This document shows, one piece after another, positions 1 through 64,000 of a stretch of 64,000 nt of DNA (positions are counted from its first letter, which is position 1; each line of letters opens with the position of its first letter). The notes beneath the pieces were generated by a model. It was not told the DNA's origin and did no database searches. It worked only from the letters and a program-made list of their open reading frames with translations. A program made the position numbers and the translations under genes. Origin of the DNA: Nitrosopumilus cobalaminigenes (GTDB lineage Archaea > Thermoproteota > Nitrososphaeria > Nitrososphaerales > Nitrosopumilaceae); NCBI RefSeq assembly GCF_013407145.1, contig NZ_CP026993.1, forward strand, positions 682,001 to 746,000. Reading direction: 5' to 3'.

Positions 1-367
1 TCATGGGTTTAGATTTATTCAATTACCTTACAACATGAATTATGATCAAGCGTTACTTTCAAAAACTCAAATCCTTGGAACCGAAAATGTTTCTGTATTG
101 GAAGCTGCAGTTAGATTGGGAGTTGGGGTATTCACTAGTGTTCCTTTCATGCAGGGAAGATTGTTGTCTCCGGGAGTAATGCCTGAGTTTGATGAATTAA
201 AACCATCGTCACGTGCTTTACAGTTTATTCGTTCGACTCCTGGGGTTATTGCTCCTTTGGTTGGGCAAAAATCCTCTGAACATGTTTCAGAAAATCTTGA
301 AGTGATGACTATTCCTCCGATGTCTGAGGATGAATTTCTTTTATTGGTCAAAAAATTGACTTCTTGA
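1..367 (+). CDS. Aldo/keto reductase, C-terminal part
   Basis: The frame is open from the first base of the window, so the gene begins outside it. The visible part reads from an HGFRFIQLPYN-like strand through SVPFMQGRLL to SSRALQFIRSTPG and a GQKSSEHVSENL segment. This order, with the cofactor-binding end and a helix starting SEHVxENL, is typical of the last third of an AKR-family NAD(P)H oxidoreductase barrel. The substrate cannot be told. The ATG at 35 is internal and not a start. Confidence 0.85.
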   Translation, partial: HGFRFIQLPYNMNYDQALLSKTQILGTENVSVLEAAVRLGVGVFTSVPFMQGRLLSPGVMPEFDELKPSSRALQFIRSTPGVIAPLVGQKSSEHVSENLEVMTIPPMSEDEFLLLVKKLTS

Positions 368-438
368 TTTGATTGTTGTCAGCCTCAAAAATTTGTATAA
401 AGATAATAAATGAGTGATATTTAGTGTGACTTAGTAAT

Positions 439-804
439 TTGTCTGCAAAAATTTATGATTATACCAAAATCTGTGATTCTATACTGGCTGTTGATCCTAA
501 AATTAGATTCGCTGGTGTGATTAACGAACGTGGTCGTCTAGTTGCAGGTGGCATGAAAGAAAATGTCGAACCTTTGGAAAGTGAAAAAGATGACGAAATG
601 ATTTTCATGGAACTAGCTTTACGTGTTAAAATGAGAAAAGAGTTTGATAAGCAACTAGGGCAAGTAAATTTTGCTATGGCCTCTAGAGAAAGAGCACTAG
701 CAATTAGTGTAATAATCAATGATGACATTTTGTATGTTGTAGCCGAACCTGACTCTGATTATGGCATACTCCCAAAGAAAATTATTGAAATAATTCAATC
801 TTAA
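439..804 (+). CDS. DUF6659-like (roadblock-fold-like) protein
   Basis: A 121-residue soluble protein starting at TTG 439, with an AT-rich TATA-like stretch at 403-410. It has the alternating helix/strand pattern of small longin/roadblock-like proteins: an N-terminal helix (YTKICDSIL), the strand pair IRFAGVINERGRLVAGG, and a C-terminal strand ISVIINDDILYVVAE. I recognise it as the DUF6659 type that is multiplied in ammonia-oxidising archaea; the protein at 32668-33060 has the same build. Function is unknown; a link to small-GTPase or sensory signalling would be inference. Confidence 0.7.
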   Translation: MSAKIYDYTKICDSILAVDPKIRFAGVINERGRLVAGGMKENVEPLESEKDDEMIFMELALRVKMRKEFDKQLGQVNFAMASRERALAISVIINDDILYVVAEPDSDYGILPKKIIEIIQS

Positions 805-849
805 ATTGATCGGGTTTCCACTTTTGGGACTTTATGATCTTCTTAATTA

Positions 850-1065
850 ATGATAAAATATCAAATCGATCACATGAATTATTCGAAACTTGATTTTGAT
901 TATTTTGCAATATCTGAATTAACTAAAGAGATTGGTTCAATTGTACAAAATTCATTAGATGCTGGAAATACTGATTTGTCCTCGTCTGACGTTGAACATA
1001 TTTTGAAAATCACCTCTGATGTAACATGTAAGATAAAATCTCAACCTGAGGAATTAACCGTATGA
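850..1065 (+). CDS. Small hypothetical protein
   Basis: A 71-residue acidic, mostly helical protein with no recognised motif. Its TGA overlaps the ATG of the next gene in an ATGA arrangement (1062-1065), so the two are probably translated together. Confidence 0.55.
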   Translation: MIKYQIDHMNYSKLDFDYFAISELTKEIGSIVQNSLDAGNTDLSSSDVEHILKITSDVTCKIKSQPEELTV

Positions 1066-1316
1066 ATCAGTGCAATGATAGACATGAATCAATATACAAA
1101 ATAAAATACAAACCCACAAAGCTTGGCGGAATTACGAGTGAATGGTTAGTTTGTGAAAATTGTTTTGGTAAGAAAGAATTTTTTGGTGAAGCAGAAGAAA
1201 TTGAATCAATAATATCTCTACGTAATCATAATGAAATTAGGCTGGAAATTAATCATCTATCAATCCTGACTAATACAGTAACAAAAAAACTCAAAAAAAT
1301 TCTATTGCTTAATTAG
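1062..1316 (+). CDS. Small CxxC protein of the EWLVCENC family
   Basis: An 84-residue protein. Its N-terminal half carries CNDRHE and the motif EWLVCENC, which could bind a metal through Cys and His. A 53-residue paralogue lies at 60910-61071 and shares EWLVCENC, the spacing to the N-terminal Cys/His, and a following K/H-rich FxG turn. The C-terminal 40 residues here are extra and helical. Function unknown. Confidence 0.6.
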   Translation: MNQCNDRHESIYKIKYKPTKLGGITSEWLVCENCFGKKEFFGEAEEIESIISLRNHNEIRLEINHLSILTNTVTKKLKKILLLN

Positions 1317-1369
1317 CTCGCTGATTCTATTTACTGAATCTATAAATAGAAATTAAGAGAGGAAAATTT

Positions 1370-1516
1370 GTGCCAGTAGATCCTGTATGTGGAATTGAAT
1401 TTGATGAAGATTTAGCAGTTATTCATGAACATGATGGAAAAAAATTCTATTTTTGTTGTAATGGCTGTAGACGTATTTTTATCAAAAAACCTAGAAAATA
1501 CAAAAATAATGTTTAG
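1370..1516 (+). CDS. YHS-domain small protein
   Basis: A 48-residue protein starting at GTG 1370, eight bases after a GAGAGGA-like ribosome-binding stretch. It begins with the hallmark PVDPVCGIEF, followed by a YFCCNGCRRIF segment. This is the short YHS/TRASH-like metal-binding fold seen alone or fused to copper ATPases and reductases. It probably binds a transition metal in the cytoplasm. Its stop overlaps the 3' end of the opposite-strand asparagine-synthase-like gene. Confidence 0.75.
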   Translation: MPVDPVCGIEFDEDLAVIHEHDGKKFYFCCNGCRRIFIKKPRKYKNNV

Positions 1517-2460
1517 ATTGGGAAAGCCCCGCACATTCTACAAAACTTTGATGTACCTACATGGTGCTTGCAATATGGGCATAACTCATCTGATTTAGTA
1601 TCTGCTGGAGATCCAAACAACTTCTTGAAAATTTCATAATAATGCATTGATTCTCTACTCCTAATTACCACTCCGTCTGTTTTTTCAACTGTCAATTTCT
1701 TTTCAACATATTTTTCTTCTCCTATGATTGATTCAAACAAATTGGTCAATCCTGCAGTTCCTGAACCATCTTGCATTGGTGATTTATCTCTCCAAGCAAT
1801 CTGTTGTGGAATATTTTTTTCAAAAGTTTTACGCAATATCCACTTCCCATGTCGTTTTCCATTCTCTTCTTTAACTTTGAATTTGACCGGAATATCTTCA
1901 GCAATTTTTATTACTCTTTCATTAAGAAATGGTGATTCAACAGTTATTCCTAAGGCATTTCCAATTTTTTGGGTTGGAAAATGCATAACTGAACATATTC
2001 TTTTAATTTCTTTTTCTAATTCTTCTTCTGATTTGTTGACTAGGAAACTATATCCTGCAAATAATTCATCAGCCCCGTCTCCGGTAATGATTGATTTTTC
2101 TCCATTGTCTTTTGCCCATTTCATTGCAAGGTACATGACTACATTGTTTCTAATTTCTATGTCATTGAAATTTTTTAAGATTTTGATTGTTTTTTCTACT
2201 GCTTCAAGAATCTCTGCAGTTTTGACATTGAAAATTGTTAATGGTAATCCTAAATCTTTTGAAATCATTTGACAATATGTTAAATCTGTAGATACGAAAT
2301 CTTCTGCAATAACTGCAATTGCTTTAGGCTTTTTTTGCTTTAACAAATACGCTATAATGGAACTATCTAGGCCTCCTGACAATGAAATTAAATTTGATGT
2401 GCATTCCTTACATGATTCCTCTAAAGCAGTGTACAGATTTTGAGAATATTCTTCCAACAC
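1513..2460 (-). CDS. Asparagine-synthase-like ATP-pyrophosphatase with C-terminal zinc ribbon
   Basis: The protein has the PP-loop SLSGGLDSS near the N terminus, then ITGDGADELFAGY and a VESPFLNERVI segment, all hallmarks of the AsnB synthetase domain. The N-terminal glutaminase domain is absent. A four-cysteine ribbon (CPYCKHH...CRMC) ends the chain. It may be an amidotransferase-like enzyme that takes ammonia or an amine directly; the substrate is unknown. A TATA-like TTAAAATA at 2480-2487 on this strand favours GTG 2460 or TTG 2457 as the start over the farther ATG at 2532. Confidence 0.75.
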   Translation of the reverse strand: MLEEYSQNLYTALEESCKECTSNLISLSGGLDSSIIAYLLKQKKPKAIAVIAEDFVSTDLTYCQMISKDLGLPLTIFNVKTAEILEAVEKTIKILKNFNDIEIRNNVVMYLAMKWAKDNGEKSIITGDGADELFAGYSFLVNKSEEELEKEIKRICSVMHFPTQKIGNALGITVESPFLNERVIKIAEDIPVKFKVKEENGKRHGKWILRKTFEKNIPQQIAWRDKSPMQDGSGTAGLTNLFESIIGEEKYVEKKLTVEKTDGVVIRSRESMHYYEIFKKLFGSPADTKSDELCPYCKHHVGTSKFCRMCGAFPI

Positions 2461-2565
2461 AATCAATCTAATTTTGAAATTAAAATAGATATGCCTAAAG
2501 AGGCTCAGAAAATTGTATTGATGACATTGCAAACTTTAAATTCGTTATCAAATTCTTGAGGGGTA

Positions 2566-2982
2566 ATGCTACTTCCTGCTGAAATAGAATCTAAAACTCT
2601 AATTCCTGCTTTACGTGCAATTCTTGCCAAAAAGCTTGCCGAAGATCATAATATTAGAGAAGATGAAATTTCTAAAATGCTTGGAGTAACACAAGCTGCT
2701 ATTAGCAATTATATCCGTGGTACTAGAGGTGACCCTTCTTTGATTGCTAAACTGTTAGCAGAAAAACAAGTTGCAATTATGATTGATGAATTAAGCGATA
2801 ACCTCTCTTCTGATATGGCATACACTCCTTCTAGTCTTTCCAAATTCATTGGTTTGTGTAATTATATCAAATCAAGTCTGCTAATTTGTGAGATTCATCA
2901 TAATTTGGAATCCAACATTGATGAACAAGTATGCAAAGAATGTGAAAATATGCTTTTAAAAGGTCCTGGAAGCGTTTACTAG
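2566..2982 (+). CDS. XRE-like HTH transcriptional regulator
   Basis: A 138-residue protein. Residues 10-60 form a helix-turn-helix (EDEISKMLGVTQAAISNYIRG), with the recognition helix around VTQAAISNYIRG. The C-terminal half holds a CNY...LICEIHH...CKEC set of Cys/His residues that may form a metal or ligand site. A TATA box TTTAAATT at 2535-2542 is centred 27 nt before the ATG, which suits a leaderless mRNA. It diverges from the asparagine-synthase-like gene and could control it. Confidence 0.8.
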   Translation: MLLPAEIESKTLIPALRAILAKKLAEDHNIREDEISKMLGVTQAAISNYIRGTRGDPSLIAKLLAEKQVAIMIDELSDNLSSDMAYTPSSLSKFIGLCNYIKSSLLICEIHHNLESNIDEQVCKECENMLLKGPGSVY

Positions 2983-3293
2983 ATTTTAATTAATATAATT
3001 TCTATTGTTGATGTCATATTTCCAATTCCTGCAGCAGCTACTGTATCCAAATTAATTTTTTGAACTTTAGAATTACCTTTTAACATTTTTTCGGTAATGA
3101 TATTTGCCACTGCAACTGCATTTGGAATTGAATTTCCTTTTGATTTTAAAATTATTTTATTTTTTTTGCCTAAAAATGTCAATACATCTAGTGCAGATTC
3201 CATTACAGGATAGTTTCCAATTTGTATCGTGGTATCTTCAGACTTTTCGGTCTGCTCTTGACCACTCGGTTCGATTGTCTCGTCCATGAGCAT
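2979..3293 (-). CDS. albA: DNA/RNA-binding protein Alba
   Basis: A 104-residue protein whose residues 23-104 match the Alba fold: the IGNYPVMESALDVLTFL helix, KGNSIPNAVAVANII and a beta hairpin ending in STIEIILIKI. Alba dimers coat archaeal chromatin and also bind RNA. An acidic N-terminal tail of about 20 residues is present. A start at the third codon (ATG 3287) is equally possible. It overlaps the convergent HTH gene by four bases. Confidence 0.9.
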   Translation of the reverse strand: MLMDETIEPSGQEQTEKSEDTTIQIGNYPVMESALDVLTFLGKKNKIILKSKGNSIPNAVAVANIITEKMLKGNSKVQKINLDTVAAAGIGNMTSTIEIILIKI

Positions 3294-3415
3294 TATTCAA
3301 TATCTAGAAATTTTATGTTCTTTTAAGTTTTATCGACGATAGGTTCATGCCAATTACTCCATATTCAATTTATTTTAGGATTATGAACAACGGATAATTT
3401 TTTGTTTGTTATTGA

Positions 3416-3910
3416 TTATTTCTCAAAATAATCAATTGGAATATTTTGATAATCTCCATTTGGTAATACTCTTCTAATTGTGATTGGAATTACTCTTTCC
3501 TCTAATTCTTCCATGGATATGTCTAGTGAAATTCTTGCTGATTTTGGAATTGGAATAAATGGTGGTGCTCCTAATGATAATTGTAATGCTCTTGCTCCCA
3601 TAATTCTTGCTTTTTCAAATCTAGTTAATGTTGGTGGTCCAATTGTGATTTTGTTTTTTTCACAAGGGATTTCTACTGGATCGTGCTCTTCAATTTTTTC
3701 TACGACTTCTCTATTTTCAATTTCTTTAATTCTTTTTTCTAAACTGTCTTGTTCTTTTTCAGTTAATGGTTCAACAAGATCTTTTCTATCGATTAATTTT
3801 CGATATGTATCTAATGCTTTGTTTAATCCTGCGTTTTCTTCTATTTCTGCATCAAGCTCCTCTTCAGGTTGTGGTGCTTCAATGATTGCAGGATCTTCAA
3901 CTTTAGACAA
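3416..3910 (-). CDS. rpo6: DNA-directed RNA polymerase subunit Rpo6 (RpoK), with acidic N-terminal extension
   Basis: The last 65 residues (GPPTLTRFEKARIMGARALQ onward, ending RRVLPNGDYQNIPIDYF) are the conserved RpoK/omega-like subunit that clamps the largest polymerase subunit. About 100 charged, coiled-coil-prone residues precede it. The frame is open upstream to 4075, but TTG 3910 is preferred because a TTATATAA box at 3933-3940 is centred exactly 26.5 nt before it. ATG 3949 would lie on the wrong side of that box. Confidence 0.85.
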   Translation of the reverse strand: MSKVEDPAIIEAPQPEEELDAEIEENAGLNKALDTYRKLIDRKDLVEPLTEKEQDSLEKRIKEIENREVVEKIEEHDPVEIPCEKNKITIGPPTLTRFEKARIMGARALQLSLGAPPFIPIPKSARISLDISMEELEERVIPITIRRVLPNGDYQNIPIDYFEK

Positions 3911-3932
3911 GTAAGAAAATTTCCTTAAAACG

Positions 3933-3940
3933 TTATATAA
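3933..3940. promoter_or_regulatory. Palindromic TATA box shared by two divergent genes
   Basis: TTATATAA is its own reverse complement. Its centre (3936.5) is 26.5 nt from the TTG of rpo6 on the minus strand (3910) and also 26.5 nt from the TTG of the plus-strand gene (3963). This is the standard archaeal TATA-to-start distance for leaderless mRNAs in both directions. Confidence 0.7.
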
Positions 3941-3962
3941 TCTAATCATTTTAAAGTACGAA

Positions 3963-4349
3963 TTGAGCACATCTTCAGTCTCCCGAAAACAACTAGTTTT
4001 AGAAATTCGAGGAAAAGCAAAACTTTCATGTGATCTTAAACGACATCTATCTCCTAGAACTGTTGGAACTATCATGAGATCTTTACCCTTAGAGGGACAT
4101 GCTCATTTGTTGGGAAAAAGTATTTTGTATTTTGAAACAAGTGTTGATAGCGGGATTGAAAGATCTAGGACTGAATTCAAAAAAGGTGATGTTGCTTACT
4201 TACCATCCTCTGGAAGTGTTTGTTTTTTTCTAAATGATGCAGTCTTTACAAAAGCAATGACTCCAATAGGTAGGTTAACTGAAAATATTGATGCATTAAA
4301 GGATGTTAAATCTGGAGATGTATTTTGTATCTATGAAGAAACTGATTGA
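3963..4349 (+). CDS. Cyclophilin-like-fold protein (TM1367/DUF3830-like)
   Basis: A 128-residue protein starting at TTG 3963, fixed by the shared TATA box. Core features are LPLEGHAHLLGKSILYFET, the turn KGDVAYLPSSGSVCFFL and PIGRLTENIDAL, which resemble the cyclophilin-like family with a small beta barrel but no proven isomerase activity. It shares its promoter with rpo6 and overlaps S25e by 19 bp at the 3' end. Confidence 0.65.
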   Translation: MSTSSVSRKQLVLEIRGKAKLSCDLKRHLSPRTVGTIMRSLPLEGHAHLLGKSILYFETSVDSGIERSRTEFKKGDVAYLPSSGSVCFFLNDAVFTKAMTPIGRLTENIDALKDVKSGDVFCIYEETD

Positions 4350-4636
4350 TACAAATGATGGCCTGAATATCCGCCAACTTTTTTCACAACCCCTTTGGTT
4401 GTAGATTCTTTAAGAAATGCATTTGCTGCAGAAATTTTTACTCCTGTTTGTCTTGCAAGATCTTGAACCGTGATAACTTTGGAATTTTGAATTATTTTTA
4501 ATGCTTGAGCTTCGTTTACCTTTACAACTATCTCTGCTTTCTTTGGTCCGCCTTCACCCTTGTCTTTCTTTTTCTTTGTGTCTTTAGAACCACCTGATTT
4601 GTCTTTGTTTGTTGTAGGTTTCTTTGCTCCGGCCAT
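4331..4636 (-). CDS. rps25e: 30S ribosomal protein S25e
   Basis: A 101-residue protein with a lysine-rich disordered N terminus (residues 1-35) followed by the winged-helix core (VITVQDLARQTGVKISAANAFL, then GVVKKVGGYSGHHLY). This is archaeal/eukaryotic eS25, a small-subunit head protein. A TATA-like element near 4660-4667 places the transcript start at or beside the ATG. Confidence 0.92.
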   Translation of the reverse strand: MAGAKKPTTNKDKSGGSKDTKKKKDKGEGGPKKAEIVVKVNEAQALKIIQNSKVITVQDLARQTGVKISAANAFLKESTTKGVVKKVGGYSGHHLYQSVSS

Positions 4637-4759
4637 AAATTAGGAAAAAAATATTCCTCTTATAAACGATGAATCTATCTTTTTTTAATATTATTTATCG
4701 TTATTTGAAAACTAGAAAAATATTTTCAAGTATAAATAACATCTTGATTACTATTGAAT

Positions 4760-4972
4760 ATGGGAATAGTATCCAAAGGTGCAAAATGCAATTTTGAAGG
4801 CTGTGATCAAGATGGTGCACGTTCTCTTAATACAAGTAAAGTTGAAAATGCTGGTTTGCGAGTAAATTCAACTGGTAAAAAAACTGTTCTTTGCAAGGAA
4901 CATTACAAAGAATACAAGAAGGAATCTAAAGATGATCGTGATCTTGAACGTGCACGATTTGACAAGTTTTAG
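4760..4972 (+). CDS. Small zinc-finger-like protein
   Basis: A 70-residue protein with CNFEGCDQDG near the N terminus and VLCKEHYKEY later, a Cys4-like or C2-CH arrangement likely to bind zinc. The rest is highly charged. TATAAATA at 4731-4738 is centred about 26 nt before ATG 4760, which supports this start over the TTG at 4754. It is divergent from S25e and overlaps deoxyhypusine synthase by four bases at the 3' end. Confidence 0.7.
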   Translation: MGIVSKGAKCNFEGCDQDGARSLNTSKVENAGLRVNSTGKKTVLCKEHYKEYKKESKDDRDLERARFDKF

Positions 4973-6054
4973 TTTTTCTTTTTTATTTTGTTATCTGGGT
5001 TCTTGAAATAATCTTCACTGAGACTTGAATACAATCCATTTAATTTCTTGTACAGTCTTTTTGGCTTTCTTGTTTTTTGATTACTTAGTACGTATAATGC
5101 AAGAATTGGAAATGCTATAGTTGCATCTGCATAAACTGTGACCATTCCATTATGCGCATCCTGAACTTTTCCCCAACTCTTTCCTTCTTGTAATGTTGCA
5201 CCTGATAGTCCACCTGTATCTGGACGTGCATCTGTGATTTGAATAATGTAATCCTGACCTCCATCATCTCGTTTTAATATTTGATCTAATAGAGGACCTG
5301 TTTGCTGTGCTGTATTTTTTGGAACCCCTCCTCCTAATTCTAAAATGCCTGATTTTTTTGAACCATATAGAATTGCAGCTTGTTCTATGATTTCTCGTAC
5401 AAAATCCAAATTGTATGTTTTATCTTGTAATCTATGAACGGCTAAATTTAGTGCAAGTGATGAATCTTTCATAGTTGAAATGTACACTGGTACATCATAA
5501 TCGTATGCAGTTGTAATGAAACTTTTTTCAGGATGCTTTGATTTTTCTTTACTTAATTTTCCCATTAAATTACAAAATTCTGCAGTTGTAAATGGCTTGT
5601 CTGGAAAATCTTCTCCGAACATTTTTTGAACTAATTCATCTTGTGCCTCTAATGTTTCATGAAATTTGATGTAAACATCTCTGATTCTGACAATTTCGTT
5701 TTCATACAATTTCATATCGTCTACATTGAAACTTCCTTGTTTGACTGGTAATCCCCATGCAAAATGATCCTCATGATACACATTTGCCCCTGTTGTTACA
5801 ATCCAATCCACAAATCCTTTCTCTATGAGAGTTTTGATTATTCCTCCAAATCCCACGGGTGTCATTGCCCCAGAAACTGTAAGACAAATTGTTGCATCTT
5901 CTTCAATCATTTTTGCATAAAGTTTTGCTGCATCTCCTAGTTGTCTTCCATTGTATCCTGAACTTGCAAATACATTGACCAAGTCTTCTATGGTCATTTT
6001 TGGATCTAATTTTATGTGAGGAATATCCTTACCATGAAATTCATGTGGATCCAT
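4969..6054 (-). CDS. dys: Deoxyhypusine synthase family protein
   Basis: A 361-residue enzyme. It has the NAD-binding TVSGAMTPVGFGG and WIVTTGANVYHE segments, GILELGGGVPKNTAQQ, and the catalytic lysine region EGKSWGK (Lys about 296) followed by VTVYADATIAFPILAL. The family transfers the butylamine group of spermidine to a lysine of aIF5A; some members make homospermidine. Agmatinase at 11269 supplies the polyamine precursor. The length is usual for the family. Confidence 0.9.
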   Translation of the reverse strand: MDPHEFHGKDIPHIKLDPKMTIEDLVNVFASSGYNGRQLGDAAKLYAKMIEEDATICLTVSGAMTPVGFGGIIKTLIEKGFVDWIVTTGANVYHEDHFAWGLPVKQGSFNVDDMKLYENEIVRIRDVYIKFHETLEAQDELVQKMFGEDFPDKPFTTAEFCNLMGKLSKEKSKHPEKSFITTAYDYDVPVYISTMKDSSLALNLAVHRLQDKTYNLDFVREIIEQAAILYGSKKSGILELGGGVPKNTAQQTGPLLDQILKRDDGGQDYIIQITDARPDTGGLSGATLQEGKSWGKVQDAHNGMVTVYADATIAFPILALYVLSNQKTRKPKRLYKKLNGLYSSLSEDYFKNPDNKIKKKN

Positions 6055-6102
6055 GTTTGAAAAACTAATTTTTTAGTAAATAATACTATCGAATCCTTTT
6101 TG

Positions 6103-7404
6103 ATGGATGTTGAAAATCTAAGAATATCTCAAATGACGTTAAAAAATTATATTTTTAAAAATTTGTGGCTACAAGTTGTTTTATCTTTAATCATAGGGCT
6201 TTGTGTAGGGTTAATTTTAGGTGATGATGTAGGTGTTGGGTTAGATGATGATTCTTTAGATTCTTTATCATCATATCTAAAAATCCCTGCCAACATATTT
6301 TTGAGTGTAATTTTGATGATAATAGTCCCATTGATCTTTGCATCAATTGTTGTTGCTATTGCTAATTTGGGTGCAAAAGAAAAACTAAAAACTCTGGGGT
6401 TGGGCATTGGTGTTTATTTTGTTATTACTACCACAATTGCAATTCTCATTGCAATCACTCTTGCATCAATTATTGCTCCTGGAAGTATTCTTGATCTTAC
6501 TGCGCTTCAAGAATCACATGATCTTTCTGAGGAAGATTTGAAAGTTACAGAAGGTTTTTCATTAGATGATATTCCTGAAGTGGTATCAAACATTATTCCA
6601 CGAAATCCGATTGTTTCTTATCTTGAAGGACAAATGTTTAGCATTTTGATAATGGCTCTAATTGTTGGTTTGTCGATGGCGGCTCTTCCAAAAGATTCCG
6701 TTAAACCTTTACTTGATTTACTAGAATCTATTCAAAAAATTACGTTATACATTCTACTCATGGCTATGAAGATTGTACCCTTTGCCGTTTTTGGTTTAAT
6801 TGTAGGTATGGTTGCCACAGTAGGAATTGGAACAATGGTTGGACTTGGAGTATACATGGTCACCGTAGTTTTGGGACTTGGAGCTATGTTGTTGGTATAT
6901 GCAATGTTCATAAAGTTTGTAGCAAAAAGATCATTTTCTTCTACATTTTCTAAATTCCGCAATCCTCAAACATTGGCTTTCTCAACTGCAAGTTCAATGG
7001 CAACAATGCCAATGACACTAAAGACTGCTGAGGATGATCTAAAATTAGATCCTCGTGTTTCAAAATTTGTGATTCCTCTAGGAACAACTGTGAATATGGA
7101 TGGTACTGCTCTGTATCAAGTAATTGCCGTCTTCTTTTTGGCACAACTCTTTGCAATTGAATTGAGTATGCTCTCTATACTTGTGATAATTGTTACTTCT
7201 CTTTTGGCATCTATTGGAACTCCTGCTGTTCCGGGAGCTGGAACAATTGTTTTATCTACAATTTTAATAACTGTAGGAATTCCCCCTGTTGGAATCTTAC
7301 TATTGCTGTCTGTGGATAGAATATTGGATATGATTAGAACTATGGTGAATGTCACTGGAGATCTTACCGCGTCTTGCGTATTTGATAAAATAACGCGAGA
7401 TTAA
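6103..7404 (+). CDS. Dicarboxylate/amino acid:cation symporter (SLC1/DAACS family)
   Basis: A polytopic membrane protein of about 433 residues. It shows the family signatures: serine-rich re-entrant loop FSTASSMATMPMT, the NMDG motif (PLGTTVNMDGTALYQ), GTPAVPGAG in the second hairpin, and DRILDMIRTMVNVTGD in TM8. It imports glutamate, aspartate or C4-dicarboxylates with Na+ or H+. TTG 6100 directly precedes ATG 6103, so either could start. Confidence 0.92.
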   Translation: MDVENLRISQMTLKNYIFKNLWLQVVLSLIIGLCVGLILGDDVGVGLDDDSLDSLSSYLKIPANIFLSVILMIIVPLIFASIVVAIANLGAKEKLKTLGLGIGVYFVITTTIAILIAITLASIIAPGSILDLTALQESHDLSEEDLKVTEGFSLDDIPEVVSNIIPRNPIVSYLEGQMFSILIMALIVGLSMAALPKDSVKPLLDLLESIQKITLYILLMAMKIVPFAVFGLIVGMVATVGIGTMVGLGVYMVTVVLGLGAMLLVYAMFIKFVAKRSFSSTFSKFRNPQTLAFSTASSMATMPMTLKTAEDDLKLDPRVSKFVIPLGTTVNMDGTALYQVIAVFFLAQLFAIELSMLSILVIIVTSLLASIGTPAVPGAGTIVLSTILITVGIPPVGILLLLSVDRILDMIRTMVNVTGDLTASCVFDKITRD

Positions 7405-7451
7405 GATTTTTGTGTTATTACTTATTTAGGAATGATTCTAAATAATACAGA

Positions 7452-7784
7452 ATGAATATTGTAGATTTACATGATCCTAAGCGAGTAGATAAGATTCCTG
7501 ATGATGTGGAGGTTTTACTTTCAGATGGAAATTTTATTCAAGATGAATTTAAAATTTCTAGAGTTGAATTACGACTTTACAATGAAAAAACTGATAATCA
7601 ATTAGGTATTTTTTCATTGATTACATCTTTTGTTGAAACTGATAGATGTTCTATAGAAATGATTTATGATGAAGGGTTTCGTGGAGAAAATTCTCTTTTG
7701 AGGGCAAGTGAATTTCTTAAATCTAATTTAGGAATTTCTGGTTTAATTTTACGTTCAGTAATTGCATTACGAGAAAAATCTTAA
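7452..7784 (+). CDS. Hypothetical protein
   Basis: A 110-residue soluble protein of mixed alpha/beta composition, with strands such as SRVELRLYN and ISGLILRSVIAL. No motif is recognised. It is a single gene between the symporter and a secreted protein, with a clear ATG start. Confidence 0.6.
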   Translation: MNIVDLHDPKRVDKIPDDVEVLLSDGNFIQDEFKISRVELRLYNEKTDNQLGIFSLITSFVETDRCSIEMIYDEGFRGENSLLRASEFLKSNLGISGLILRSVIALREKS

Positions 7785-7896
7785 TTTTATTTCAGGCTCG
7801 TTTTGAAATTATCTGTAATTTCATTTTCTGACACAGAGAATCAATACTGATAATTTCTGCTTGTTCCTTAAGTATTATTTTTCATTTTTTCCCTCT

Positions 7897-8523
7897 ATGA
7901 AACAAACCAGTAAAAAACATTCATTGCTTTTTGCACTACCTGTGTTGGCAGTACTTGTTTTTGGTTCAATAGGAACAACTAATGTATTTGCAGAAGATGC
8001 AAACAATGGTTTTATCCCTACTACCGTTTCATCAGTGACTACTGATACATTATCTGATGTAGCAGTAGAATCTCCAGATAGACAAGCCGAAGTAAAATTT
8101 GATGGTAAAACTAGTGGCTGGGCAATTGTTGCCGGTCAGGCATTCCCTTCAAGTATAGCACTTGATGGTAAAGCAGTTCATCAAAATAATGGTGTTTGGA
8201 AAGTAAAATCAACTGCAGAAATTTCTGTAGGTGATAGAGAAAACATCGAATTGGATTTGAAAGGCAAAGCAGTCAATGGAAAACTTAGACTACATGGTAC
8301 AGGAACCTTAGATGGTGGCGATACTTTTAGAATTATTCTAAGAGGACATTATGCCCCTGTTGCTGATTCTCCTGGTACCTTTATCCTTGACTTCTCCACT
8401 GCTAAAGTCCAAAACATGGAAAACGGTTTGAGAATACCGCTATTTCAACATGGTCCAATCACTGTTGAACCTGTAGTCTCAACTGTAGATGATTTAGTAA
8501 CTGATTCAAACGTAGAGGAATAA
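7897..8523 (+). CDS. Secreted protein with signal peptide
   Basis: ATG 7897 gives a typical signal peptide: a basic start (KQTSKKH), a hydrophobic stretch LLFALPVLAVLVFGS and a cleavage-like VFAEDA. The mature part of about 180 residues is beta-rich, with repeated short strands around GKAVNGKLRLHGTGTLDGGD. A TTAAGTAT element at 7868-7875 lies about 26 nt before this ATG, so the longer reading from 7861 is unlikely. Function unknown; probably pseudoperiplasmic. Confidence 0.75.
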   Translation: MKQTSKKHSLLFALPVLAVLVFGSIGTTNVFAEDANNGFIPTTVSSVTTDTLSDVAVESPDRQAEVKFDGKTSGWAIVAGQAFPSSIALDGKAVHQNNGVWKVKSTAEISVGDRENIELDLKGKAVNGKLRLHGTGTLDGGDTFRIILRGHYAPVADSPGTFILDFSTAKVQNMENGLRIPLFQHGPITVEPVVSTVDDLVTDSNVEE

Positions 8524-8559
8524 TTCCTTTCTTTTTCTTTTTTTAAAATAATTTTTTAC
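8524..8559. terminator. T-rich convergent terminator region
   Basis: Runs of T (CTTTCTTTTTCTTTTTTT, then ATTTTTTA) lie directly after the stop of the secreted protein and before the stop of the convergent pentapeptide gene. Archaeal transcription typically ends in such T-tracts without needing a stem. Confidence 0.5.
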
Positions 8560-9053
8560 CATGAATTGCCTTGTTTCTTTAATTCTTCTTTTGTAATTTT
8601 TGATAATGTATCTAATGTATGGGAATCATAATTTGCATTTGATAAATCTGCTTCATTTAGAATTGCCCCTTCAAAATTTGCATGTCTAAGATTTACTCCG
8701 CTTAGATTTGCTTGACTAAAATCAACACTTCGTAAATCTGTATAAAATAAATCAGCACCTTTCAAATCAGCTCCTCGCAAATCAGCTCCGTACAATTCTG
8801 CATCCCATAATTTTGCATTTGATAAATCCACCCCTCTCATGTCAGCTCCTCTTAATTTAACATAGAATAGAATTGCTCCGCTTAAATCAGCCCCAGAAAG
8901 ATCCGTACAACTCAAATCTGCATTGTGAATATCTCTGTTTTTGAGGTTTACTCCTTTCATGTTGGAGTCTGATAAATCCCTGCCAATCAATTCTTCATAT
9001 TCAAAATTTACTTTTGAAAGATTTCTCTTTCGAAAAACATCTGATGGTTCCAT
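8556..9053 (-). CDS. Pentapeptide-repeat protein
   Basis: A 165-residue protein made almost wholly of A(D/N)LxX repeats (for example NADLSCTDLSGADLSGA and GADLRGADLKGADLF) from about residue 25 to 145. This forms a right-handed quadrilateral beta helix. Some members mimic DNA and shield gyrase, but most have no known role. A charged C-terminal helix follows. No signal peptide, so cytoplasmic. Confidence 0.9.
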   Translation of the reverse strand: MEPSDVFRKRNLSKVNFEYEELIGRDLSDSNMKGVNLKNRDIHNADLSCTDLSGADLSGAILFYVKLRGADMRGVDLSNAKLWDAELYGADLRGADLKGADLFYTDLRSVDFSQANLSGVNLRHANFEGAILNEADLSNANYDSHTLDTLSKITKEELKKQGNSW

Positions 9054-9104
9054 GATGATTATTTGTTTATTTTAGTACATTTGAATTTAATTCAAAAATA
9101 ATGG

Positions 9105-9254
9105 TTAATTGTATAATTCCAATTCTTGCAAGATTTTGCCCATAGTATGCTTCCAACGTCTCATTTCCTCAATTCCGTGAGGTCTATTTTGCTCTAATTC
9201 TTTTTTTTCTTTTAGCAATTCTTGATGTCTTTTCTCATTTTTCTTAGACTGCAT
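9105..9254 (-). CDS. Small charged helical protein (49 aa)
   Basis: A short ATG-started frame encoding a Lys/Glu-rich helical peptide (QSKKNEKRHQELLKEKKELE then RPHGIEEMRRWKHTMGKILQ). The codon pattern and uninterrupted helix suggest a real gene. It lies upstream of the pentapeptide gene on the same strand and diverges from thrS. Function unknown. Confidence 0.55.
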   Translation of the reverse strand: MQSKKNEKRHQELLKEKKELEQNRPHGIEEMRRWKHTMGKILQELELYN

Positions 9255-9396
9255 GGATCAGTTATGCTTGGGCAACATAAATTTCGTTATGGGTAAAACC
9301 CTCAATTACTTTCAATAAACACATCTGTCTTCTGTGATTGGATGCCTGCGCTTTTTTGAGAATCGTATATTTATGCCACTTTTGACATCTCTAATC

Positions 9397-11265
9397 ATGC
9401 GTATATTGCAACTTCATTGTGATCATATTGAGTATACTCCAACTAAAAAGGAGATTAAATCTGCTGAGGATATTGAAAATCCTCAAACTCAAAGATTAGA
9501 AGAACTTGTAGTTGTATTTGTTGCTATAGAAGATGGTGATGATTCATCTGTTGCCCAAAATGCAATTTCTCAAATTAAAGCATCCATGGAAAAAATTGGA
9601 TCTAAAAAATTATTGTTATATCCTTATGCACACTTGAGTTCTAATCTTGCAAAACCTTCCATTGCAATGTCTTTACTAAAAGAAATGGAAGATGGTGCAT
9701 CTGAACTAGAAGTTTCACATTCTCCATTTGGTTGGACAAAATCATATAAAATTCAAGTCAAAGGTCACCCTCTTGCAGAAAGCTCCAAGGTTGTAACAAA
9801 AGATTCTGCAGATTCTAAACCTGACGAGGAAATAACATCAGATGCTCTTAAGGGAGAATCTAAAATACGCTCATACTGGAAAATACTTTCTCCAGATGGA
9901 ACCATGACTAACATTGGTGATTTTAATTTCTCAAAATATCCTAAATTAGAAATTTTAGCAAAATATGAATCTGCAAAAATTAGAAAAGTTGATCAACCTC
10001 CACCTCATGTAGCATTGATGAAAAAAATGGGCATTTCTGATTATGAACCTGCATCTGATTCTGGAAATATGAGATTTTATCCAAATGGAAGATTGATCAA
10101 ATCCTTGATTGAACGTTATGTTACTGATAGAGTTAAGGAATATGGTGGATACGAAGTTGAAACTCCGATAATGTATGATTCAGAGCATCCTAGTATGGTT
10201 AGTTACTTTAATCGATTTCCTGCAAGACAGTACAATATTGATTCAGAAGGCAAAAAACTATTTTTAAGATTTGCTGCATGTTTTGGTCAATTCTTAATGG
10301 CTAACCAATACCAATTATCTTACAAAAATTTGCCCTACAAACTCTATGAACTTACAAGATATAGCTTTAGACGAGAACAATCTGGAGAATTAGTTGGTTT
10401 AAGACGACTTAGAGCCTTTACCATGCCTGATTGTCATGCATTTTGTAAAGATATGGCTCAAGCAGTTGATGAAATCAAGGTTCGTTTTGATCTTTCACAA
10501 AGTGTTCTACGTGAACTTGGTATAGATGAAAATGATTATGATATGGCAATTAGATTTACTGAGGACTTTTACAATGAGAATAAAACTGCAATAGAAGAAC
10601 TAGTCAAGAAACATGGAAGACCTGTGTTGGTAGAGATGTGGAAAGAGAAATTCTTTTACTTTGTTTTAAAATGGGAGTTTAACTTTATTGACGGTCATGG
10701 AAAAGCATCTGCATTATCTACAGATCAGATTGATGTTGAAAACGGACATAGATATGGAATTGACTTTGTTGATGAAAACAATACAAAACAACATCCTATC
10801 ATTTTACACAATTCTCCTAGTGGTGCAATTGAGAGAATCATCTATGCATTATTGGAAAAAGCTGCTAAAGATTCCTATGAAGGACGTAAACCTCAATTCC
10901 CCCTGTGGTTAGCTCCTACTCAAGTTAGGATAATTCCACTTAAAGAAGAATTTAATGAGTTTACTGAAACTCTGAGTGATAAAATTTCAACAAATGATGT
11001 ACGTGTTGATATTGATGATAGAAATGAAAGTATTGGAAAAAGAATTCGTGAAGCTGAAAAAGAATGGATTAGATATATTCTTGTAATCGGTGAAAAGGAA
11101 GCAAATTCACAAAATCTTAGCATACGTGATAGAGTTTCTGGTGATGTCCGAGAATTACCCTTTGATGATTTCATTAAAGAAATTAATGATCAAACTAGTG
11201 GAAAACCATTCACTGGATTGAACCTGCCAAAACATCTCTCTAAGAGACCTAATTTGATGGTGTAA
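9397..11265 (+). CDS. thrS: Threonyl-tRNA synthetase, archaeal type
   Basis: A 622-residue class II synthetase. Residues 1 to about 145 (MRILQLHCDHIEYTP onward) are the archaeal D-aminoacyl-deacylase-like editing domain, which removes serine. Motif 2 is in YELTRYSFRREQSGELVGLRR, motif 3 in SGAIERIIYALLE, and the anticodon-binding domain starts near WLAPTQVRIIPL. ATG 9397 is chosen because TATATTTA at 9366-9373 sits about 27 nt before it. speB follows after three bases, suggesting cotranscription. Confidence 0.95.
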   Translation: MRILQLHCDHIEYTPTKKEIKSAEDIENPQTQRLEELVVVFVAIEDGDDSSVAQNAISQIKASMEKIGSKKLLLYPYAHLSSNLAKPSIAMSLLKEMEDGASELEVSHSPFGWTKSYKIQVKGHPLAESSKVVTKDSADSKPDEEITSDALKGESKIRSYWKILSPDGTMTNIGDFNFSKYPKLEILAKYESAKIRKVDQPPPHVALMKKMGISDYEPASDSGNMRFYPNGRLIKSLIERYVTDRVKEYGGYEVETPIMYDSEHPSMVSYFNRFPARQYNIDSEGKKLFLRFAACFGQFLMANQYQLSYKNLPYKLYELTRYSFRREQSGELVGLRRLRAFTMPDCHAFCKDMAQAVDEIKVRFDLSQSVLRELGIDENDYDMAIRFTEDFYNENKTAIEELVKKHGRPVLVEMWKEKFFYFVLKWEFNFIDGHGKASALSTDQIDVENGHRYGIDFVDENNTKQHPIILHNSPSGAIERIIYALLEKAAKDSYEGRKPQFPLWLAPTQVRIIPLKEEFNEFTETLSDKISTNDVRVDIDDRNESIGKRIREAEKEWIRYILVIGEKEANSQNLSIRDRVSGDVRELPFDDFIKEINDQTSGKPFTGLNLPKHLSKRPNLMV

Positions 11266-11268
11266 AAA

Positions 11269-12144
11269 ATGAGTTTTCTAGATCTATACATGAACAAAAA
11301 CCCCCTAATTACTGCCTCTGATGATGATTCTGAGCCTGTAGCTACCATATTTGGTATTCCTTTTGATGCCACTCATTCATACAAACCTGGATGCCGATTT
11401 GGACCTGATTCAATTCGTGATTCATTTAACAATATTGAGATTTTTCATCCTGATCTTGGAATCGATTTAGAAACTGTAAATATTGAGGATTTAGGAAATA
11501 CTCGACATACTGTTGTTGCATCTGAGATGATTGACATGGTTAAAAAAATCACCACTGAACTTGTTTCAAAACAAAGACAATTGTTCATTTTGGGTGGTGA
11601 ACACTCTATCACATATGGAACGTATACTAGTTTTCCAAAAGATACTGGATATGTTGTATTTGATGCCCATTATGATTTACGTGATGAATTTGCTGACATT
11701 AAATTAAGTCATGCCTCCTATTTGAGAAGAGTTGTTGAAGAACGTGGTTCTGAAAATATCTTACATGTGGGTGCCAGAGCATTTGTAAAAGAAGAGTTGG
11801 AATTTCTTACTGAAAATAAAATTAAAACTATTTCATACAAACAAATTCGTGAAGGTAAAGGACCAAGCCTTCTAAAAGACTATGTTTCTACATTTGATAC
11901 AATGTATTCAAGTTTTGATCTTGATGTTTTGGATCCTGCATATGCCCCTGGTGTAGGTAATCCTGAAGCTGATGGAATTACGTCTAGGGAATTATTTGAC
12001 ATGATTCGTACTTTAGAAAATACCGAAGTAACTGGTGTGGATATTGTGGAGTTAAATCCCTATCATGATAATGGGGCTACAGCATCTTTGGCTGCAAAAA
12101 TTATCTCTACTTTGATTGCAATTAATTTATCTCAAAATAATTAA
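11269..12144 (+). CDS. speB: Agmatinase / ureohydrolase family
   Basis: A 291-residue protein with the dinuclear Mn site residues GGEHS, FDAHYDLRD and SFDLDVLDP, plus the family turn APGVGNPEADGIT. It most likely hydrolyses agmatine to putrescine and urea, feeding polyamine synthesis and so the deoxyhypusine pathway. It follows thrS by three bases. Confidence 0.88.
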   Translation: MSFLDLYMNKNPLITASDDDSEPVATIFGIPFDATHSYKPGCRFGPDSIRDSFNNIEIFHPDLGIDLETVNIEDLGNTRHTVVASEMIDMVKKITTELVSKQRQLFILGGEHSITYGTYTSFPKDTGYVVFDAHYDLRDEFADIKLSHASYLRRVVEERGSENILHVGARAFVKEELEFLTENKIKTISYKQIREGKGPSLLKDYVSTFDTMYSSFDLDVLDPAYAPGVGNPEADGITSRELFDMIRTLENTEVTGVDIVELNPYHDNGATASLAAKIISTLIAINLSQNN

Positions 12145-12157
12145 TTTTATTTCAAAT

Positions 12158-12241
12158 TTACAAATATGATTTTATCACTAACGTAAACAATATTGAAAAA
12201 GCCACTATTCCTGAAAAAGCTATTTTCATATATGTATCCAT
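12158..12241 (-). CDS. Tiny single-helix membrane protein (27 aa)
   Basis: An ATG-started frame coding for a short N-terminal tail (MDTYMK) and one hydrophobic helix (IAFSGIVAFSILFTLVIK). It abuts the end of speB convergently. Two other frames of the same build (18941-19033 and 38927-39004) also abut the 3' ends of convergent genes. A weak AT-rich TATA-like stretch lies near 12262-12270. Too short to be sure from sequence alone. Confidence 0.4.
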   Translation of the reverse strand: MDTYMKIAFSGIVAFSILFTLVIKSYL

Positions 12242-12384
12242 AATATTTTCATATTTACATCAAGTATTATTATCTTCTTATTTTTATTCCATGGCTAAAA
12301 TTAGACATTTTAATTGATTTTTGCCCCTTTTTGGCTCATTTTGACTCCTGTTCACTTTATTAGATGGTATTTTGGGTGTAACTC

Positions 12385-12957
12385 GTGTTAAACAATCTCA
12401 GAGAAACACTTCGCCCTACTTTAGAAAAGATTGGAAAAGGATTTGCATCTACTGGATTATCTGCCAATTTCTGGACTTTTGTAGGTTTAGGGTTTGCACT
12501 AGTTTCTGCAGTTGTTTATGGGATGGGAATTGAATTTGGATTAATTATTGGTGGTATACTATTGCTTGTTTCTGGATTTTTTGATATGGTCGATGGTCAA
12601 GTTGCACGAGTTACAGGAAAGACCTCGAAAAAAGGTGAATATCTTGATTCGATGTTTGACAAGATTTCTGAAGTTGCAATCTTTTTAGGTATTCTTGTAG
12701 GTGGATATGCAGAACCATATCTAGTATTACTTGCAATCACGTTATCTTTGTTAGTTAGTTATGCTAGAGCAAAATCCGATATTATCAATATCAAACTTCA
12801 AGGTATTGGAATTGGAGAAAGAGCTGAAAGGCTCTTGGTAATTGCAATAGTAGGAATAATTGGTTTTATGGATTATGCTGTAATTATAGTGGTGATAATA
12901 GCTGGAATAACTTTAATTCAAAGAATGATTTTCACTGCAAAAAATATTAAAGAATAA
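12385..12957 (+). CDS. CDP-alcohol phosphatidyltransferase (archaetidylinositol-phosphate-synthase-like)
   Basis: A 190-residue integral membrane enzyme with about five or six helices. The catalytic signature DG-x2-AR-x8-G-x3-D-x3-D is intact at residues 70-92 (DGQVARVTG...GEYLDSMFD). It transfers a phospho-alcohol head group to CDP-archaeol in archaeal lipid synthesis. Head group specificity is not certain; inositol phosphate is usual for this archaeal subfamily. Start is GTG 12385. Confidence 0.85.
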   Translation: MLNNLRETLRPTLEKIGKGFASTGLSANFWTFVGLGFALVSAVVYGMGIEFGLIIGGILLLVSGFFDMVDGQVARVTGKTSKKGEYLDSMFDKISEVAIFLGILVGGYAEPYLVLLAITLSLLVSYARAKSDIINIKLQGIGIGERAERLLVIAIVGIIGFMDYAVIIVVIIAGITLIQRMIFTAKNIKE

Positions 12958-12959
12958 TA

Positions 12960-13247
12960 CTAACGAAGTTTTCCACGTTTTCTTCTATTGTCTGCTGATC
13001 TAATTTTTAGAATCTTAAAGTGAATTGCACATGAAATACAATAATGTTTCAAAACTGTTGGTGATGCGATGTAAGCGCCTTGTGCACGGAGTTCTTTGGC
13101 TAAAGTATGTTCTACTAGATTTAATCTAGAAGTTACTTTTTTTGCCTTGTCTTTTGGAACTGTTTGTCCGCAGTTCGTACATTGTACAACTCCTGAGGAA
13201 CCTTTTCCTCCTTTTGTTCGACCTCTACTTGCACGCTTAAGTGGCAT
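12960..13247 (-). CDS. rps26e: 30S ribosomal protein S26e
   Basis: A 95-residue basic protein beginning MPLKRASRGRTKGG. It has the zinc-binding CTNCGQTVPKDKAKK and a second pair CISCAIHFKILKIRS. eS26 sits at the mRNA exit site of the small subunit. ATG 13247 is preferred over 13259 because the TATA-like element GAATATAAGT at 13268-13277 is centred about 26 nt upstream of it. Confidence 0.92.
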   Translation of the reverse strand: MPLKRASRGRTKGGKGSSGVVQCTNCGQTVPKDKAKKVTSRLNLVEHTLAKELRAQGAYIASPTVLKHYCISCAIHFKILKIRSADNRRKRGKLR

Positions 13248-13376
13248 GCACATGAACAAATTTGCCTACTTATATTCTTGTAGAATTTTCTCAAAAACAG
13301 GGTAATCTGTGCCTAGATTATGAGTCAAAATCCTTTATGTTTTAATCTTAGATCGTCTAATTTCAATTGATATATC

Positions 13377-13484
13377 ATGCGTGGTTTATGCCATACTTGT
13401 CTAAGATCTGGAGTTGAATTGGAGATAATCAAGGGCGAGATAATTTGCCATAAATGTATGTCTGAAATCAATGCAAAAAACTAA
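13377..13484 (+). CDS. Small zinc-ribbon protein (35 aa)
   Basis: ATG 13377 opens a 35-residue protein with two CxxC knuckles (LCHTCLRSG and ICHKCMSE) 18 residues apart, a minimal zinc ribbon. It lies between S26e (divergent) and the PfkB kinase, with TTTAATCTTA upstream. Likely a small RNA- or DNA-binding protein; function unknown. Confidence 0.6.
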   Translation: MRGLCHTCLRSGVELEIIKGEIICHKCMSEINAKN

Positions 13485-13510
13485 ATCTATACTAAAACAA
13501 ATCTAGGGAA

Positions 13511-14380
13511 ATGAAATTAGCAGTATTTTCTCACTGTGCAATTGATACTATTACTATTGGCGAAAATAACTATGAACAAATTGGCGGAGCTGCTTGTTAT
13601 TGTGGGATTACTGCCAGACAATTCAAATTCGATGTTGATTTGTTTACAAAATTTGGACCTGATTTTCCAAAACAATATCTAAGTGAACAAAAAATTAATT
13701 TTCCAAATTCTGAATCTAAAATAAATACCACAAAATTTGCAATTTCGATTACTGGTTCAGATAGAACACTAAAACTTGAAAATAAATGTGAGGATATTGA
13801 TTATCCTGGAGTTGATGCTGATGGGCATTTGGTCAGTCCTATTTTTAATGAAATTTCTACTGATACATTCAAAAAAATAAAAAATGATTCCAATTTCCTT
13901 CTTGTTGATCCACAAGGATTTTTCCGACAAAAAGATTCACAAAACAATGTATTTTTACAAAAAACTGATCTTGATTTATCTCAAGTTAATGCAATAAAAG
14001 TAAACCCTGAAGAATCAAAACAAATTGTTGATGGAACTCCTGATGAAATTATGTTATCTTTACAGAAGAAAGGGATTGAATATGTATTGTTTACAAACAA
14101 AACTGATGTTTCATTATTGGTAAAAGATAAAATTTATTCTATTACTTTGCCCAATAAACAAGTTCACGATACTACTGGTGTTGGAGATATTTTTTGTGCT
14201 GCATTTACTTGTACAATGCTTAAAGAAAAAGACTTTTTGTGGGCTCTTTGTTTTGCTGGAGGGGCAGCCCAAGCTGCATTAGAATCTAATAAAGTGGGCT
14301 TGCAAAAAATTCCTAAAAAAGGCACAATTGAAACTAATGCTTCATATTTTTACAATTTGGTAAAATTCCGAGATTTGTAA
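13511..14380 (+). CDS. PfkB-family carbohydrate/nucleoside kinase
   Basis: A 289-residue ribokinase-fold protein. The anion-hole signature VHDTTGVGDIFCAAF (DTxGAGD type, with the catalytic Asp) is near residue 218, and an N-terminal IGGAACYCGITAR segment matches the substrate-side glycine pair. It phosphorylates a sugar, nucleoside or inositol hydroxyl; which one cannot be told. It lies 40 nt before the NAD kinase gene. Confidence 0.8.
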   Translation: MKLAVFSHCAIDTITIGENNYEQIGGAACYCGITARQFKFDVDLFTKFGPDFPKQYLSEQKINFPNSESKINTTKFAISITGSDRTLKLENKCEDIDYPGVDADGHLVSPIFNEISTDTFKKIKNDSNFLLVDPQGFFRQKDSQNNVFLQKTDLDLSQVNAIKVNPEESKQIVDGTPDEIMLSLQKKGIEYVLFTNKTDVSLLVKDKIYSITLPNKQVHDTTGVGDIFCAAFTCTMLKEKDFLWALCFAGGAAQAALESNKVGLQKIPKKGTIETNASYFYNLVKFRDL

Positions 14381-14420
14381 TACATTATTCTTTTATTGTA
14401 CTGAATTGAATGTTTCTTCT

Positions 14421-15419
14421 ATGCAAATAGGGATTTATGGTTCAGGTACAGCTGATTCTGCTGCAAAGACAATCAAAAAGATCCTTGACGAGTCTGGAAT
14501 CAAATCATTCCCAATCACAAAATCCAAGAACAAACCTGCAGACTGTATTATTGTATTGGGTGGAGATAAGGGTGTCCGAAATTATTTTCATAGAACATTT
14601 GATTCAACACTGCCAGTATTGGGAGTCAGTGAAGGTGAAGCAAGTGGATTTTTGGCTCAAATTGAATTAAGAGAATTTTCAACATATGTCAATGTTTTAA
14701 AAAAACAAAACTACACTGTGGAAGAGGTTCCACGTCTTGGCGTAAAAATAGATGGAAAAAATGTTTACCCTGTACTAAATGACGTTGCAGTTTTTTCATC
14801 AAAAAGTGCAATGTTGATGGAACATACCCTACGTGTTAATGGTGATGAAGTATGGCACGATAACAGTGATGGAATTATAGTTTCAACTCCTATTGGTTCT
14901 TCTGCATATTCCATGTCTGCAGGTGGGCCTGTACTTTTTCAAGATTCTGCTGTGTTTGAAATAATTTCAGTCAACTCCCTTGATGTAACTCGTAGACCCA
15001 TTATTGTTTCAAATGATAGCTCAATTGAGATTGATGATATTTCTGCAAGATTACATTGTGAGGTAGTTCTTGATGGTTTGGATAGATACAAAGTTAACAA
15101 AACTGTTGAATGCACCCAATTCTTTCCTCCTGCAAAAATTATCAGATTAAAAAAAGATTCTACTGCTATTTCAGCACTTGCAAAAAAGGTACATTTGGCT
15201 GAAGAATTACTCAGTATGCCTCCAAGTTCAAAACTATTGCTAAAAACTCTAGAATATGAGGGGGCACTTACTCAAAAAGATCTGGCCAACAAAACTTTGC
15301 TTCCTGATAGAACTGTTAGATTGGCATTAAGTCATTTGTTGAAAAAGGGATATGTGAAAAAGAAAGTTTCCATTCGAGATGCAAGACAAAAAATTTATGA
15401 AATTTCTAAAATAGAATAA
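14421..15419 (+). CDS. NAD kinase fused to a C-terminal winged helix
   Basis: Residues 1 to about 245 are an ATP-NAD kinase: the LGGDKGVRNYF loop (GGD catalytic Asp), NDVAVFSS, DGIIVSTPIGSSAYSMSAGGP and DGLDRYKV. The last 80 residues (SSKLLLKTLEYEGALTQKDL, then DRTVRLALSHLLKKGYV) form a MarR-like winged helix. ATG 14421 has TTTTATTG centred 26.5 nt upstream; TTG 14406 is an alternative. The combination suggests direct control of NADP synthesis or a DNA-binding sensor role. Confidence 0.85.
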   Translation: MQIGIYGSGTADSAAKTIKKILDESGIKSFPITKSKNKPADCIIVLGGDKGVRNYFHRTFDSTLPVLGVSEGEASGFLAQIELREFSTYVNVLKKQNYTVEEVPRLGVKIDGKNVYPVLNDVAVFSSKSAMLMEHTLRVNGDEVWHDNSDGIIVSTPIGSSAYSMSAGGPVLFQDSAVFEIISVNSLDVTRRPIIVSNDSSIEIDDISARLHCEVVLDGLDRYKVNKTVECTQFFPPAKIIRLKKDSTAISALAKKVHLAEELLSMPPSSKLLLKTLEYEGALTQKDLANKTLLPDRTVRLALSHLLKKGYVKKKVSIRDARQKIYEISKIE

Positions 15420-15575
15420 TTAAGAATCTTCTTTGGTTAGTTTACTTGTGTGTGATTTTTCATTTGCAGTGGCATCGTCAATTCTTTTTTGAATATTTTT
15501 TTTAAAACAATCTTCTGAACAAAACTCTCTTACCCCAACCTCATATCCATTACCACATTCCTTACACTGCGTCAT
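15420..15575 (-). CDS. Small Cys-rich zinc-binding protein (51 aa)
   Basis: An ATG-started frame beginning TQCKECGNGYEVGVREFCSEDC, a treble-clef-like four-cysteine site, followed by a charged helical tail. Convergent with the NAD kinase gene (the stop codons nearly touch). A TATATA stretch lies at 15611-15616 upstream. Function unknown. Confidence 0.6.
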   Translation of the reverse strand: MTQCKECGNGYEVGVREFCSEDCFKKNIQKRIDDATANEKSHTSKLTKEDS

Positions 15576-15698
15576 TGTTCTTACGTTTGCAAGAATTGTA
15601 AGCTATTTACTATATATGACAAATTCCCATTTTTGGAACTTTTAAAAAGAAATCTGCTTGCTTGCCTATTTGAAAACAAAAAGTGGTTCATCTACTGT

Positions 15699-16307
15699 TT
15701 AGTAGATGAGTGCAAGAGCTTGCAAATCAAAGAGCGATATTGCATTGTAGTTCATGTTGATTTTTGGTTGCATTAGATCATTTTCAACATTTGTATGTCC
15801 TAATCCCAATGCATGTCCTATCTCATGTCTTATGATTGACTCTAGTTCTGATTTGTTTAGATCATCAGTGTTGTAAATTGTCACGAGTGCTCTTTGGATT
15901 TTCCCATTTTTGTCATAAAACAGATTTGTATATCCGTTGAAGTTGTTTTGACTGGGTTTGTCTCTCAGGAATATCGTGATGGCTTCTGTTCTGTCTAACT
16001 TGTGTTGGATTTCTAATGTAGGAACATTTACTCCATATGATTCTGAAATTTCTTTTATTCCTTCATTCCATCCGAGAAATAGAGTTCTTCCTGAATTTTT
16101 TTCTTTAGAATTGATTGCATCTTCTACAATGTCAACCTGAGTTTCACTGACTTTTGCATCTCTAATAATTAAGACTGGAATTTTGTTGTCTGTTGACTCT
16201 TTCCACACTTTTAATTCATTCCATTGCTTATCATCTTCTGCCCACACATCTAGCGGAACAAAGATGATAGTTGCCACTGCTATACTTAGCAGTATCATAC
16301 CTCTCAC
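15699..16307 (-). CDS. Secreted matrixin-like zinc metalloprotease
   Basis: A 202-residue protein with a signal peptide or N-terminal anchor (LLSIAVATIIFVPLDVWAED). It has a complete metzincin zinc site HEIGHALGLGH followed by the Met-turn LMQP. It probably cleaves proteins outside the membrane. A related protein is at 38024-38926. A TATA-like AATATAAT near 16326-16336 supports starting at this ATG or the ATG three codons later. Confidence 0.8.
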   Translation of the reverse strand: MRGMILLSIAVATIIFVPLDVWAEDDKQWNELKVWKESTDNKIPVLIIRDAKVSETQVDIVEDAINSKEKNSGRTLFLGWNEGIKEISESYGVNVPTLEIQHKLDRTEAITIFLRDKPSQNNFNGYTNLFYDKNGKIQRALVTIYNTDDLNKSELESIIRHEIGHALGLGHTNVENDLMQPKINMNYNAISLFDLQALALIY

Positions 16308-16456
16308 AAAGTATGATTATCATAGATTATATTATTCATAAGTTTGTAATTAGTATTACATACATATTTTCATACAAATTTGTAATCTGAAAAATTTTAC
16401 AATGATTTTTAGGCGATAGATTTTACAACAAAAGTTGTAATAATTTCAATTTACAT

Positions 16457-18061
16457 TCAACTTTTTTCAGATGATGCTTTTACAAAAGCTAAAAATGCTT
16501 CTTCGGGAAATCCTGGTCTACTGTTAAATTCTGGATGAAATTGAACTCCGAGATAGAATTTATGTAATGGAATTTCAAGCATTTCCATTCGTTTACCTCC
16601 ATCACTATCTGCAGAAAATATGAGTCCATTTCTTTCAAATTCAGGAATGTAATCTTTGTTTATTTCGTATCTATGTCTGTGACGTTTACTGATTGTGGAT
16701 GAATTGTAAATTTTCTGAGCATTTGTATTTTCTTTAATGATTACGTCGTTAGCTCCTAGTCTTAGTGATCCTCCCATATCTGAAATATCTTTTTGTTCTG
16801 GTAATAGGTCTACAATTGGATTCCTTGTATCTGATTTTATTTCTGTAGAATTTGCATCTTCTAAATTCAAAACATTTCTTCCAAATGCAATTGCTGCAAG
16901 CTGGAATCCAAAACATATTCCAAGATATGGTATGTTTTTCTCTCTAGCATAGTTTGCAGTTTGGATGATGCCTTCTGATCCTCTGGTGCCAAACCCTCCT
17001 GGAACCAAAATTCCATCATAGTTTGATAATGTACTATAATCTGTAATTGATTCAGAATCTATCCAATCAATGTCTATTGATTTTCCAATTTTTGCCCCTG
17101 CATGTTTTAATGCATGATTTACACTCACATAGCTATCAGTTAATGTTACATATTTTCCAACCATTGCTATCTTGACTTTATCATTTTCATGATTAACCAT
17201 ATTTTCAGCAATTTCATTCCATTTGTCCCAGTTAGATGATGCATTCACCATTCCTACTTTTTCAAACTTTCTAAATATGGAATCCATAATCCCTTGATCA
17301 TACAACATTTGAGGAACTTCAAAAATTGATTTTGCATCATGGCATGATAGCACATCTTTAGTTGTAACATTTGTAAACATTGCAATTTTCTTTTTTGTTT
17401 TCTCTTCTAATGGCAAGGTACATCTTACTGCTAAAAAGTCCGGTTGAATACCAATTCTTCTTAATTCTTGAACGCTATGTTGAGTTGGTTTTGTCTTTTG
17501 TTCTCCAACTACATCCAGTGATGGGGCCAAGGTTACATGAACAAATATTACACTTTGAGGTCCCTCTTCCACTCTCATTTGTCTTAATGCTTCTAAAAAT
17601 GGCAATGATTCAATATCTCCAACGGTTCCACCACATTCCACAATTAGAAAATCTAATTTTTCATCTTCTGCAATCTTTGTAATTCTATTCTTAATTTCAT
17701 CTGTAATGTGGGGGATAATTTGGACACATGCTCCTAGATATTCTCCTTTTCTTTCAGCTTCGATAACTGAGGAATACACTTGAGCAGTTGTAATGTTGTG
17801 GCTTTTAGGTATGTTCTGATTTAGAAATCTTTCATAATTTCCAATATCCATATCACATTCTCCTCCATCATCTGTTACGAAGACTTCTCCATGAGCTACT
17901 GGATTCATAGTTCCTGCATCATAGTTGAGATAAGGATCTATTTTGATACAGGATACCTTTTGATCTGCCAACTGTAATAATTTTGCAATCGAGGAAGTTG
18001 TTACACCTTTTCCAAGGCCAGACATCACACCACCTGTGACAAAAATAAACTTCGTCTGCAC
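16457..18061 (-). CDS. pyrG: CTP synthase
   Basis: A 534-residue enzyme. The N-terminal synthase domain begins with the P-loop GGVMSGLGKGVTTSS and includes KIDPYLNYDAGTM and GGTVGDIES. The C-terminal class I glutaminase has the nucleophile in YLGICFGFQLA and the catalytic pair in FHPEF. It makes CTP from UTP, ATP and glutamine. Length is normal. Confidence 0.97.
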   Translation of the reverse strand: MQTKFIFVTGGVMSGLGKGVTTSSIAKLLQLADQKVSCIKIDPYLNYDAGTMNPVAHGEVFVTDDGGECDMDIGNYERFLNQNIPKSHNITTAQVYSSVIEAERKGEYLGACVQIIPHITDEIKNRITKIAEDEKLDFLIVECGGTVGDIESLPFLEALRQMRVEEGPQSVIFVHVTLAPSLDVVGEQKTKPTQHSVQELRRIGIQPDFLAVRCTLPLEEKTKKKIAMFTNVTTKDVLSCHDAKSIFEVPQMLYDQGIMDSIFRKFEKVGMVNASSNWDKWNEIAENMVNHENDKVKIAMVGKYVTLTDSYVSVNHALKHAGAKIGKSIDIDWIDSESITDYSTLSNYDGILVPGGFGTRGSEGIIQTANYAREKNIPYLGICFGFQLAAIAFGRNVLNLEDANSTEIKSDTRNPIVDLLPEQKDISDMGGSLRLGANDVIIKENTNAQKIYNSSTISKRHRHRYEINKDYIPEFERNGLIFSADSDGGKRMEMLEIPLHKFYLGVQFHPEFNSRPGFPEEAFLAFVKASSEKS

Positions 18062-18111
18062 ATTAAACTAACGAATATCTGGTTTTTGTATGTTTTGTCG
18101 ATCCTGATTAG

Positions 18112-18951
18112 TTGAAATACTGGATATTGTTTTGTTTTGTTGTGAGAACTTTATTCTATATTCTTCCATTGATAATTACATTAATTGCAAGTTCTGGCGG
18201 GGTGGCTTTTGCTGAATCCTTTGAAATAGTCATGCCTTCTGGAGCCTCTGATCCTGGAGCTCCGTTCTTTTGGAAAGAGAAATCTACTGGCGTCACTACC
18301 GGTGAAATTACTATATTCCCTAATGATTCGGTAATTTGGAAAAATGCTGATACTGCATTTCACACCATTACATCTGTTACACAATCAGGAGAAGTTGATG
18401 GTCTTTTTGATAGTGGTTTCATAAATGCTGGCGATTCATATGAAATGCAATTTTCTGAATTAGGTGATTTCTATTATTTTTGTAGTCTTCATCCTTGGAT
18501 GAGCGGAATTGTCCATGTAGTAAAAAATCCTGGCAGTGTCCAGTCTATTGATAATGTCGGTTCAGGATATAGTGAAGATGGTTTAGGTTTTGAAGTAAAA
18601 TACATCCTTGACACAAATTTGCAAAAAGCAGTTCATGTAAATCCTGATGACAGAAGTTTGACCTTTAGGGTATCTGGTGATACTGAAAATGAACAAATTA
18701 CTTTTGTTCTACCTTTTGAATTAATCGAAAATCCTAATGCTGTGTGGATTGATGGGGTAAAAACTCCATTTGAAATGTTGTCCACTTCTTCTGGAAGCCA
18801 ATTGATTATTCCTATGCCTCCACATTCTCAAGAAATTAAAATTATGGGAACAAAGGTAATTCCTGAATTTGGATTTTTGGCATTGAGTATTTTGAGTATC
18901 GGTCTTATCTCTACACTATTTTTAGCCCGCTCAAAACTGTCTATTTTCTAA
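18112..18951 (+). CDS. Plastocyanin-like copper protein with PEFG-CTERM anchor
   Basis: A 279-residue exported protein starting at TTG 18112. It has a signal peptide (residues 1-30, ending ASSGGVAFAES) and a cupredoxin domain with the type 1 ligands in VWKNADTAFHTIT and YYFCSLHPWM (His, Cys, His, Met). The C terminus VIPEFGFLALSILSIG, a hydrophobic helix and a basic tail, is the PEFG-CTERM sorting signal of this phylum. It is probably an electron carrier or copper protein held on the cell surface. Confidence 0.85.
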   Translation: MKYWILFCFVVRTLFYILPLIITLIASSGGVAFAESFEIVMPSGASDPGAPFFWKEKSTGVTTGEITIFPNDSVIWKNADTAFHTITSVTQSGEVDGLFDSGFINAGDSYEMQFSELGDFYYFCSLHPWMSGIVHVVKNPGSVQSIDNVGSGYSEDGLGFEVKYILDTNLQKAVHVNPDDRSLTFRVSGDTENEQITFVLPFELIENPNAVWIDGVKTPFEMLSTSSGSQLIIPMPPHSQEIKIMGTKVIPEFGFLALSILSIGLISTLFLARSKLSIF

Positions 18952-19033
18952 ACATCATCCATATTCTAGATCCTACAAAAATTCCCACTGCCGATATTAT
19001 CAATAATGGAACTATTATTTGTCCTTCTTCCAT
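18941..19033 (-). CDS. Tiny single-helix membrane protein (30 aa)
   Basis: An ATG frame coding for MEEGQ, one hydrophobic helix (IIVPLLIISAVGIFVGS) and a basic end (RIWMMFRK), giving an outside-acidic, inside-basic layout. It overlaps the 3' end of the copper-protein gene by 11 bp convergently. Same build and placement as 12158-12241 and 38927-39004. Confidence 0.42.
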   Translation of the reverse strand: MEEGQIIVPLLIISAVGIFVGSRIWMMFRK

Positions 19034-19126
19034 ATCTTATACTCGTTATTCTTTCTTCTAAACTCTTTTCTCACTCTGCCTATGATACATGATTTTCATA
19101 AATAAGAGAAACAAATCCGTATTTCA

Positions 19127-19546
19127 TTGAGCAAAAATTCTGAATCAAAATCTTACAAAGAACTAGAGAAAAAACTTGGTAGAGAATTAAAAAATGTCTC
19201 TGAGAAATTAATTAAAGAAAAACTAGACAAGAAAAAACTTGATTATGATACTGTGTCTCTAGTTCTGGAAGTTTTTAGAAAATCTAATTTTGAATGGAAG
19301 CCTGAGCATTTTGATACATTTGATTCTACTCCTGATACTTTTAGAGGAAAGACATTGCCTACCAATTATAGAGAATGTGTCATGTTGGGGATTAGATTAG
19401 GAACAATGCGCGGAAAAATTATTTTTAATTTACGTGGTAGCCAAATTACCGAAAAACAACGACAAGAAATTGATGATTTAACATGGAATTTAATTTGGTA
19501 TTCTTGGCAAGAGGCAAGAATTCTACATGATCGTAAAAATAATTAA
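19127..19546 (+). CDS. Conserved-looking hypothetical protein
   Basis: A 139-residue protein starting at TTG 19127. The N-terminal third is a highly charged helix (KELEKKLGRELKNVSEKLIK). The C-terminal part contains LPTNYRECVMLGIRLGTMRG and a Trp-rich LTWNLIWYSWQEARIL. No family recognised. Followed by 214 bp without a normal gene and then the convergent trp operon. Confidence 0.6.
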   Translation: MSKNSESKSYKELEKKLGRELKNVSEKLIKEKLDKKKLDYDTVSLVLEVFRKSNFEWKPEHFDTFDSTPDTFRGKTLPTNYRECVMLGIRLGTMRGKIIFNLRGSQITEKQRQEIDDLTWNLIWYSWQEARILHDRKNN

Positions 19547-19680
19547 TAAAAATCTCGTAACAAAAATCTAATTCCTTGTCTTTAAACTTGTAAGATATTT
19601 TGCTTTTTTTCAAATGAATTTTAGAATTTTCAAACGTTGTTTTTTTATTTTTCTTATGGTATCATAATATGAGAACCTCT

Positions 19681-19745
19681 AGTTTGGCGGCCACTAACTG
19701 AAATTGAGTTCCCCTCCATGAAGTATGAATATTTGACCGCCAACT
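19681..19745. ncRNA. Hairpin RNA candidate beyond the trp operon
   Basis: AGTTTGGCGG (19681-19690) pairs with CCGCCAACT (19737-19745), a nine-pair stem with one bulge enclosing about 45 nt. It lies 16 nt after the trpA stop on the minus strand. The same interval holds a 21-codon minus-strand frame (19654-19719, starting MEGNSISVSGRQTRG). It could be a trailer structure of the trp mRNA, a small RNA on either strand, or a microprotein. Not resolved by sequence alone. Confidence 0.3.
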
Positions 19746-19760
19746 TAGACGATTATGTTG

Positions 19761-20561
19761 TTACAGAATAGTTTGTTTTTTCAGACTTTTTGTAAATGAT
19801 GCAATCTTTGATTCAAGTTGATTTTGAGGTGTTTTTTCGATCAGTTTCAAATATGCACTCCCAACAATTACTGCATCTGCCCCTGCTTTGATGTATTTTT
19901 TTACATCATCCGGTGTTGAGACGCCAAATCCTATTCCTATTGGAATTTTTCCTTTGGTTTGTTTTTTAACTTGCTTGATTGCATCTAATGTGTATTTTTT
20001 AATTCCTGATTTTACTCCAGTTGTTCCAAATACTGCAACAAGATACAAAAAGCCTGATGATGCCTTTGCAATTTTTTGAATTCTTATTTTACTGGTATTT
20101 GGAGAAATTAGAAATATTGTGTCTGCTTTGTTTTTTGCTGATTGGAGATATTCTTTTGATTCCTCAACTGACATGTCTGGAAGGATGAATCCGTCAATAC
20201 CTGCTTTTTTAGCCTCTGAAATGAATTTTGCGTATCCTTGATGGTATAGTATGTTGGTGTATGTCATTAGGATTAATGGAATGTCTGTTTCTTTTCTGAT
20301 CTTTTTTACAAGTGTGAAAAACTTTGCAATCTTGGTTCCCTTTTCTAGAGATATGGTACTTGCATTCTGAATTACAGGACCATCGGCAAGCGGGTCTGAA
20401 AATGGAAAACCTAATTCAATAATGTCTACTCCTCCTTTTACAAGACCTCTAACTGTGGATAATGTGGCTTTTTCATTTGGAAACCCTGCCATGATATATG
20501 AGATTAAGGCTTTTTGGTTTTTGGCCTCCAACTCTGCAAATTTTTCTTTAATTCTTGTCAT
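19761..20561 (-). CDS. trpA: Tryptophan synthase alpha chain
   Basis: A 266-residue TIM barrel. It has the catalytic segment [19 protein letters not shown], the Asp-bearing DGFILPDM and the phosphate loop [11 protein letters not shown] / [10 protein letters not shown]. It cleaves indole-glycerol phosphate and passes indole to TrpB. Last gene of the operon; overlaps trpB by 14 bp. Confidence 0.95.
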
Positions 20562-21738
20562 GTTTATTCAAATAATTTTGTACTTCTTCGATGTCTTTGT
20601 CTCCTCTTCCAGAAAGTGTAACAACAATTGATTCTGACTTTTTACTCTTTCTTGCAACTTTGATTGCTTCAGCAATTGCATGTGATGATTCTAAAGCTGG
20701 AATAATCCCTTCAGTTCTTGTTAGTGTCAGAAATGCATCAATTACTTCTGCATCTGTTGCCGCATGATATTTTACTCGTTTAGTGTCTTTATAGTAAGAA
20801 TGCTCAGGCCCTACTCCTGGATAATCTAATCCAGCTGAAATACTATGAGTTTCAGTAACTTGACCTTCTTTATCTTGTAATAGATATGTCATCATTCCGT
20901 GTAAAACTCCTTTACTTCCAGCTGATAGTGTAGCTGAATGCATTTTTGATTTTAATCCATGACCTGCAGCTTCAACTCCTATAATTTCTGAATTAGAATC
21001 TACTAGTGGATAGAATGTTCCAATTGCATTTGAACCTCCACCCACACATGCAATTACTGTGTCAGGTGTTTTGTTGTTAATTTTTTTCATTTGTGATTTT
21101 ATTTCATTACCGATAACACTTTGAAAGTCTCTAACCATTACAGGATATGGATGTGGTCCGACTGCTGATCCTAAAAGATAGTAAGTATTTTCAACATTCG
21201 TTATCCAGTCACGGATTGCCTCATTAATTGCATCTTTGAGTGTTTTTGAGCCTGATTTTACTGGATGAACTTCACACCCCAACATGTTCATTCGAAATAC
21301 GTTTTGTTTTTGTCTTATTGTATCTCTATAACCCATGTATACTTCAGCTTTCATTCCTAGTGCTGCACATGCCATAGCAGTTGCAACTCCGTGTTGTCCA
21401 GCACCTGTTTCTGCAATGATTCTTTTCTTGTTCATTTTTTTTGCAAGTAATGCTTGACCTAATGTATTGTTTATCTTGTGAGCTCCTCCGTGAAGTAGGT
21501 CTTCTCTTTTAAGGTAAATTTTTGCTCCTCCGATTTTCTCAGACAAATTTTTTGCATAGTACAACGGAGTTGGTCTACCTGCGTAAACTTTGAGATAGTA
21601 ATCTAGTTCTTTTTTGAATTTTTTGTCATTTTTGAATTTCAGATAATTCTCTTCTAATTCTTCAATTGCTGGAACTAGTGTCTCTGGAATGTATTTTCCT
21701 CCAAATTCTCCAAATCTGCCATTTTTAGGATATTTCAA
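20548..21738 (-). CDS. trpB: Tryptophan synthase beta chain
   Basis: A 396-residue PLP enzyme. The lysine Schiff base is in [18 protein letters not shown], the PLP phosphate is held by [10 protein letters not shown], and [12 protein letters not shown] is present. This is the TrpB1-type sequence expected to pair with TrpA. It condenses indole with serine. Overlaps trpC by four bases and trpA by 14. Confidence 0.96.
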
Positions 21739-22511
21739 TATGCATTCACCAATTTTTTTACTTGTTCTTCAATGTTGTCACTTTTCATTATGCTTGACCC
21801 TATCAAGAAAGCATCTGCTCCACATTTTTTTAGATATTGAATATCCTCAGATGTATTGATTCCACTCTCTGATAAAATAGGTCTTGATTTCTCTATTCCT
21901 GAAAGTATGGATTCTGTAGTTTTGATATCTATTTCCAAAGTGTCTAGATTTCTGTTATTAATCCCGATTAAATCAGCTTTTGTGTTTAGTGCATTTTCTA
22001 ATTCTTTTTTTGTATGAACTTCAAGTAAAATTTGCAATCCTTGTTTATGCCCATAATCTATGAATTCATCAATGTCTGAGAGGAATTTCTGATCAAATAA
22101 AGACTGAATCACTAACATGTAATCTGCTCCTATCTTCTTTGCAGCATCAATCTGAATTTTGTCTATCATGATATCTTTCATTAACATTGGTACATCTACT
22201 GCCTCCCTAACTTTCATGAAATATTCCGGTGAGCCCTGAAATAGGTGTGGTTGGGTCAATACTGATAATGCTTTTGAGCCTCCAGCAATCATTTGTTTTG
22301 CAATGCTTACAGGATCAGTCAATGTCTTGATTTTACCTAACGATGGTGATGCAAATTTTATCTCAGTTAGCAGTGTGGCATGTGGGTTTGCATTGATAAT
22401 TTGAATAAAGTCTTTACTTGATTTTTCCAAATTTGCGTCTATATCATAAACTCCATCATCAATTGCCATTTGAGAATTGTTCACTAGTTTTCGTAAAATA
22501 TTTTCAGCCAT
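21735..22511 (-). CDS. trpC: Indole-3-glycerol-phosphate synthase
   Basis: A 258-residue TIM barrel with [13 protein letters not shown] (catalytic Glu and Lys), [23 protein letters not shown] and [12 protein letters not shown]. It closes the indole ring in step four of tryptophan synthesis. It is not fused to TrpF. Overlaps trpD by eight bases and trpB by four. Confidence 0.95.
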
Positions 22512-23550
22512 CTTTAATCTCCTTTAATTTTGCAATGTCTCCAGTGTCTTGAACAAATTTTTCCAACAATGAAAATGCTTTGCCACTTTTTATTGTGTTT
22601 AATGCTAATTCTACAGCTTCCTCAAAGTTTTTCGAAATATTTGCAACAATTAATCCTCCAGCTGCATTTAGTGCTGTAGTTTCAATCATTGCTTGATTTG
22701 CGGTGTTGTTTAATACATTGACAAACGACTTGACAGCATCTTCTTTTGAATTGATTTGAATATCTTGTAATGATGATTTGTGTAATCCTACGATTTCAGG
22801 ATCAATTGCATTCATCAATACTTTGTCATTTTTCAACATACAAACTCGATTAACTGAACTGGTAGAGAATTCATCCATTCCGTCATCCGAACGAACTGTC
22901 ATGATGTTTTCAGCTCCCTTTCTCTTTAGAAGTAATGGGAGTCTATCTAGATACTCTGTAGAGAATACGCCTACTAGTTGATTTTTCACTCCTGCAGGAT
23001 TTGAAAGTGGTCCTAGAAGATTAAATGCCGTTCTTTTTCCTAATTGTTTTCTTGCTACAGATACATGCTTCATTGCTGGATGAAATTTTTGTGCAAACAT
23101 GAAACAAATATTGTGTTTTTGTAAAATATCTGCAATTTTCTCTGGTTCTATATTCAAATCATATCCAAAATATTCAAAAATATCTGCACTTCCAGAAACT
23201 CCTGAACTAGAACGATTACCGTGTTTTGCTACTATCCCGCCTGCAGCAGCTACGACAAATGAGGCTGTAGTGGATATGTTGAATGTTTGGAGTTTATCTC
23301 CGCCTGTACCACACATGTCTATGACTGGGCCTTGATTTGTTGTATCCACCTTTAATGAAAATTCCTGCATTTTATCAAGCATTCCTAATAATTCATCATC
23401 TGTCTCTCCTTTTTCTGCCAGTAGTGATAAAAAATCGGCATTCTGTATATCATTAGTTTTACCCGATAATACATCTGTCATCACTTGATTCATTTCGTCA
23501 TATGTGAGGTCTGTCTTTTCTTGTAATTTTGAAATTAATTCTGAAATCAT
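22504..23550 (-). CDS. trpD: Anthranilate phosphoribosyltransferase
   Basis: A 348-residue enzyme with the PRPP-binding DMCGTGGDKLQTFNIST motif, AKHGNRSSSG and GVFSTEYLDRLP. It adds the phosphoribosyl group to anthranilate. The next step (TrpF) is not encoded in this operon. Overlaps trpG by four bases and trpC by eight. Confidence 0.95.
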   Translation of the reverse strand: MISELISKLQEKTDLTYDEMNQVMTDVLSGKTNDIQNADFLSLLAEKGETDDELLGMLDKMQEFSLKVDTTNQGPVIDMCGTGGDKLQTFNISTTASFVVAAAGGIVAKHGNRSSSGVSGSADIFEYFGYDLNIEPEKIADILQKHNICFMFAQKFHPAMKHVSVARKQLGKRTAFNLLGPLSNPAGVKNQLVGVFSTEYLDRLPLLLKRKGAENIMTVRSDDGMDEFSTSSVNRVCMLKNDKVLMNAIDPEIVGLHKSSLQDIQINSKEDAVKSFVNVLNNTANQAMIETTALNAAGGLIVANISKNFEEAVELALNTIKSGKAFSLLEKFVQDTGDIAKLKEIKDG

Positions 23551-24143
23551 TTTTTTCTATCCTTTACTTGTTTGATAAAATTTCCAAGAATAATTTTTCC
23601 ATCTTCAGTCATGATTGACTCTGGATGAAATTGCACTCCTTGAATAAGATATTCTTTATGTTGGATTGCCATTACTTCTCCATCATCTGATGCTGTTGCA
23701 GTTACCTCTAACACATCGGGAATTATTGTTTTATCTCCTACCAGACTATGGTATCTAGTAGCTTTGAATGGATTTTTTACATCAGAAAATAATTTTGAAT
23801 TATTGTGATCAACTGGACTTGTTTTCCCATGTCTCACACATCCTGCATTAGTTACCTTACCTCCAAATGCATCAATTATTCCCTGATGTCCTAGACAGAC
23901 TCCGAGAATAGGTGTGGTTGGTCCAATGTCTTTGATAACTTCAGAACATACTCCAAAGTATTTTTTATCTTCTGGCGTTCCAGGTCCTGGAGAAATTATT
24001 ATTGCGTCATAATTTTTTTCTTTAATTTGTTGTAATGTAATTTTGTCATTTCTTATTACATCGCACTCTACTCCCAACTCTCCTAGATATTGCGCAATAT
24101 TGTATACGAATGAATCATAGTTGTCTATGATTAGAAAATTCAT
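23547..24143 (-). CDS. trpG: Anthranilate synthase glutaminase subunit
   Basis: A 198-residue class I glutamine amidotransferase. It has DNYDSFVYNIAQYLGELG, IIISPGPGTPED, the nucleophile in LGVCLGHQGI, and FHPESI with the catalytic His-Glu. It delivers ammonia to TrpE. Start and stop overlap neighbours by four bases each. Confidence 0.95.
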   Translation of the reverse strand: MNFLIIDNYDSFVYNIAQYLGELGVECDVIRNDKITLQQIKEKNYDAIIISPGPGTPEDKKYFGVCSEVIKDIGPTTPILGVCLGHQGIIDAFGGKVTNAGCVRHGKTSPVDHNNSKLFSDVKNPFKATRYHSLVGDKTIIPDVLEVTATASDDGEVMAIQHKEYLIQGVQFHPESIMTEDGKIILGNFIKQVKDRKK

Positions 24144-25489
24144 TTAGATGCCTCCTTTAATGCTTGTAGCATTGCCCCTGCTTTGTGCTCTGTCTCCTTG
24201 AATTCATTTTCTGCAATTGAATCTGACACAATTCCTGCACCTGATTGAACAAATCCTTTATTGTTTTCAATGAATATGCTTCTAATTGCTATTGCAAAAT
24301 CACAACATCCATTGTATGAGAAATATCCTACAGCCCCTGCATATGGGCCTCTTGCCTCTGTTTCCAGCCCATCAATTATCTCCATGGCTCTAACTTTGGG
24401 TGCTCCTGAAACAGTTCCAGCTGGAAATACTGCCTGAAATGCATCAAACATGTCATTTTCAGGAGCCAAATTACCTACTACGTGACTAACAATATGCTGA
24501 ACATGGCTAAATCTCTTGATTTCCATCAGGGATTCAGGATGTACACTTCCATATTTGCAGACTCGACCAATGTCATTTCTTCCCAAATCTACAAGCATTG
24601 TATGTTCTGCAAGTTCCTTTTCATCATGAATTAACTCCTCTGACAATGCCTTGTTTTTTTCTTCATCATCTGTAATTTTTCTAGTTCCTGCAATTGGAAA
24701 TGTCTCTACTTTATCATCTGTAATTCTAACTAACATCTCAGGGGATGCTCCGATTATTGTCTTGGTATCTTGTTTTAGATGATACATGTATGGTGATGGA
24801 TTTAGTTTTCTTAGTGTTTTGTATAATGTCAAATTATCTCCATCTGTATCAAAAGTAAACTTTCTAGATAATACCACTTGGAAAATATCTCCATCATGAA
24901 TGTATTTTTTTGCCTTGTTAACTATTTCAGAATATTTTGGTTCATCCATGTTTGGTGTTACTTCACCTGCATGAAATTCTCCAAATGCCCCGTCATCCAT
25001 CACAAATTTCTCAAACCTATTTTCATCATGATAAAAATAAAATAATTTTTCATGTATTTTGTCATATAGTATTCCGTCATCATAAATTCCAAATTCAATT
25101 AACGGCTGTGGTGAATCGTGTGAATCTTCTATGTTTTCAACTAGTCTAATTGCATCATAATTTACTACTCCTACTGCTCCTCCCAAGTATCTATAACTTT
25201 GATCGTCTGATTTTCCTAATAATTTTTTTAGTTCCTCAAATGGTTTTGTGGTTTGAATAGTTTGTGTTTCTCCGTTTTCAATAATTTCCACTTTGTCTGA
25301 ATATCCTTTGAGAATGATTTTTGGATCAAAACCCATTACCGATGTTTCAGCTAATACTTCTGGCCCTGTCAGTGATTCAAATAGAAATGAATGTGAATAA
25401 TTTCTTGAAATTTTATTATAAATTTGAAATTGATTTTCAGATAAATCTAGAGGTATTACTTTTGCTTGTGTTTTTCCAAAGGTGTCCAC
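24140..25489 (-). CDS. trpE: Anthranilate synthase component I
   Basis: A 449-residue chorismate-utilising enzyme. It has FPIAGTRKITDDEEKN, VDLGRNDIGRVCKYGSV, FPAGTVSGAPKVRAME and a C-terminal GAGIVSDS turn. First gene of the operon, starting at GTG 25489; TTTAAATA at 25516-25523 places transcription start near 25493. The N-terminal feedback site cannot be judged by eye, though the ETSVMGFDP segment lies in that region. Confidence 0.95.
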   Translation of the reverse strand: MDTFGKTQAKVIPLDLSENQFQIYNKISRNYSHSFLFESLTGPEVLAETSVMGFDPKIILKGYSDKVEIIENGETQTIQTTKPFEELKKLLGKSDDQSYRYLGGAVGVVNYDAIRLVENIEDSHDSPQPLIEFGIYDDGILYDKIHEKLFYFYHDENRFEKFVMDDGAFGEFHAGEVTPNMDEPKYSEIVNKAKKYIHDGDIFQVVLSRKFTFDTDGDNLTLYKTLRKLNPSPYMYHLKQDTKTIIGASPEMLVRITDDKVETFPIAGTRKITDDEEKNKALSEELIHDEKELAEHTMLVDLGRNDIGRVCKYGSVHPESLMEIKRFSHVQHIVSHVVGNLAPENDMFDAFQAVFPAGTVSGAPKVRAMEIIDGLETEARGPYAGAVGYFSYNGCCDFAIAIRSIFIENNKGFVQSGAGIVSDSIAENEFKETEHKAGAMLQALKEASK

Positions 25490-25589
25490 CCATAGACAAA
25501 TTTCTGGTGGTTTATTATTTAAAGTGATGAGATGTTTGTGATCTCTCTACTATTGTCTGAAATTATTGATTTCTTAGGCGTATAACCAT

Positions 25590-25606
25590 TACGGTATAGT
25601 ACGGTA
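25590..25606. promoter_or_regulatory. Tandem TACGGTA operator candidate between trpE and 25641
   Basis: TACGGTA occurs at 25590-25596 and again at 25600-25606, separated by TAG, and the second copy runs into GGTACC. The pair lies directly upstream of the TATA-like TATAGTCT (25611-25618) of the plus-strand zinc protein and about 100 bp upstream of trpE. Its position suits a repressor or activator site. The protein that binds is unknown. Confidence 0.35.
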
Positions 25607-25640
25607 CCTTTATAGTCTAGTAGATCGTATTACAATCATC

Positions 25641-25829
25641 ATGCAGGGGGCAAATCAGACAATCATACAGGATATGCAGATTCTAAAATCACATTCTGTT
25701 TCAACATCTGTTAGTAAGGTGGAGTGTTACGTTTGTGGAAAAGGATTGCAGGATGGTCATTCTATTACTGCTAAAACATTACCTAACGGCATAGTGCTAT
25801 TTTGTGATGTTCACTATTCATTACAGTAA
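25641..25829 (+). CDS. Small zinc-finger-like protein (62 aa)
   Basis: After about 28 residues of leader, the chain has VECYVCGKGLQDG and LFCDVHYSLQ, a CxxC...CxxH site. TATAGTCT at 25611-25618 is centred 26.5 nt before the ATG, so the mRNA is probably leaderless. Divergent from trpE. Function unknown; a regulator of trp would be inference from position. Confidence 0.65.
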   Translation: MQGANQTIIQDMQILKSHSVSTSVSKVECYVCGKGLQDGHSITAKTLPNGIVLFCDVHYSLQ

Positions 25830-25914
25830 TTCTTCGATCTAGCGTGCCATTTTGGAATTGCATTTTTAATGAAAATTCCATCATCATTATGTGCTTATGG
25901 TGTATTGTATAATC

Positions 25915-26022
25915 ATGGTACAATGCCCTCATTGTGAAATACAGTTATTGAGTAATGGTTTTCTAAACCGTCATGTAAGAACTATTCATGCTCCTGAAAA
26001 ACTTATTTCAAATTTACAATAA
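25915..26022 (+). CDS. Single C2H2 zinc-finger microprotein (35 aa)
   Basis: MVQCPHCEIQLLSNGFLNRH with a following VRTIHAP gives CxxC-x12-HxxxxH, a classical C2H2 finger spacing, in a 35-residue protein. The 3' end overlaps the stop of the convergent helicase by nine bases. Related single-finger proteins occur at 40518-40649 and in the integrated element. Confidence 0.6.
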   Translation: MVQCPHCEIQLLSNGFLNRHVRTIHAPEKLISNLQ

Positions 26023-28656
26023 TTGAAACGCAGAAAAAAATTCTTTTGCACCATTTTTAGTTAGTTCTTTGTTTTTTGTTTGACAATAGTTTGTGGTAAA
26101 TGTACATTTGGGACATCCTCCCCAATTTTTCCCATCCTCTATTTGGGATTTATCTGTAGGACAATCACAATCTTGTAAAAGAGAAAATCCTGTATTCAGA
26201 ACTTTTTCAAATTCATCATAGACTATCTTACTACATCCATTAAACCCGTCTGATGAATTATCATAAAGATAGATTACCCCTTTCTCATAATAAACATCAA
26301 TATCACTAGATTCTGATTTTGTTAAAATTTTACTTGCATTAACTAGGATGTGTGATATAGTGTGAATTCTAGGATCATTGACTATGGGGCTTTTAGAATC
26401 TGAAATTGCTTTTGAGATGAATTCTGGTGGAATTATTATGCTCACTGATGAATGCTTTGATTTCCAGTGGAAGTTTCTCCAACCTGAAATATTACTACCA
26501 TTATACATTGCAAATTTATCTGCTGATTCATTGTAGTTTCCTTTCATGTATCCTGTAATGGTTCTATCAAGTGAAATCATTCCATATCTTAATGATATTT
26601 TGTTAGATTTTACTTCAATTTCTCTATGAATTGCCTTACCTTCTGAGGTTTGAATGATGGATGTTTTAACTACTGGAATTGTTCTTTTTCCTTTTTCATT
26701 TGACCTCACAAGATATGCTCTAGCACCATTTTGAGATTTTATGAGTGAGTTTACCTCATAGTTTTGTTTGTTAAAATGATAGATTGCCTTTTGATGAAGC
26801 TGATAATATCCTACAGGAACCCCTCTGGTTCCAATTTTTCTAGAATTATAATAGATGGAAATTTCTCCTGATGCTCCTCTAAGATTTACACTGTTTGCAA
26901 AATCAAAGAATTGTGATTTGTCTGATTCCTTTGCAGATTGATCTTCAATTTCTACTGACTCTACATGTCTTTCTGAAATAATTGGATTCTTTTTGTTGAT
27001 TGGAATTATGTGGTTTTGTTTTAGATATTCATCTATGTGTCGTGCAAAATAGTGACATGCTGCATCTTCAGGATCAAAAACACAAATTGCATATGATTTT
27101 TGACCCATTCTACCTGCTCTTCCAATTCTTTGAATAAAGGAATCAAATTCATTTTTGAATGCAGATATTACCACATCTACATGGCCAATATCGATACCAA
27201 GTTCTAGTGTAGGGGTACATGATAGTACATCAAGTTCTCCTGCCTTCATTTGAGATTCATACATTTTTCTATCTCTTTGGTCAAGACCTCCCCTGTGGAT
27301 TTGAATTCGCATTCCTTCATTTGCAGACTCTACATTTGATGCAAGAAATTCTGCATCGTTATGAGAATTACTAAAGACAAGTTGAGTTGATTTATTTTTG
27401 TAACATACTGATGAGAGCATTTCCATAGTGGTTCTTTGTTTGAATTTTCTTGGCATGATGAAAAACATATGCATGTTTTGTTTTCGTCTGAACTGACTTT
27501 TGATGTATGAAAAAGAATCTTCAGGTAAATCAAACATGTTTGAAAAGAATTCTTTTGAATTATCCAAGGTTGCTGATGAGCCTACAAACTGAACTTTGCC
27601 CATAAATCGCTTCATTCTTTTTAAAACATGGTATACATTGGAACCATGAAAACTTGTGTAAGAGTGTGCTTCATCCATAACAATTATTTTTGCATTTTTG
27701 AATAATTCATTCCATTTTTTGTCTTGTAAAATCAAATGATAATTAATAAAATCAAAATTTGTGGCAATGATTAAGGATTTACTACTTGCATCTGATATGA
27801 TCATGTCTTTGTATTCTGTACTTTGCCCTCCGTGAATGGAATACACTCCCACTTTGTCACCTAGTTTGCATTTCTGAACTAAATCTGCAATTTTTGAAAC
27901 CTGATCATCAATTAGTGCATTTAGTGGGTATACTAGTAATGTGAATACTCCTGGTGTCACCTTTTCTGAAATTTTCTGCAAAATTGGTATGGCAAATGCC
28001 TCTGTCTTTCCAGATCCTGTTGGTGCTGAAATAATTGTATTATTTCCTTTTAGAACTTCTCGAATTGACTCTTCTTGAAATGGTAGAACTCCTGTGAACC
28101 CATATTTTGCTAATCCTTTTAGAATATTTTCTGATAAAACATCTTTTAGTGAATCAATTGGAATTTTTTCTGCTTCTGGCGCAATTAACCTTTCATAGTG
28201 AATTAATGCAAGTGACTCTTCTTTGTGACCTTGAATGATTTCTCGAATAATACTGTCGTTGTCAATTAATGATTTTGGAATTTTATTTATATCAAATAGA
28301 ATGCTTTCTGGAATTGGAATACTCGGTGTCGGATCTTTTACTTTTGGTTTTGAATACTTTTTAATCTCATCTGGGAAGTATTCTCCGCCTTCTGTGGGTC
28401 CGTCACATCTGTGTGGTTCATCTGTTCTTGAATCAATTGGAATGAATTTCCCACTGTCTGATTTGAAACCTTCATCCCAGTAAATTTCTGCACCGCAACC
28501 TTTGGAGCATTGCTTTGTTCTTCCAGAATAGTTTACTCCATATGTTGGGGCTTTGATTTGGATTTTTTCAGGGTTACATTTGGGACAAACCCATGGTCCT
28601 CCAACGTCTTCATAACTTTGTACCAGTCTAGAATCACAGTTAGAACAAAACTTCAT
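26014..28656 (-). CDS. MrfA/Hrq1-like DEAD/DEAH helicase with C-terminal zinc-binding (DUF1998/MZB) domain
   Basis: A protein of about 880 residues. Two N-terminal zinc knuckles (CSNCDSRL...CPKC and CSKGCG) are followed by an SF2 core: Walker A ISAPTGSGKTEA, VMDEAHSYTS, GSSATLD, LELGIDIGHVD and QRIGRAGRMGQ. The C terminus has DCDCP...GGCPKC...C, the MZB-type cysteine cluster. Relatives are 3'-5' DNA helicases in crosslink repair. ATG 28656 starts right at the first zinc knuckle; ATG 28683 is the alternative. Confidence 0.88.
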   Translation of the reverse strand: MKFCSNCDSRLVQSYEDVGGPWVCPKCNPEKIQIKAPTYGVNYSGRTKQCSKGCGAEIYWDEGFKSDSGKFIPIDSRTDEPHRCDGPTEGGEYFPDEIKKYSKPKVKDPTPSIPIPESILFDINKIPKSLIDNDSIIREIIQGHKEESLALIHYERLIAPEAEKIPIDSLKDVLSENILKGLAKYGFTGVLPFQEESIREVLKGNNTIISAPTGSGKTEAFAIPILQKISEKVTPGVFTLLVYPLNALIDDQVSKIADLVQKCKLGDKVGVYSIHGGQSTEYKDMIISDASSKSLIIATNFDFINYHLILQDKKWNELFKNAKIIVMDEAHSYTSFHGSNVYHVLKRMKRFMGKVQFVGSSATLDNSKEFFSNMFDLPEDSFSYIKSQFRRKQNMHMFFIMPRKFKQRTTMEMLSSVCYKNKSTQLVFSNSHNDAEFLASNVESANEGMRIQIHRGGLDQRDRKMYESQMKAGELDVLSCTPTLELGIDIGHVDVVISAFKNEFDSFIQRIGRAGRMGQKSYAICVFDPEDAACHYFARHIDEYLKQNHIIPINKKNPIISERHVESVEIEDQSAKESDKSQFFDFANSVNLRGASGEISIYYNSRKIGTRGVPVGYYQLHQKAIYHFNKQNYEVNSLIKSQNGARAYLVRSNEKGKRTIPVVKTSIIQTSEGKAIHREIEVKSNKISLRYGMISLDRTITGYMKGNYNESADKFAMYNGSNISGWRNFHWKSKHSSVSIIIPPEFISKAISDSKSPIVNDPRIHTISHILVNASKILTKSESSDIDVYYEKGVIYLYDNSSDGFNGCSKIVYDEFEKVLNTGFSLLQDCDCPTDKSQIEDGKNWGGCPKCTFTTNYCQTKNKELTKNGAKEFFSAFQLL

Positions 28657-28769
28657 GAATAAGATTTGAGGTAAATTTACCATTAATGAACATATGAGAC
28701 TGTGTTATTACCCAAGAGTTGACTGGTTTTATCAAACACACTTAAGAATCTGTTATGTACAATCTAACT

Positions 28770-28850
28770 ATGGGATGGAAAAAGACCTTGAGTAAATTTT
28801 GTGTTATGAAAAAGGTTAGAGACAAGGCAAACGAGCCTGAAGAAGATTAA
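28770..28850 (+). CDS. Basic microprotein (26 aa)
   Basis: ATG 28770 opens a short Lys-rich peptide (GWKKTLSKFCVMKKVRDKA) with an acidic tail. A TTAAGAAT element at 28742-28749 is about 25 nt upstream. It lies between the divergent helicase and the next plus-strand gene. Real coding status is uncertain. Confidence 0.35.
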   Translation: MGWKKTLSKFCVMKKVRDKANEPEED

Positions 28851-28891
28851 TTCTTTTAAAAAATTATTAATCAAACGTTTGAAATTTGATT

Positions 28892-29305
28892 ATGCCTTTA
28901 GACAAAATGCCTGATTCTGAAGAGTTTGTACTTACTCATGAATCTACGGTTTTACACACTCAAGGCGTGCCTGTAGCGTGCATTATTGATAAAAATGGAT
29001 TAGAATCTAGTTATCAATCCCTCCCAAATGATCTTTCTTTGAAGGCTGGTCTTACTGGATTTTTGAATAAACATGATGATTTGGGATTACTTATGGGATT
29101 CAAACTGCAAATCAAAACTGATTCAGAATTTTTTGAATACACTGTGTATCCGAATGATGAGTTTATTGACACTGTAATTTTCAATGAATCTATTTCTATT
29201 ATTGATGAAAAAATGAAAAACTTGTTTACATTAAGAAAAATCGTAACGGATCAATTTGTAAAAACTAGATCCGAGTTTGATAAATTTAAAAAAATGATTT
29301 CTTGA
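28892..29305 (+). CDS. Hypothetical protein
   Basis: A soluble protein of about 137 residues from ATG 28892 (TTG 28886 is also in frame). It has central beta strands (LGLLMGFKLQIK, FFEYTVYP) and a C-terminal helix rich in Lys and Phe. No family recognised. It precedes the PD-(D/E)XK nuclease by 36 nt on the same strand and may share its transcript. Confidence 0.6.
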   Translation: MPLDKMPDSEEFVLTHESTVLHTQGVPVACIIDKNGLESSYQSLPNDLSLKAGLTGFLNKHDDLGLLMGFKLQIKTDSEFFEYTVYPNDEFIDTVIFNESISIIDEKMKNLFTLRKIVTDQFVKTRSEFDKFKKMIS

Positions 29306-29341
29306 TCTGTCTTTTCCAAATCATTCAATAACTACGATTCT

Positions 29342-30019
29342 ATGCAATTTTTAGTGACAAACTTTACTCAGATGTTAAAGGCCCGAGAACCTGAATTGTT
29401 AGATAGAGAAGATGGCCATTGGTATGAAACAAAATTTGACAAAGTTTACCCTTCAATTAGTACCATTTTGTCTGCCACTGCACCAGAACATAAGAAAAAT
29501 GGATTGGCCCGATGGAAAGAAAATGAACCTGCTCATGAATACATTACAAAACAAGCACAAGATATTGGAACTCAATCCCATAAAATGATTGAAGATTATT
29601 TGAGTAATAGTTTGGCTATGGACGAATTTGATTTATTGCCAATTGCCCACTTTAACAATCTGAAACCTTTTCTTGAAAATATAACAAATGTTACCTGTAT
29701 TGAACAGAGAATGTATTCAGATAAACTAAAGGTTGCAGGTACTAGTGACTTGATTGCTGAATATAATGGGGAATTATCTATTATAGATTACAAAACAAAA
29801 AGAAAACCTCAGGTTGATGAATACATGTATGAGTACTATTTACAAACTACCTGCTATGCCCACATGTTCGAGGAAGTCACAGGACAAAAAATCAATCAGG
29901 TGGTAATTCTAGTTAGTAGTGAGAAAAATACTAGGCAGGAATTTATCAAAACCTGTGATGCTTATGTTGAGCCTATGATGGAAAGAGTTGAAAAATACTA
30001 TTTGAATAATTTAGAATAA
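29342..30019 (+). CDS. PD-(D/E)XK nuclease (RecB/MGME1-like)
   Basis: A 225-residue nuclease. Motif I helix DIGTQSHKMIEDYL, then EQRMYSD, VAGTSDLIAEYNG (active-site Asp) and IIDYKTKRK (D-x-K), followed by the YYLQTTCYAHMFEE helix. This is the order of the RecB-like and mitochondrial MGME1-type exonuclease core. A role in DNA end processing, alone or with nearby helicases, is inferred. Confidence 0.8.
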   Translation: MQFLVTNFTQMLKAREPELLDREDGHWYETKFDKVYPSISTILSATAPEHKKNGLARWKENEPAHEYITKQAQDIGTQSHKMIEDYLSNSLAMDEFDLLPIAHFNNLKPFLENITNVTCIEQRMYSDKLKVAGTSDLIAEYNGELSIIDYKTKRKPQVDEYMYEYYLQTTCYAHMFEEVTGQKINQVVILVSSEKNTRQEFIKTCDAYVEPMMERVEKYYLNNLE

Positions 30020-30020
30020 T

Positions 30021-30701
30021 TTAAGAAATTTTATCGAGTTTTTTATCTAGTTCTTGTACTTGTTTTGCTAAATCACTAACTATGTCGTCTAATTTATCTG
30101 GTTTCTTTTCTTGATTTTTTGTTATTCCATTTGACCAATCAAACATTGCAGCTAGTATTTCCATTGCTTGCGATGAATAGTCTGCTAAATCTTTAATGTC
30201 AAACTGTTTTTGCATTTTTGAATCATTTGGATTAATTATCAAATAACCTGTTTTTTCAATAACAAAATGCTCTTGTGTAATTGCATCTTTAAAATCAAGT
30301 AAAAATAAACCTCTGATTGAATTTTGTAATTTTTGATTATAATTCATTTTTTTACAAATCCTATCAACCATTTGCTGCAGTGTGGTATCTTTACCAAAAC
30401 CGTCATCTAATTTTATTGGGTTGATGATAATTTTCAAAAATTTCTTTATTGCGTCTAAATGAGAATTGATAAATGACATTTCTGAATACACCATGAAACT
30501 TGTCATTTCCTCATGTTTTATTTCAAATGTGTCTAGATTAGTAATTAATTCACTAATTGAATGCGAAAATACTTTTCTGAATTTCATAAAATTTTTGAAG
30601 AATTTTTCATCTGCATATTCTTTGTTAAATTGTACTAGTCCATTTCTTTCAATATCATTTAAAATCACTAGTGTTGCTTTGTAATTGGGCTCAAAACTCA
30701 A
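30021..30701 (-). CDS. Hypothetical helical protein with C-terminal coiled coil
   Basis: A 226-residue, mostly helical protein; residues 200-226 (LDDIVSDLAKQVQELDKKLDKI) form a heptad-like coiled coil. No motif recognised. Its start is 22 nt from one copy of a 23-bp element also found before the next upstream gene, so the two are probably co-regulated. Confidence 0.6.
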   Translation of the reverse strand: MSFEPNYKATLVILNDIERNGLVQFNKEYADEKFFKNFMKFRKVFSHSISELITNLDTFEIKHEEMTSFMVYSEMSFINSHLDAIKKFLKIIINPIKLDDGFGKDTTLQQMVDRICKKMNYNQKLQNSIRGLFLLDFKDAITQEHFVIEKTGYLIINPNDSKMQKQFDIKDLADYSSQAMEILAAMFDWSNGITKNQEKKPDKLDDIVSDLAKQVQELDKKLDKIS

Positions 30702-30722
30702 TAATTTTTTGGATTTTCTGTG

Positions 30723-30745
30723 AACTTAAGCTTATTGATAATTTT
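30723..30745 (-). repeat. 23-bp promoter repeat, copy 1
   Basis: The 23 bases starting AACTTAAGCTTATTGATA are identical to 31018-31040. On the minus strand each copy ends 22-23 nt before a start codon (30701 and 30995), placing its CTTAAG core at TATA-box distance. It acts as the promoter of the gene ending at 30021. Confidence 0.55.
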
Positions 30746-30995
30746 ATTTCCAGCCCTTCCATCTACTTTTGAATTCGATCTCTTCTTTTTTCTCAATTAT
30801 TTTTCTGCGATTCATTTCTAGGTTCTTCTTTTTGTTTTCTAATTTATCCCATTTTTCTTTAATCTCTGCCCTGAGTACTGGATCTTTACTACTTCGATAT
30901 TCGTGTTTTAGCACTGCCCATTGTTTTGATATGGCATCGATCTCATAATCTGCTGCTATCAATTGCTTGGATATCTCTACTATGGGATCTTCCAT
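30744..30995 (-). CDS. Small coiled-coil protein (83 aa)
   Basis: An almost entirely charged helix (DKLENKKKNLEMNRRKIIEK and similar) with Trp-rich ends (SRWKGWK). It lies between two copies of the 23-bp promoter repeat and overlaps the downstream copy by two bases. No enzyme motif; probably an assembly or regulatory protein. Confidence 0.6.
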   Translation of the reverse strand: MEDPIVEISKQLIAADYEIDAISKQWAVLKHEYRSSKDPVLRAEIKEKWDKLENKKKNLEMNRRKIIEKKEEIEFKSRWKGWK

Positions 30996-31017
30996 CTATC
31001 TTTTTTTGTAATTTCCA

Positions 31018-31040
31018 AACTTAAGCTTATTGATAATTTT
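31018..31040. repeat. 23-bp promoter repeat, copy 2, bidirectional
   Basis: Identical to 30723-30745. It drives the minus-strand coiled-coil gene (start 30995). Read the other way, TTAAGCTT at 31021-31028 is centred 26.5 nt before ATG 31051 of the plus-strand gene, so this copy probably works in both directions. Confidence 0.5.
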
Positions 31041-31050
31041 CCTAATTGGT

Positions 31051-31233
31051 ATGTTGTTAGCTATTGGTTTGTACTATTTGAAAAGAGAAGATTATCACAA
31101 AGAGAATCCATATTCCTATATGAAAACTGAAAAAGAAATCAAGTTGCTAAAAATGGAATTGATGGAGTCATTGAAACCTGTTGATAATTCATACTATGGA
31201 TTGTCTCTTGAAAATTTAATTGTGAACAATTAA
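31051..31233 (+). CDS. Small membrane-anchored protein (60 aa)
   Basis: ATG 31051 gives a short hydrophobic start (MLLAIGLYYL) followed by a charged, helical cytoplasmic part (KTEKEIKLLKMELMESL). The hydrophobic start is lengthened to MIIFLIGMLLAIGLYYL if TTG 31030 is used. The TATA position favours ATG 31051; the membrane segment favours TTG 31030. Confidence 0.5.
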   Translation: MLLAIGLYYLKREDYHKENPYSYMKTEKEIKLLKMELMESLKPVDNSYYGLSLENLIVNN

Positions 31234-31246
31234 TTTACTATGACTA

Positions 31247-31296
31247 AAAATTAGTGTAAACTAATTAGAAGAAGCTAATTAGGATTGTCTAATTTT
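31247..31296. promoter_or_regulatory. Four 14-nt-spaced CTAATTAG boxes
   Basis: CTAATTAG occurs at 31261 and 31275, with weaker copies AAAATTAG at 31247 and CTAATTTT at 31289, all exactly 14 nt apart. The array ends eight bases before TTTAAATT (31304-31311), the TATA box of the zinc-ribbon gene at 31333. It is probably an array of binding sites for one regulator. Confidence 0.45.
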
Positions 31297-31332
31297 CATA
31301 TTGTTTAAATTCAATATTGTACATACTAATAC

Positions 31333-31518
31333 ATGAAACAAGATTCATGCAGACGTTGTGGACACGAATTAGAATTGAACAAAAAATGTGAAGTGTGTAA
31401 TGAAGTGAACCAATTCTATTGTCATGAATGTGGATTTGTTTCTGAAGAACAAATTCATTTTCAATGTATGATGATTAGTATGGATCATGCATTACTATCA
31501 AACCAAGTGCAGAAATAA
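31333..31518 (+). CDS. Double zinc-ribbon small protein (61 aa)
   Basis: Three CxxC pairs (SCRRCGHE, KCEVCNE, YCHECGF) and a final Cys make two adjoining zinc knuckles. TTTAAATT at 31304-31311 is centred about 26 nt before the ATG. The gene lies 24 nt upstream of the rhodanese gene. Its promoter carries the 14-nt box array. Probably a nucleic-acid- or protein-binding adaptor. Confidence 0.65.
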   Translation: MKQDSCRRCGHELELNKKCEVCNEVNQFYCHECGFVSEEQIHFQCMMISMDHALLSNQVQK

Positions 31519-31542
31519 ATTACAGAACATCTTTTAGTATTC

Positions 31543-31839
31543 ATGGCAGATAAAATTACTGCAAATGATCTAAAAACACAACAAAGTGATTTTGTGATAA
31601 TTGATGTTCGAGAAGCTGATGAATTATCTGGTGGAGTTGTAGAAGGCTCTGTTCATATGCCCTTAGGACTATCAATTAGAAATGCAAAGAAAAAACAAAT
31701 TGAAGATATGAGAGACAAGAAAATTTGTACCTATTGTGGCACTGGTTATAGGGGAAATATTGCAGCTGATGAATTAATCAAAGAAGGATTCAATGCAGTT
31801 ACTCTTGATGGTGGGTACGGTTCTTGGAATCAATCTTAA
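31543..31839 (+). CDS. Single-domain rhodanese
   Basis: A 98-residue protein with VIIDVREADELSGG, the active-site loop TYCGTGYRGN (persulfide-forming Cys in YCGTG) and LDGGYGSW at the end. Such proteins carry sulfane sulfur for thiolation or redox reactions. It follows the zinc-ribbon gene on the same strand. Confidence 0.85.
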   Translation: MADKITANDLKTQQSDFVIIDVREADELSGGVVEGSVHMPLGLSIRNAKKKQIEDMRDKKICTYCGTGYRGNIAADELIKEGFNAVTLDGGYGSWNQS

Positions 31840-31843
31840 TTTT

Positions 31844-32194
31844 TTATTCATTCCATATTGCCTGAGTTTTCAGCCAAGCAATGAGGTCTTGATATAATTT
31901 GCTCTTTTGCATATTCAAAACCCCTATCTCTAAATTTGTTGATGATTTTACTGTCTTTGAATAATTTTCATATACTGCAAAAATTATCTTATCAAGAAAC
32001 ATTTCGTTCTGCATCTCTTTTTTTGCCAATTCTTCAGACTCAGTCATAGCAAAACTGGCAAATAACACTCCATCAACCCAGTAAGCATTTGCGGCTTCAA
32101 GTGATGACATCATACCAATCAGATCATCTAAACTGAGTTTGATCATGTCTCTGACATAGATTTTGTCATATGGTCTGTGGACAAATTCTGTCAT
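31844..32194 (-). CDS. Hypothetical protein
   Basis: A 116-residue soluble protein. A central strand pair (AYWVDGVLFASFAMTES) is flanked by helices; the end is LIAWLKTQAIWNE. No recognised family. Convergent with the rhodanese gene. Confidence 0.6.
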   Translation of the reverse strand: MTEFVHRPYDKIYVRDMIKLSLDDLIGMMSSLEAANAYWVDGVLFASFAMTESEELAKKEMQNEMFLDKIIFAVYENYSKTVKSSTNLEIGVLNMQKSKLYQDLIAWLKTQAIWNE

Positions 32195-32262
32195 ATCATT
32201 TTCATTTTGTATGGTCTAATAAATTATGGAAATTTTATATCTGGTTTTTATGAAATTAAACT

Positions 32263-32493
32263 ATGAGTGAAAAACCTGATGATCTTTCAGAACATGAAAT
32301 GTTTGTAACTGAATTCCCAAAAACCGGATTTGGAATAGTCGATTATCTTCAAGGTAGGGTTCATTTTTCATTAATGGATCAAATGAAACTAATGCACAAA
32401 TCGGGGATGAGTCAAACCCAAATCAAAGAAACAATTCTTACCAGTGTGACTGAGATCATTGATAATTTTGAACCTGAATCAAAAAGTCCTTGA
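32263..32493 (+). CDS. Hypothetical protein (76 aa)
   Basis: A small soluble protein with a conserved-looking FGIVDYLQGRVHFSLMDQMK segment and a helix-turn-helix-like KSGMSQTQIKETILTSV. Might bind nucleic acid, but the match is weak. Its 3' end overlaps the convergent Cys/His-rich microprotein by 15 bp. Confidence 0.55.
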   Translation: MSEKPDDLSEHEMFVTEFPKTGFGIVDYLQGRVHFSLMDQMKLMHKSGMSQTQIKETILTSVTEIIDNFEPESKSP

Positions 32494-32610
32494 TTCAAGT
32501 TTTGAAGATTCTGCCATGATTATTTTGTGACATTGGCAATAACAATTTGTATGTGGCATGTCGTTATTCATTCTGTATTTGCATTCTTTTGTATGCTCGA
32601 TCATAGTCAT
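32479..32610 (-). CDS. Cys/His-rich microprotein (43 aa)
   Basis: Contains HTKECKYRMNNDMPHTNCYC and CHK, giving four Cys and three His suited to a metal site. ATG 32610 has ATTATAAATT around 32640-32648 on this strand, close to TATA distance. Function unknown. Confidence 0.5.
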   Translation of the reverse strand: MTMIEHTKECKYRMNNDMPHTNCYCQCHKIIMAESSKLESRTF

Positions 32611-32667
32611 TATTGATAACTCTCATTATCATCTATCAAATTTATAATCTCTTTTCAAAATAATTTT

Positions 32668-33060
32668 TTATTGTTTTGTAGGATCTTTGCTTAAAATATT
32701 CAACACGTGCTCAATAATCTGTTTTTGTCCTCCTTCATGTAAGTCTGTTCTGACTGTATCAGAACCCATACTGACAAAAATCAAATTATCTTCTCCTAAT
32801 GGGAATGTCATTCTTGTAATTTTTTCAAATGTTGCAACCGCATACAATCCATGACCAATTTTTGGGGCTAACTCATTCCTGCCTTTCCATGCAACTGATG
32901 CTCTTTTCAAAGAAGCCTCTGTCTCTTCTGCAGAAAGATAATTTGTAATTCCTTCCCTGTGACTGGTTGCTAAAATATTACCATCGCTATCTGTTACTAC
33001 ACTATGTCTAATGTTTACATCTGAATCCATAATTCTCTTTAGAAGATTTTCAAAATTCAT
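32668..33060 (-). CDS. Roadblock-fold-like protein (DUF6659 type)
   Basis: A protein of about 130 residues with NIRHSVVTDSDGNILATSHR, a central helix and the strand pair NLIFVSMGSD, the same layout as 439-804. Start ATG 33060, with TACTTAAG centred near 33087; the ATG two codons earlier is also possible. The function of the family is unknown. Confidence 0.65.
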   Translation of the reverse strand: MNFENLLKRIMDSDVNIRHSVVTDSDGNILATSHREGITNYLSAEETEASLKRASVAWKGRNELAPKIGHGLYAVATFEKITRMTFPLGEDNLIFVSMGSDTVRTDLHEGGQKQIIEHVLNILSKDPTKQ

Positions 33061-33118
33061 CTTCATCTGTTACGTCAAAATAATACTTAAGATCTACCCC
33101 TAAAATCATACGTGATTT

Positions 33119-33277
33119 TTATTCTGATGATGATTTACATTCAAAATATTCTGTAACTATATTGTTAAAATCTTCCAATAATTGCTGATCAGCAAATCCA
33201 GATTTTTCAAGCAATTTCCATGATTTGTAGACCTCTTCTTTTAACACATACAACGTTCGTTTATCATCGCAGTGCAT
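33119..33277 (-). CDS. Small hypothetical protein (52 aa)
   Basis: An ATG frame with MHCDDKRTLYVLKEEVYKSW and a C-terminal acidic helix ending ECKSSSE. Two cysteines only, so no complete zinc site. It is on the same strand as the DUF6659-like gene and the membrane protein next to it. Confidence 0.5.
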   Translation of the reverse strand: MHCDDKRTLYVLKEEVYKSWKLLEKSGFADQQLLEDFNNIVTEYFECKSSSE

Positions 33278-33315
33278 ATTGATATTGTTCTAAAATAGAA
33301 TTTAATCTTTGTAAT

Positions 33316-34362
33316 TTACACAGTTGATTCTACTGGCAGAGTGATTTTCTTTTTTGCAATTTTTACTGCTATGATGCCTGTTATTGCACTTGGTATACTC
33401 ATTATTCCAAATACTATTGCTAGGGTTTCTGAGAAATCTGGGAGTAATGAATATCCTGAGACCTCATTGAACACATAAAATTGAATAAAAGACATTCCAA
33501 CAAGAGGCATACTGTTTATGATAAACACAGCACCTACTAATCCTCCTGAAATTTCCTCTTTGAATTTTCTGATTTTGATCTTATCATTCATTATTGCATC
33601 TGCAATTACTGCTACAATCATTGGCACTGCAAACCATGGCAAAAATCCAAACAAATTTTCATTTGGAATCACATTTGCTGTAATATTCATAATGATTAAT
33701 CCTGCAACTGCTGTACTTGCCCATCCAAAACCTTTCATTGATTTAACGGCTCCCCAAAAAATCAATGTGCAGAAAAATGGTATTGTAATGCCTAGAATGA
33801 TTGCTCCCACATATGGATCTGGGTTTAAGTTGATTGTTTCTCCATTAGATATTGGCAATCCAAATTGGAAACAAAATGCAATTACGATAAACCATAATGC
33901 TGAAAATCCTATAGTCGTTGCAGGTTTTGTTGCTTTGAAATTATATGGAATTAATCTTGTTAACCCGACAATAATTCCTACCGACTGAATCAAAATGCCT
34001 GTAATTAGTGTCAAATGAGTTGGACTGAGTAATCCATCTGTTCCAAAGAGTTCATGCCACAAATAATCTGAAGGCCCTGCGACAATCTGTATCATGCTTC
34101 CAACCAAAATTAATTTTAAACCTAGGGAAAATGATTCACGACGGATTTCTTTATCTCTGCCGATGATTCCTAGAGATGCAATTGCTGCAATCAGGGATAT
34201 CCCTACCCCTGAATACAATACTGCATGTGGTGGTGTGAAAAATGACTCTGGCGCTCCAACTGCGTGACTAGTAATATCCCAACTTCCTCCCCAAATTTCT
34301 AAAACACTTCCAAATAATGAAACGAGTAAAACAATCAAAACAAATTTTGGTGTCATTTTCAT
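33316..34362 (-). CDS. Nine- to ten-helix membrane protein with duplicated His/Pro motif
   Basis: A 348-residue polytopic protein. The first loop has WDITSHAVGAPESFFTPPHA. A second copy, DYLWHELFGTDGLLSPTHL, lies about 75 residues later, suggesting an internal duplication. The Trp-Asp/His and Pro-His residues at the same membrane depth could bind a metal or haem. No enzyme family is recognised with confidence. Confidence 0.7.
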   Translation of the reverse strand: MKMTPKFVLIVLLVSLFGSVLEIWGGSWDITSHAVGAPESFFTPPHAVLYSGVGISLIAAIASLGIIGRDKEIRRESFSLGLKLILVGSMIQIVAGPSDYLWHELFGTDGLLSPTHLTLITGILIQSVGIIVGLTRLIPYNFKATKPATTIGFSALWFIVIAFCFQFGLPISNGETINLNPDPYVGAIILGITIPFFCTLIFWGAVKSMKGFGWASTAVAGLIIMNITANVIPNENLFGFLPWFAVPMIVAVIADAIMNDKIKIRKFKEEISGGLVGAVFIINSMPLVGMSFIQFYVFNEVSGYSLLPDFSETLAIVFGIMSIPSAITGIIAVKIAKKKITLPVESTV

Positions 34363-34426
34363 ACAACAAGACCAAAATATTACTTTATGAATATTGTGAA
34401 TTAAAAAATTAAAGCCTTAGAAATTT

Positions 34427-34507
34427 CTAAAGCTGGTCGTCGATGTTTTCAGATTTCTCTATTTTACACCAACAATTTGGGCTGCATATTGAATTAAAAC
34501 TAGACAT
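34427..34507 (-). CDS. Possible Cys-rich microprotein (26 aa)
   Basis: An ATG frame containing ICSPNCWCKIEKSE. Three cysteines within five residues are unusual by chance, and Cys-rich microproteins are common around here. No TATA box at the right distance, so coding is doubtful. Confidence 0.25.
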   Translation of the reverse strand: MSSFNSICSPNCWCKIEKSENIDDQL

Positions 34508-34528
34508 TTTATTCATCTGATACTAGCC

Positions 34529-34645
34529 ATGAAAGGCCTATTGCTTCTTCCCATTCTGATTGATTGTTATTATTTTGCATATTTTGTTGTGGCAAAATTT
34601 CTATTTAATGAAGATGAACGATTTATCAGTACAATTTCTCAGTAA
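34529..34645 (+). CDS. Possible small membrane protein (38 aa)
   Basis: An ATG frame with MKGLLLLPILIDCYYFAYFV, one hydrophobic helix, then an acidic end. Its start lies opposite the start of the 34427-34507 frame. No clear TATA box. Could be chance in T-rich DNA. Confidence 0.3.
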   Translation: MKGLLLLPILIDCYYFAYFVVAKFLFNEDERFISTISQ

Positions 34646-34721
34646 AAATGAGTAGTGATTCTTTATATTGAATTTATGATAATTCTATTACCCGACCATA
34701 CCTGGTGATGATTCAAATCCT

Positions 34722-34748
34722 AGATTCATTTTTGAATCTCACCTTTTT
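34722..34748 (+). terminator. Hairpin plus T-run
   Basis: AGATTCA (34722-34728) pairs with TGAATCT (34733-34739) around a TTTT loop, followed by five T at 34744-34748. It lies between the 34529 frame and the convergent gene ending at 34750. Confidence 0.35.
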
Positions 34749-34749
34749 C

Positions 34750-35217
34750 TTAATTTAGAGAATTTGCAGTTTTTTCATAATAGTATTCTTGTTTCTTCAA
34801 ATCTTTTTCTGAAATTATTCTGCATTTTCGCATTGGGACTAGTCTTGATATTTGCTCATATGTCTTCATATCCCTTACATCTGCTGCATATGCAATTTGT
34901 AACAGAGGTGGTTTCTCTACAATCATGGGTTTTGCTTGTTCATATCCTCCACTTTGTCTCATACCTGTTCTGAATAATCCTAAATGGCTATCATTTTTTG
35001 AAATCTGCGGATCTTGATATACACAAATTGCAAATTCATCATTGTCTTTTTCAATAATTGTCAGTCGTGTAAATTTATCACTCCAATCCTCAATTTCTTT
35101 GGCAATCAAAATTGCTTCTTTTTTATCCTCAAACACAGTTGATACTACCAATCTGTCCTTCTCATATGCCCAGGATATGCCGTAGAAATTATTTTTCCAA
35201 TCAATATCTAATGACAT
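34750..35217 (-). CDS. Hypothetical protein
   Basis: A 155-residue soluble protein. The N-terminal half is alternating strands and helices (YGISWAYEKDRLVVSTVFED, FAICVYQDP) and the C-terminal half is basic. No signal peptide, no family recognised. Confidence 0.6.
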   Translation of the reverse strand: MSLDIDWKNNFYGISWAYEKDRLVVSTVFEDKKEAILIAKEIEDWSDKFTRLTIIEKDNDEFAICVYQDPQISKNDSHLGLFRTGMRQSGGYEQAKPMIVEKPPLLQIAYAADVRDMKTYEQISRLVPMRKCRIISEKDLKKQEYYYEKTANSLN

Positions 35218-35326
35218 GAATATCTGTAGAAAAATATCCCATTAATGCTTTCTAATTGTGTTCATTTCTGGTAGTCTGCACAAAAATCTCAAGAAAGCAA
35301 TTATCTGCCTAAAATAAAAAATGTGA

Positions 35327-35560
35327 CTAGCATGTTTTGTCACATTCGCATTGTCTACTTGTAAACAAATTTTTGAATGTTTCAAATTTTGACTGACCAA
35401 TTGATGGTTTTTGTCTTCCGACAATTTTGAATAAATTAATTCCAGTCTCTGAGCTAGTTCCTTTTAGTGCCCATGATCCATTTTTCATTAGATATGGCTG
35501 TGGATTTTTCATTGATACCTTTTTTCGTGCTTTGATATCATATGCCTCTATTTTTGACAT
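35327..35560 (-). CDS. DUF5679-like domain lacking its zinc cysteines
   Basis: A 77-residue protein. The first 48 residues follow the DUF5679 pattern (EAY-x4-R-K-x-MKNP, LMKNGSWALKG, NLFKIVG), but the four cysteines expected in that family are replaced (EAYDIKARKK instead of a CxxC, and TSSETG where CPxCG is usual). The C terminus adds CECDKTC. It may be a metal-free paralogue. The resemblance is from memory of the family. Confidence 0.55.
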   Translation of the reverse strand: MSKIEAYDIKARKKVSMKNPQPYLMKNGSWALKGTSSETGINLFKIVGRQKPSIGQSKFETFKNLFTSRQCECDKTC

Positions 35561-35685
35561 GTGCCCTTATGACAAAATCACTATTACAAATTCAAAGTAA
35601 GTTTTTTCACATCTAATAGCTGAAAATTAATCAAATATTATGCGTAAGAATTTTTTAAATTATTTTTTAGGCTCGTAAAAATTCA

Positions 35686-35820
35686 CTATGATGATGACAA
35701 TGTTGCCATTTCACAATTACAATCTTCACGTTTTCCACAATACGGACAATTACAATCACAGTAAATTAATGCCTGATCACATGAGATGCATTTTGTATAC
35801 TCTGCAAAATCCTCATTCAC
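35686..35820 (-). CDS. Cysteine-rich microprotein (44 aa)
   Basis: A GTG-started frame with eight cysteines: KCISCDQALIYCDCNCPYC and EDCNCEM. The spacing fits two interleaved zinc sites. A separate ATG frame upstream stops at once. It diverges from the RNA candidate at 35975. Function unknown. Confidence 0.55.
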   Translation of the reverse strand: MNEDFAEYTKCISCDQALIYCDCNCPYCGKREDCNCEMATLSSS

Positions 35821-35974
35821 TTTGTTTTACCATCCGTGAGTATTATGTTCATTTTTAATTGATAAACAACATGTTGTAAATTCTAAAAATTAGTTTTATT
35901 TTTTCATCTTTAGTGAACAAATGTTTGATAATCACATGATTTGTCTTTTATATCTCGAGCCTAAAGTAATATTG

Positions 35975-36044
35975 GCGCCTTCGATTAGTGGTCTAGGCAT
36001 GCTATAAACGACCACTATTCCAAGACGTTAATTATCGTTTTTTT
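35975..36044 (+). ncRNA. Small RNA candidate with own TATA box and T-run
   Basis: TTTATATC at 35947-35954 predicts a start near 35975-35977. From there GAT-TAGTGGTC (35983-35993) pairs with GACCACTA-TTC (36010-36020), eight perfect pairs extendable to ten with one mismatch, around a 16-nt loop. Seven T follow at 36038-36044. No C/D boxes, T-arm or frame fit it, so it is not a recognised RNA class. Confidence 0.45.
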
Positions 36045-36178
36045 AATAATGCGTCTTCTGGTGTTTTATCTTTATTTGATTCCCAATGCCAACTGTGATG
36101 TTTTTTCCAGTGAGTCTCAAGTTCTTCTGTAGTTGGTTCTTTTCCTAATGGGGTTCCACATAATTTACACTGTATCAT
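36032..36178 (-). CDS. Small zinc-finger protein (48 aa)
   Basis: ATG 36178 is preceded by AGGAG eight to nine bases upstream. The chain has MIQCKLCGTPLG and ETHWKKHHSWHWE, a CxxC plus clustered His finger. A longer in-frame start at 36250 would add a basic tail but lacks a better signal. Confidence 0.6.
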   Translation of the reverse strand: MIQCKLCGTPLGKEPTTEELETHWKKHHSWHWESNKDKTPEDALLKKR

Positions 36179-36279
36179 GATTTGGCTCCTTTTGTTTTTT
36201 CTTTTTTGATTTTGGAATTGGATGACATTGTGCAGGTAAATTCTCTTCATCCATTAAAATATGTCAAACTGAATTGAAA

Positions 36280-36633
36280 TTAAGAGTTTGCTTTTGGTGG
36301 TGATTTCTTTTTTGATTGTTTTTTATTATTTCTATACTTGTCTTTTTTTCTTTTTCTTTCTAAATCTAGAATAGAATATGTTTTGCCATTTTCACAAAGC
36401 TTCATCTCTCCAGAATATTCATCATGAATTGATTCGAAAGATCCACTTGATAATAATTCTCCAACAATACTCCATGCCATGTCTTCTGATACATCAAATT
36501 TGTATGAAATGGTTGATACTTTGGTAAAATACCCGTTTTTAGAATTACGAATTACAAATTGTTCTACCTTTTGCTCTGTTGTCAAGCTAGGTTCACGTTT
36601 TTTGAAATTTCTATATGGTTTTCTTTCTGACAT
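36280..36633 (-). CDS. Basic winged-helix-like protein
   Basis: A 117-residue protein. Residues 18-75 look like a winged helix (VSTISYKFDVSEDMAWSIVG as helix-turn-helix, then a beta wing to LCENGKTY). Both ends are rich in Lys/Arg, suggesting nucleic acid binding. No closer family assigned. Confidence 0.6.
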   Translation of the reverse strand: MSERKPYRNFKKREPSLTTEQKVEQFVIRNSKNGYFTKVSTISYKFDVSEDMAWSIVGELLSSGSFESIHDEYSGEMKLCENGKTYSILDLERKRKKDKYRNNKKQSKKKSPPKANS

Positions 36634-36652
36634 TTTTATCTGATTTTAAATT

Positions 36653-37240
36653 TTAACTCTCAGCATTAAGTGTGTCAGGATCATTATTTCCTGGCATATA
36701 CTTGTCTCCTAGTTTATTTTTCATTTTTTCGTCAAATTCTTCTTGTAATCTGGTTAGATACATTTCTGCCTCTGTTTCATCATCTGGAATTCCTGTATCT
36801 GTATCAAAATTAAATCCTGTTGCTAGGTGATAAAATTCTTCAAAAAATTCTTTACAGTCAATGACGTCTGCTTTTTCATCCATTGTGGATACAAGACAAT
36901 TATTTTCAATTCTAAAATTTAGGCATATTTCTTCTTCAATCATCACATCTGCCATGACTGACATGAGGTATGCCACGTACTTTTCATCCAATTTTTCGTC
37001 ATTTTTGTTTGCAATCCATAACTCATTTCCATCCAAAAAATTATCAAAAGTTCTAACTACCATTTCACGGATATCTGAATCTGGATAAGATAATTTTGAT
37101 TTCCAAGATTCAAAATTACCTGGTTTAGCATAAACTGCGTCAAATGTCAAATCTTCATTGATTTGTTCAAATTCCCAAATCTCTCTATTAGTCCACATTG
37201 GTGAAAAATCAACAATTAGTTTTCTTGTAGTCTGATCCAA
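36653..37240 (-). CDS. Hypothetical acidic protein
   Basis: A 195-residue acidic soluble protein, with an N-terminal strand/helix region (TTRKLIVDFSPMWTNREIWE) and a Glu-rich helix near residue 150-175. It ends 19 nt before the winged-helix gene on the same strand, so the two may be cotranscribed. No family recognised. Confidence 0.6.
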   Translation of the reverse strand: MDQTTRKLIVDFSPMWTNREIWEFEQINEDLTFDAVYAKPGNFESWKSKLSYPDSDIREMVVRTFDNFLDGNELWIANKNDEKLDEKYVAYLMSVMADVMIEEEICLNFRIENNCLVSTMDEKADVIDCKEFFEEFYHLATGFNFDTDTGIPDDETEAEMYLTRLQEEFDEKMKNKLGDKYMPGNNDPDTLNAES

Positions 37241-37281
37241 TGTCTTATCTGATTTTTTCTATAGTTTAATCTTATCTTGAA

Positions 37282-37488
37282 TTAGTTGCTAATCCCTGAT
37301 TTGAGGAACTCTATGGTACATTCTGCTAGTTCTTTACTGGAGTGCTTTTTGATATCATGTTTACAATTAGGACATGTTCCTGTTTCTTCATCTGAAACCC
37401 CTTCTCCTACTTGTTTCATACAACATTCCATCAACTCTTCAGTTGAATGTGATTCCATTGCAAGTTTACACGTAGGGCATTCTGTCAA
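37282..37488 (-). CDS. Duplicated small zinc-binding motif protein (68 aa)
   Basis: Two copies of one 23-residue unit: CPTCKLAMESHSTEELMECC and CPNCKHDIKKHSSKELAECT. Each has CxxC, a His and a Cys in a helix, a C2HC-type site. The linker is acidic. Probably two zinc knuckles from an internal duplication; function unknown. Confidence 0.65.
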   Translation of the reverse strand: MTECPTCKLAMESHSTEELMECCMKQVGEGVSDEETGTCPNCKHDIKKHSSKELAECTIEFLKSGISN

Positions 37489-37553
37489 ATTGAGATGACT
37501 TTAAGATAATCTAGTTGCTAATAAATTATATTTGATTTTTTAAAGAAATTGTT

Positions 37554-37808
37554 ATGGATTTGAATGGAAAATTTCAAAATAAATTACGATGTATTTGTAA
37601 TGAGAATATCGTTTTTGAAATAATTGAAGATATTGAATGTGATTGGGGTTCTCACTTTGTTGTTCAATGTTCTAAATGTGAAGAATTGTTTTCTGCTGAT
37701 TGTGAGTGTCCTGCATTTTCAAATATTTTATCTCTGTTAGAAAATAATCCTTTGTTATATTCTGATACAGAAAAATCTGAATATTTGACTAATTCACATC
37801 CAAAGTAA
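37554..37808 (+). CDS. Small Cys-rich protein (84 aa)
   Basis: Contains LRCICNENI, FVVQCSKCEELFSADCEC, six cysteines in a zinc-ribbon-like order, with a helical C terminus. Divergent from the duplicated zinc protein. Function unknown. Confidence 0.6.
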   Translation: MDLNGKFQNKLRCICNENIVFEIIEDIECDWGSHFVVQCSKCEELFSADCECPAFSNILSLLENNPLLYSDTEKSEYLTNSHPK

Positions 37809-37829
37809 AATTTTTGGCCACAGATAAAA

Positions 37830-37866
37830 TTGGTAATCAATGTCGAATTGCGTTAGCGATTACCAA
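37830..37866. ncRNA. Hairpin candidate, TTGGTAATC stem
   Basis: TTGGTAATC (37830-37838) pairs perfectly with GATTACCAA (37858-37866) around a 19-nt loop. It begins 22 nt after the stop of the preceding gene in a 215-bp interval with no frame. It could be a terminator stem, a small RNA or an operator. No strong TATA box or T-run was found. Confidence 0.3.
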
Positions 37867-38023
37867 CATCCAGCTATTCTATGGCAATGATTATTCTGTG
37901 ATTATTCTTTTAAAATAAAAAAAGTGTGTTAAAGTTGATTTATGTTGTCAAAAAAATCCATCCAGCCTATACACTGCTTATTTCATGGAAAGTTTTAGGT
38001 AATGCGATGTTTTTCTTTTATTA

Positions 38024-38926
38024 TTGAAAGCAGTTTATGTGATAATTGCACTAGTTGTAATTGTTGGTTATGCCTGGTATGCTGATTTATTGCCTATAGG
38101 AAACGATTCTTCCTCCATAGGCTTGTCCCCTTCTATTGAAAACATACAACAAATCTCCAATGTTGTAACTTCTGAAGATCATCAGATCATTTACTATTCA
38201 TTTGAGAATGTTCCGGATGTTCCAGATAAACAAATTCCAGTAAATGCATTAATGAAAGCAATAGAAAATTGGGAAAACTCTAATCCTAATTTGGAGTTTA
38301 TTGAATCCGAAAATTCTAACATTGAAATTAGATGGCAAAAATATGCATCCACTACACACACTGGACTTGCAACATGTAATTCTGTTCTTTTTGGAATTCT
38401 TAGTCATTGTGTTTTAGATATTTCAATTGGAGCCGAAGATTGTAATTCTAATTTTGTTCAAAACGATGAAAACATGGTCGTAAATATATTGATGCACGAA
38501 ATAGGTCATGCCTTAGGTTTAGGTCACACTAGTGAAGAAAATCATTTAATGTATTCAACTGAATCTCCAGAAATTAATTATGATACACAGGGATATGTTA
38601 TTCCTGATAGATTAGAAGAACTTTATGTTGGACAAAAACTATTGTTGGTTCAAGAAAAAGAAATTCAATCTGAAATTGAATCTCTGGATGTTAAAATTTC
38701 GCGTGAACAAACTCAGTATGATGAATATTACAAACAGTATGAATTCTATGAAGGAAAAACACTTTCCCAAGAAGACTACAAAAAAGCACAAATTGCATAT
38801 GATAGAATAAATTCACAAGCTGAAAAAGTCAATGGATTAATTGATCAACAAAATGAATTGATACACGAAATCAATGATATTATCAATCAATTAGGTTGTG
38901 ATCCTAACTTTGAAATTCAATCTTAA
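38024..38926 (+). CDS. Membrane-anchored matrixin-like zinc metalloprotease with coiled-coil tail
   Basis: A 300-residue protein from TTG 38024. An N-terminal helix (AVYVIIALVVIVGYAWYA) anchors or exports it. The metzincin site HEIGHALGLGH with LMY Met-turn is intact near residue 160. Residues 205-290 form a long charged coiled coil absent from the paralogue at 15699-16307. An ectodomain protease whose coiled coil may oligomerise or bind partners. Confidence 0.8.
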   Translation: MKAVYVIIALVVIVGYAWYADLLPIGNDSSSIGLSPSIENIQQISNVVTSEDHQIIYYSFENVPDVPDKQIPVNALMKAIENWENSNPNLEFIESENSNIEIRWQKYASTTHTGLATCNSVLFGILSHCVLDISIGAEDCNSNFVQNDENMVVNILMHEIGHALGLGHTSEENHLMYSTESPEINYDTQGYVIPDRLEELYVGQKLLLVQEKEIQSEIESLDVKISREQTQYDEYYKQYEFYEGKTLSQEDYKKAQIAYDRINSQAEKVNGLIDQQNELIHEINDIINQLGCDPNFEIQS

Positions 38927-39004
38927 CTAGCTGAATAATAAAACTAATCCTACTACTAAAGCTGCTACTGAAATCCCCATTGTAACATAAAATCTTGTCA
39001 TCAT
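38927..39004 (-). CDS. Tiny single-helix membrane protein (25 aa)
   Basis: MMTRFYVTMGISVAALVVGL then LLFS: a short polar start and one helix. The stop is directly against the stop of the metalloprotease gene. Third member of the set that also includes 12158-12241 and 18941-19033. Confidence 0.42.
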   Translation of the reverse strand: MMTRFYVTMGISVAALVVGLVLLFS

Positions 39005-39047
39005 CAAAATATGCTCATATTATCTGAGATTAATAGTTTAGAATTGA

Positions 39048-39128
39048 GAAAGCAAGCAAATTTGATATCCTTATCATCAGCCCTTTGGGGGTTACAGCAG
39101 ATATCAAATTCGCAATCACCTTGCTTTC
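39048..39128 (+). ncRNA. Structured RNA candidate with two long stems
   Basis: GAAAGCAAG (39048-39056) pairs with CTTGCTTTC (39120-39128). Inside, AATTTGATATC (39059-39069) pairs with GATATCAAATT (39100-39110). Together these are 20 perfect pairs with an asymmetric internal loop (2 nt and 9 nt) and a 30-nt apical loop containing CCC/GGG. ATATTATC at 39018-39025 is centred 26.5 nt before the first stem base. No frame spans it. Class unknown. Confidence 0.55.
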
Positions 39129-39202
39129 AATATTTGTATTAATTGCTATTTTCAAAAATTCTTAAAATAAAACATGTCTTGAATATTGATCAAAAAGGGT
39201 TG

Positions 39203-39221
39203 AAAAAATGATCCATTTTTT
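39203..39221. terminator. A/T hairpin, possible bidirectional terminator
   Basis: AAAAAATG (39203-39210) pairs with CATTTTTT (39214-39221) around ATC. This gives a T-run on either strand and sits between the two structured RNA candidates. Confidence 0.4.
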
Positions 39222-39324
39222 ACTTAAGCCTAAAAATGACTCTTTTTTTGAAATATTGCGTTTGTTCAAAATGGACACACGTTTTCTTTTAGTCTATTTT
39301 GTATCATAAATAATAGAGTCATCT

Positions 39325-39393
39325 GTTTGACGGCTTCATACATTTGCCTTAATCGACCATCTTGGAATTCATTTGCCGTCAAACACTCTTTTT
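39325..39393 (+). ncRNA. Small RNA candidate, GTTTGACGGC stem
   Basis: GTTTGACGGC (39325-39334) pairs perfectly with GCCGTCAAAC (39375-39384) over ten bases, closing a 40-nt loop, then CTCTTTTT ends near 39393. TATTTTGT at 39295-39302 is centred 26.5 nt before the stem; a better-looking ATAAATAA at 39306-39313 would start transcription inside it. No frame, tRNA or C/D features. Confidence 0.5.
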
Positions 39394-39432
39394 CTAAAAA
39401 TAATTTTATTATCAATTAATTGACCATCTATT

Positions 39433-39966
39433 ATGGGCGATAGTGTTACTTTGGATTGGACTCCAAATTTTGCACTAAAATGGTCTGATTTTCAAGCAGA
39501 ATCAAATCCTGCAGTTTTTGAAGACTCTCACAGTGTCGTAAAATATCGATTTACGTGGATTGTAAATTCTGATAAGATAAATGACAAAATTGTTTTCATG
39601 ATTGAAGATATTCGTATTTTTACTGAGTTTCATCCTCTATTGTCTTGGGTAAGAATATCTGAATCAAACGATATGTTGCTTAATCATGAGCAAGGTAAAT
39701 TTGATCTTGCAGAATTGGTAAAGGTTGAAAATCTCCCGAAACTAAAAGCAAAATTCTACAATAAACATTTTCCAACTAGAGGTCAAAATGAGCCCCAACA
39801 AAAACAGTTTGCAAAAGAGGATTCAGGAAAAATGATACATGGCGAGGTTGAAAAATTGCAGAAATTGTTTGAAGAAAAATGTCTAAAATATCATGAAGAT
39901 ACTAAATATGGTCAGAATTTGGAAGAGCAATCAAAATATGACAGGCTCAATAATAAAATAAAATAA
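39433..39966 (+). CDS. DUF922-like protein with altered metal motif
   Basis: A 177-residue protein. LKWSDFQAES near the start and MLLNHEQGKFDLAEL around residue 82 resemble DUF922, a putative zinc-protease family with HEQxHFD. The second His is Lys here. No signal peptide is seen, unlike secreted family members. The last 40 residues are a charged helix. Catalysis is doubtful. The family match is from memory. Confidence 0.5.
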   Translation: MGDSVTLDWTPNFALKWSDFQAESNPAVFEDSHSVVKYRFTWIVNSDKINDKIVFMIEDIRIFTEFHPLLSWVRISESNDMLLNHEQGKFDLAELVKVENLPKLKAKFYNKHFPTRGQNEPQQKQFAKEDSGKMIHGEVEKLQKLFEEKCLKYHEDTKYGQNLEEQSKYDRLNNKIK

Positions 39967-40022
39967 AATTTGTCTTGCAGTGTATGCTGGTATGTTATTT
40001 ACTAATTATTCTAACATCCTAC

Positions 40023-40166
40023 ATGGAAACTGCAAATTTACCCAAATTCAAATGGAATGAATTATCCGAACAAAATTCAGGCCATACTCCAAATGAATGG
40101 GGTGAAAAAAAGAAAGAATCTTCTCCTAAGACTTTTGTATCTTACACTGTATCTTGGGATGCTTAG
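40023..40166 (+). CDS. Truncated DUF922-like N-terminal fragment (47 aa)
   Basis: ATG 40023 gives LPKFKWNELSEQ...FVSYTVSW, which lines up with FALKWSDFQAES...YRFTWIV of the preceding gene, then stops before the HEQ region. Either a remnant of a tandem duplication or a short functional protein. Overlaps the convergent gene by four bases. Confidence 0.45.
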   Translation: METANLPKFKWNELSEQNSGHTPNEWGEKKKESSPKTFVSYTVSWDA

Positions 40167-40429
40167 GTTCTATTTTCTATAATTTTATTTTCTGGAATTG
40201 AATTAATGTAATTTACTAGACTACGATAATATTTTAAATGAAAATTTAAATCTCTCATCTCAGTTTGTTTCAATTCTTCTAATTCTGGGCCAAAATCTGT
40301 ATTGTTTGATTGAATATGGCTTAGTGTATTCTCATTAACTTCTATCATGTGAAATAGACTATGCAATACTTCTCCTTTTGTGAGTGTTCTATCACATGAT
40401 TTTTGCAACAAATTTTCAACCCAATCCAT
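40163..40429 (-). CDS. Helical hypothetical protein (88 aa)
   Basis: A soluble helical protein with many His, Asn and Glu residues (VLHSLFHMIEVNENTLSHIQ). It resembles a four-helix bundle half in pattern. No family recognised. Confidence 0.55.
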   Translation of the reverse strand: MDWVENLLQKSCDRTLTKGEVLHSLFHMIEVNENTLSHIQSNNTDFGPELEELKQTEMRDLNFHLKYYRSLVNYINSIPENKIIENRT

Positions 40430-40517
40430 ATTGTATGTGAAATTAATTCTTATATCCGCTCCAGAATTTGATAAATTCTGACCTTTGCTCTATTTTTTTT
40501 AGTCTAGGCTGAAATGA

Positions 40518-40649
40518 TTATTTTTTAGCTGCCTGTTTCTTTCTTTCCATGATTTCCTTGTTACGTTCACTGTCTGAATGAATTTCAACATGCTCGTAAA
40601 GCTGTTCTTTGGAATCAAAAATTTGTTCACAATAATAGCACTGATGCAT
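40518..40649 (-). CDS. Single C2H2 zinc-finger microprotein (43 aa)
   Basis: MHQCYYCEQIFDSKEQLYEH then VEIHSD is CxxC-x12-HxxxH, a classical C2H2 finger, followed by a basic helix (RKKQAAKK). Likely nucleic-acid binding. On the same strand as 40163-40429 and 40768-41010. Confidence 0.65.
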   Translation of the reverse strand: MHQCYYCEQIFDSKEQLYEHVEIHSDSERNKEIMERKKQAAKK

Positions 40650-40767
40650 TGTTAAATTACGTCTATCTCAGATAAATTGCTTTACCAATAAAATGTATAA
40701 TTTATTCCTGAATTTGATTTAATTAGTAAAAATTTTGAAAATAATATGGATGATAATCTATATGTGA

Positions 40768-41010
40768 TTATCTCCCATTTTGTTCTCTAACTTTTTGTGC
40801 TAAATCGCCGAAAGGATCTTCATGCCATTTCTCCTTGTTTAAATCGGCTCCAAAAGTCCCAGTTTTAGGTAAGAGTCCCTCTTCTGCTGCTTGAGACAAA
40901 ACTGCGTCTTCTGGTATGTAGTTTTTTTGGTTTTCAGTACCGTATGCAATTGCTGCACCCATTGCTATTACACCTACGGCAATTCCAACGTAAATCATCG
41001 CGTTTGACAT
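40768..41010 (-). CDS. Membrane-anchored small protein (80 aa)
   Basis: One N-terminal helix (MIYVGIAVGVIAMGAAIAYG) followed by a polar 58-residue domain (EEGLLPKTGTFGADLNKEKW). Probably faces outward. Function unknown. Confidence 0.6.
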   Translation of the reverse strand: MSNAMIYVGIAVGVIAMGAAIAYGTENQKNYIPEDAVLSQAAEEGLLPKTGTFGADLNKEKWHEDPFGDLAQKVREQNGR

Positions 41011-41073
41011 GAAATAAGATAATGATTTTTTATATTAATCTAGTAAGACTTCATTGCAACGCAGTGAACTTGT

Positions 41074-41391
41074 CTAAGGCGTTTCTATCTTGATCTCTGA
41101 ATTACAGACAGGGATATTGCCTGTTTCATTTTTAAAATCATCAATCAATTGCATTTGCATTTCTTTTGGATTTTCAGCAAATATCCTTTGATATGATGAT
41201 GTTTTTTGTTTACATTCATCTCCGTCAAATTCAGTATCTACATAATTTGCAAAAGTTTTCTCTAGATTATCAGTTTCACCAATGAATATTGGATCTTTAC
41301 TTCTGTTATACAAAACGTATACTCCTGGATTTGGTTTTACATATTGAGCACTATCTGTCCAAACTCTCATTTTGTCATCTAATAGTTCCAT
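41074..41391 (-). CDS. GIY-YIG-like domain, probably inactive
   Basis: A 105-residue protein with PGVYVLYNRSKDPIFIGETD and NLEKTFANYV, matching the GVY...YIG strands of GIY-YIG nucleases. The arginine expected in the following helix (N-L-x-x-R) is missing. ATG 41391 is chosen because TTTAATAT is centred about 26 nt upstream. It may bind nucleic acid without cutting. Confidence 0.55.
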   Translation of the reverse strand: MELLDDKMRVWTDSAQYVKPNPGVYVLYNRSKDPIFIGETDNLEKTFANYVDTEFDGDECKQKTSSYQRIFAENPKEMQMQLIDDFKNETGNIPVCNSEIKIETP

Positions 41392-41490
41392 AACATAGCA
41401 AAGTAACACTAGATATTAAACTAGATTGCAAAAATGACGATTATCCAATAACCTCTATGCTTTTAATATTGAGCTGAAAAAGATGTAATC

Positions 41491-43170
41491 CTGTCCTTAT
41501 TAGAAAAATTTCCAGATCAGTTTACTCCTAGATCTATCCAAAAAGAAATTCTCACAGAAATAGAAGAAAAACTCCAATCGGGATTTAAAAAAATTATTCT
41601 ATGTGCTCCGACAGGAGTGGGAAAATCACTGGTAGGTGCAACTGTCTCCAATTATTTTGATAGTTCATTTACTGTAACTGCATCAAAACATCTTCAAGAT
41701 CAATACATCAAAGATATTCCGTTTTTAAAACCCGTAAAAGGCAAACAAAATTTCCCCTGTCTAAAACTAATGTCTGCAGAAAAGGTGGATAATGAAAGAC
41801 GAGCTATGAGATGGGGTTTAACCTGTGATAAGGGAGAATGTCAGGAAAGAGTCACAAAAAATGGAAAAGAAGTTTTTGAAGTGTGTAAATTCAAGCCCAC
41901 TATTGGCCAAGTAGCCGATAATACTCAGGATACTCCATCATGTCACTATTATTTGCAAAAATATGATGCTCTTGCATCAAAACATTCTCTGTGGAATTAT
42001 CACGCATTTTTCACAATTATGAAATTTAACAAGAAACTCTTTGAGGATTATCTAGATAGAAAAGTTACTGTCTTTGATGAGGCTCACAAAATAGAAGATC
42101 AAATAATCCAGTTTGTTGGATTTGATATTTTCAGTGGTCAGGTTGATGAATGTAATCTTAATTCAGAAAAATATGATTTCACTGATTTGGATTCAATGAT
42201 AAAGCTAACTGATGATATGGCGTTTGCATATGCTAAACAAATTAAAGATATCAAAGAAAGTCCTGCATTTCAAAACAATCCTGATTTTGAATTAATCACG
42301 GGATTGGAACGTCGTCATGATAGATCTGCTCAAGCTAAAATTGACATAATGTCTGATAAAGATAATTTTATTGTAAATGATCCTCAAAAAGATTTGAATG
42401 GGAATTTTAGAACCATTTCTGTTAAACCAATTGATGTCTCAAAATTTGCAAACTCTTTCTTTGAAACAGAATACCAAATTTTCATGTCTGCAACCATTGA
42501 CAAATCCAGTTTTTGTGAAAACATGGGATTGGAAAAAGATGATGTAGCCTTTGTCGATACACCAAAATCCCCATTTCCAATTGAACATAGAACAATTGAT
42601 CTTCTCAATATTCGACGATTAAGTTATGGTTCAACTGATGAGGATGAACTTGAAATTATTAAAACAATTGATAGAATTATGGATGAGCATTCTAACGAGC
42701 GAGGATTAATTTTGACTTCGTCTATTCCTAGATGTCAAAAAATCATTAGACACCTTTCTCCTAAAAATACTCAAAGAATTAGACTTTGTCATAGTAAAAA
42801 CAAAGATGGCAAAACACAAGATGAAGTGATATCTGAGCATGCCTCTGATCCTACTGGTGTTTTACTGTCTTCATCTCTATGGGAGGGTGTGGATTTGAAA
42901 GATGATTTGTCTCGATTTCAAATAATTGCAAAAGTTCCATACCCGAACTATACTGAAAAACGTACTAGGGCAAAAATGAATAAATTCCCTCAATGGTATA
43001 CTTCACAAACTCTTACAAAGATATTACAAGGATTTGGGCGTTCAATTCGAAGTGATGATGATTGGGCAAAAACATACGTTTTGGACACTGCAGTAAATAA
43101 TGTATTTTTCAAAGGACAGTCGATGATTCCAAAAGCATACTATGATGTTTTAGGCATGGATTCAGTTTAA
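41491..43170 (+). CDS. XPD/DinG-like SF2 helicase with Fe-S cysteines; probable CTG start
   Basis: About 559 residues. Walker A is LCAPTGVGKS, then four cysteines (FPCLK, LTCDKGEC, EVCKF, PSCHYY) in the place of the XPD iron-sulfur domain, VFDEAHKIED, MSATIDKS, SSSLWEGVDL and QGFGRSIRSD. GTG 41617 would cut Walker A, so translation must begin earlier. The frame upstream has no ATG, GTG or TTG before the stop at 41470, but CTG 41491 lies 26.5 nt after TTTTAATA (41461-41468). Confidence 0.85.
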   Translation: MSLLEKFPDQFTPRSIQKEILTEIEEKLQSGFKKIILCAPTGVGKSLVGATVSNYFDSSFTVTASKHLQDQYIKDIPFLKPVKGKQNFPCLKLMSAEKVDNERRAMRWGLTCDKGECQERVTKNGKEVFEVCKFKPTIGQVADNTQDTPSCHYYLQKYDALASKHSLWNYHAFFTIMKFNKKLFEDYLDRKVTVFDEAHKIEDQIIQFVGFDIFSGQVDECNLNSEKYDFTDLDSMIKLTDDMAFAYAKQIKDIKESPAFQNNPDFELITGLERRHDRSAQAKIDIMSDKDNFIVNDPQKDLNGNFRTISVKPIDVSKFANSFFETEYQIFMSATIDKSSFCENMGLEKDDVAFVDTPKSPFPIEHRTIDLLNIRRLSYGSTDEDELEIIKTIDRIMDEHSNERGLILTSSIPRCQKIIRHLSPKNTQRIRLCHSKNKDGKTQDEVISEHASDPTGVLLSSSLWEGVDLKDDLSRFQIIAKVPYPNYTEKRTRAKMNKFPQWYTSQTLTKILQGFGRSIRSDDDWAKTYVLDTAVNNVFFKGQSMIPKAYYDVLGMDSV

Positions 43171-43182
43171 TTTTATAATTAC

Positions 43183-43404
43183 TTATTTTCTATTTGCACA
43201 AGCACATTTCACATAAACCATTTTGAATTCTCCATCTGTTTTCACGTTATGTGACATTGGTTTTCTGCATTGTTGACATTCTGTAAATCCAAAATATTCA
43301 TCCACTTTGATCATTTTATAATCCCATGATTTTTTTTCTTCGTTCCAAAATACAGAATTTATTTCTGACGGTCCTTCCATGTTATGATATGGAAATAGTT
43401 TCAT
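43183..43404 (-). CDS. Small zinc-ribbon protein (73 aa)
   Basis: FTECQQCRKPMSHNV and YVKCACANRK make a C4 ribbon at the C terminus; the N terminus is Trp/Tyr rich. Convergent with the XPD-like helicase. Function unknown. Confidence 0.6.
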   Translation of the reverse strand: MKLFPYHNMEGPSEINSVFWNEEKKSWDYKMIKVDEYFGFTECQQCRKPMSHNVKTDGEFKMVYVKCACANRK

Positions 43405-43415
43405 TAATTAATTTT

Positions 43416-43628
43416 CTATGTGTTTAGATTTTTAAAATCTAGGCATTTTTGATCAAATTCATTAAGATATTGTTTTGCATTAATCTGAGAATCCATTATG
43501 TATAATTCACAAGTTTCAGCATCGATTAGTTGTGCGGAATTGTTACTATTTGTTAACACTTGTAAAGACAAAATGGTAACAAGTACAATTATTACAATTA
43601 TTGCAAATTTACTAGAGTAGATATCCAT
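43416..43628 (-). CDS. Membrane-anchored small protein (70 aa)
   Basis: An N-terminal helix (FAIIVIIVLVTILSLQVL) then a polar segment with two cysteines (AETCELYI, DQKCLDF) that could form a disulfide outside the membrane. Function unknown. Confidence 0.6.
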   Translation of the reverse strand: MDIYSSKFAIIVIIVLVTILSLQVLTNSNNSAQLIDAETCELYIMDSQINAKQYLNEFDQKCLDFKNLNT

Positions 43629-43662
43629 GATATTGTGAGGGTCTTGTTCAGTTTAATTCTTT

Positions 43663-43872
43663 TTAATTTTTTAATAAATTGATTACGTCATTATTTGTTT
43701 TAATCCATGTTTTAAGATAAGCCGAAAACAAATTTTCAATCTCATCCATTGGAAGTCCTGCAAATCTAGGATCTTTTGCAAGGTCTTCAAACTGTTCATG
43801 AAGTTGGTCTAACGTATTTTTCTGTTCTTCATTTAATTGCTCTAATTTTGCTACTACTTCTAAAACGACCAT
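43663..43872 (-). CDS. Small helical protein (69 aa)
   Basis: Amphipathic helices (KLEQLNEEQKNTLDQLHEQF; DEIENLFSAYLKTWI). No motif. Lies downstream of ilvD on the same strand after 150 bp. Confidence 0.55.
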   Translation of the reverse strand: MVVLEVVAKLEQLNEEQKNTLDQLHEQFEDLAKDPRFAGLPMDEIENLFSAYLKTWIKTNNDVINLLKN

Positions 43873-44022
43873 GGTTTTCTTGAGGTAAATTCAGTTAAAA
43901 TATTTTTAGAAAACCTGTAGTAGACAACAGTAATTTGATAAGCATAAGTCGTTTCTTTTTCCTGTTATCTCTAAATCTTATTTTAGATCGCGATCTATAA
44001 AGCTTGTGGACAATTTGTTCTT

Positions 44023-45696
44023 CTAAGGATTGGCTGTAGTAATTGCACCTTGAGCGGCTGAACCAACAAGTGTTGCATATTTTGCCAATGCTCCAGAGGT
44101 ATAGTTTGGTTGAGGTTTCCTCCAAGATTCTTTTCTTTTTGCTAATTCTTCTTCTGAAACATGAAGATCAATTACTGTAGTTTCTGTATCAATTGTAATT
44201 TCATCACCATCTTTGACTAGTGCTATTGGTCCTCCAACATATGCTTCTGGTGCAACATGTCCTACCATGAATCCTCTGGTTCCTCCTGAAAATCGTCCAT
44301 CTGTTACCATTGCCACTTTTTTACCTAAACCTTGACCTACTAGTGCTGCAGTTGTTGCAAGCATTTCTCTCATACCTGGTCCTCCTTTTGGACCTTCATA
44401 TCTAATCACAACAACATCTCCTTCCTCGACATCTCCTTTTGCAACTGCATCAAATGCATATTCTTCTCTATCATAGACTTTTGCTTTACCCGTAAATTTG
44501 GTCATTTCTACACCTGCAGTTTTAATCACTGCTCCTTCTGGAGCAAGACTACCTTTGAGTACAACTGCTGTTCCTACTGTGTGGATTGGATTATCAACAG
44601 GTCGGATAATGGACTGTTCAGGTTCTGGAATTGTCATTGCATCTAGATTTTGTTGAATGGTTTTTCCTGTAACTGTAATACAACCTCCGTTGAGTAATCC
44701 CTTAGCAGCTAATTTTTTTAAGACAAATGGAATTCCCCCGATTTTATCTAAACTATTCATTACATAGCTGCCACCTGGTTTCATATCTGCAATATGTGGT
44801 GTCTTTTTTCTAATTCTTTCAAAATCATCATAAGTTAGTTTTACTCCAGCTTCATTTGCCATTGATAACAAATGCAAAATTCCATTCGTTGAACCTCCAA
44901 CTGCATTAAGCATCACGATTGAATTCTCAAATGCTTCAAATGTCATAATGTCTCTTGGCTTGATGTTTAATTCTAATAATTTTGCACATGCAGCACCTGT
45001 ATCATAAACCATTTTGTTTCTTCTTTCATCTTCTGCAGGCGGACTTGCACTTCCAGGTAATGCCAATCCAATAGCTTCTGAAATTGATGCCATTGTGTTT
45101 GCAGTAAACATTCCACCACATGAACCAGAACTAGGACATGCTGTGTTTTCAATATTTTTTAGCATCTCTAAAGAAATTTGTCCTGCATCATATGCTCCAA
45201 CTGCTTCATAAACATCTACAACTGTAAGCTCTTTTCCATCTAAAATCCCTGGCATGATTGTTCCACCATATACAAAGGCTGATGGTAAATTTAGTCTGGC
45301 CATTGCCATCATTGTTCCAGGTAAACTTTTGTCGCAACCTGCAATTCCTACAATACCGTCGTATTGATGTGCTCTTACCATTAATTCAATAGAATCTGCA
45401 ATAACTTCACGAGATATTAGAGATGATTTCATTCCTTCATGTCCCATGGCAATTCCATCACTAACTGCAATTGTTGAGAATATTCTTGGGGTTGCACCAT
45501 TTTCTGCAACTCCTTTTTTTGCCTCTTCGGCCAATGTTGGTAACAAAATGTTACATGGAGTTGCCTCATTTCCTGTGTGACAAACTCCGATGAATGGTTT
45601 ACTAAGATCATTATCATCTAGCCCCATAGCTTTGTACATTGCTCTGTGTGGCGAACGTGCTGTACCTCCTACTACGTTTTGACTAGATATTTCCAT
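44023..45696 (-). CDS. ilvD: Dihydroxy-acid dehydratase
   Basis: A 557-residue enzyme. Cluster cysteines are in [24 protein letters not shown] and [15 protein letters not shown]; the C-terminal [19 protein letters not shown] is intact. It makes the 2-keto acids of valine and isoleucine. Its promoter (a TATA-like TCTAAATT near 45721-45728) lies between the start and the left repeat of the integrated element, so it seems undisturbed. Confidence 0.96.
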
Positions 45697-45757
45697 AACA
45701 TGTCAAATTCAGATTCCTATAATTTAGACTTTATTGCAATTATCTGATAGAAAACTT

Positions 45758-45771
45758 TCATTGAGTTTAAA
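45758..45771. repeat. Left attachment repeat (attL)
   Basis: TCATTGAGTTTAAA, identical to 54550-54563 and in the same orientation, 50 bp before the recombinase start. Confidence 0.65.
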
Positions 45772-45820
45772 ATGAATACTCTATAGTTTTATTTTAATAG
45801 TTTTCAATTGTTTTTGGGTT

Positions 45821-46873
45821 ATGGCATTAAAGAAACTTCTAAGAACTAAAGAAACTTTCATGGCTAAAATGATTACTCGTGACCCTAAAACCTTAGAAGG
45901 TTATACCCACACATTACAAAACTTTGAGAATTATTGTATGGAAAAGACTGGAAAAGTTGATTGTATTGAGGATTTAAAGAAATTTGATGAGACTGACCTA
46001 TTTGAATTTCTACAGGGCTGGATTAATCAAAACCACGATAGGGCACCAAGGACAGTAAAGAACTATTTCTCACAAGTGAAAAAGTACCTACATTATAGGG
46101 GAATCAAGCTTCATCCCCAGGATATCAAGGAAGAATTAGACTTTAGACGAAATATGCAAGAGGATTTGTATGGATTGTCTTTAGAGGACATACAAACCAT
46201 ACTAAAACCCCTAAGGTACAAGCATAGAGTCCAATTCCTATGCCAGTTATCCGGATTAATGAGGGTTGGTGAAACTGTCCAGTTAAGAAAAAAGCATCTT
46301 GATGGATCTGGATTAAACATTATTGTGAAAATCCCTCCAACAATTGCCAAGTTCAAGAAAGGCCGTACTACTTTCTTTAGTAAAGAAGCAAGCAGATTGT
46401 TAAGACCAATACTAAGAAAGTTAGATGATGATGATTTAGTCTTTGGTACAAATGAGAATCATATCTTTTCAGAGTTAAACGTTGAGCAGATTATGAGAAG
46501 AACTTTGAAAAAGGTCGGTCTTGATATGAGATACGAATCAAATAACAGATTTATGATTAACACCCATTCATTCAGGGCATATGGCATCACCAAAGTGTCT
46601 AGACATGATTCAAACTTTGCCAAGAAGCTTGCAGGGCAAAAAGGCTACCTTGATGAATATGATAGAATGACAGATGCAGAAAAACTAGAACTATACCAAA
46701 AGATAGAGTCTGACTTGACCATTGATGATACTGCAAAACTAAAAGCAGAAAATGATAAACTTCAAGAAGAAAGAAAAGAAATTGACGAATTAAGAGAAAT
46801 GGCCAACATGGATAGAAAACTTATTGAAAAGTTGATGGAACGTTTAGACCTGAAATTAGATAAGAAAGAATAA
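45821..46873 (+). CDS. int: Tyrosine recombinase / integrase
   Basis: A 350-residue protein. An N-terminal SAM-like core-binding domain (residues 15-95) precedes the catalytic domain. Conserved residues: Arg in SGLMRVGETV, Lys in KFKKGRTT, HSFR (HxxR), and a Tyr in KGYLDEYDR; the second His position is Gln (AGQKGY). A coiled-coil tail of about 60 residues follows. ATTTTAAT at 45791-45798 is centred 26.5 nt before the ATG. Its place next to attL suggests it catalysed integration. Confidence 0.88.
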   Translation: MALKKLLRTKETFMAKMITRDPKTLEGYTHTLQNFENYCMEKTGKVDCIEDLKKFDETDLFEFLQGWINQNHDRAPRTVKNYFSQVKKYLHYRGIKLHPQDIKEELDFRRNMQEDLYGLSLEDIQTILKPLRYKHRVQFLCQLSGLMRVGETVQLRKKHLDGSGLNIIVKIPPTIAKFKKGRTTFFSKEASRLLRPILRKLDDDDLVFGTNENHIFSELNVEQIMRRTLKKVGLDMRYESNNRFMINTHSFRAYGITKVSRHDSNFAKKLAGQKGYLDEYDRMTDAEKLELYQKIESDLTIDDTAKLKAENDKLQEERKEIDELREMANMDRKLIEKLMERLDLKLDKKE

Positions 46874-46932
46874 TCTTTAGTATATTTTTTAGAAATAATT
46901 GACGTTTTTCGTATATGATTAACTGATATTGG

Positions 46933-47018
46933 GTACTATCCATACTATCATAGTAGTAATAGTACGGATATCAATAAAATATACTAAAGATAGTACGATA
47001 TTCGTACATATTAAATAC
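46933..47018. promoter_or_regulatory. Nested palindromes upstream of the RHH gene
   Basis: GTACTAT (46933-46939) pairs with ATAGTAC (46959-46965), enclosing ACTATCATAGT. TACGGATATC follows at 46963-46972. A second motif TAGTACGATATTCGTAC lies at 46991-47007, then the TATA box TTAAATAC at 47011-47018 serving ATG 47040. It looks like an autoregulated operator or iteron-type origin. Confidence 0.5.
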
Positions 47019-47039
47019 TACTTGTGTTATTAGTATGAT

Positions 47040-47243
47040 ATGTCTCAATTTGCTCGCCGTACAACTAACATATCCATAACATTGTCAAACGATACTCTTG
47101 ACAAATTAGATAAAGCTCGTAAGTTAATTCCTAGAAGTACATTAATTGATTATCTTATTTCAAAGTCATTAAAGAAAAAAAATAGTTTTCCGTCCAAAGA
47201 AAACCAAACCATCACCAATGGAGATGATTCTATAATTGAGTAG
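47040..47243 (+). CDS. Ribbon-helix-helix (CopG-like) regulator
   Basis: A 67-residue protein with a beta strand NISITLSNDTLDKLDKARK and a second helix STLIDYLISKSL, the CopG/Arc fold. Leaderless by its TATA position. Likely represses its own operon and the promoter at 50532-50583, which shares TACGGATATC. The 3' end overlaps the next gene by eight bases. Confidence 0.75.
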   Translation: MSQFARRTTNISITLSNDTLDKLDKARKLIPRSTLIDYLISKSLKKKNSFPSKENQTITNGDDSIIE

Positions 47244-47448
47244 CATAAACATCAACTTATCCGTGTCACGTTCAAAAACAGGACACAATGAAATCCGTAT
47301 TGTCTGTTGTTATTGTAATAAGATTTCTAAAACCTATGAGGGTTTTAGAAAACATATTGAAAGAAGTCATAGAAATGAATATGGAATCAAACACATAAAG
47401 AAACAAGCTTCCAAACTATGCAGACTATACAAGGAGGTTTATTCTTGA
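47236..47448 (+). CDS. C2H2 zinc-finger protein of the element
   Basis: A 70-residue protein from TTG 47236. VCCYCNKISKTYEGFRKHIE and RSHRNEY form a CxxC-x12-HxxxxH finger; the C terminus is basic. Zinc-finger proteins of this size are common in archaeal viruses and plasmids. Overlaps both neighbours. Confidence 0.7.
   Translation: MSSININLSVSRSKTGHNEIRIVCCYCNKISKTYEGFRKHIERSHRNEYGIKHIKKQASKLCRLYKEVYS
47431..47438 (+). promoter_or_regulatory. Strong Shine-Dalgarno that fixes the helicase start
   Basis: AAGGAGGT ends six bases before TTG 47445, so the helicase starts there and not at ATG 47418. TTG 47445 overlaps the previous stop (TTGA). A full anti-SD match is unusual next to the many leaderless genes. 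Confidence 0.7.
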
Positions 47449-48977
47449 CCGTTCAACTAATCAATTGTAATGAATGTTTAGGGGATAGACATGATAATTG
47501 CCTTAGTGACAGTTGTTTATGCAGATCTGATAATCATGGTGTCAAAAAAGAAAGTATCTTAGGAAATTGTAAAGTTGACCCAACAAAGAAGATTTCCCAG
47601 GCTAATCTAATGGAGATATTCATCGTTGATAATAATTTGAGATTTGATAATGAGGAAAAGATAGACAATGTTGCCAAAGTTCTTAGAAATTTCTATAATT
47701 TTGTCACACTAAGAAAAACTGAAAAGGTTTTACTATTCAATGGAAAAATCTATGATTCCCTACATGCAGAATCAATAATCAAAGAAGAAACTAACAAGTT
47801 AATTCCAAACTGCACTAAACATGACCGAGCCGAAGTTATTGATAAAATCAAAGTTCAAACCTTTACAGACCTTGAAGATTTTGACAAAGACCCTAATCTA
47901 ATCACTGTTGAAAACGGCATACTAAACTTGGAAACTTTGGAATTAAAACCACATACACCAGAACATCTAAGCCAGGTATTACTTCCGGTAGAATACAGTT
48001 TACCAGATTATGATAACATTGAGGATAATCTAAAAGATACTTTGTTTTGGAAATATCTAGTAAATTCATTTACTGTCAAGGATAAATTTAGAAAAGAAGA
48101 TTTTGAGACAGTATTAGAAATTATTGCAAGCCCAATTGTAAAACGCCATATTGACGAAAAAGCTTTCATGTTCTTAGGTAATGGGGAAAATGGAAAGTCT
48201 GTTTGTTTATCTTACATTGAATCACTATTAGGCAAAAACAATGTCACACATATCCCACTTCAAAAGATTGCATCTGATAAACACATGTCAGCCGATTTGG
48301 ATGGAAAGTCTGCAAACATCTTTTCGGACCTTGAAAAGAATGAACTAAGACATACAGGTGAAATCAAAGATATTGTATCTGGTGAAGGATTACAAGTACA
48401 GAAGAAGTACAAAGACCCATTCACATTATATCCATTCTGTAAGCTAATGTTTAGCTGCAATAGATTTCCAAAGAGTTTCGACCAAAGTCAAGGATTCTTT
48501 AGAAGATGGATAATTATCAAATGGGAAAGAAACTTTGAAAATGATTCTGAAAGAATCCCATATCTTAGAGAAAAACTAGAAGCCAACCAAACCGAGAAAA
48601 ACCTAGTATTTTCTTGCCTTGTACGAATTGCCAATAAATTGAACAAAGTAGGCCAATTTACCCATACTAAGGATTGGAAAACCATTCAAAGAGATTGGAA
48701 TGAAAACGCTGATCCTATTGATTATTTTGCTTCAAACTGCATAATTGACAGTGAAAACCACAAGTCAAAAAGAGAAACTTATCAATTCTATAAGGAATAT
48801 TGTCTAGAAAAGGGTGAAAATCCTTTAGGATTAGGACAATTTGGTAAGGCTTTTGCTGAATATTATGAAGAAGATAAGCAAAGAATTGATGGAATTAACC
48901 AAAGAGTCTGGCTAAACATTGATTTCAAGCGACCTCAACAAACCACTCTAAAGGAGAATGAATCTGATGTTTGTTGA
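47445..48977 (+). CDS. D5-like superfamily 3 helicase, replication protein
   Basis: A 510-residue protein. A Cys-rich N terminus (NCNECLGDRHDNC) is followed by a D5_N-like region (GILNLETLELKPHTPEHLSQ). The SF3 core has FLGNGENGKSV (Walker A), ANIFSDLEKNEL (Walker B) and LMFSCNRFPK (motif C with sensor Asn). No archaeal-eukaryotic primase domain is visible, so priming may use a host enzyme. It is the expected replicative helicase of the element. Confidence 0.85.
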   Translation: MTVQLINCNECLGDRHDNCLSDSCLCRSDNHGVKKESILGNCKVDPTKKISQANLMEIFIVDNNLRFDNEEKIDNVAKVLRNFYNFVTLRKTEKVLLFNGKIYDSLHAESIIKEETNKLIPNCTKHDRAEVIDKIKVQTFTDLEDFDKDPNLITVENGILNLETLELKPHTPEHLSQVLLPVEYSLPDYDNIEDNLKDTLFWKYLVNSFTVKDKFRKEDFETVLEIIASPIVKRHIDEKAFMFLGNGENGKSVCLSYIESLLGKNNVTHIPLQKIASDKHMSADLDGKSANIFSDLEKNELRHTGEIKDIVSGEGLQVQKKYKDPFTLYPFCKLMFSCNRFPKSFDQSQGFFRRWIIIKWERNFENDSERIPYLREKLEANQTEKNLVFSCLVRIANKLNKVGQFTHTKDWKTIQRDWNENADPIDYFASNCIIDSENHKSKRETYQFYKEYCLEKGENPLGLGQFGKAFAEYYEEDKQRIDGINQRVWLNIDFKRPQQTTLKENESDVC

Positions 48978-49046
48978 CATTTTTAGAAATAAACTTTTTT
49001 CAAGTATTCTATTTCTAAAAACAGTTTATTATCATAAATGTCAACA
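48972..49046. repeat. Nested inverted repeats after the helicase
   Basis: TGTTGACATTT (48972-48982) pairs with AAATGTCAACA (49036-49046), and within it TTTTAGAAAT (48981-48990) pairs with ATTTCTAAAA (49011-49020). AATAAAC and GTTTATT inside also match. Perfect over at least 20 pairs, beginning in the helicase stop codon. Possibly a replication origin or a bidirectional terminator. Confidence 0.6.
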
Positions 49047-49057
49047 GGAGATTCCTC

Positions 49058-49201
49058 ATGTCTTGTAATTGTTCTGAATGTTTAGACACTATTTGTCCTA
49101 ATTGTGATAAAAAGTTAGTAAGCAAAACATTGCTTAGACTTCACCTTCAATGGTTACACAACATAGACGAACAAACATCTCTAGAGGGCTTTTTGAAATG
49201 A
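49058..49201 (+). CDS. Small Cys-rich finger protein (47 aa)
   Basis: ATG 49058 gives CNCSECLDTICPNCDKKLV then HLQWLH: several CxxC pairs and two His. AGGAG lies eight bases upstream. Its TGA overlaps the ATG of the next gene (ATGA at 49198-49201). Confidence 0.65.
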   Translation: MSCNCSECLDTICPNCDKKLVSKTLLRLHLQWLHNIDEQTSLEGFLK

Positions 49202-49497
49202 CGTTAGATATGTCAGACCTTGAAAGCGTTGATAGACGTTACAAACGAAAGTTAAACCAATTCAAGAAATTATACAAGCAAAAGAAACAAGGTGTTACAC
49301 TTTATGATTATGCGTTAAAGCTTGCACATGAGAAGTGGAGCTATGCTAGAAAGTGTTGTTGTATTCGTTGCATTGTAGCCGGTACAGCCGTTTCTAAGTA
49401 TGAATATTTCTTTAATGTCGTTAATGATTTGTTTAACGATGAAAATTTCAAAACAAAAAGAAAAATCCCTGATTCCTATTACCATGACACCGATTAA
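49198..49497 (+). CDS. Basic hypothetical protein of the element (99 aa)
   Basis: ATG 49198 is chosen for its ATGA overlap with the preceding stop; ATG 49150 in the same frame is less likely. Lys/Arg-rich helices (RRYKRKLNQFKKLYKQKKQG) lead to RKCCCIRCIVAG. Possibly DNA-binding. No family recognised. Confidence 0.6.
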   Translation: MTLDMSDLESVDRRYKRKLNQFKKLYKQKKQGVTLYDYALKLAHEKWSYARKCCCIRCIVAGTAVSKYEYFFNVVNDLFNDENFKTKRKIPDSYYHDTD

Positions 49498-49698
49498 ACG
49501 TTGAATCTAGTGTTAGTATAGTGACATGCTGATTTGTATGTGTGCCCGACTGATATATAGAAGGATTTTTTATAGTAATGGGTAGGGTAATTATTTGTAT
49601 TATTCTACACTCTATACTTCGTGCCTGTAAACCCTCTGTTACACATAATACATATTTTCTGATATAGAGCTAAATAGTAGTAGTGTGTATTAGAATTA

Positions 49699-50271
49699 TT
49701 GAACAGTAATCCAAACTACATCAATCAACATGACTTTAACAGGATATTAGATGCAATACCTAGGTTAAACATTAGAAAGTGGGATGATTTAGACATACAA
49801 TTCCTAATGAAGATCCTATACCACATGGCCTTAAGACCAATGGAAGGAATCAAACTAAAGAAAGAGGATTTTGATTTAGAAAATAGAATCGTTTACCTAG
49901 GTAAAACAAAGACAAGTACATCAGACAGGGCAGTAATTCCTAAAGTATTTCTCATGGAACTAGATGGCTATCTATTACTCAAGGATGAAGGTCCTTTGTT
50001 TCCTGGATTAACATACAGGACATTTTGGATTTGGTGTAAGCGACTTGGTGTTATGTTAAACATTGAAGCTTGGATGCCACAAAACAGAATCAAGATGAAG
50101 GAGAATACCGTTGGACATATCTTTAGAAAGTCATGGGGTAAGGATGCACTTGATAGTTTAGGCTTTGATAAGATTGATGTTATCAGTACACATCTAAGAC
50201 ATAGCAAACCATCAATGACCTTTGACCACTATCTAAAGGGAAACATCAAGAAGGTTCATGACACTATTTAG
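49699..50271 (+). CDS. Second tyrosine recombinase, catalytic domain only
   Basis: A 190-residue protein from TTG 49699, with CTAAATAG centred 26.5 nt upstream. It has the complete catalytic set: Arg in ALRPMEG, Lys in GKTKTS, HIFR, HLRH and the nucleophile in FDHYLK. The N-terminal core-binding domain is missing, as in small integron- or Xer-like catalytic forms. It could resolve dimers, drive excision, or compete with the first integrase. Confidence 0.82.
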   Translation: MNSNPNYINQHDFNRILDAIPRLNIRKWDDLDIQFLMKILYHMALRPMEGIKLKKEDFDLENRIVYLGKTKTSTSDRAVIPKVFLMELDGYLLLKDEGPLFPGLTYRTFWIWCKRLGVMLNIEAWMPQNRIKMKENTVGHIFRKSWGKDALDSLGFDKIDVISTHLRHSKPSMTFDHYLKGNIKKVHDTI

Positions 50272-50294
50272 AAATAAAAAAGAATAGAGTTAGA

Positions 50295-50525
50295 TCATAA
50301 CTCTTGGTTTTTTCTAAGGATCTTTCGCATATAGACCTGATATGCAACCATAATACCGGCCACTATTACCCCAGCTACTAACAAAACAATGCTAGGATGG
50401 ATTGGCATTACACCGACGATGCTTAGGATTGAAGCTGCAACGTAAATCAAGACCAAAGTCGAGATATAGACTTTGAATATTTTCTTGACGTTGCCGCCCA
50501 TTGGATTAGATATTATACTATCCAT
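50295..50525 (-). CDS. Small two-helix membrane protein (76 aa)
   Basis: Two hydrophobic helices (VYISTLVLIYVAASILSIVG and SIVLLVAGVIVAGIMVAYQV) joined by a short PIHP turn, with basic ends. This build resembles the major capsid proteins of spindle-shaped archaeal viruses, but the likeness is of architecture only. Divergent from the 50587 gene with a shared control region. Confidence 0.6.
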   Translation of the reverse strand: MDSIISNPMGGNVKKIFKVYISTLVLIYVAASILSIVGVMPIHPSIVLLVAGVIVAGIMVAYQVYMRKILRKNQEL

Positions 50526-50531
50526 AGTATT

Positions 50532-50583
50532 CTATAGATATCTATGGATATATATCTTTATATCTACGGATATCTATTGATAT
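50532..50583. promoter_or_regulatory. Paired decamer repeats over a divergent promoter
   Basis: CTATAGATAT (50532), CTATGGATAT (50542), CTACGGATAT (50564) and CTATTGATAT (50574) form two head-to-tail pairs. Between the pairs lie a TATA-like element for the minus gene and TTTATATC (50557-50564), centred 26.5 nt before ATG 50587. Binding here would block both promoters. Confidence 0.6.
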
Positions 50584-50586
50584 ATA

Positions 50587-50742
50587 ATGCCAGAAATAAC
50601 AGAACCCATGCGAAAATTCATGCAATCAGTAGGAGATAAGACATGGAAAGAATTAGTCAAGGAAGCTAAGGACCGAGACATATCTATTCAAGAATTAATC
50701 AGGGTTGAGATTATCCCAATGTGGTTAAAGAGTAGAGAATAG
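50587..50742 (+). CDS. Small helical, possible DNA-binding protein (51 aa)
   Basis: PEITEPMRKFMQSVGDKTWK followed by RDISIQELIRVEI suggests an RHH or HTH half. Leaderless by TATA position. A candidate for the regulator of its own paired-decamer operator. Confidence 0.55.
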   Translation: MPEITEPMRKFMQSVGDKTWKELVKEAKDRDISIQELIRVEIIPMWLKSRE

Positions 50743-50744
50743 AC

Positions 50745-50906
50745 ATGTTAGATGTTAGATTTCTTTGTAGTAATTGTAACAAGATTACATCGTATAGACC
50801 AGGGTTAACCAATGAATATGCTACAGAACCAATAAACTGTGAACATTGTGAATCATATGTTGGTGACTTTGTATATTCACCAAATGAAAAGAAGGTAGAC
50901 CAATGA
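50745..50906 (+). CDS. Small zinc-ribbon protein (53 aa)
   Basis: FLCSNCNKITS and NCEHCESYVGD are two CxxC knuckles 21 residues apart, a zinc ribbon. It follows 50587-50742 by two bases and overlaps the next start by ATGA (50903-50906), so these three genes form one operon. Confidence 0.65.
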   Translation: MLDVRFLCSNCNKITSYRPGLTNEYATEPINCEHCESYVGDFVYSPNEKKVDQ

Positions 50907-51112
50907 GAACTTCATTAAAGATAATGTTGGGTGGTACTGCTATTTGGGTAATGTTTGGTTTAGCTATTGCACCTCAAGAAGTTATAGATGAATTTGGTTA
51001 TGCAGAAAGTATTGGTAGTTTAATGGGTGGTCTTTTCTTTCCTTGGATTGGGTTTACAGTTTACTATTTCTTAACTAGAAACAAAACTAAAACAAAGAAA
51101 ACTTCTGTTTAG
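50903..51112 (+). CDS. Small two-helix membrane protein (69 aa)
   Basis: Two hydrophobic segments (IMLGGTAIWVMFGLAIA and GSLMGGLFFPWIGFTVYYFL) with a basic end (RNKTKTKKTSV). Convergent with the 1050-residue gene, overlapping it by 26 bp. Could be a virion or cell-envelope protein. Confidence 0.6.
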   Translation: MRTSLKIMLGGTAIWVMFGLAIAPQEVIDEFGYAESIGSLMGGLFFPWIGFTVYYFLTRNKTKTKKTSV

Positions 51113-54100
51113 GTTTCTTTGATCCTGTAATTTTCTTAGTGGTCTTTTTGATATCTTCTTCATAGAGTTTCTTTGTTCTTTTATCTCCAACTGTGATATC
51201 TGACTTACCTGTTCTAAATCCTGTAATCTCTGCAACTCTTGTACTTCCAAGAAAGTTATGGGATACTTTACCTGGCTCTTTGTGTTTCTTTGTTGAACTT
51301 CGGAAATTAATAATTCCAAATGGTACTACTGGTCTTTTTGGAATGTATGTGTATGGTTGTTTAGTAATTCCTAATGAACCAAATGAACCCCCTCGACCAC
51401 TTGAACCCGTACTGCCAATAGAACCGATAGAACCGATAGAACCAATTGAACCGATAGAACCAATTGAACCAATTGAACCGATACTGCCAGGACTACCTTT
51501 AGAACCCAATGAACCTTTAGAACCGAACAATGAACTAGATTTTCCTTTAGAGTTTGAGCCTTTACTTACTCCTTTTGAGCCTGTTATTTTCTCAATAGTC
51601 TTACTGATTCCTTTGGAATCTAACACTGTTTTTGATTTTGCTTTAGATATAGACCTTGAATCCAATACGGATGGTCTTTCAATATTACTAATGGATTTAG
51701 AATCAAATACAGATTTAGAATTATCCTTTGATTTAGGGTCTTGAATGTTAAGACTATTTTTGATTAATGGTGGTAGAATTGCTTTGGTTTCTCCTAGTTT
51801 TGCATAGCTTGACGGATAAGATTGGGCACTGAACTCTTTTGGATAATCAAATTTCTTAAAGTCAATTTCCGGATAGAGTTCTTTCCATTCTTTTGTTATT
51901 GATCTTGTTTGTTTGGCTTCTGATTTTAATCCAATTATCTCAAAGTTTCTTGCTATTTGCTCGGCATCTTGAGACAATAGTTTAGACATATCTTTGAGTC
52001 TGTGTTCACTTGGTAGAATTGTAAAACCTTTTTCTGTTGTTTGAACACCTTTTTCTTTAAAGGCATCACTAAGATATGGAATATCTTTTGTTTCTCCTTT
52101 GAATTTGTCAGTCTTTGAGCTTTGTAATGATAGAACAGATTCAATTCTATTCATTGTGTTTTGTTCTATTGATACAAACTTTGTATCTTTACCCCCCTCT
52201 TTTGCTGGAACTTTTACTATTCTTTTCTTTAGTTTAATCTCAAATGGTTTACTAATTGGATTAAGATAACCACCTTTAGCATCTCTCTTTGTAAGTATGT
52301 TGAATAACTCTTTAGATTCCTCTCCTTTAGTTTCTGAAAATACGTTTGTTCCTTGTTTGTAAAATCTTCTATTATCACCTGATATTTTGTTTAAGATGTC
52401 AACTGCTTTATCTCCTGCTCTTTCTGCTCGTTTAGTTCCAAATGTTAAATGTCCAAAATCAACATCAATATCTTCTGTACTATCCGACCTTAAGATACTG
52501 TTTCTTTTTCCCAGATTACTTGTTGGACTTTTAGAATGACCTAACTGATTTAGAATTTCTTTTGTTTCCTTTGACGTTCTAACTAAATTGGTGTCAAGCT
52601 GTAACGTTTCTGATAATGTACCTTTGATTGGTGGGAACCCAGGTAAGATATCTTCTTTGAGTGTGGTTGATTCAATGCCCTCAAGAATAGATGTGGTTGG
52701 TTTTTCTGGTAAGATATCTGCTTTCTTTCTGATATTGTCAGGTACTTTCTTTGCTGATGTTTGAACTAATCCGGCAAATGTTTTACCTAGATGAATTGCC
52801 TTGACATCTCTAGGTAATAGTTTACCCTCACCTGACAATATTTTCAATGCTGCATCACTTGTTAGAATCTTAGATCCTAGCTTGCCAGTGGTTGAAAACT
52901 CTAATCCTCTATCAACGGCTTCAATATCTTTTAGACTTGATTTAACCAGAACCTTTTCTTTTGTTGGGTCGCCAAAGAAAAAGCCCTTGTCGGTTTTTCC
53001 ACCTATTGTTTTGACTTTACTACCATAACCAACATCTAAAGTTCTGGCAATTGTTTTAGAACCTGATGAAGTTAAGGCTTTGAATGATGGGGATGAAACA
53101 GGTAAAACTCTAAGGGGGTTTTTCCCTACAGGTGCAACAATTGCGATACCTTGACCAAATGTTTCAGCCAAGCCTTGTGATCGTACAAGGCCATATGCTT
53201 TAGAGATTGAACCACTGAAAGATTTAGTCAAGTCCTCAACATTTCCAGATTTATAAGATTTGAAAATTCCTTCAGTTGTGCCACCTGTAATAATTCCGAG
53301 AGGTGTTTCTGATACTTTGTTTTCTAAAACGTTACCGTATCTATCACTCTGTATTGATTTAGTCGAGCGAACTTTAGAATTTGTTAGTTCTCTTTTATTT
53401 GTAAATAGATTGTGAAATTCAACCCCTAATTTTTCTTCAAGGTTGACACCTGAACTCATTGTAGTAAATACTTCTTTTCCAAACCCACCTAGAATATCGA
53501 TGAATGGATTATCGGATTCCTTGGTAACTCTATCAAAATAATTAGTAACATCATCTAAAGGTGATGTTTTTGGTTTACGTGGACCAATGAACATATTCTT
53601 TTGTGTGATTTGTGTTGAGCCTGGTTTAACAAGGTAGTCACCTGTCAATGATGTAAACCCAATTAGTTTTGCTGGGTTTTGTGTAACATCAGCATTTCTG
53701 ACACTTTGATTCCTTTTGGTATCGTCTCCAACGCCAATATTCTCATTTAATGATAATGTGTATTGTCTTGAAAATCTGTTTTTGTTTTGATTCATGTTTT
53801 GTTTTAGTAATGGGGAAACTAAACCTAAATCTGGTTGAGTGTTTTTGTAAGGATTTGTAGTAGTTCCTAAGCCTATTCTGTTTGTTGGTGTACTTGATTC
53901 TGCTTTCTCTCTTGCATCTGTAAAACTGCTGGCATTGCTTCTTGACTGTCTTTGCTTTTTCAAAGTCTGTGAGTCAACGGTACCGGCTTGTTTGATTTGT
54001 CTGGTTTGTTGTAAGGAAAGATTTGGTTGTTTTAATTGGGCTAATCCAGCTTGAGCTCTGTCAATATTTCCCTGTGCTTGATTTCTCAATTTTCTTTTAA

Positions 54101-54239
54101 TCCTTCTTAATCCAGCACTTGATTCCGGTCTGCGTTTGATTGATTCTAATTGTCTTTTTGAGTTATTGATAATCTGTAACATTCGTTTTTCTGCTGCTTG
54201 AGCTTCTCGTTCTTGTTGAACTACTCGGCCACTAACCAT
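51087..54239 (-). CDS. 1050-residue element protein with (Gly-Ser-Ile)n repeats
   Basis: The N-terminal 100 residues are charged and coiled-coil-like. The middle is mixed, with a DSTEDIDVDFG segment that faintly recalls a nucleotidyltransferase DxD and a later SEHRLKDMSKLL. Residues about 850-905 hold three imperfect LDSKSISK-type repeats, then about eight GSI triplets and a conserved-looking basic end (NFLGSTRVAEITGFRTG). No signal peptide. The largest gene of the element, probably structural or a toxin-like polyprotein; not identified. Confidence 0.7.
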   Translation of the reverse strand: MVSGRVVQQEREAQAAEKRMLQIINNSKRQLESIKRRPESSAGLRRIKRKLRNQAQGNIDRAQAGLAQLKQPNLSLQQTRQIKQAGTVDSQTLKKQRQSRSNASSFTDAREKAESSTPTNRIGLGTTTNPYKNTQPDLGLVSPLLKQNMNQNKNRFSRQYTLSLNENIGVGDDTKRNQSVRNADVTQNPAKLIGFTSLTGDYLVKPGSTQITQKNMFIGPRKPKTSPLDDVTNYFDRVTKESDNPFIDILGGFGKEVFTTMSSGVNLEEKLGVEFHNLFTNKRELTNSKVRSTKSIQSDRYGNVLENKVSETPLGIITGGTTEGIFKSYKSGNVEDLTKSFSGSISKAYGLVRSQGLAETFGQGIAIVAPVGKNPLRVLPVSSPSFKALTSSGSKTIARTLDVGYGSKVKTIGGKTDKGFFFGDPTKEKVLVKSSLKDIEAVDRGLEFSTTGKLGSKILTSDAALKILSGEGKLLPRDVKAIHLGKTFAGLVQTSAKKVPDNIRKKADILPEKPTTSILEGIESTTLKEDILPGFPPIKGTLSETLQLDTNLVRTSKETKEILNQLGHSKSPTSNLGKRNSILRSDSTEDIDVDFGHLTFGTKRAERAGDKAVDILNKISGDNRRFYKQGTNVFSETKGEESKELFNILTKRDAKGGYLNPISKPFEIKLKKRIVKVPAKEGGKDTKFVSIEQNTMNRIESVLSLQSSKTDKFKGETKDIPYLSDAFKEKGVQTTEKGFTILPSEHRLKDMSKLLSQDAEQIARNFEIIGLKSEAKQTRSITKEWKELYPEIDFKKFDYPKEFSAQSYPSSYAKLGETKAILPPLIKNSLNIQDPKSKDNSKSVFDSKSISNIERPSVLDSRSISKAKSKTVLDSKGISKTIEKITGSKGVSKGSNSKGKSSSLFGSKGSLGSKGSPGSIGSIGSIGSIGSIGSIGSIGSIGSTGSSGRGGSFGSLGITKQPYTYIPKRPVVPFGIINFRSSTKKHKEPGKVSHNFLGSTRVAEITGFRTGKSDITVGDKRTKKLYEEDIKKTTKKITGSKKPKQKFSLF
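51415..51486. repeat. Nine-bp tandem repeat coding Gly-Ser-Ile
   Basis: Eight units of CC(A/G)AT(A/T)GAA type, each nine bases, encode the (Gly-Ser-Ile)n run of the large protein on the opposite strand. Such a tract can change length by slippage. Confidence 0.75.
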
Positions 54240-54466
54240 TAGTTAACCCTCACTAATTGACTGATTGTTTGCTCAATTTCTTCGGTTGTAACTTTTTTCT
54301 TGTTTACTGCACATCTAATACAGTGAAACCCCTTATCTTTTGCTACTGAAGTTGAATAGACTATCTTGACATCATTATAGGTGCTACAGTGTAAAGGTAA
54401 GTCACATCTATCGCATCTTAGACTAGCTCTGCAAGTATCTGTTAATCCATAATTTGATTTATCCAT
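54239..54466 (-). CDS. Zinc-binding protein of the element (75 aa)
   Basis: RCDRCDLPLHCSTY and FHCIRCAVNKKK give a C4/C5 zinc site; the C terminus is helical. Its TAA overlaps the ATG of the large gene by one base (TAATG), so the two are probably translated together. It is the last gene before attR. Confidence 0.65.
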   Translation of the reverse strand: MDKSNYGLTDTCRASLRCDRCDLPLHCSTYNDVKIVYSTSVAKDKGFHCIRCAVNKKKVTTEEIEQTISQLVRVN

Positions 54467-54549
54467 GAATCATTATGGACTAATCTCCTAAAGATAGTGA
54501 CAAACCCAAAAACTGGACAAACTGAATTTCACTTAAAACTTTTTGACTA

Positions 54550-54563
54550 TCATTGAGTTTAAA
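54550..54563. repeat. Right attachment repeat (attR), within a host promoter
   Basis: TCATTGAGTTTAAA, identical to 45758-45771. Its GTTTAAA plus the next base is the TATA box of the host gene starting at ATG 54587 (box 54557-54564, centred 26.5 nt upstream). Confidence 0.65.
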
Positions 54564-54586
54564 TTGTAAATATTTTGAACCTCTTT

Positions 54587-54787
54587 ATGGAACAAAAGGC
54601 ACTAGAATGTCCTGTTTGTAAAAGCAACAAAGCTGAGATTGCTGGAGATAATGTCAAACTTAGCGGTCGTTTTGAGGATAAAGAATTTCTTACTACTGAT
54701 TTGACTGTTCTTCGATGTGTGCAATGTGGATTTTACATGTTCTTTGACAAAAATGCATCATCATTTACAACTAAAGATGAATCTTGA
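54587..54787 (+). CDS. Small zinc-ribbon protein (66 aa)
   Basis: LECPVCKSNKAE and LRCVQCGFYMFFD form a zinc ribbon. ATG 54587 is fixed by the TATA box in attR; TTG 54575 is too near that box. Before insertion it would have been divergent from ilvD at about 100 bp. Function unknown. Confidence 0.7.
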   Translation: MEQKALECPVCKSNKAEIAGDNVKLSGRFEDKEFLTTDLTVLRCVQCGFYMFFDKNASSFTTKDES

Positions 54788-54792
54788 TAATT

Positions 54793-55389
54793 CTATTTGA
54801 TTAATTCTTGATTGTCTAATTGTAACAAATATGCTTCAATCTCTTCTGGGGTTTCAGCACCAAATACAATTAATATTCTGTCATCTTCTTGGACTTCATA
54901 ATCTCTAATGTCTGATACTTGTTCTCTGTTGATAAAAAATTTCAATTTGTAGTCTTCATCAGAACAGAATTGTTTTCCGTCAGGGAATATGTAACATTGA
55001 TCATCTAGGCCAATTGCCAGTGTTTCAAAGAGATATCCTAAATCAACACCAGTTGCATGTTTGTGTATTGTAGACCCGTCTCTTCCTTCAAAATGAATCC
55101 AACTTGATTTGATTTGGAAAGCTGGACTAGAAAATTCAAAAGTATCTCCAAAAATCTTTACTAATAATGCTGCATGTGCGTGATCACTACCTAATGCTCC
55201 TGCATTTTCTGGACCTCCAGGTGCAGTTTCAGTCATATTCAAAAACAAAAAGGCTGCATAACCGACGATTACTGCTATTACTCCTAACACTCCAATTGCA
55301 ATTAGGGTTTGTTTCCTTTTTTCAGCAGAATGTTTTGTAGCGTAATTCTCACGTTTTACTTCACGTTCTCGTCTTTCTTTTCGGCCCAT
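54793..55389 (-). CDS. Membrane-anchored His-rich protein
   Basis: A 198-residue protein. The basic N terminus (GRKERREREVKRENY) precedes one helix (LIAIGVLGVIAVIVGYAAFL). The outer domain has SDHAHAAL, WIHFEGRDGSTIHKHATGVD and a Cys pair (DDQCYIFPDGKQFC). The clustered His could bind copper or another metal. A recurrent architecture in this phylum, but the function is not known to me. Confidence 0.7.
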   Translation of the reverse strand: MGRKERREREVKRENYATKHSAEKRKQTLIAIGVLGVIAVIVGYAAFLFLNMTETAPGGPENAGALGSDHAHAALLVKIFGDTFEFSSPAFQIKSSWIHFEGRDGSTIHKHATGVDLGYLFETLAIGLDDQCYIFPDGKQFCSDEDYKLKFFINREQVSDIRDYEVQEDDRILIVFGAETPEEIEAYLLQLDNQELIK

Positions 55390-55433
55390 TTGTTAACTCC
55401 ATTCAAAAATTTACCCTAATTAACCATTCGTCA

Positions 55434-55622
55434 CTATTTGCTATCTGTTACATTTTGTAATTGATTTTCTATATGTCTGGAAAAGAGTTCATGCAGATCG
55501 ATACTGTTTTTGACTAGACTCTTTGTAATGGTATTTCTTTTACAGTTCATGTGAGTTGCAAAGAGGGATTTATTCATGATTTTGTGTGGTTTGAGATTCT
55601 TTCCACAAAAAGATGCATGCAT
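55434..55622 (-). CDS. Possible small protein (62 aa)
   Basis: An ATG frame of 62 residues with several Lys, Asn and His (SFCGKNLKPHKI; ATHMNCKRNT). No TATA box at the right distance and no motif. It may be a chance frame in this otherwise empty stretch. Confidence 0.3.
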   Translation of the reverse strand: MHASFCGKNLKPHKIMNKSLFATHMNCKRNTITKSLVKNSIDLHELFSRHIENQLQNVTDSK

Positions 55623-55746
55623 TGTGGAGAAGAAGAAAACTAAAACTTTGGGTTTTACTTTCTATCATGATTAATTTGTGCCTGATAAAACAATAACTTC
55701 ATTCTTGATTAAAACCAATAAATAAAATCATCAAATCTTGTTTTCT

Positions 55747-56151
55747 ATGTCTTGTATCTTTTGTGATATATTAGATGGAAAACGAGAAGGCTATTTACTT
55801 TATGAGGATGAATTCCATATTGCATTTTTAGATAAATATCCAATTGATGTTGGTCACAGCTTGGTAATTCCAAGAAAACATCATGAAAGAATTACAGATA
55901 TGAATTCAGAAGATGTAGGCAAAGTTTTTTCAATAGTTCCAAAAATTGCTAAAGCTATTTTGGAAGCAACTGGCGCTGATGCATTTAGTCTTGGTCAAAA
56001 TAATGGAAGGGCTGCCAAACAAATTATCCCTCATGTTCATATTCATATTATTCCAAGATACAATAGTAAAGGAACAGTTTGGACAAAACGTCAAATTTCA
56101 AGTGATGATGAATTATTAGAATTATCTAAGAAAATTCGTAGTCTTATTTAG
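55747..56151 (+). CDS. HIT-family nucleotide-binding protein
   Basis: A protein of about 134 residues with SCIFCDIL at the start and the histidine triad HVHIHIIPRY near residue 98. HIT proteins hydrolyse AMP-linked or dinucleoside substrates. ATG 55747 has an AATAAATA box about 26 nt upstream. Its 3' end overlaps aRF1 by eight bases. Confidence 0.9.
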   Translation: MSCIFCDILDGKREGYLLYEDEFHIAFLDKYPIDVGHSLVIPRKHHERITDMNSEDVGKVFSIVPKIAKAILEATGADAFSLGQNNGRAAKQIIPHVHIHIIPRYNSKGTVWTKRQISSDDELLELSKKIRSLI

Positions 56152-57424
56152 AATGACCTGGATTATATCTCAAAATTGCTCCAACTTTGCCCAAACTTGC
56201 CAACATGTTTCCATGTTCAGCACTCCCTGAAATAACTTCTAGTTGAGAACCTGTTTTAGCTGAAAGTAATTCTAAATAATCTACAATATCTTGTTCGTTA
56301 ACTTCTACTTCCATTGAATTACATCCGGGACATGGTTTGTTTGCATATTCTGTTTTTTTAGGAATAACTAGAGGTCTTTCTACAATCTCTTCTTGGATGT
56401 GTTGACATCTTTTGCATTTACCTTCAACTCTGTGCAAATTTGTATTATCTGTAATTAGCAAAGTTTGAACCACATTATTTTTTAAAAATTCAATAACTTC
56501 TTGCAATCCATATGATCCTTTTCCTGTGTTGGTGTTGATTTCTCTAAACAAATCCTCCACCATTTTCTTTTCTTCTACCAGTCGGAAATCTCCTAAAATA
56601 TCTGCTGATTTTGCAAATGCTTCTCTAATTCCTTCTGCTCCAGAATATGAGGAATCAATTGTACTGATAATATTATTTTGTAATCTATATTCTAGATAAT
56701 TGCCATTGATGAAATCTTCTTTGGTTGGTCCTGGTCCTGAAATAATTAATCCTTTAACTGGGTAGATGTCGATAAAATATTCTCTAGTAGTTTGTGCTAC
56801 TCTGTTGTAAAAGTAGGTTAATTCCATCTCTCTTAATTTTTGGAATCTTTTTGCAGATTGTCCTCCTTGTCTATGTTTTCCTGCAACTCCTGAACCTGTT
56901 TGGGATAATACTTCAATTTTATCGCCATGTAATAATCCCCACCCTGCATCTTTTGCATCAATTGCTAAAAATCCAATAAGATTGTCATCCTTTAGCATAT
57001 CTTTTAGAATATCTACATGGAAATGATCATCACATCTGTACAAATACTGATTCAAATCTTTTGGTGGGTCTACTTCCCAAACTGTTACAACTTCACTTCC
57101 TAACGGTCCTCCCTCTTCTGGGGGCAATGCTCCACAGAACATTACTAGTCCTCTTTCTGGAGTTTTTTTGTAGAGCTTTAATCTTTGTACAACTTTACCT
57201 AATGAATCAACTACATGTGATCTTGTCAAATCTGATTTTATGTTATCTGCAGTTCCTTGCTCTTGTTGTAGTGAACCTATGATTTCATGTAATTGCTTTC
57301 CTTTTGGAATGTATACTGTAATTAACTCTGTTCCTCTGCCTGATTTTTTTGATAACTCTTCTAGGGTTTTTCTAATTTTGTAGAGTTTTACTGAATCTTG
57401 TTTTTCAATATTTACCTTAGGCAT
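56144..57424 (-). CDS. prf1: Peptide chain release factor aRF1
   Basis: A 426-residue protein with the stop-codon-reading TADNIKSDLTR, the peptidyl-hydrolysis motif KHRQGGQSAKRF (GGQ) and a C-terminal mini-domain with a zinc-like CKRCQH...CPGC. It recognises all three stop codons and releases the chain. Length is normal. Confidence 0.96.
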   Translation of the reverse strand: MPKVNIEKQDSVKLYKIRKTLEELSKKSGRGTELITVYIPKGKQLHEIIGSLQQEQGTADNIKSDLTRSHVVDSLGKVVQRLKLYKKTPERGLVMFCGALPPEEGGPLGSEVVTVWEVDPPKDLNQYLYRCDDHFHVDILKDMLKDDNLIGFLAIDAKDAGWGLLHGDKIEVLSQTGSGVAGKHRQGGQSAKRFQKLREMELTYFYNRVAQTTREYFIDIYPVKGLIISGPGPTKEDFINGNYLEYRLQNNIISTIDSSYSGAEGIREAFAKSADILGDFRLVEEKKMVEDLFREINTNTGKGSYGLQEVIEFLKNNVVQTLLITDNTNLHRVEGKCKRCQHIQEEIVERPLVIPKKTEYANKPCPGCNSMEVEVNEQDIVDYLELLSAKTGSQLEVISGSAEHGNMLASLGKVGAILRYNPGHSK

Positions 57425-57476
57425 TGCAAATTTACCTTAATTTGCGAATATATCTTTTTGATTAATTGATTTTAAA

Positions 57477-58121
57477 TTATAATTCATCAAATGTTTTTAG
57501 AAATACTTCTAAAGGTTGATTTCCTCTAATTTTGATTATTTTCTCATCATTGAACACCAAAAATGATGGTGTTGCATCAATGCCTATCTCTTTTCCAAAT
57601 TCATGGATGTTTTTAACCTTAGTTTGGTATTTTCCCCTGTCTAAACATTCGTTAAATTCTGCTAAATTCAGGTCTATTGTAGTTGCAAAATTATTTAGAG
57701 ATTCTCTTGTAACCCAACCTGTTCGTTCTCCGCCCCAATTTTTATACAATTCATCATGGTATTGCCAATATTTTCCTTGATCATGAGCACAGAATGATGC
57801 TTCTGAAGCAAGTAATGAATCAGGACCGTTTAGTGGAAAGTCTTTGAAAACTAATTTCACTTTTCCTGTTTGGATGAAATCTTCCTCAATTTGACCTAAA
57901 GTATTCTGGTGAAATTTATAACAAAATGTACATTGATAGTCCCCCCACTCTAAAATTGTAATTGGTGCATTAGGATTTCCCATAATTGGAGAGCCCCCCT
58001 CAATCAGTTTTGCTGTAGTCAACAAACTTGATTCATGTTCTGAATCCGGATAAAATGCTAAAAACATACCTGCAAAAATTCCAATTAAAATAGGAATTAC
58101 TAACAAATAGAATTTTGTCAT
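57477..58121 (-). CDS. DsbA-like thiol oxidoreductase, membrane-anchored
   Basis: A 214-residue protein. An N-terminal helix (FYLLVIPILIGIFAGMFLAF) anchors it. The thioredoxin fold has EWGDYQCTFCYKFH (CxxC active site), VFKDFPLNG and the cis-Pro loop IDATPSFLVF. It forms or reshuffles disulfides outside the membrane. Confidence 0.88.
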   Translation of the reverse strand: MTKFYLLVIPILIGIFAGMFLAFYPDSEHESSLLTTAKLIEGGSPIMGNPNAPITILEWGDYQCTFCYKFHQNTLGQIEEDFIQTGKVKLVFKDFPLNGPDSLLASEASFCAHDQGKYWQYHDELYKNWGGERTGWVTRESLNNFATTIDLNLAEFNECLDRGKYQTKVKNIHEFGKEIGIDATPSFLVFNDEKIIKIRGNQPLEVFLKTFDEL

Positions 58122-58160
58122 ACTGAAATGAATTTAATTTCAAGTAAATATCTTATCTAT

Positions 58161-58937
58161 TCAAATTTGATTTTGTAATACTGTCATAACTTCTGACAAT
58201 TTACGATCTATGTCTTTTTCTTCTTGATTGATGCTTATTTTATCTAGTTTTTCAAATACTTCATTGTTGTTTATCGTGTACTCTAAAACATCTAGAGAGA
58301 AGGGTTTTTCAATCACTGCAATTGCTCTGTTTAATTTTGTTAATACTTCCAACACTGTTTGTTCAAGACCTCCAGAAGCAAAAACCATTCTTTGTTGTGG
58401 GTTTATTTTGAGTATTTCAATCGCTGCTTGTAATCCTGTCATTATTGGCATTTTTTGATCTAATATTATTACGTCGAAATAACTTTCTTGGTTATTCTCT
58501 TCAAACTTTTTCTTGTATGCTTCAACACATTTTTTCCCATCTGTTGTAACTGTCACCTCTTTCCCTTTTGCTTCTAAATACGTCTTGTATAATGCTAAAA
58601 TTTCTGTTTCATCATCGGCAATTAGTAATCGCATGGATTTCTTTTCAATCGTGTTTTCTTGTTGAATATTCTTTTCACCAATTTTATCCATCTCTAGTTT
58701 AATTGGTCCTAGAATTTTTGATTCTGCCAGTCTACCAAAAACTCCTTCAGCCATTTCTGCAAATAATTCATAATTTGTAATAATTTCTCTTTCTTTTCTG
58801 CCGCAAATTTTTACCATTGTCTGCATAATCGATTTGTATCCATCTCCTCCATAGAGATCAATTAATTCCCCTTGAATGATCTCTGAAAGTTGCTTTTCAT
58901 ACTCATTATTCTTTGGATCTGTGCTTGGTGTACTCAT
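58161..58937 (-). CDS. Response regulator with N-terminal helical domain
   Basis: A 258-residue protein. Residues 1-95 are a helical domain (GGDGYKSIMQTMVKICGRKE). Residues 103-225 are a receiver domain: LLIADDETEILALY (acid pair), VIILDQKMP (phospho-acceptor Asp), VFASGG (Thr/Ser position) and VIEKPFS (Lys). It probably takes phosphate from a histidine kinase outside this window. No DNA-binding domain is seen. Confidence 0.85.
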   Translation of the reverse strand: MSTPSTDPKNNEYEKQLSEIIQGELIDLYGGDGYKSIMQTMVKICGRKEREIITNYELFAEMAEGVFGRLAESKILGPIKLEMDKIGEKNIQQENTIEKKSMRLLIADDETEILALYKTYLEAKGKEVTVTTDGKKCVEAYKKKFEENNQESYFDVIILDQKMPIMTGLQAAIEILKINPQQRMVFASGGLEQTVLEVLTKLNRAIAVIEKPFSLDVLEYTINNNEVFEKLDKISINQEEKDIDRKLSEVMTVLQNQI

Positions 58938-59081
58938 TTTCTAATATTCTCAGAAAAAAATAAGTCTAAAAGAACAGTATGTTAGATCTTATACAAACAG
59001 ATTTTGTGTAGATAATCTGATTTCTTTATAAACAAAACACCTATCCAAGAGCTTAAATATATTCAGAGAAAGATGATTTTC

Positions 59082-59309
59082 ATGTCTGAAACTAGACAAA
59101 TTAATGTCTCAAAAACTGGCGTATCAAAACTTGCAATTCTTGCATTAGCAATTGTATTTGCAGCAGGATTATTCGTTGTTGGATTTGATAATGGCCATAT
59201 TGTAAATTTTGTATTTGCTGAGGGTGGAGCAGCCGGTGGTGTTGATCCTTTAGTGATTCATGAATTTACTCATGATATGAGACATGCAGCAGGCTTTCCT
59301 TGTCATTAG
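59082..59309 (+). CDS. cbtB: CbtB-like cobalt-transport subunit
   Basis: A 75-residue protein with one helix (LAILALAIVFAAGLFVVGFD) and a His-rich end (IHEFTHDMRHAAGFPCH), the CbtB signature. It pairs with CbtA 12 nt downstream for cobalt uptake, needed for cobalamin. TTAAATAT at 59053-59060 favours ATG 59082 over 59073. Confidence 0.85.
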   Translation: MSETRQINVSKTGVSKLAILALAIVFAAGLFVVGFDNGHIVNFVFAEGGAAGGVDPLVIHEFTHDMRHAAGFPCH

Positions 59310-59321
59310 GAAATAACTCTC

Positions 59322-60050
59322 TTGAAAACATCTTATTTTATAATCATTGTTTTGCTCTCCGGGGCATTTGCTGGATTAATCCATGGAACTGTAAACTTTG
59401 CTCTAGTAGAACCTTATCTTGATCAAGCGATAGGAATTGAAAATCAGAATTTATTTGAATCTGGTGAGGAATTGGATACTCCTGAATTTTGGGTTGAATA
59501 TGAAGGGTATAGAGTATGGCAAAAAAGTGGCCAAATTTTAGCTGGGGTAGTTTTGGGAACTTCTGTAGGTGCATTATTTGGAATTGTATTTGCATTATCA
59601 AAAAATTCCTTACCTGGAAATAATTATCTAAAAAAATCTCTAACATTAGCAGGAATTATGTGGTTTACAATGTATCTAATTCCGTTTCTCAAATATCCTG
59701 CAAACCCTCCAACTGTAGGTGATGCTGAAACTATAGTGTTACGGGCAATTCTGTATTTGTCATTTATTGCAATTTCTGGTATTGGCGCATTGGTCTTTTT
59801 CAAATTATCTAAAAAATTCCAAGATAATAAAAAACTTGTATCTTTAATTGGATATGGTGTTTTTATCTTTGCCGTGTTCTATATCATGCCTGAAAACCCT
59901 GATGAGATATCTGCACCAATGGATTTGGTTAATGAATTTAGATTAATGTCTGTACTTGGTGTTTCTTCATTCTGGTTATCTGTTGGTATAATTTTAGGGG
60001 TTCTTTGGAATAAAGTAGAACCTCATAAAGAAACAACTCAATATTCTTAA
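59322..60050 (+). CDS. cbtA: CbtA-like cobalt transporter
   Basis: A 242-residue membrane protein of five or six helices, starting at TTG 59322. GAFAGLIHGTVNFALVEP and the YLIPFLKYPANPPTVG loop match CbtA. With CbtB it is expected to import cobalt for B12 synthesis in these archaea. Confidence 0.82.
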   Translation: MKTSYFIIIVLLSGAFAGLIHGTVNFALVEPYLDQAIGIENQNLFESGEELDTPEFWVEYEGYRVWQKSGQILAGVVLGTSVGALFGIVFALSKNSLPGNNYLKKSLTLAGIMWFTMYLIPFLKYPANPPTVGDAETIVLRAILYLSFIAISGIGALVFFKLSKKFQDNKKLVSLIGYGVFIFAVFYIMPENPDEISAPMDLVNEFRLMSVLGVSSFWLSVGIILGVLWNKVEPHKETTQYS

Positions 60051-60060
60051 TTGTTCTGAC

Positions 60061-60076
60061 TCTATAGAATGAGAAT
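60061..60076. promoter_or_regulatory. 16-bp operator candidate, left copy
   Basis: TCTATAGAATGAGAAT is the exact reverse complement of 61078-61093. It lies just after cbtA and upstream of the first HTH gene (TATA at 60089-60096). Confidence 0.55.
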
Positions 60077-60121
60077 TATTTCATGTCGTTTAAATAGATG
60101 TAGGGTATTTTTGATATTTAA

Positions 60122-60451
60122 ATGTCAAGAAAATTAACTTTACCACAATTAAAAAAATATGATATTACTCAAAAAGTAATAGAGGCATTAGCTGATTCTG
60201 AATCAAGAGCAATTCTTTTTTCAATAATCAAAAAAGGAAACACTGCTGCTGAATTATCTGATAAACTCAAAATTCCTCTTAGTTCTGTGTATAAGAAATT
60301 AGCAGATCTTGAAGAATTAACATTAATTGAGATTGAAAAATGGATGCTTTCTGACAAAGGCAGAAAATACAAAGTTTATCGTAGTAGAATCAGCAAGGCC
60401 GATATTTCCATTAGAAAGCCAGAACCTACTTTGACATTAATTCCAAATTGA
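60122..60451 (+). CDS. ArsR/TrmB-like HTH regulator, copy 1
   Basis: A 109-residue winged helix. NTAAELSDKLKIPLSSVYKKLADLEE is the helix-turn-helix region, followed by a beta wing (SDKGRKYKVYRSRISKADI). The next gene is a paralogue. The 16-bp motifs on both sides are candidate binding sites. Probably controls cbt or phn transport genes. Confidence 0.8.
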   Translation: MSRKLTLPQLKKYDITQKVIEALADSESRAILFSIIKKGNTAAELSDKLKIPLSSVYKKLADLEELTLIEIEKWMLSDKGRKYKVYRSRISKADISIRKPEPTLTLIPN

Positions 60452-60459
60452 GAAATATT

Positions 60460-60810
60460 ATGCAAAAACCAACCATCATCCAACTCTCTGAATTTGATAT
60501 TACTCAGAAAATTATTGAATCTCTAAGTAATGTATGCACACGATCTGTCTTATTTTCTGTAAAAAATGAATCAAAGGATGCAACTCAAATTGCTGATGAA
60601 TTAAAAATTTCACTTTCAACAGTTTACAAAACTTTGTCAACACTTGAAGATCTTGCTTTAGCAGAAGTTGACAAGTATGTAATTTCTTCAGAAGGTAAAA
60701 AAATCAAATTGTATAGAAGTAGAATCGGAAAAGTTGAGATTACTTTGGATGATTTAGAACCAAGCCTGAATCTTTATTCCAACACTTCAAATCCTAAATC
60801 AAATTCCTAG
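60460..60810 (+). CDS. ArsR/TrmB-like HTH regulator, copy 2
   Basis: About 116 residues from ATG 60460 (TTG 60448, overlapping the previous stop, is also possible). DATQIADELKISLSTVYKTL and KLYRSRIGKVEI match copy 1 closely, so this is a tandem duplication. The two may form a heterodimer. Confidence 0.8.
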   Translation: MQKPTIIQLSEFDITQKIIESLSNVCTRSVLFSVKNESKDATQIADELKISLSTVYKTLSTLEDLALAEVDKYVISSEGKKIKLYRSRIGKVEITLDDLEPSLNLYSNTSNPKSNS

Positions 60811-60909
60811 AATTTCGTACAAAAAAATAATTACAAAATTTAGAATTTCTCTTTTTTGGGATTTTTGTTATTGGATTATATAGAAAAATTTGTTATTCTG
60901 CAAGTATAG

Positions 60910-61071
60910 ATGAATATTTGTAGTGAAGTACATACGCCTGCTTTCAAAATTATTTACAAGGGTGCAAAAGGCAGTTCTTATCAACCAGAATGGCTAGTAT
61001 GTGAAAATTGTCATGAGAAAAGACATTTTGGCACTCTTGAAGATATTGTTTCAATTGAGCCTGTAGACTAG
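60910..61071 (+). CDS. Small CxxC protein of the EWLVCENC family (53 aa)
   Basis: MNICSEVHTPAFKIIYKGAK then PEWLVCENCHEKRHFGTLED; a Cys/His pair at the N terminus and CENCH could bind zinc. Paralogue of 1062-1316. It lies between the HTH pair and the phosphonate transporter. Confidence 0.65.
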   Translation: MNICSEVHTPAFKIIYKGAKGSSYQPEWLVCENCHEKRHFGTLEDIVSIEPVD

Positions 61072-61077
61072 TATGAT

Positions 61078-61116
61078 ATTCTCATTCTATAGATTTAGAA
61101 TGATGATTTAGAATGA
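61078..61116. promoter_or_regulatory. 16-bp operator candidate, right copy, plus two TTTAGAATGA repeats
   Basis: ATTCTCATTCTATAGA at 61078-61093 matches the inverse of 60061-60076. Two TTTAGAATGA boxes follow at 61094 and 61107, 13 nt apart. The TATA box TTTAAATA at 61125-61132 of the transporter operon is directly downstream. Confidence 0.55.
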
Positions 61117-61161
61117 AACCCTGATTTAAATAATTTAGCTAAACCTAATTTTTTGTTAATC

Positions 61162-62250
61162 ATGAAACGACAAATCACATTAACATTGATTGCTGTATTT
61201 GCAGTAATTGGTGTATTGTCTGTACCATTAACTCAAACAGCACAAGCTGAAAGTTTAGTTCCTGATTGGATCAAAACAAATGCTGGCTGGTGGGCTGATG
61301 GTACTTTGGATGATGAAACTTTCCTTAATGGAATTACATTCTTGTTGGAAAATGGAGTCATCAATGTTTCATCTGAATCTAACACTGTAGATGTCGATAC
61401 TCTTACCATTGGATTTATTCCAGTTGAAAAAGCTGATGAATTAACTCCTAAAGCCCAAGCATTGGAAACATTTCTTGAATCTGAACTTGGTGTAGATGTT
61501 GAAATCGTTGTCCCAACAAATTATGAGACTATAATCGAAGGAATGAGATTTGGTCACATTGACGCTGCCTTTATGGATACTGGTCCTGCATGGATTACAC
61601 ACCAAAGAACTGGTGCAGAAGCTGTAATGGCAGAACTTGTTAAAGGTAAAGTAAATTACCAAGCAACCGTTTGGACACTTGCTGAAAATGATTCAATTAA
61701 TTCATTGGAAGATACAGTTGGCAAAAAAGTAGCATTTACCAGCATTACTGGTTCATCTGGTTTTGTTAGACCTATGGGAACTCTAGTTACTGAAGGTCAT
61801 GTTACCATTGAAGGTGATGATATTGTTGCTTTAGAATCTGCATTGGCAAATAACTTTGAAAGTTATACTTTTGCAGGTGGATACAAGGCTGCATTACAAT
61901 TACTATTAAATGAGAACGTAGATGTTGCATTTGGTTCAGATATTGCTCCACAAAAATATCTTGAATTAGAAGATCAAATAAAATTACGTCCAGTTACAAC
62001 GATTGGACCTGTACCATCACATGTGTTTATGGTAAGTGCTGACATGTCAGAATCTACCAAAAATGCTCTTGTTGATGCACTAGTCGAACTCAATTATGAT
62101 GAAAATAATCATATTTTGACTGATTTGTATGGTGCAGAAGCTTTAGTCCCAACAACAACCACTATGCATATTGGTGAATTTGGAGACTTTATTGATGCTT
62201 TAACAGGACTTGATCAGTTAATTCTTGACAAATATAACAAGAGCAAATAA
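61162..62250 (+). CDS. phnD: Phosphonate/phosphate-type ABC transporter binding protein with N-terminal surface module
   Basis: About 362 residues from ATG 61162. Signal peptide (TLIAVFAVIGVLSVPLTQTAQA), then a 40-residue module (VPDWIKTNAGWWADGTLDD, FLNGITFLLENGVI) common on secreted proteins of this phylum. The PhnD domain follows: TIGFIPVEKADEL, FGHIDAAFMDTGPAW and AFTSITGSSGFVRP (ligand loop). It binds a phosphonate, phosphite or related anion; the ligand is not certain. Confidence 0.88.
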   Translation: MKRQITLTLIAVFAVIGVLSVPLTQTAQAESLVPDWIKTNAGWWADGTLDDETFLNGITFLLENGVINVSSESNTVDVDTLTIGFIPVEKADELTPKAQALETFLESELGVDVEIVVPTNYETIIEGMRFGHIDAAFMDTGPAWITHQRTGAEAVMAELVKGKVNYQATVWTLAENDSINSLEDTVGKKVAFTSITGSSGFVRPMGTLVTEGHVTIEGDDIVALESALANNFESYTFAGGYKAALQLLLNENVDVAFGSDIAPQKYLELEDQIKLRPVTTIGPVPSHVFMVSADMSESTKNALVDALVELNYDENNHILTDLYGAEALVPTTTTMHIGEFGDFIDALTGLDQLILDKYNKSK

Positions 62251-62267
62251 AACCCGGTATTCTGAAA

Positions 62268-63098
62268 ATGAAACAAATTCAGATGACCCAAAATCCTTCT
62301 TTTTCATTAATTTCTACAAATAAAATTATTCAGATGAATGATGTATGGACATCTTATGACTCAAAGAGTTTTGCACTAGAGGGAATTAATCTATCCATTG
62401 ATAGGGGAACCAACTATGCAATTGTTGGTCAGTCTGGTTCAGGAAAGTCAACTTTACTAAAACTCATGAATGGCATGATGATTCCAAGTAAAGGAACCAT
62501 CAAAATTGATTATGTAACACCAAACATGAATGATAAAAAATTTAAAAAAATGATGCATAGTATAGGATACATTCCACAAAATCTGGGGCTGGTGAAAAAT
62601 ATCCCAGTTATAGAAAATATTTTGATAGGTGCATTACCTCGATTAAATACAATTCAATCTTTACTCAAAAAATTCCCAGAACATGAAATCAAAGAAGCTC
62701 AGAGAATCATATCTCTTGTTGGATTGACTGGAAAAGAAGATAGAAAAGTCTACATGTTAAGTGGAGGTGAAAAACGTAGAGTTGCTATTGCTAGAGCATT
62801 AATGCAAAAACCTACTATTTTACTAGCAGATGAAATCGTATCTGAATTAGATCATGTAACTGCTCGTGAAATAATGAATTTGATTGCAGATGCTCAAAAA
62901 AGAATGAACTTGACTGCAATAATGGTGCATCATGATATGCAATTGGCATTAGAATATGCAAATAGAGTCGCAGTGATCAAGGAAGGCCACAAAATACTGG
63001 AAATTGGAGTTGAAGGTGAAACTATAGTTGATTTTCAAACTGGTGATATGAACACTGAAGAAATTATGGAGATGTATAATGATGACTCCGAAAAATAA
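62268..63098 (+). CDS. phnC: ABC transporter ATPase, PhnC type
   Basis: A 276-residue ATPase with Walker A VGQSGSGKSTLLK, Q-loop IPQNLGL, signature MLSGGEKRRVAIARAL, Walker B TILLADE and H-loop VHHDMQ. It lies 17 nt after the binding protein gene and overlaps the permease by 20 bp. Confidence 0.92.
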   Translation: MKQIQMTQNPSFSLISTNKIIQMNDVWTSYDSKSFALEGINLSIDRGTNYAIVGQSGSGKSTLLKLMNGMMIPSKGTIKIDYVTPNMNDKKFKKMMHSIGYIPQNLGLVKNIPVIENILIGALPRLNTIQSLLKKFPEHEIKEAQRIISLVGLTGKEDRKVYMLSGGEKRRVAIARALMQKPTILLADEIVSELDHVTAREIMNLIADAQKRMNLTAIMVHHDMQLALEYANRVAVIKEGHKILEIGVEGETIVDFQTGDMNTEEIMEMYNDDSEK

Positions 63099-63867
63099 CA
63101 TTGTTATTGGAATTATAGTTGCACTTGTAGTAGTTGCGTCATACAACGTAGATGCAAATCCTTTAGAATTTGTCGAGGGATTGCCTAATCTTGTTATTGT
63201 TGTTGAAGAAATGTTCCTTGTTGAACCAAAGTATATTCCAACTGCACTTTGGGCAATGTTTGAAACTATTCAAATGGCATTCATTGGAACTGTGGTTGGA
63301 ACTGCAATTGCTTTACCTCTTAGTATGTTGGCTGCAAGAAATCTAAACAGCAAATATGTTTATGCTCCAGTTAGAGCTTTGTTGGCTGCAATTCGTACAT
63401 TCCCTTCTATTCTTTGGGCAATTTTATTTGTAATAATGGTTGGATTGGGAACATTTGCAGGTGTTTTGGCAATTGTAATGTATACAGTTGGGTTCGTTGC
63501 AAAATTACAGTATGAGGCAATAGAGACAATTGATTCAGATCCAATGGATGCTGTTAGTTCTATTGGCGTATCAAAGTGGCAATTGATTCGTTATGTTGTA
63601 ATTCCTGAATCTGCTTCTCATTTGCTAAGTCAAATTTTATACATGTTTGATTACAATGTACGTCAAACCAGTATTTTGGGGTTGGTAGGTGCAGGTGGAA
63701 TTGGATTTTATATTATTAATTATATCAAATTCTTTGAATATGGAAAAGCAGCAATATTCATGTTAGTTGTATTGGTAACTGTATTGTTTATTGACTGGGC
63801 AAGTGTAAAAATTCGAGACAAATACATTATCAAATCCCAACACGGTATGGAAGTTACAACAAAATAG
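63079..63867 (+). CDS. phnE: ABC transporter permease, PhnE type
   Basis: A 262-residue membrane protein with about six helices. GTVVGTAIALPLSMLAARN and the EAA-like loop EAIETIDSDPMDAVSSIG, ending QILYMFDYNVRQTSILGLVG, are typical of PhnE. It forms the channel for the PhnD ligand. Confidence 0.92.
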   Translation: MMTPKNNIVIGIIVALVVVASYNVDANPLEFVEGLPNLVIVVEEMFLVEPKYIPTALWAMFETIQMAFIGTVVGTAIALPLSMLAARNLNSKYVYAPVRALLAAIRTFPSILWAILFVIMVGLGTFAGVLAIVMYTVGFVAKLQYEAIETIDSDPMDAVSSIGVSKWQLIRYVVIPESASHLLSQILYMFDYNVRQTSILGLVGAGGIGFYIINYIKFFEYGKAAIFMLVVLVTVLFIDWASVKIRDKYIIKSQHGMEVTTK

Positions 63868-63872
63868 AATTT

Positions 63873-64000
63873 CTAAGTTGTAATTTTATCTAATTGATTA
63901 GATTCTGTGGCTGTTTTTACTTCTCTTGCAATTCTTTTACCCATACTCATTGTTTCATTAAACAATAATGAATAGTATGGTGAGCCATCCATGTAGATAT
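63873..64000 (-). CDS. Unidentified protein, C-terminal part
   Basis: A minus-strand frame open to the window edge. The visible end reads IYMDGSPYYSLLFNETMSMG, then GKRIAREVKTATES, and stops at 63873, six bases from the permease stop. Forty-one residues are too few to name the family. Confidence 0.6.
   Translation of the reverse strand, partial: IYMDGSPYYSLLFNETMSMGKRIAREVKTATESNQLDKITT

Follow-up and report, generated by a model that had tools for sequence, protein, structure and literature searches.

The window analysed here is a stretch of 64,000 nucleotides from the 1.56-Mb archaeal chromosome of Nitrosopumilus cobalaminigenes. It contains a hairpin at 39048-39128 that an earlier, sequence-only reading had proposed to be a structured RNA. 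We assign this hairpin to a predicted small RNA on the minus strand, called RNA-A, which lies between a short ORF in the same direction and a gene in the opposite direction. A second RNA-like element, RNA-B, which the sequence-only reading did not include, occurs on the plus strand. The features, in window coordinates, are:

38927-39004, minus: micro-ORF of 25 aa with a single TM segment, MMTRFYVTMGISVAALVVGLVLLFS; a similar ORF in at least 66 of 100 loci
39029-39042, minus: predicted leaderless promoter of the micro-ORF, TCTAAACTATTAAT; 6.4 bits on a tRNA promoter matrix
39048-39142, minus: RNA-A, predicted small RNA of ~95 nt (covariation in 100 homologues; strand from wobble asymmetry and folding); the hairpin 39128-39048 plus a 5′ leader to ~39142, with the 5′ end set by TATA spacing and the 3′ end approximate
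39048-39055, minus: 3′ arm of P1 (helix 1), partner 39121-39128
39060-39070, minus: 3′ arm of P2 (helix 3), partner 39099-39109
39078-39096, minus: apical arm, with a 2-nt UA bulge, a 4-bp stem and a CCAAA loop at 39084-39088
39099-39109, minus: 5′ arm of P2
39112-39120, minus: 7-nt bulge (39114-39120) and GC clamp (39112-39113, partner 39056-39057)
39121-39128, minus: 5′ arm of P1
39155-39178, minus: candidate promoter of RNA-A, ACATGTTTTATTTTAAGAATTTTT, with a conservation of 1.25-1.68 bits across 100 loci
39187-39215, minus: conserved upstream element, GGATCATTTTTTCAACCCWTTTTGATCAA; its core reaches 1.6-1.7 bits across 100 loci from four genera
39280-39293, plus: candidate promoter of RNA-B, CGTTTTCTTTTAGT, whose TATA is centred 26.5 nt upstream of 39316
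39316-39385, plus: RNA-B, second conserved RNA-like element; arms 39325-39334 and 39375-39384, then a T run
39433-39966, plus: divergent gene of 177 aa, no family assigned; a homologue in 94 of 100 loci

Structure, covariation and strand of RNA-A

The position and geometry originally described for the hairpin are exact. Arms 39048-39056/39120-39128 (9 bp) and 39059-39069/39100-39110 (11 bp) form 20 pairs, with an internal loop of 2 nt (39057-39058) versus 9 nt (39111-39119) and a 30-nt apical loop (39070-39099) that contains CCC/GGG. This segment folds at -24.5 kcal/mol (z = -4.34), a value equalled by none of 200 shuffles. No ORF of 60 aa or more crosses it, in agreement with the statement that no protein frame does so. 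The comparative model of RNA-A, in the minus sense and from 5′ to 3′, consists of an A/U-rich leader, P1 (8 bp), the 7-nt bulge, the 2-bp GC clamp, a 2x2 loop, P2 (11 bp), the apical arm (UA bulge, 4-bp stem and CCAAA loop, in this order) and an A-rich 3′ side. A single RNA spanning 39048-39230 was rejected, as RNAalifold found no common structure in this wider block.

The covariation that had been predicted is present. In an alignment of 100 homologues that was fitted to the structural model, and whose counts therefore lean towards that model, 22 of the 27 pairs show two-sided changes, in 252 cells versus 66.4 in shuffles. Standard pairs occupy 95.8% of the cells in this alignment, and 23-51% once the partner is slid by 1-3 columns. 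Compensatory variation at the same pairs is also seen in MAFFT alignments built without structure. Along an independent tree, built from the protein of the divergent neighbour, we counted 87 compensatory changes, distributed over 23 of 27 pairs, versus 2-8 in slid controls. Helix 1 is paired in 99.0% of cells, with two-sided changes in five of its eight pairs, while the GC clamp (helix 2) is 96.4% paired and includes C-G to U-A changes. All 11 pairs of helix 3 change on both sides. Judging from these comparisons, the hairpin is a structured RNA, previously undescribed, that has been kept by natural selection.

The apical stem (helices 4 and 5) also covaries, with C-G, U-A and A-U interchanging. 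The sequence CCCAAAG, by contrast, does not vary in a 47-sequence alignment and is nearly constant across the 100 homologues. Given that the CCAAA loop is near-invariant while its stem swaps pair types, the loop might be read by a partner. Two g11 genomes (loci L146 and L152) have a diverged apical loop, with CACATGAAGGG in place of CCCCCAAAGGG.

The hairpin had been assigned to the plus strand, but two kinds of evidence favour the minus strand. Read as the minus strand, an unfitted alignment contains 80 G-U pairs and 30 A-C mismatches, and the fitted 100-sequence alignment has 204 and 50 such cells, respectively. Counted as events, 98 changes lead from Watson-Crick pairs to G-U and 27 to A-C. 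Moreover, of 98 sequences, 79 fold into a more stable hairpin in the minus sense (Wilcoxon p ~5e-11, the sequences being related). This wobble asymmetry and the folding energies place RNA-A on the minus strand, and on these grounds we rejected a plus-strand RNA at 39048-39128. There is good support for a new gene on the minus strand that encodes a structured small RNA, and we consider it highly probable.

Distribution and genomic context

A DNA search of 95 same-genus genomes, the source genome included, matched most of a 186-bp block in most of them, usually in one place each. With a minus-strand covariance model, RNA-A was found in 105 of 250 genomes of the family. When 400 genomes from the order were searched with a refined model, 102 contained it; these fall into four of 66 genera, all of them Nitrosopumilaceae (Nitrosopumilus and three related genera). 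Matching contigs belong to Nitrosopumilus, Nitrosarchaeum, Candidatus Nitrosomaritimum or unclassified relatives, apart from one chance bacterial match. Given the limitation to four genera, RNA-A does not have a universal archaeal function. It is almost always single-copy, and most weak second matches are simply the one hairpin read on its other strand. At one locus, L057, the 3′ half of RNA-A is partly repeated in tandem, as a degenerate copy ~200 nt away (G032:C20:48727-48789) with 81% identity to part of the query. Plasmids and phages yielded no match to the RNA-A locus, and a mobile element was rejected on this basis.

Upstream of RNA-A in the minus sense is a conserved block (39155-39215) that holds a plausible TATA box. 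The putative promoter ACATGTTTTATTTTAAGAATTTTT is conserved in all four genera, and the spacing of its TATA from ~39139-39142 resembles that of tRNA promoters of this genome; its score on a matrix built from these promoters is weak (2.3). Within the whole genome, GGATCATTTTTTCAACCCWTTTTGATCAA has one intergenic occurrence, which is at the RNA-A locus. We rejected it as a genome-wide operator, since the only two other matches have 3 mismatches each and are both within ORFs. No T-run terminator follows the hairpin on its 3′ side in the minus sense. As for the TATA box that had been proposed before the first stem base, an AT-rich ATATTA does occur at ~39017-39024, but it is poorly conserved (0.28 and 0.64 bits).

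The conserved sequence next to the hairpin on that side is TTAATAG (39030-39036), which fits a leaderless micro-ORF on the minus strand, and its conservation is explained by the micro-ORF's own leaderless promoter, TCTAAACTATTAAT. The presence of TCTAAACTATTAAT tracks that of the micro-ORF. Entropies of 0.66, 0.36 and 1.36 at the three codon positions exhibit the third-position variability typical of coding sequence and, on this measure, the micro-ORF is under coding selection. Its peptide matches no family at the curated cut-off. A gene for a Matrixin-type (Peptidase_M10) metalloprotease (38024-38926, plus strand) ends at the stop codon of the micro-ORF, tail to tail with it. On the other side, 94 of 100 loci have a homologue of the 177-aa gene, located upstream of RNA-A and oriented away from it. 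The 177-aa protein belongs to no Pfam family, and to no NCBIfam family at its cut-off.

RNA-B carries GAGTCATC-N-GTTTGACGGC followed at a distance by GCCGTCAAACA, which are near-invariant in the four genera (alignments of 47 and 42 loci). The sequence TTTCTTTTAATC is likewise conserved in four genera, at a fixed distance from GAGTCATC. Positions 39325-39385 fold with a z-score of -3.92, and G-U exceeds A-C in the plus sense, favouring the plus strand. Covariation is not significant (one pair; 59 of 500 shuffles), because the helix hardly varies. A model of RNA-B matched 61 genomes among 400 from the order, exclusively in the four genera that have RNA-A, and the copies that we checked lie on the opposite strand, divergently from RNA-A and at a distance of 200-300 nt. 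A base-pairing partnership between the two RNAs was rejected, as they share complementary stretches of at most 7 nt even when G-U pairs are included.

Identity and possible role of RNA-A

None of the known RNA classes compared here accounts for RNA-A. Rfam 15 (4227 models) has no match in the window at the gathering cut-off and nothing relevant at E-values up to 10, and ARAGORN found no tRNA or tmRNA gene at the hairpin. The RNase P and SRP RNAs are, like RNA-A, stable structured archaeal RNAs, but they are encoded elsewhere in this genome, outside RNA-A (RF00373 at 988888 and RF01857 at 114399). Archaea have abundant C/D and H/ACA sRNAs, and the size of RNA-A is compatible with an unusual form of such a modification guide. 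However, C (RUGAUGA) and D (CUGA) boxes occur together in 0 of 100 homologues, an ACA is present just 3′ of the hairpin in only 2 of 100, and the longest complementarity to rRNA is no better than in shuffled sequences. In addition, the loop between P1 and P2 is one-sided (the 7-nt bulge and GC clamp), unlike the two-sided pseudouridylation pocket of H/ACA RNAs. We therefore consider a guide very improbable, and we rejected the Rfam, tRNA, RNase P, SRP, C/D, H/ACA and rRNA-guide identities; the exclusion of tRNA, RNase P, SRP and C/D RNAs had already been suggested from the sequence. It is equally hard to believe that the hairpin is an element of DNA, such as a protein-bound dyad, a cruciform, or a replication or recombination site. 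Its inverted repeats do adjoin conserved AT-rich DNA, but the stems change in a compensatory manner throughout, the asymmetric bulge is conserved, and a DNA dyad would not show the strand-specific excess of G-U over A-C. A literature search, which did not extend to the Weinberg 2017 survey, found no account of RNA-A, nor did it find any account of a structured regulatory RNA in this group of ammonia-oxidizing archaea.

Another explanation is that RNA-A is a cis-acting structured 5′ UTR that controls the 25-aa membrane peptide, similar to a riboswitch, thermometer or attenuator. The micro-ORF is indeed under coding selection and is downstream in the same direction in at least 66 of 100 loci, ~35 nt past the modelled 3′ end of the RNA. 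Nevertheless, such a leader is unlikely, given the conserved leaderless promoter that sits between RNA-A and the ATG. Moreover, RNA-A is kept where the micro-ORF is missing, namely in the g13 loci that we inspected and in some Nitrosopumilus loci; it is therefore more than a leader of the micro-ORF. A structural scaffold deserves more weight, although we still think it rather doubtful. In this case, RNA-A would assemble into an RNP with an RNA-binding protein specific to the clade, much as SRP or Y-type RNAs do, and would not base-pair with a target; P1 and P2 would be a handle, and the bulge and apical arm would be protein sites. The conserved bulged architecture, the invariant loop, the nearly free stem sequence and the single copy are all consistent with a scaffold. 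By contrast, no RNA-binding domain can be recognised in the neighbouring proteins.

The reading we prefer, which we regard as moderately probable in its full form, is that RNA-A is an independent sRNA gene of ~95 nt that has its own TATA box and acts in trans via its apical arm. The RNA would be read from the minus strand, from ~39142 to ~39048, probably driven by the TATA promoter at 39155-39178 with a regulatory site at 39187-39215. It would fold into one long hairpin, in which P1, the asymmetric 7-nt bulge and P2 lead to the apical arm. The RNA could then function in trans as a riboregulator, or as an RNP that docks a protein or a target RNA through this arm. Of the mechanisms considered, we infer that trans action through the apical arm and its CCAAA loop is the likeliest.

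Comparison with other small RNAs and significance

The UCCC-loop sRNAs of Staphylococcus aureus resemble RNA-A in that a C-rich apical loop is kept while the stem varies. However, these sRNAs pair with SD sequences, whereas many thaumarchaeal mRNAs are leaderless. Among archaea, Methanosarcina mazei sRNA154 is expressed only under nitrogen deficiency and stabilises the nifH, glnK1 and glnA1 transcripts (PMC11549558). Like RNA-A as we propose it, sRNA154 is a single archaeal trans-acting sRNA; this likeness is one of class and not of compared sequence, and the host lineages differ. The Tan1 ncRNA of marine group II Euryarchaeota is 229 nt long, has a complex fold and is abundant in a metatranscriptome (PMC5069720). 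Tan1 and RNA-A are both lineage-specific, structured and previously unannotated ncRNAs, and the Tan1 host is an abundant marine archaeon, but it belongs to another phylum than the host of RNA-A.

Tentatively, RNA-A on the minus strand and the unrelated RNA-B on the plus strand might share one regulatory region and, together with the micro-peptide and the 177-aa gene, constitute a dedicated regulatory module. If this is true, the module would be specific to Nitrosopumilus and its relatives, and nothing equivalent would exist among the RNA systems known from archaea. The ammonia-oxidizing archaea of this group rank among the most abundant marine microbes. For RNA-A, the covariation is strong and the coordinates are exact; it also has an assigned strand, an apical loop that can be tested and a second RNA-like element alongside.
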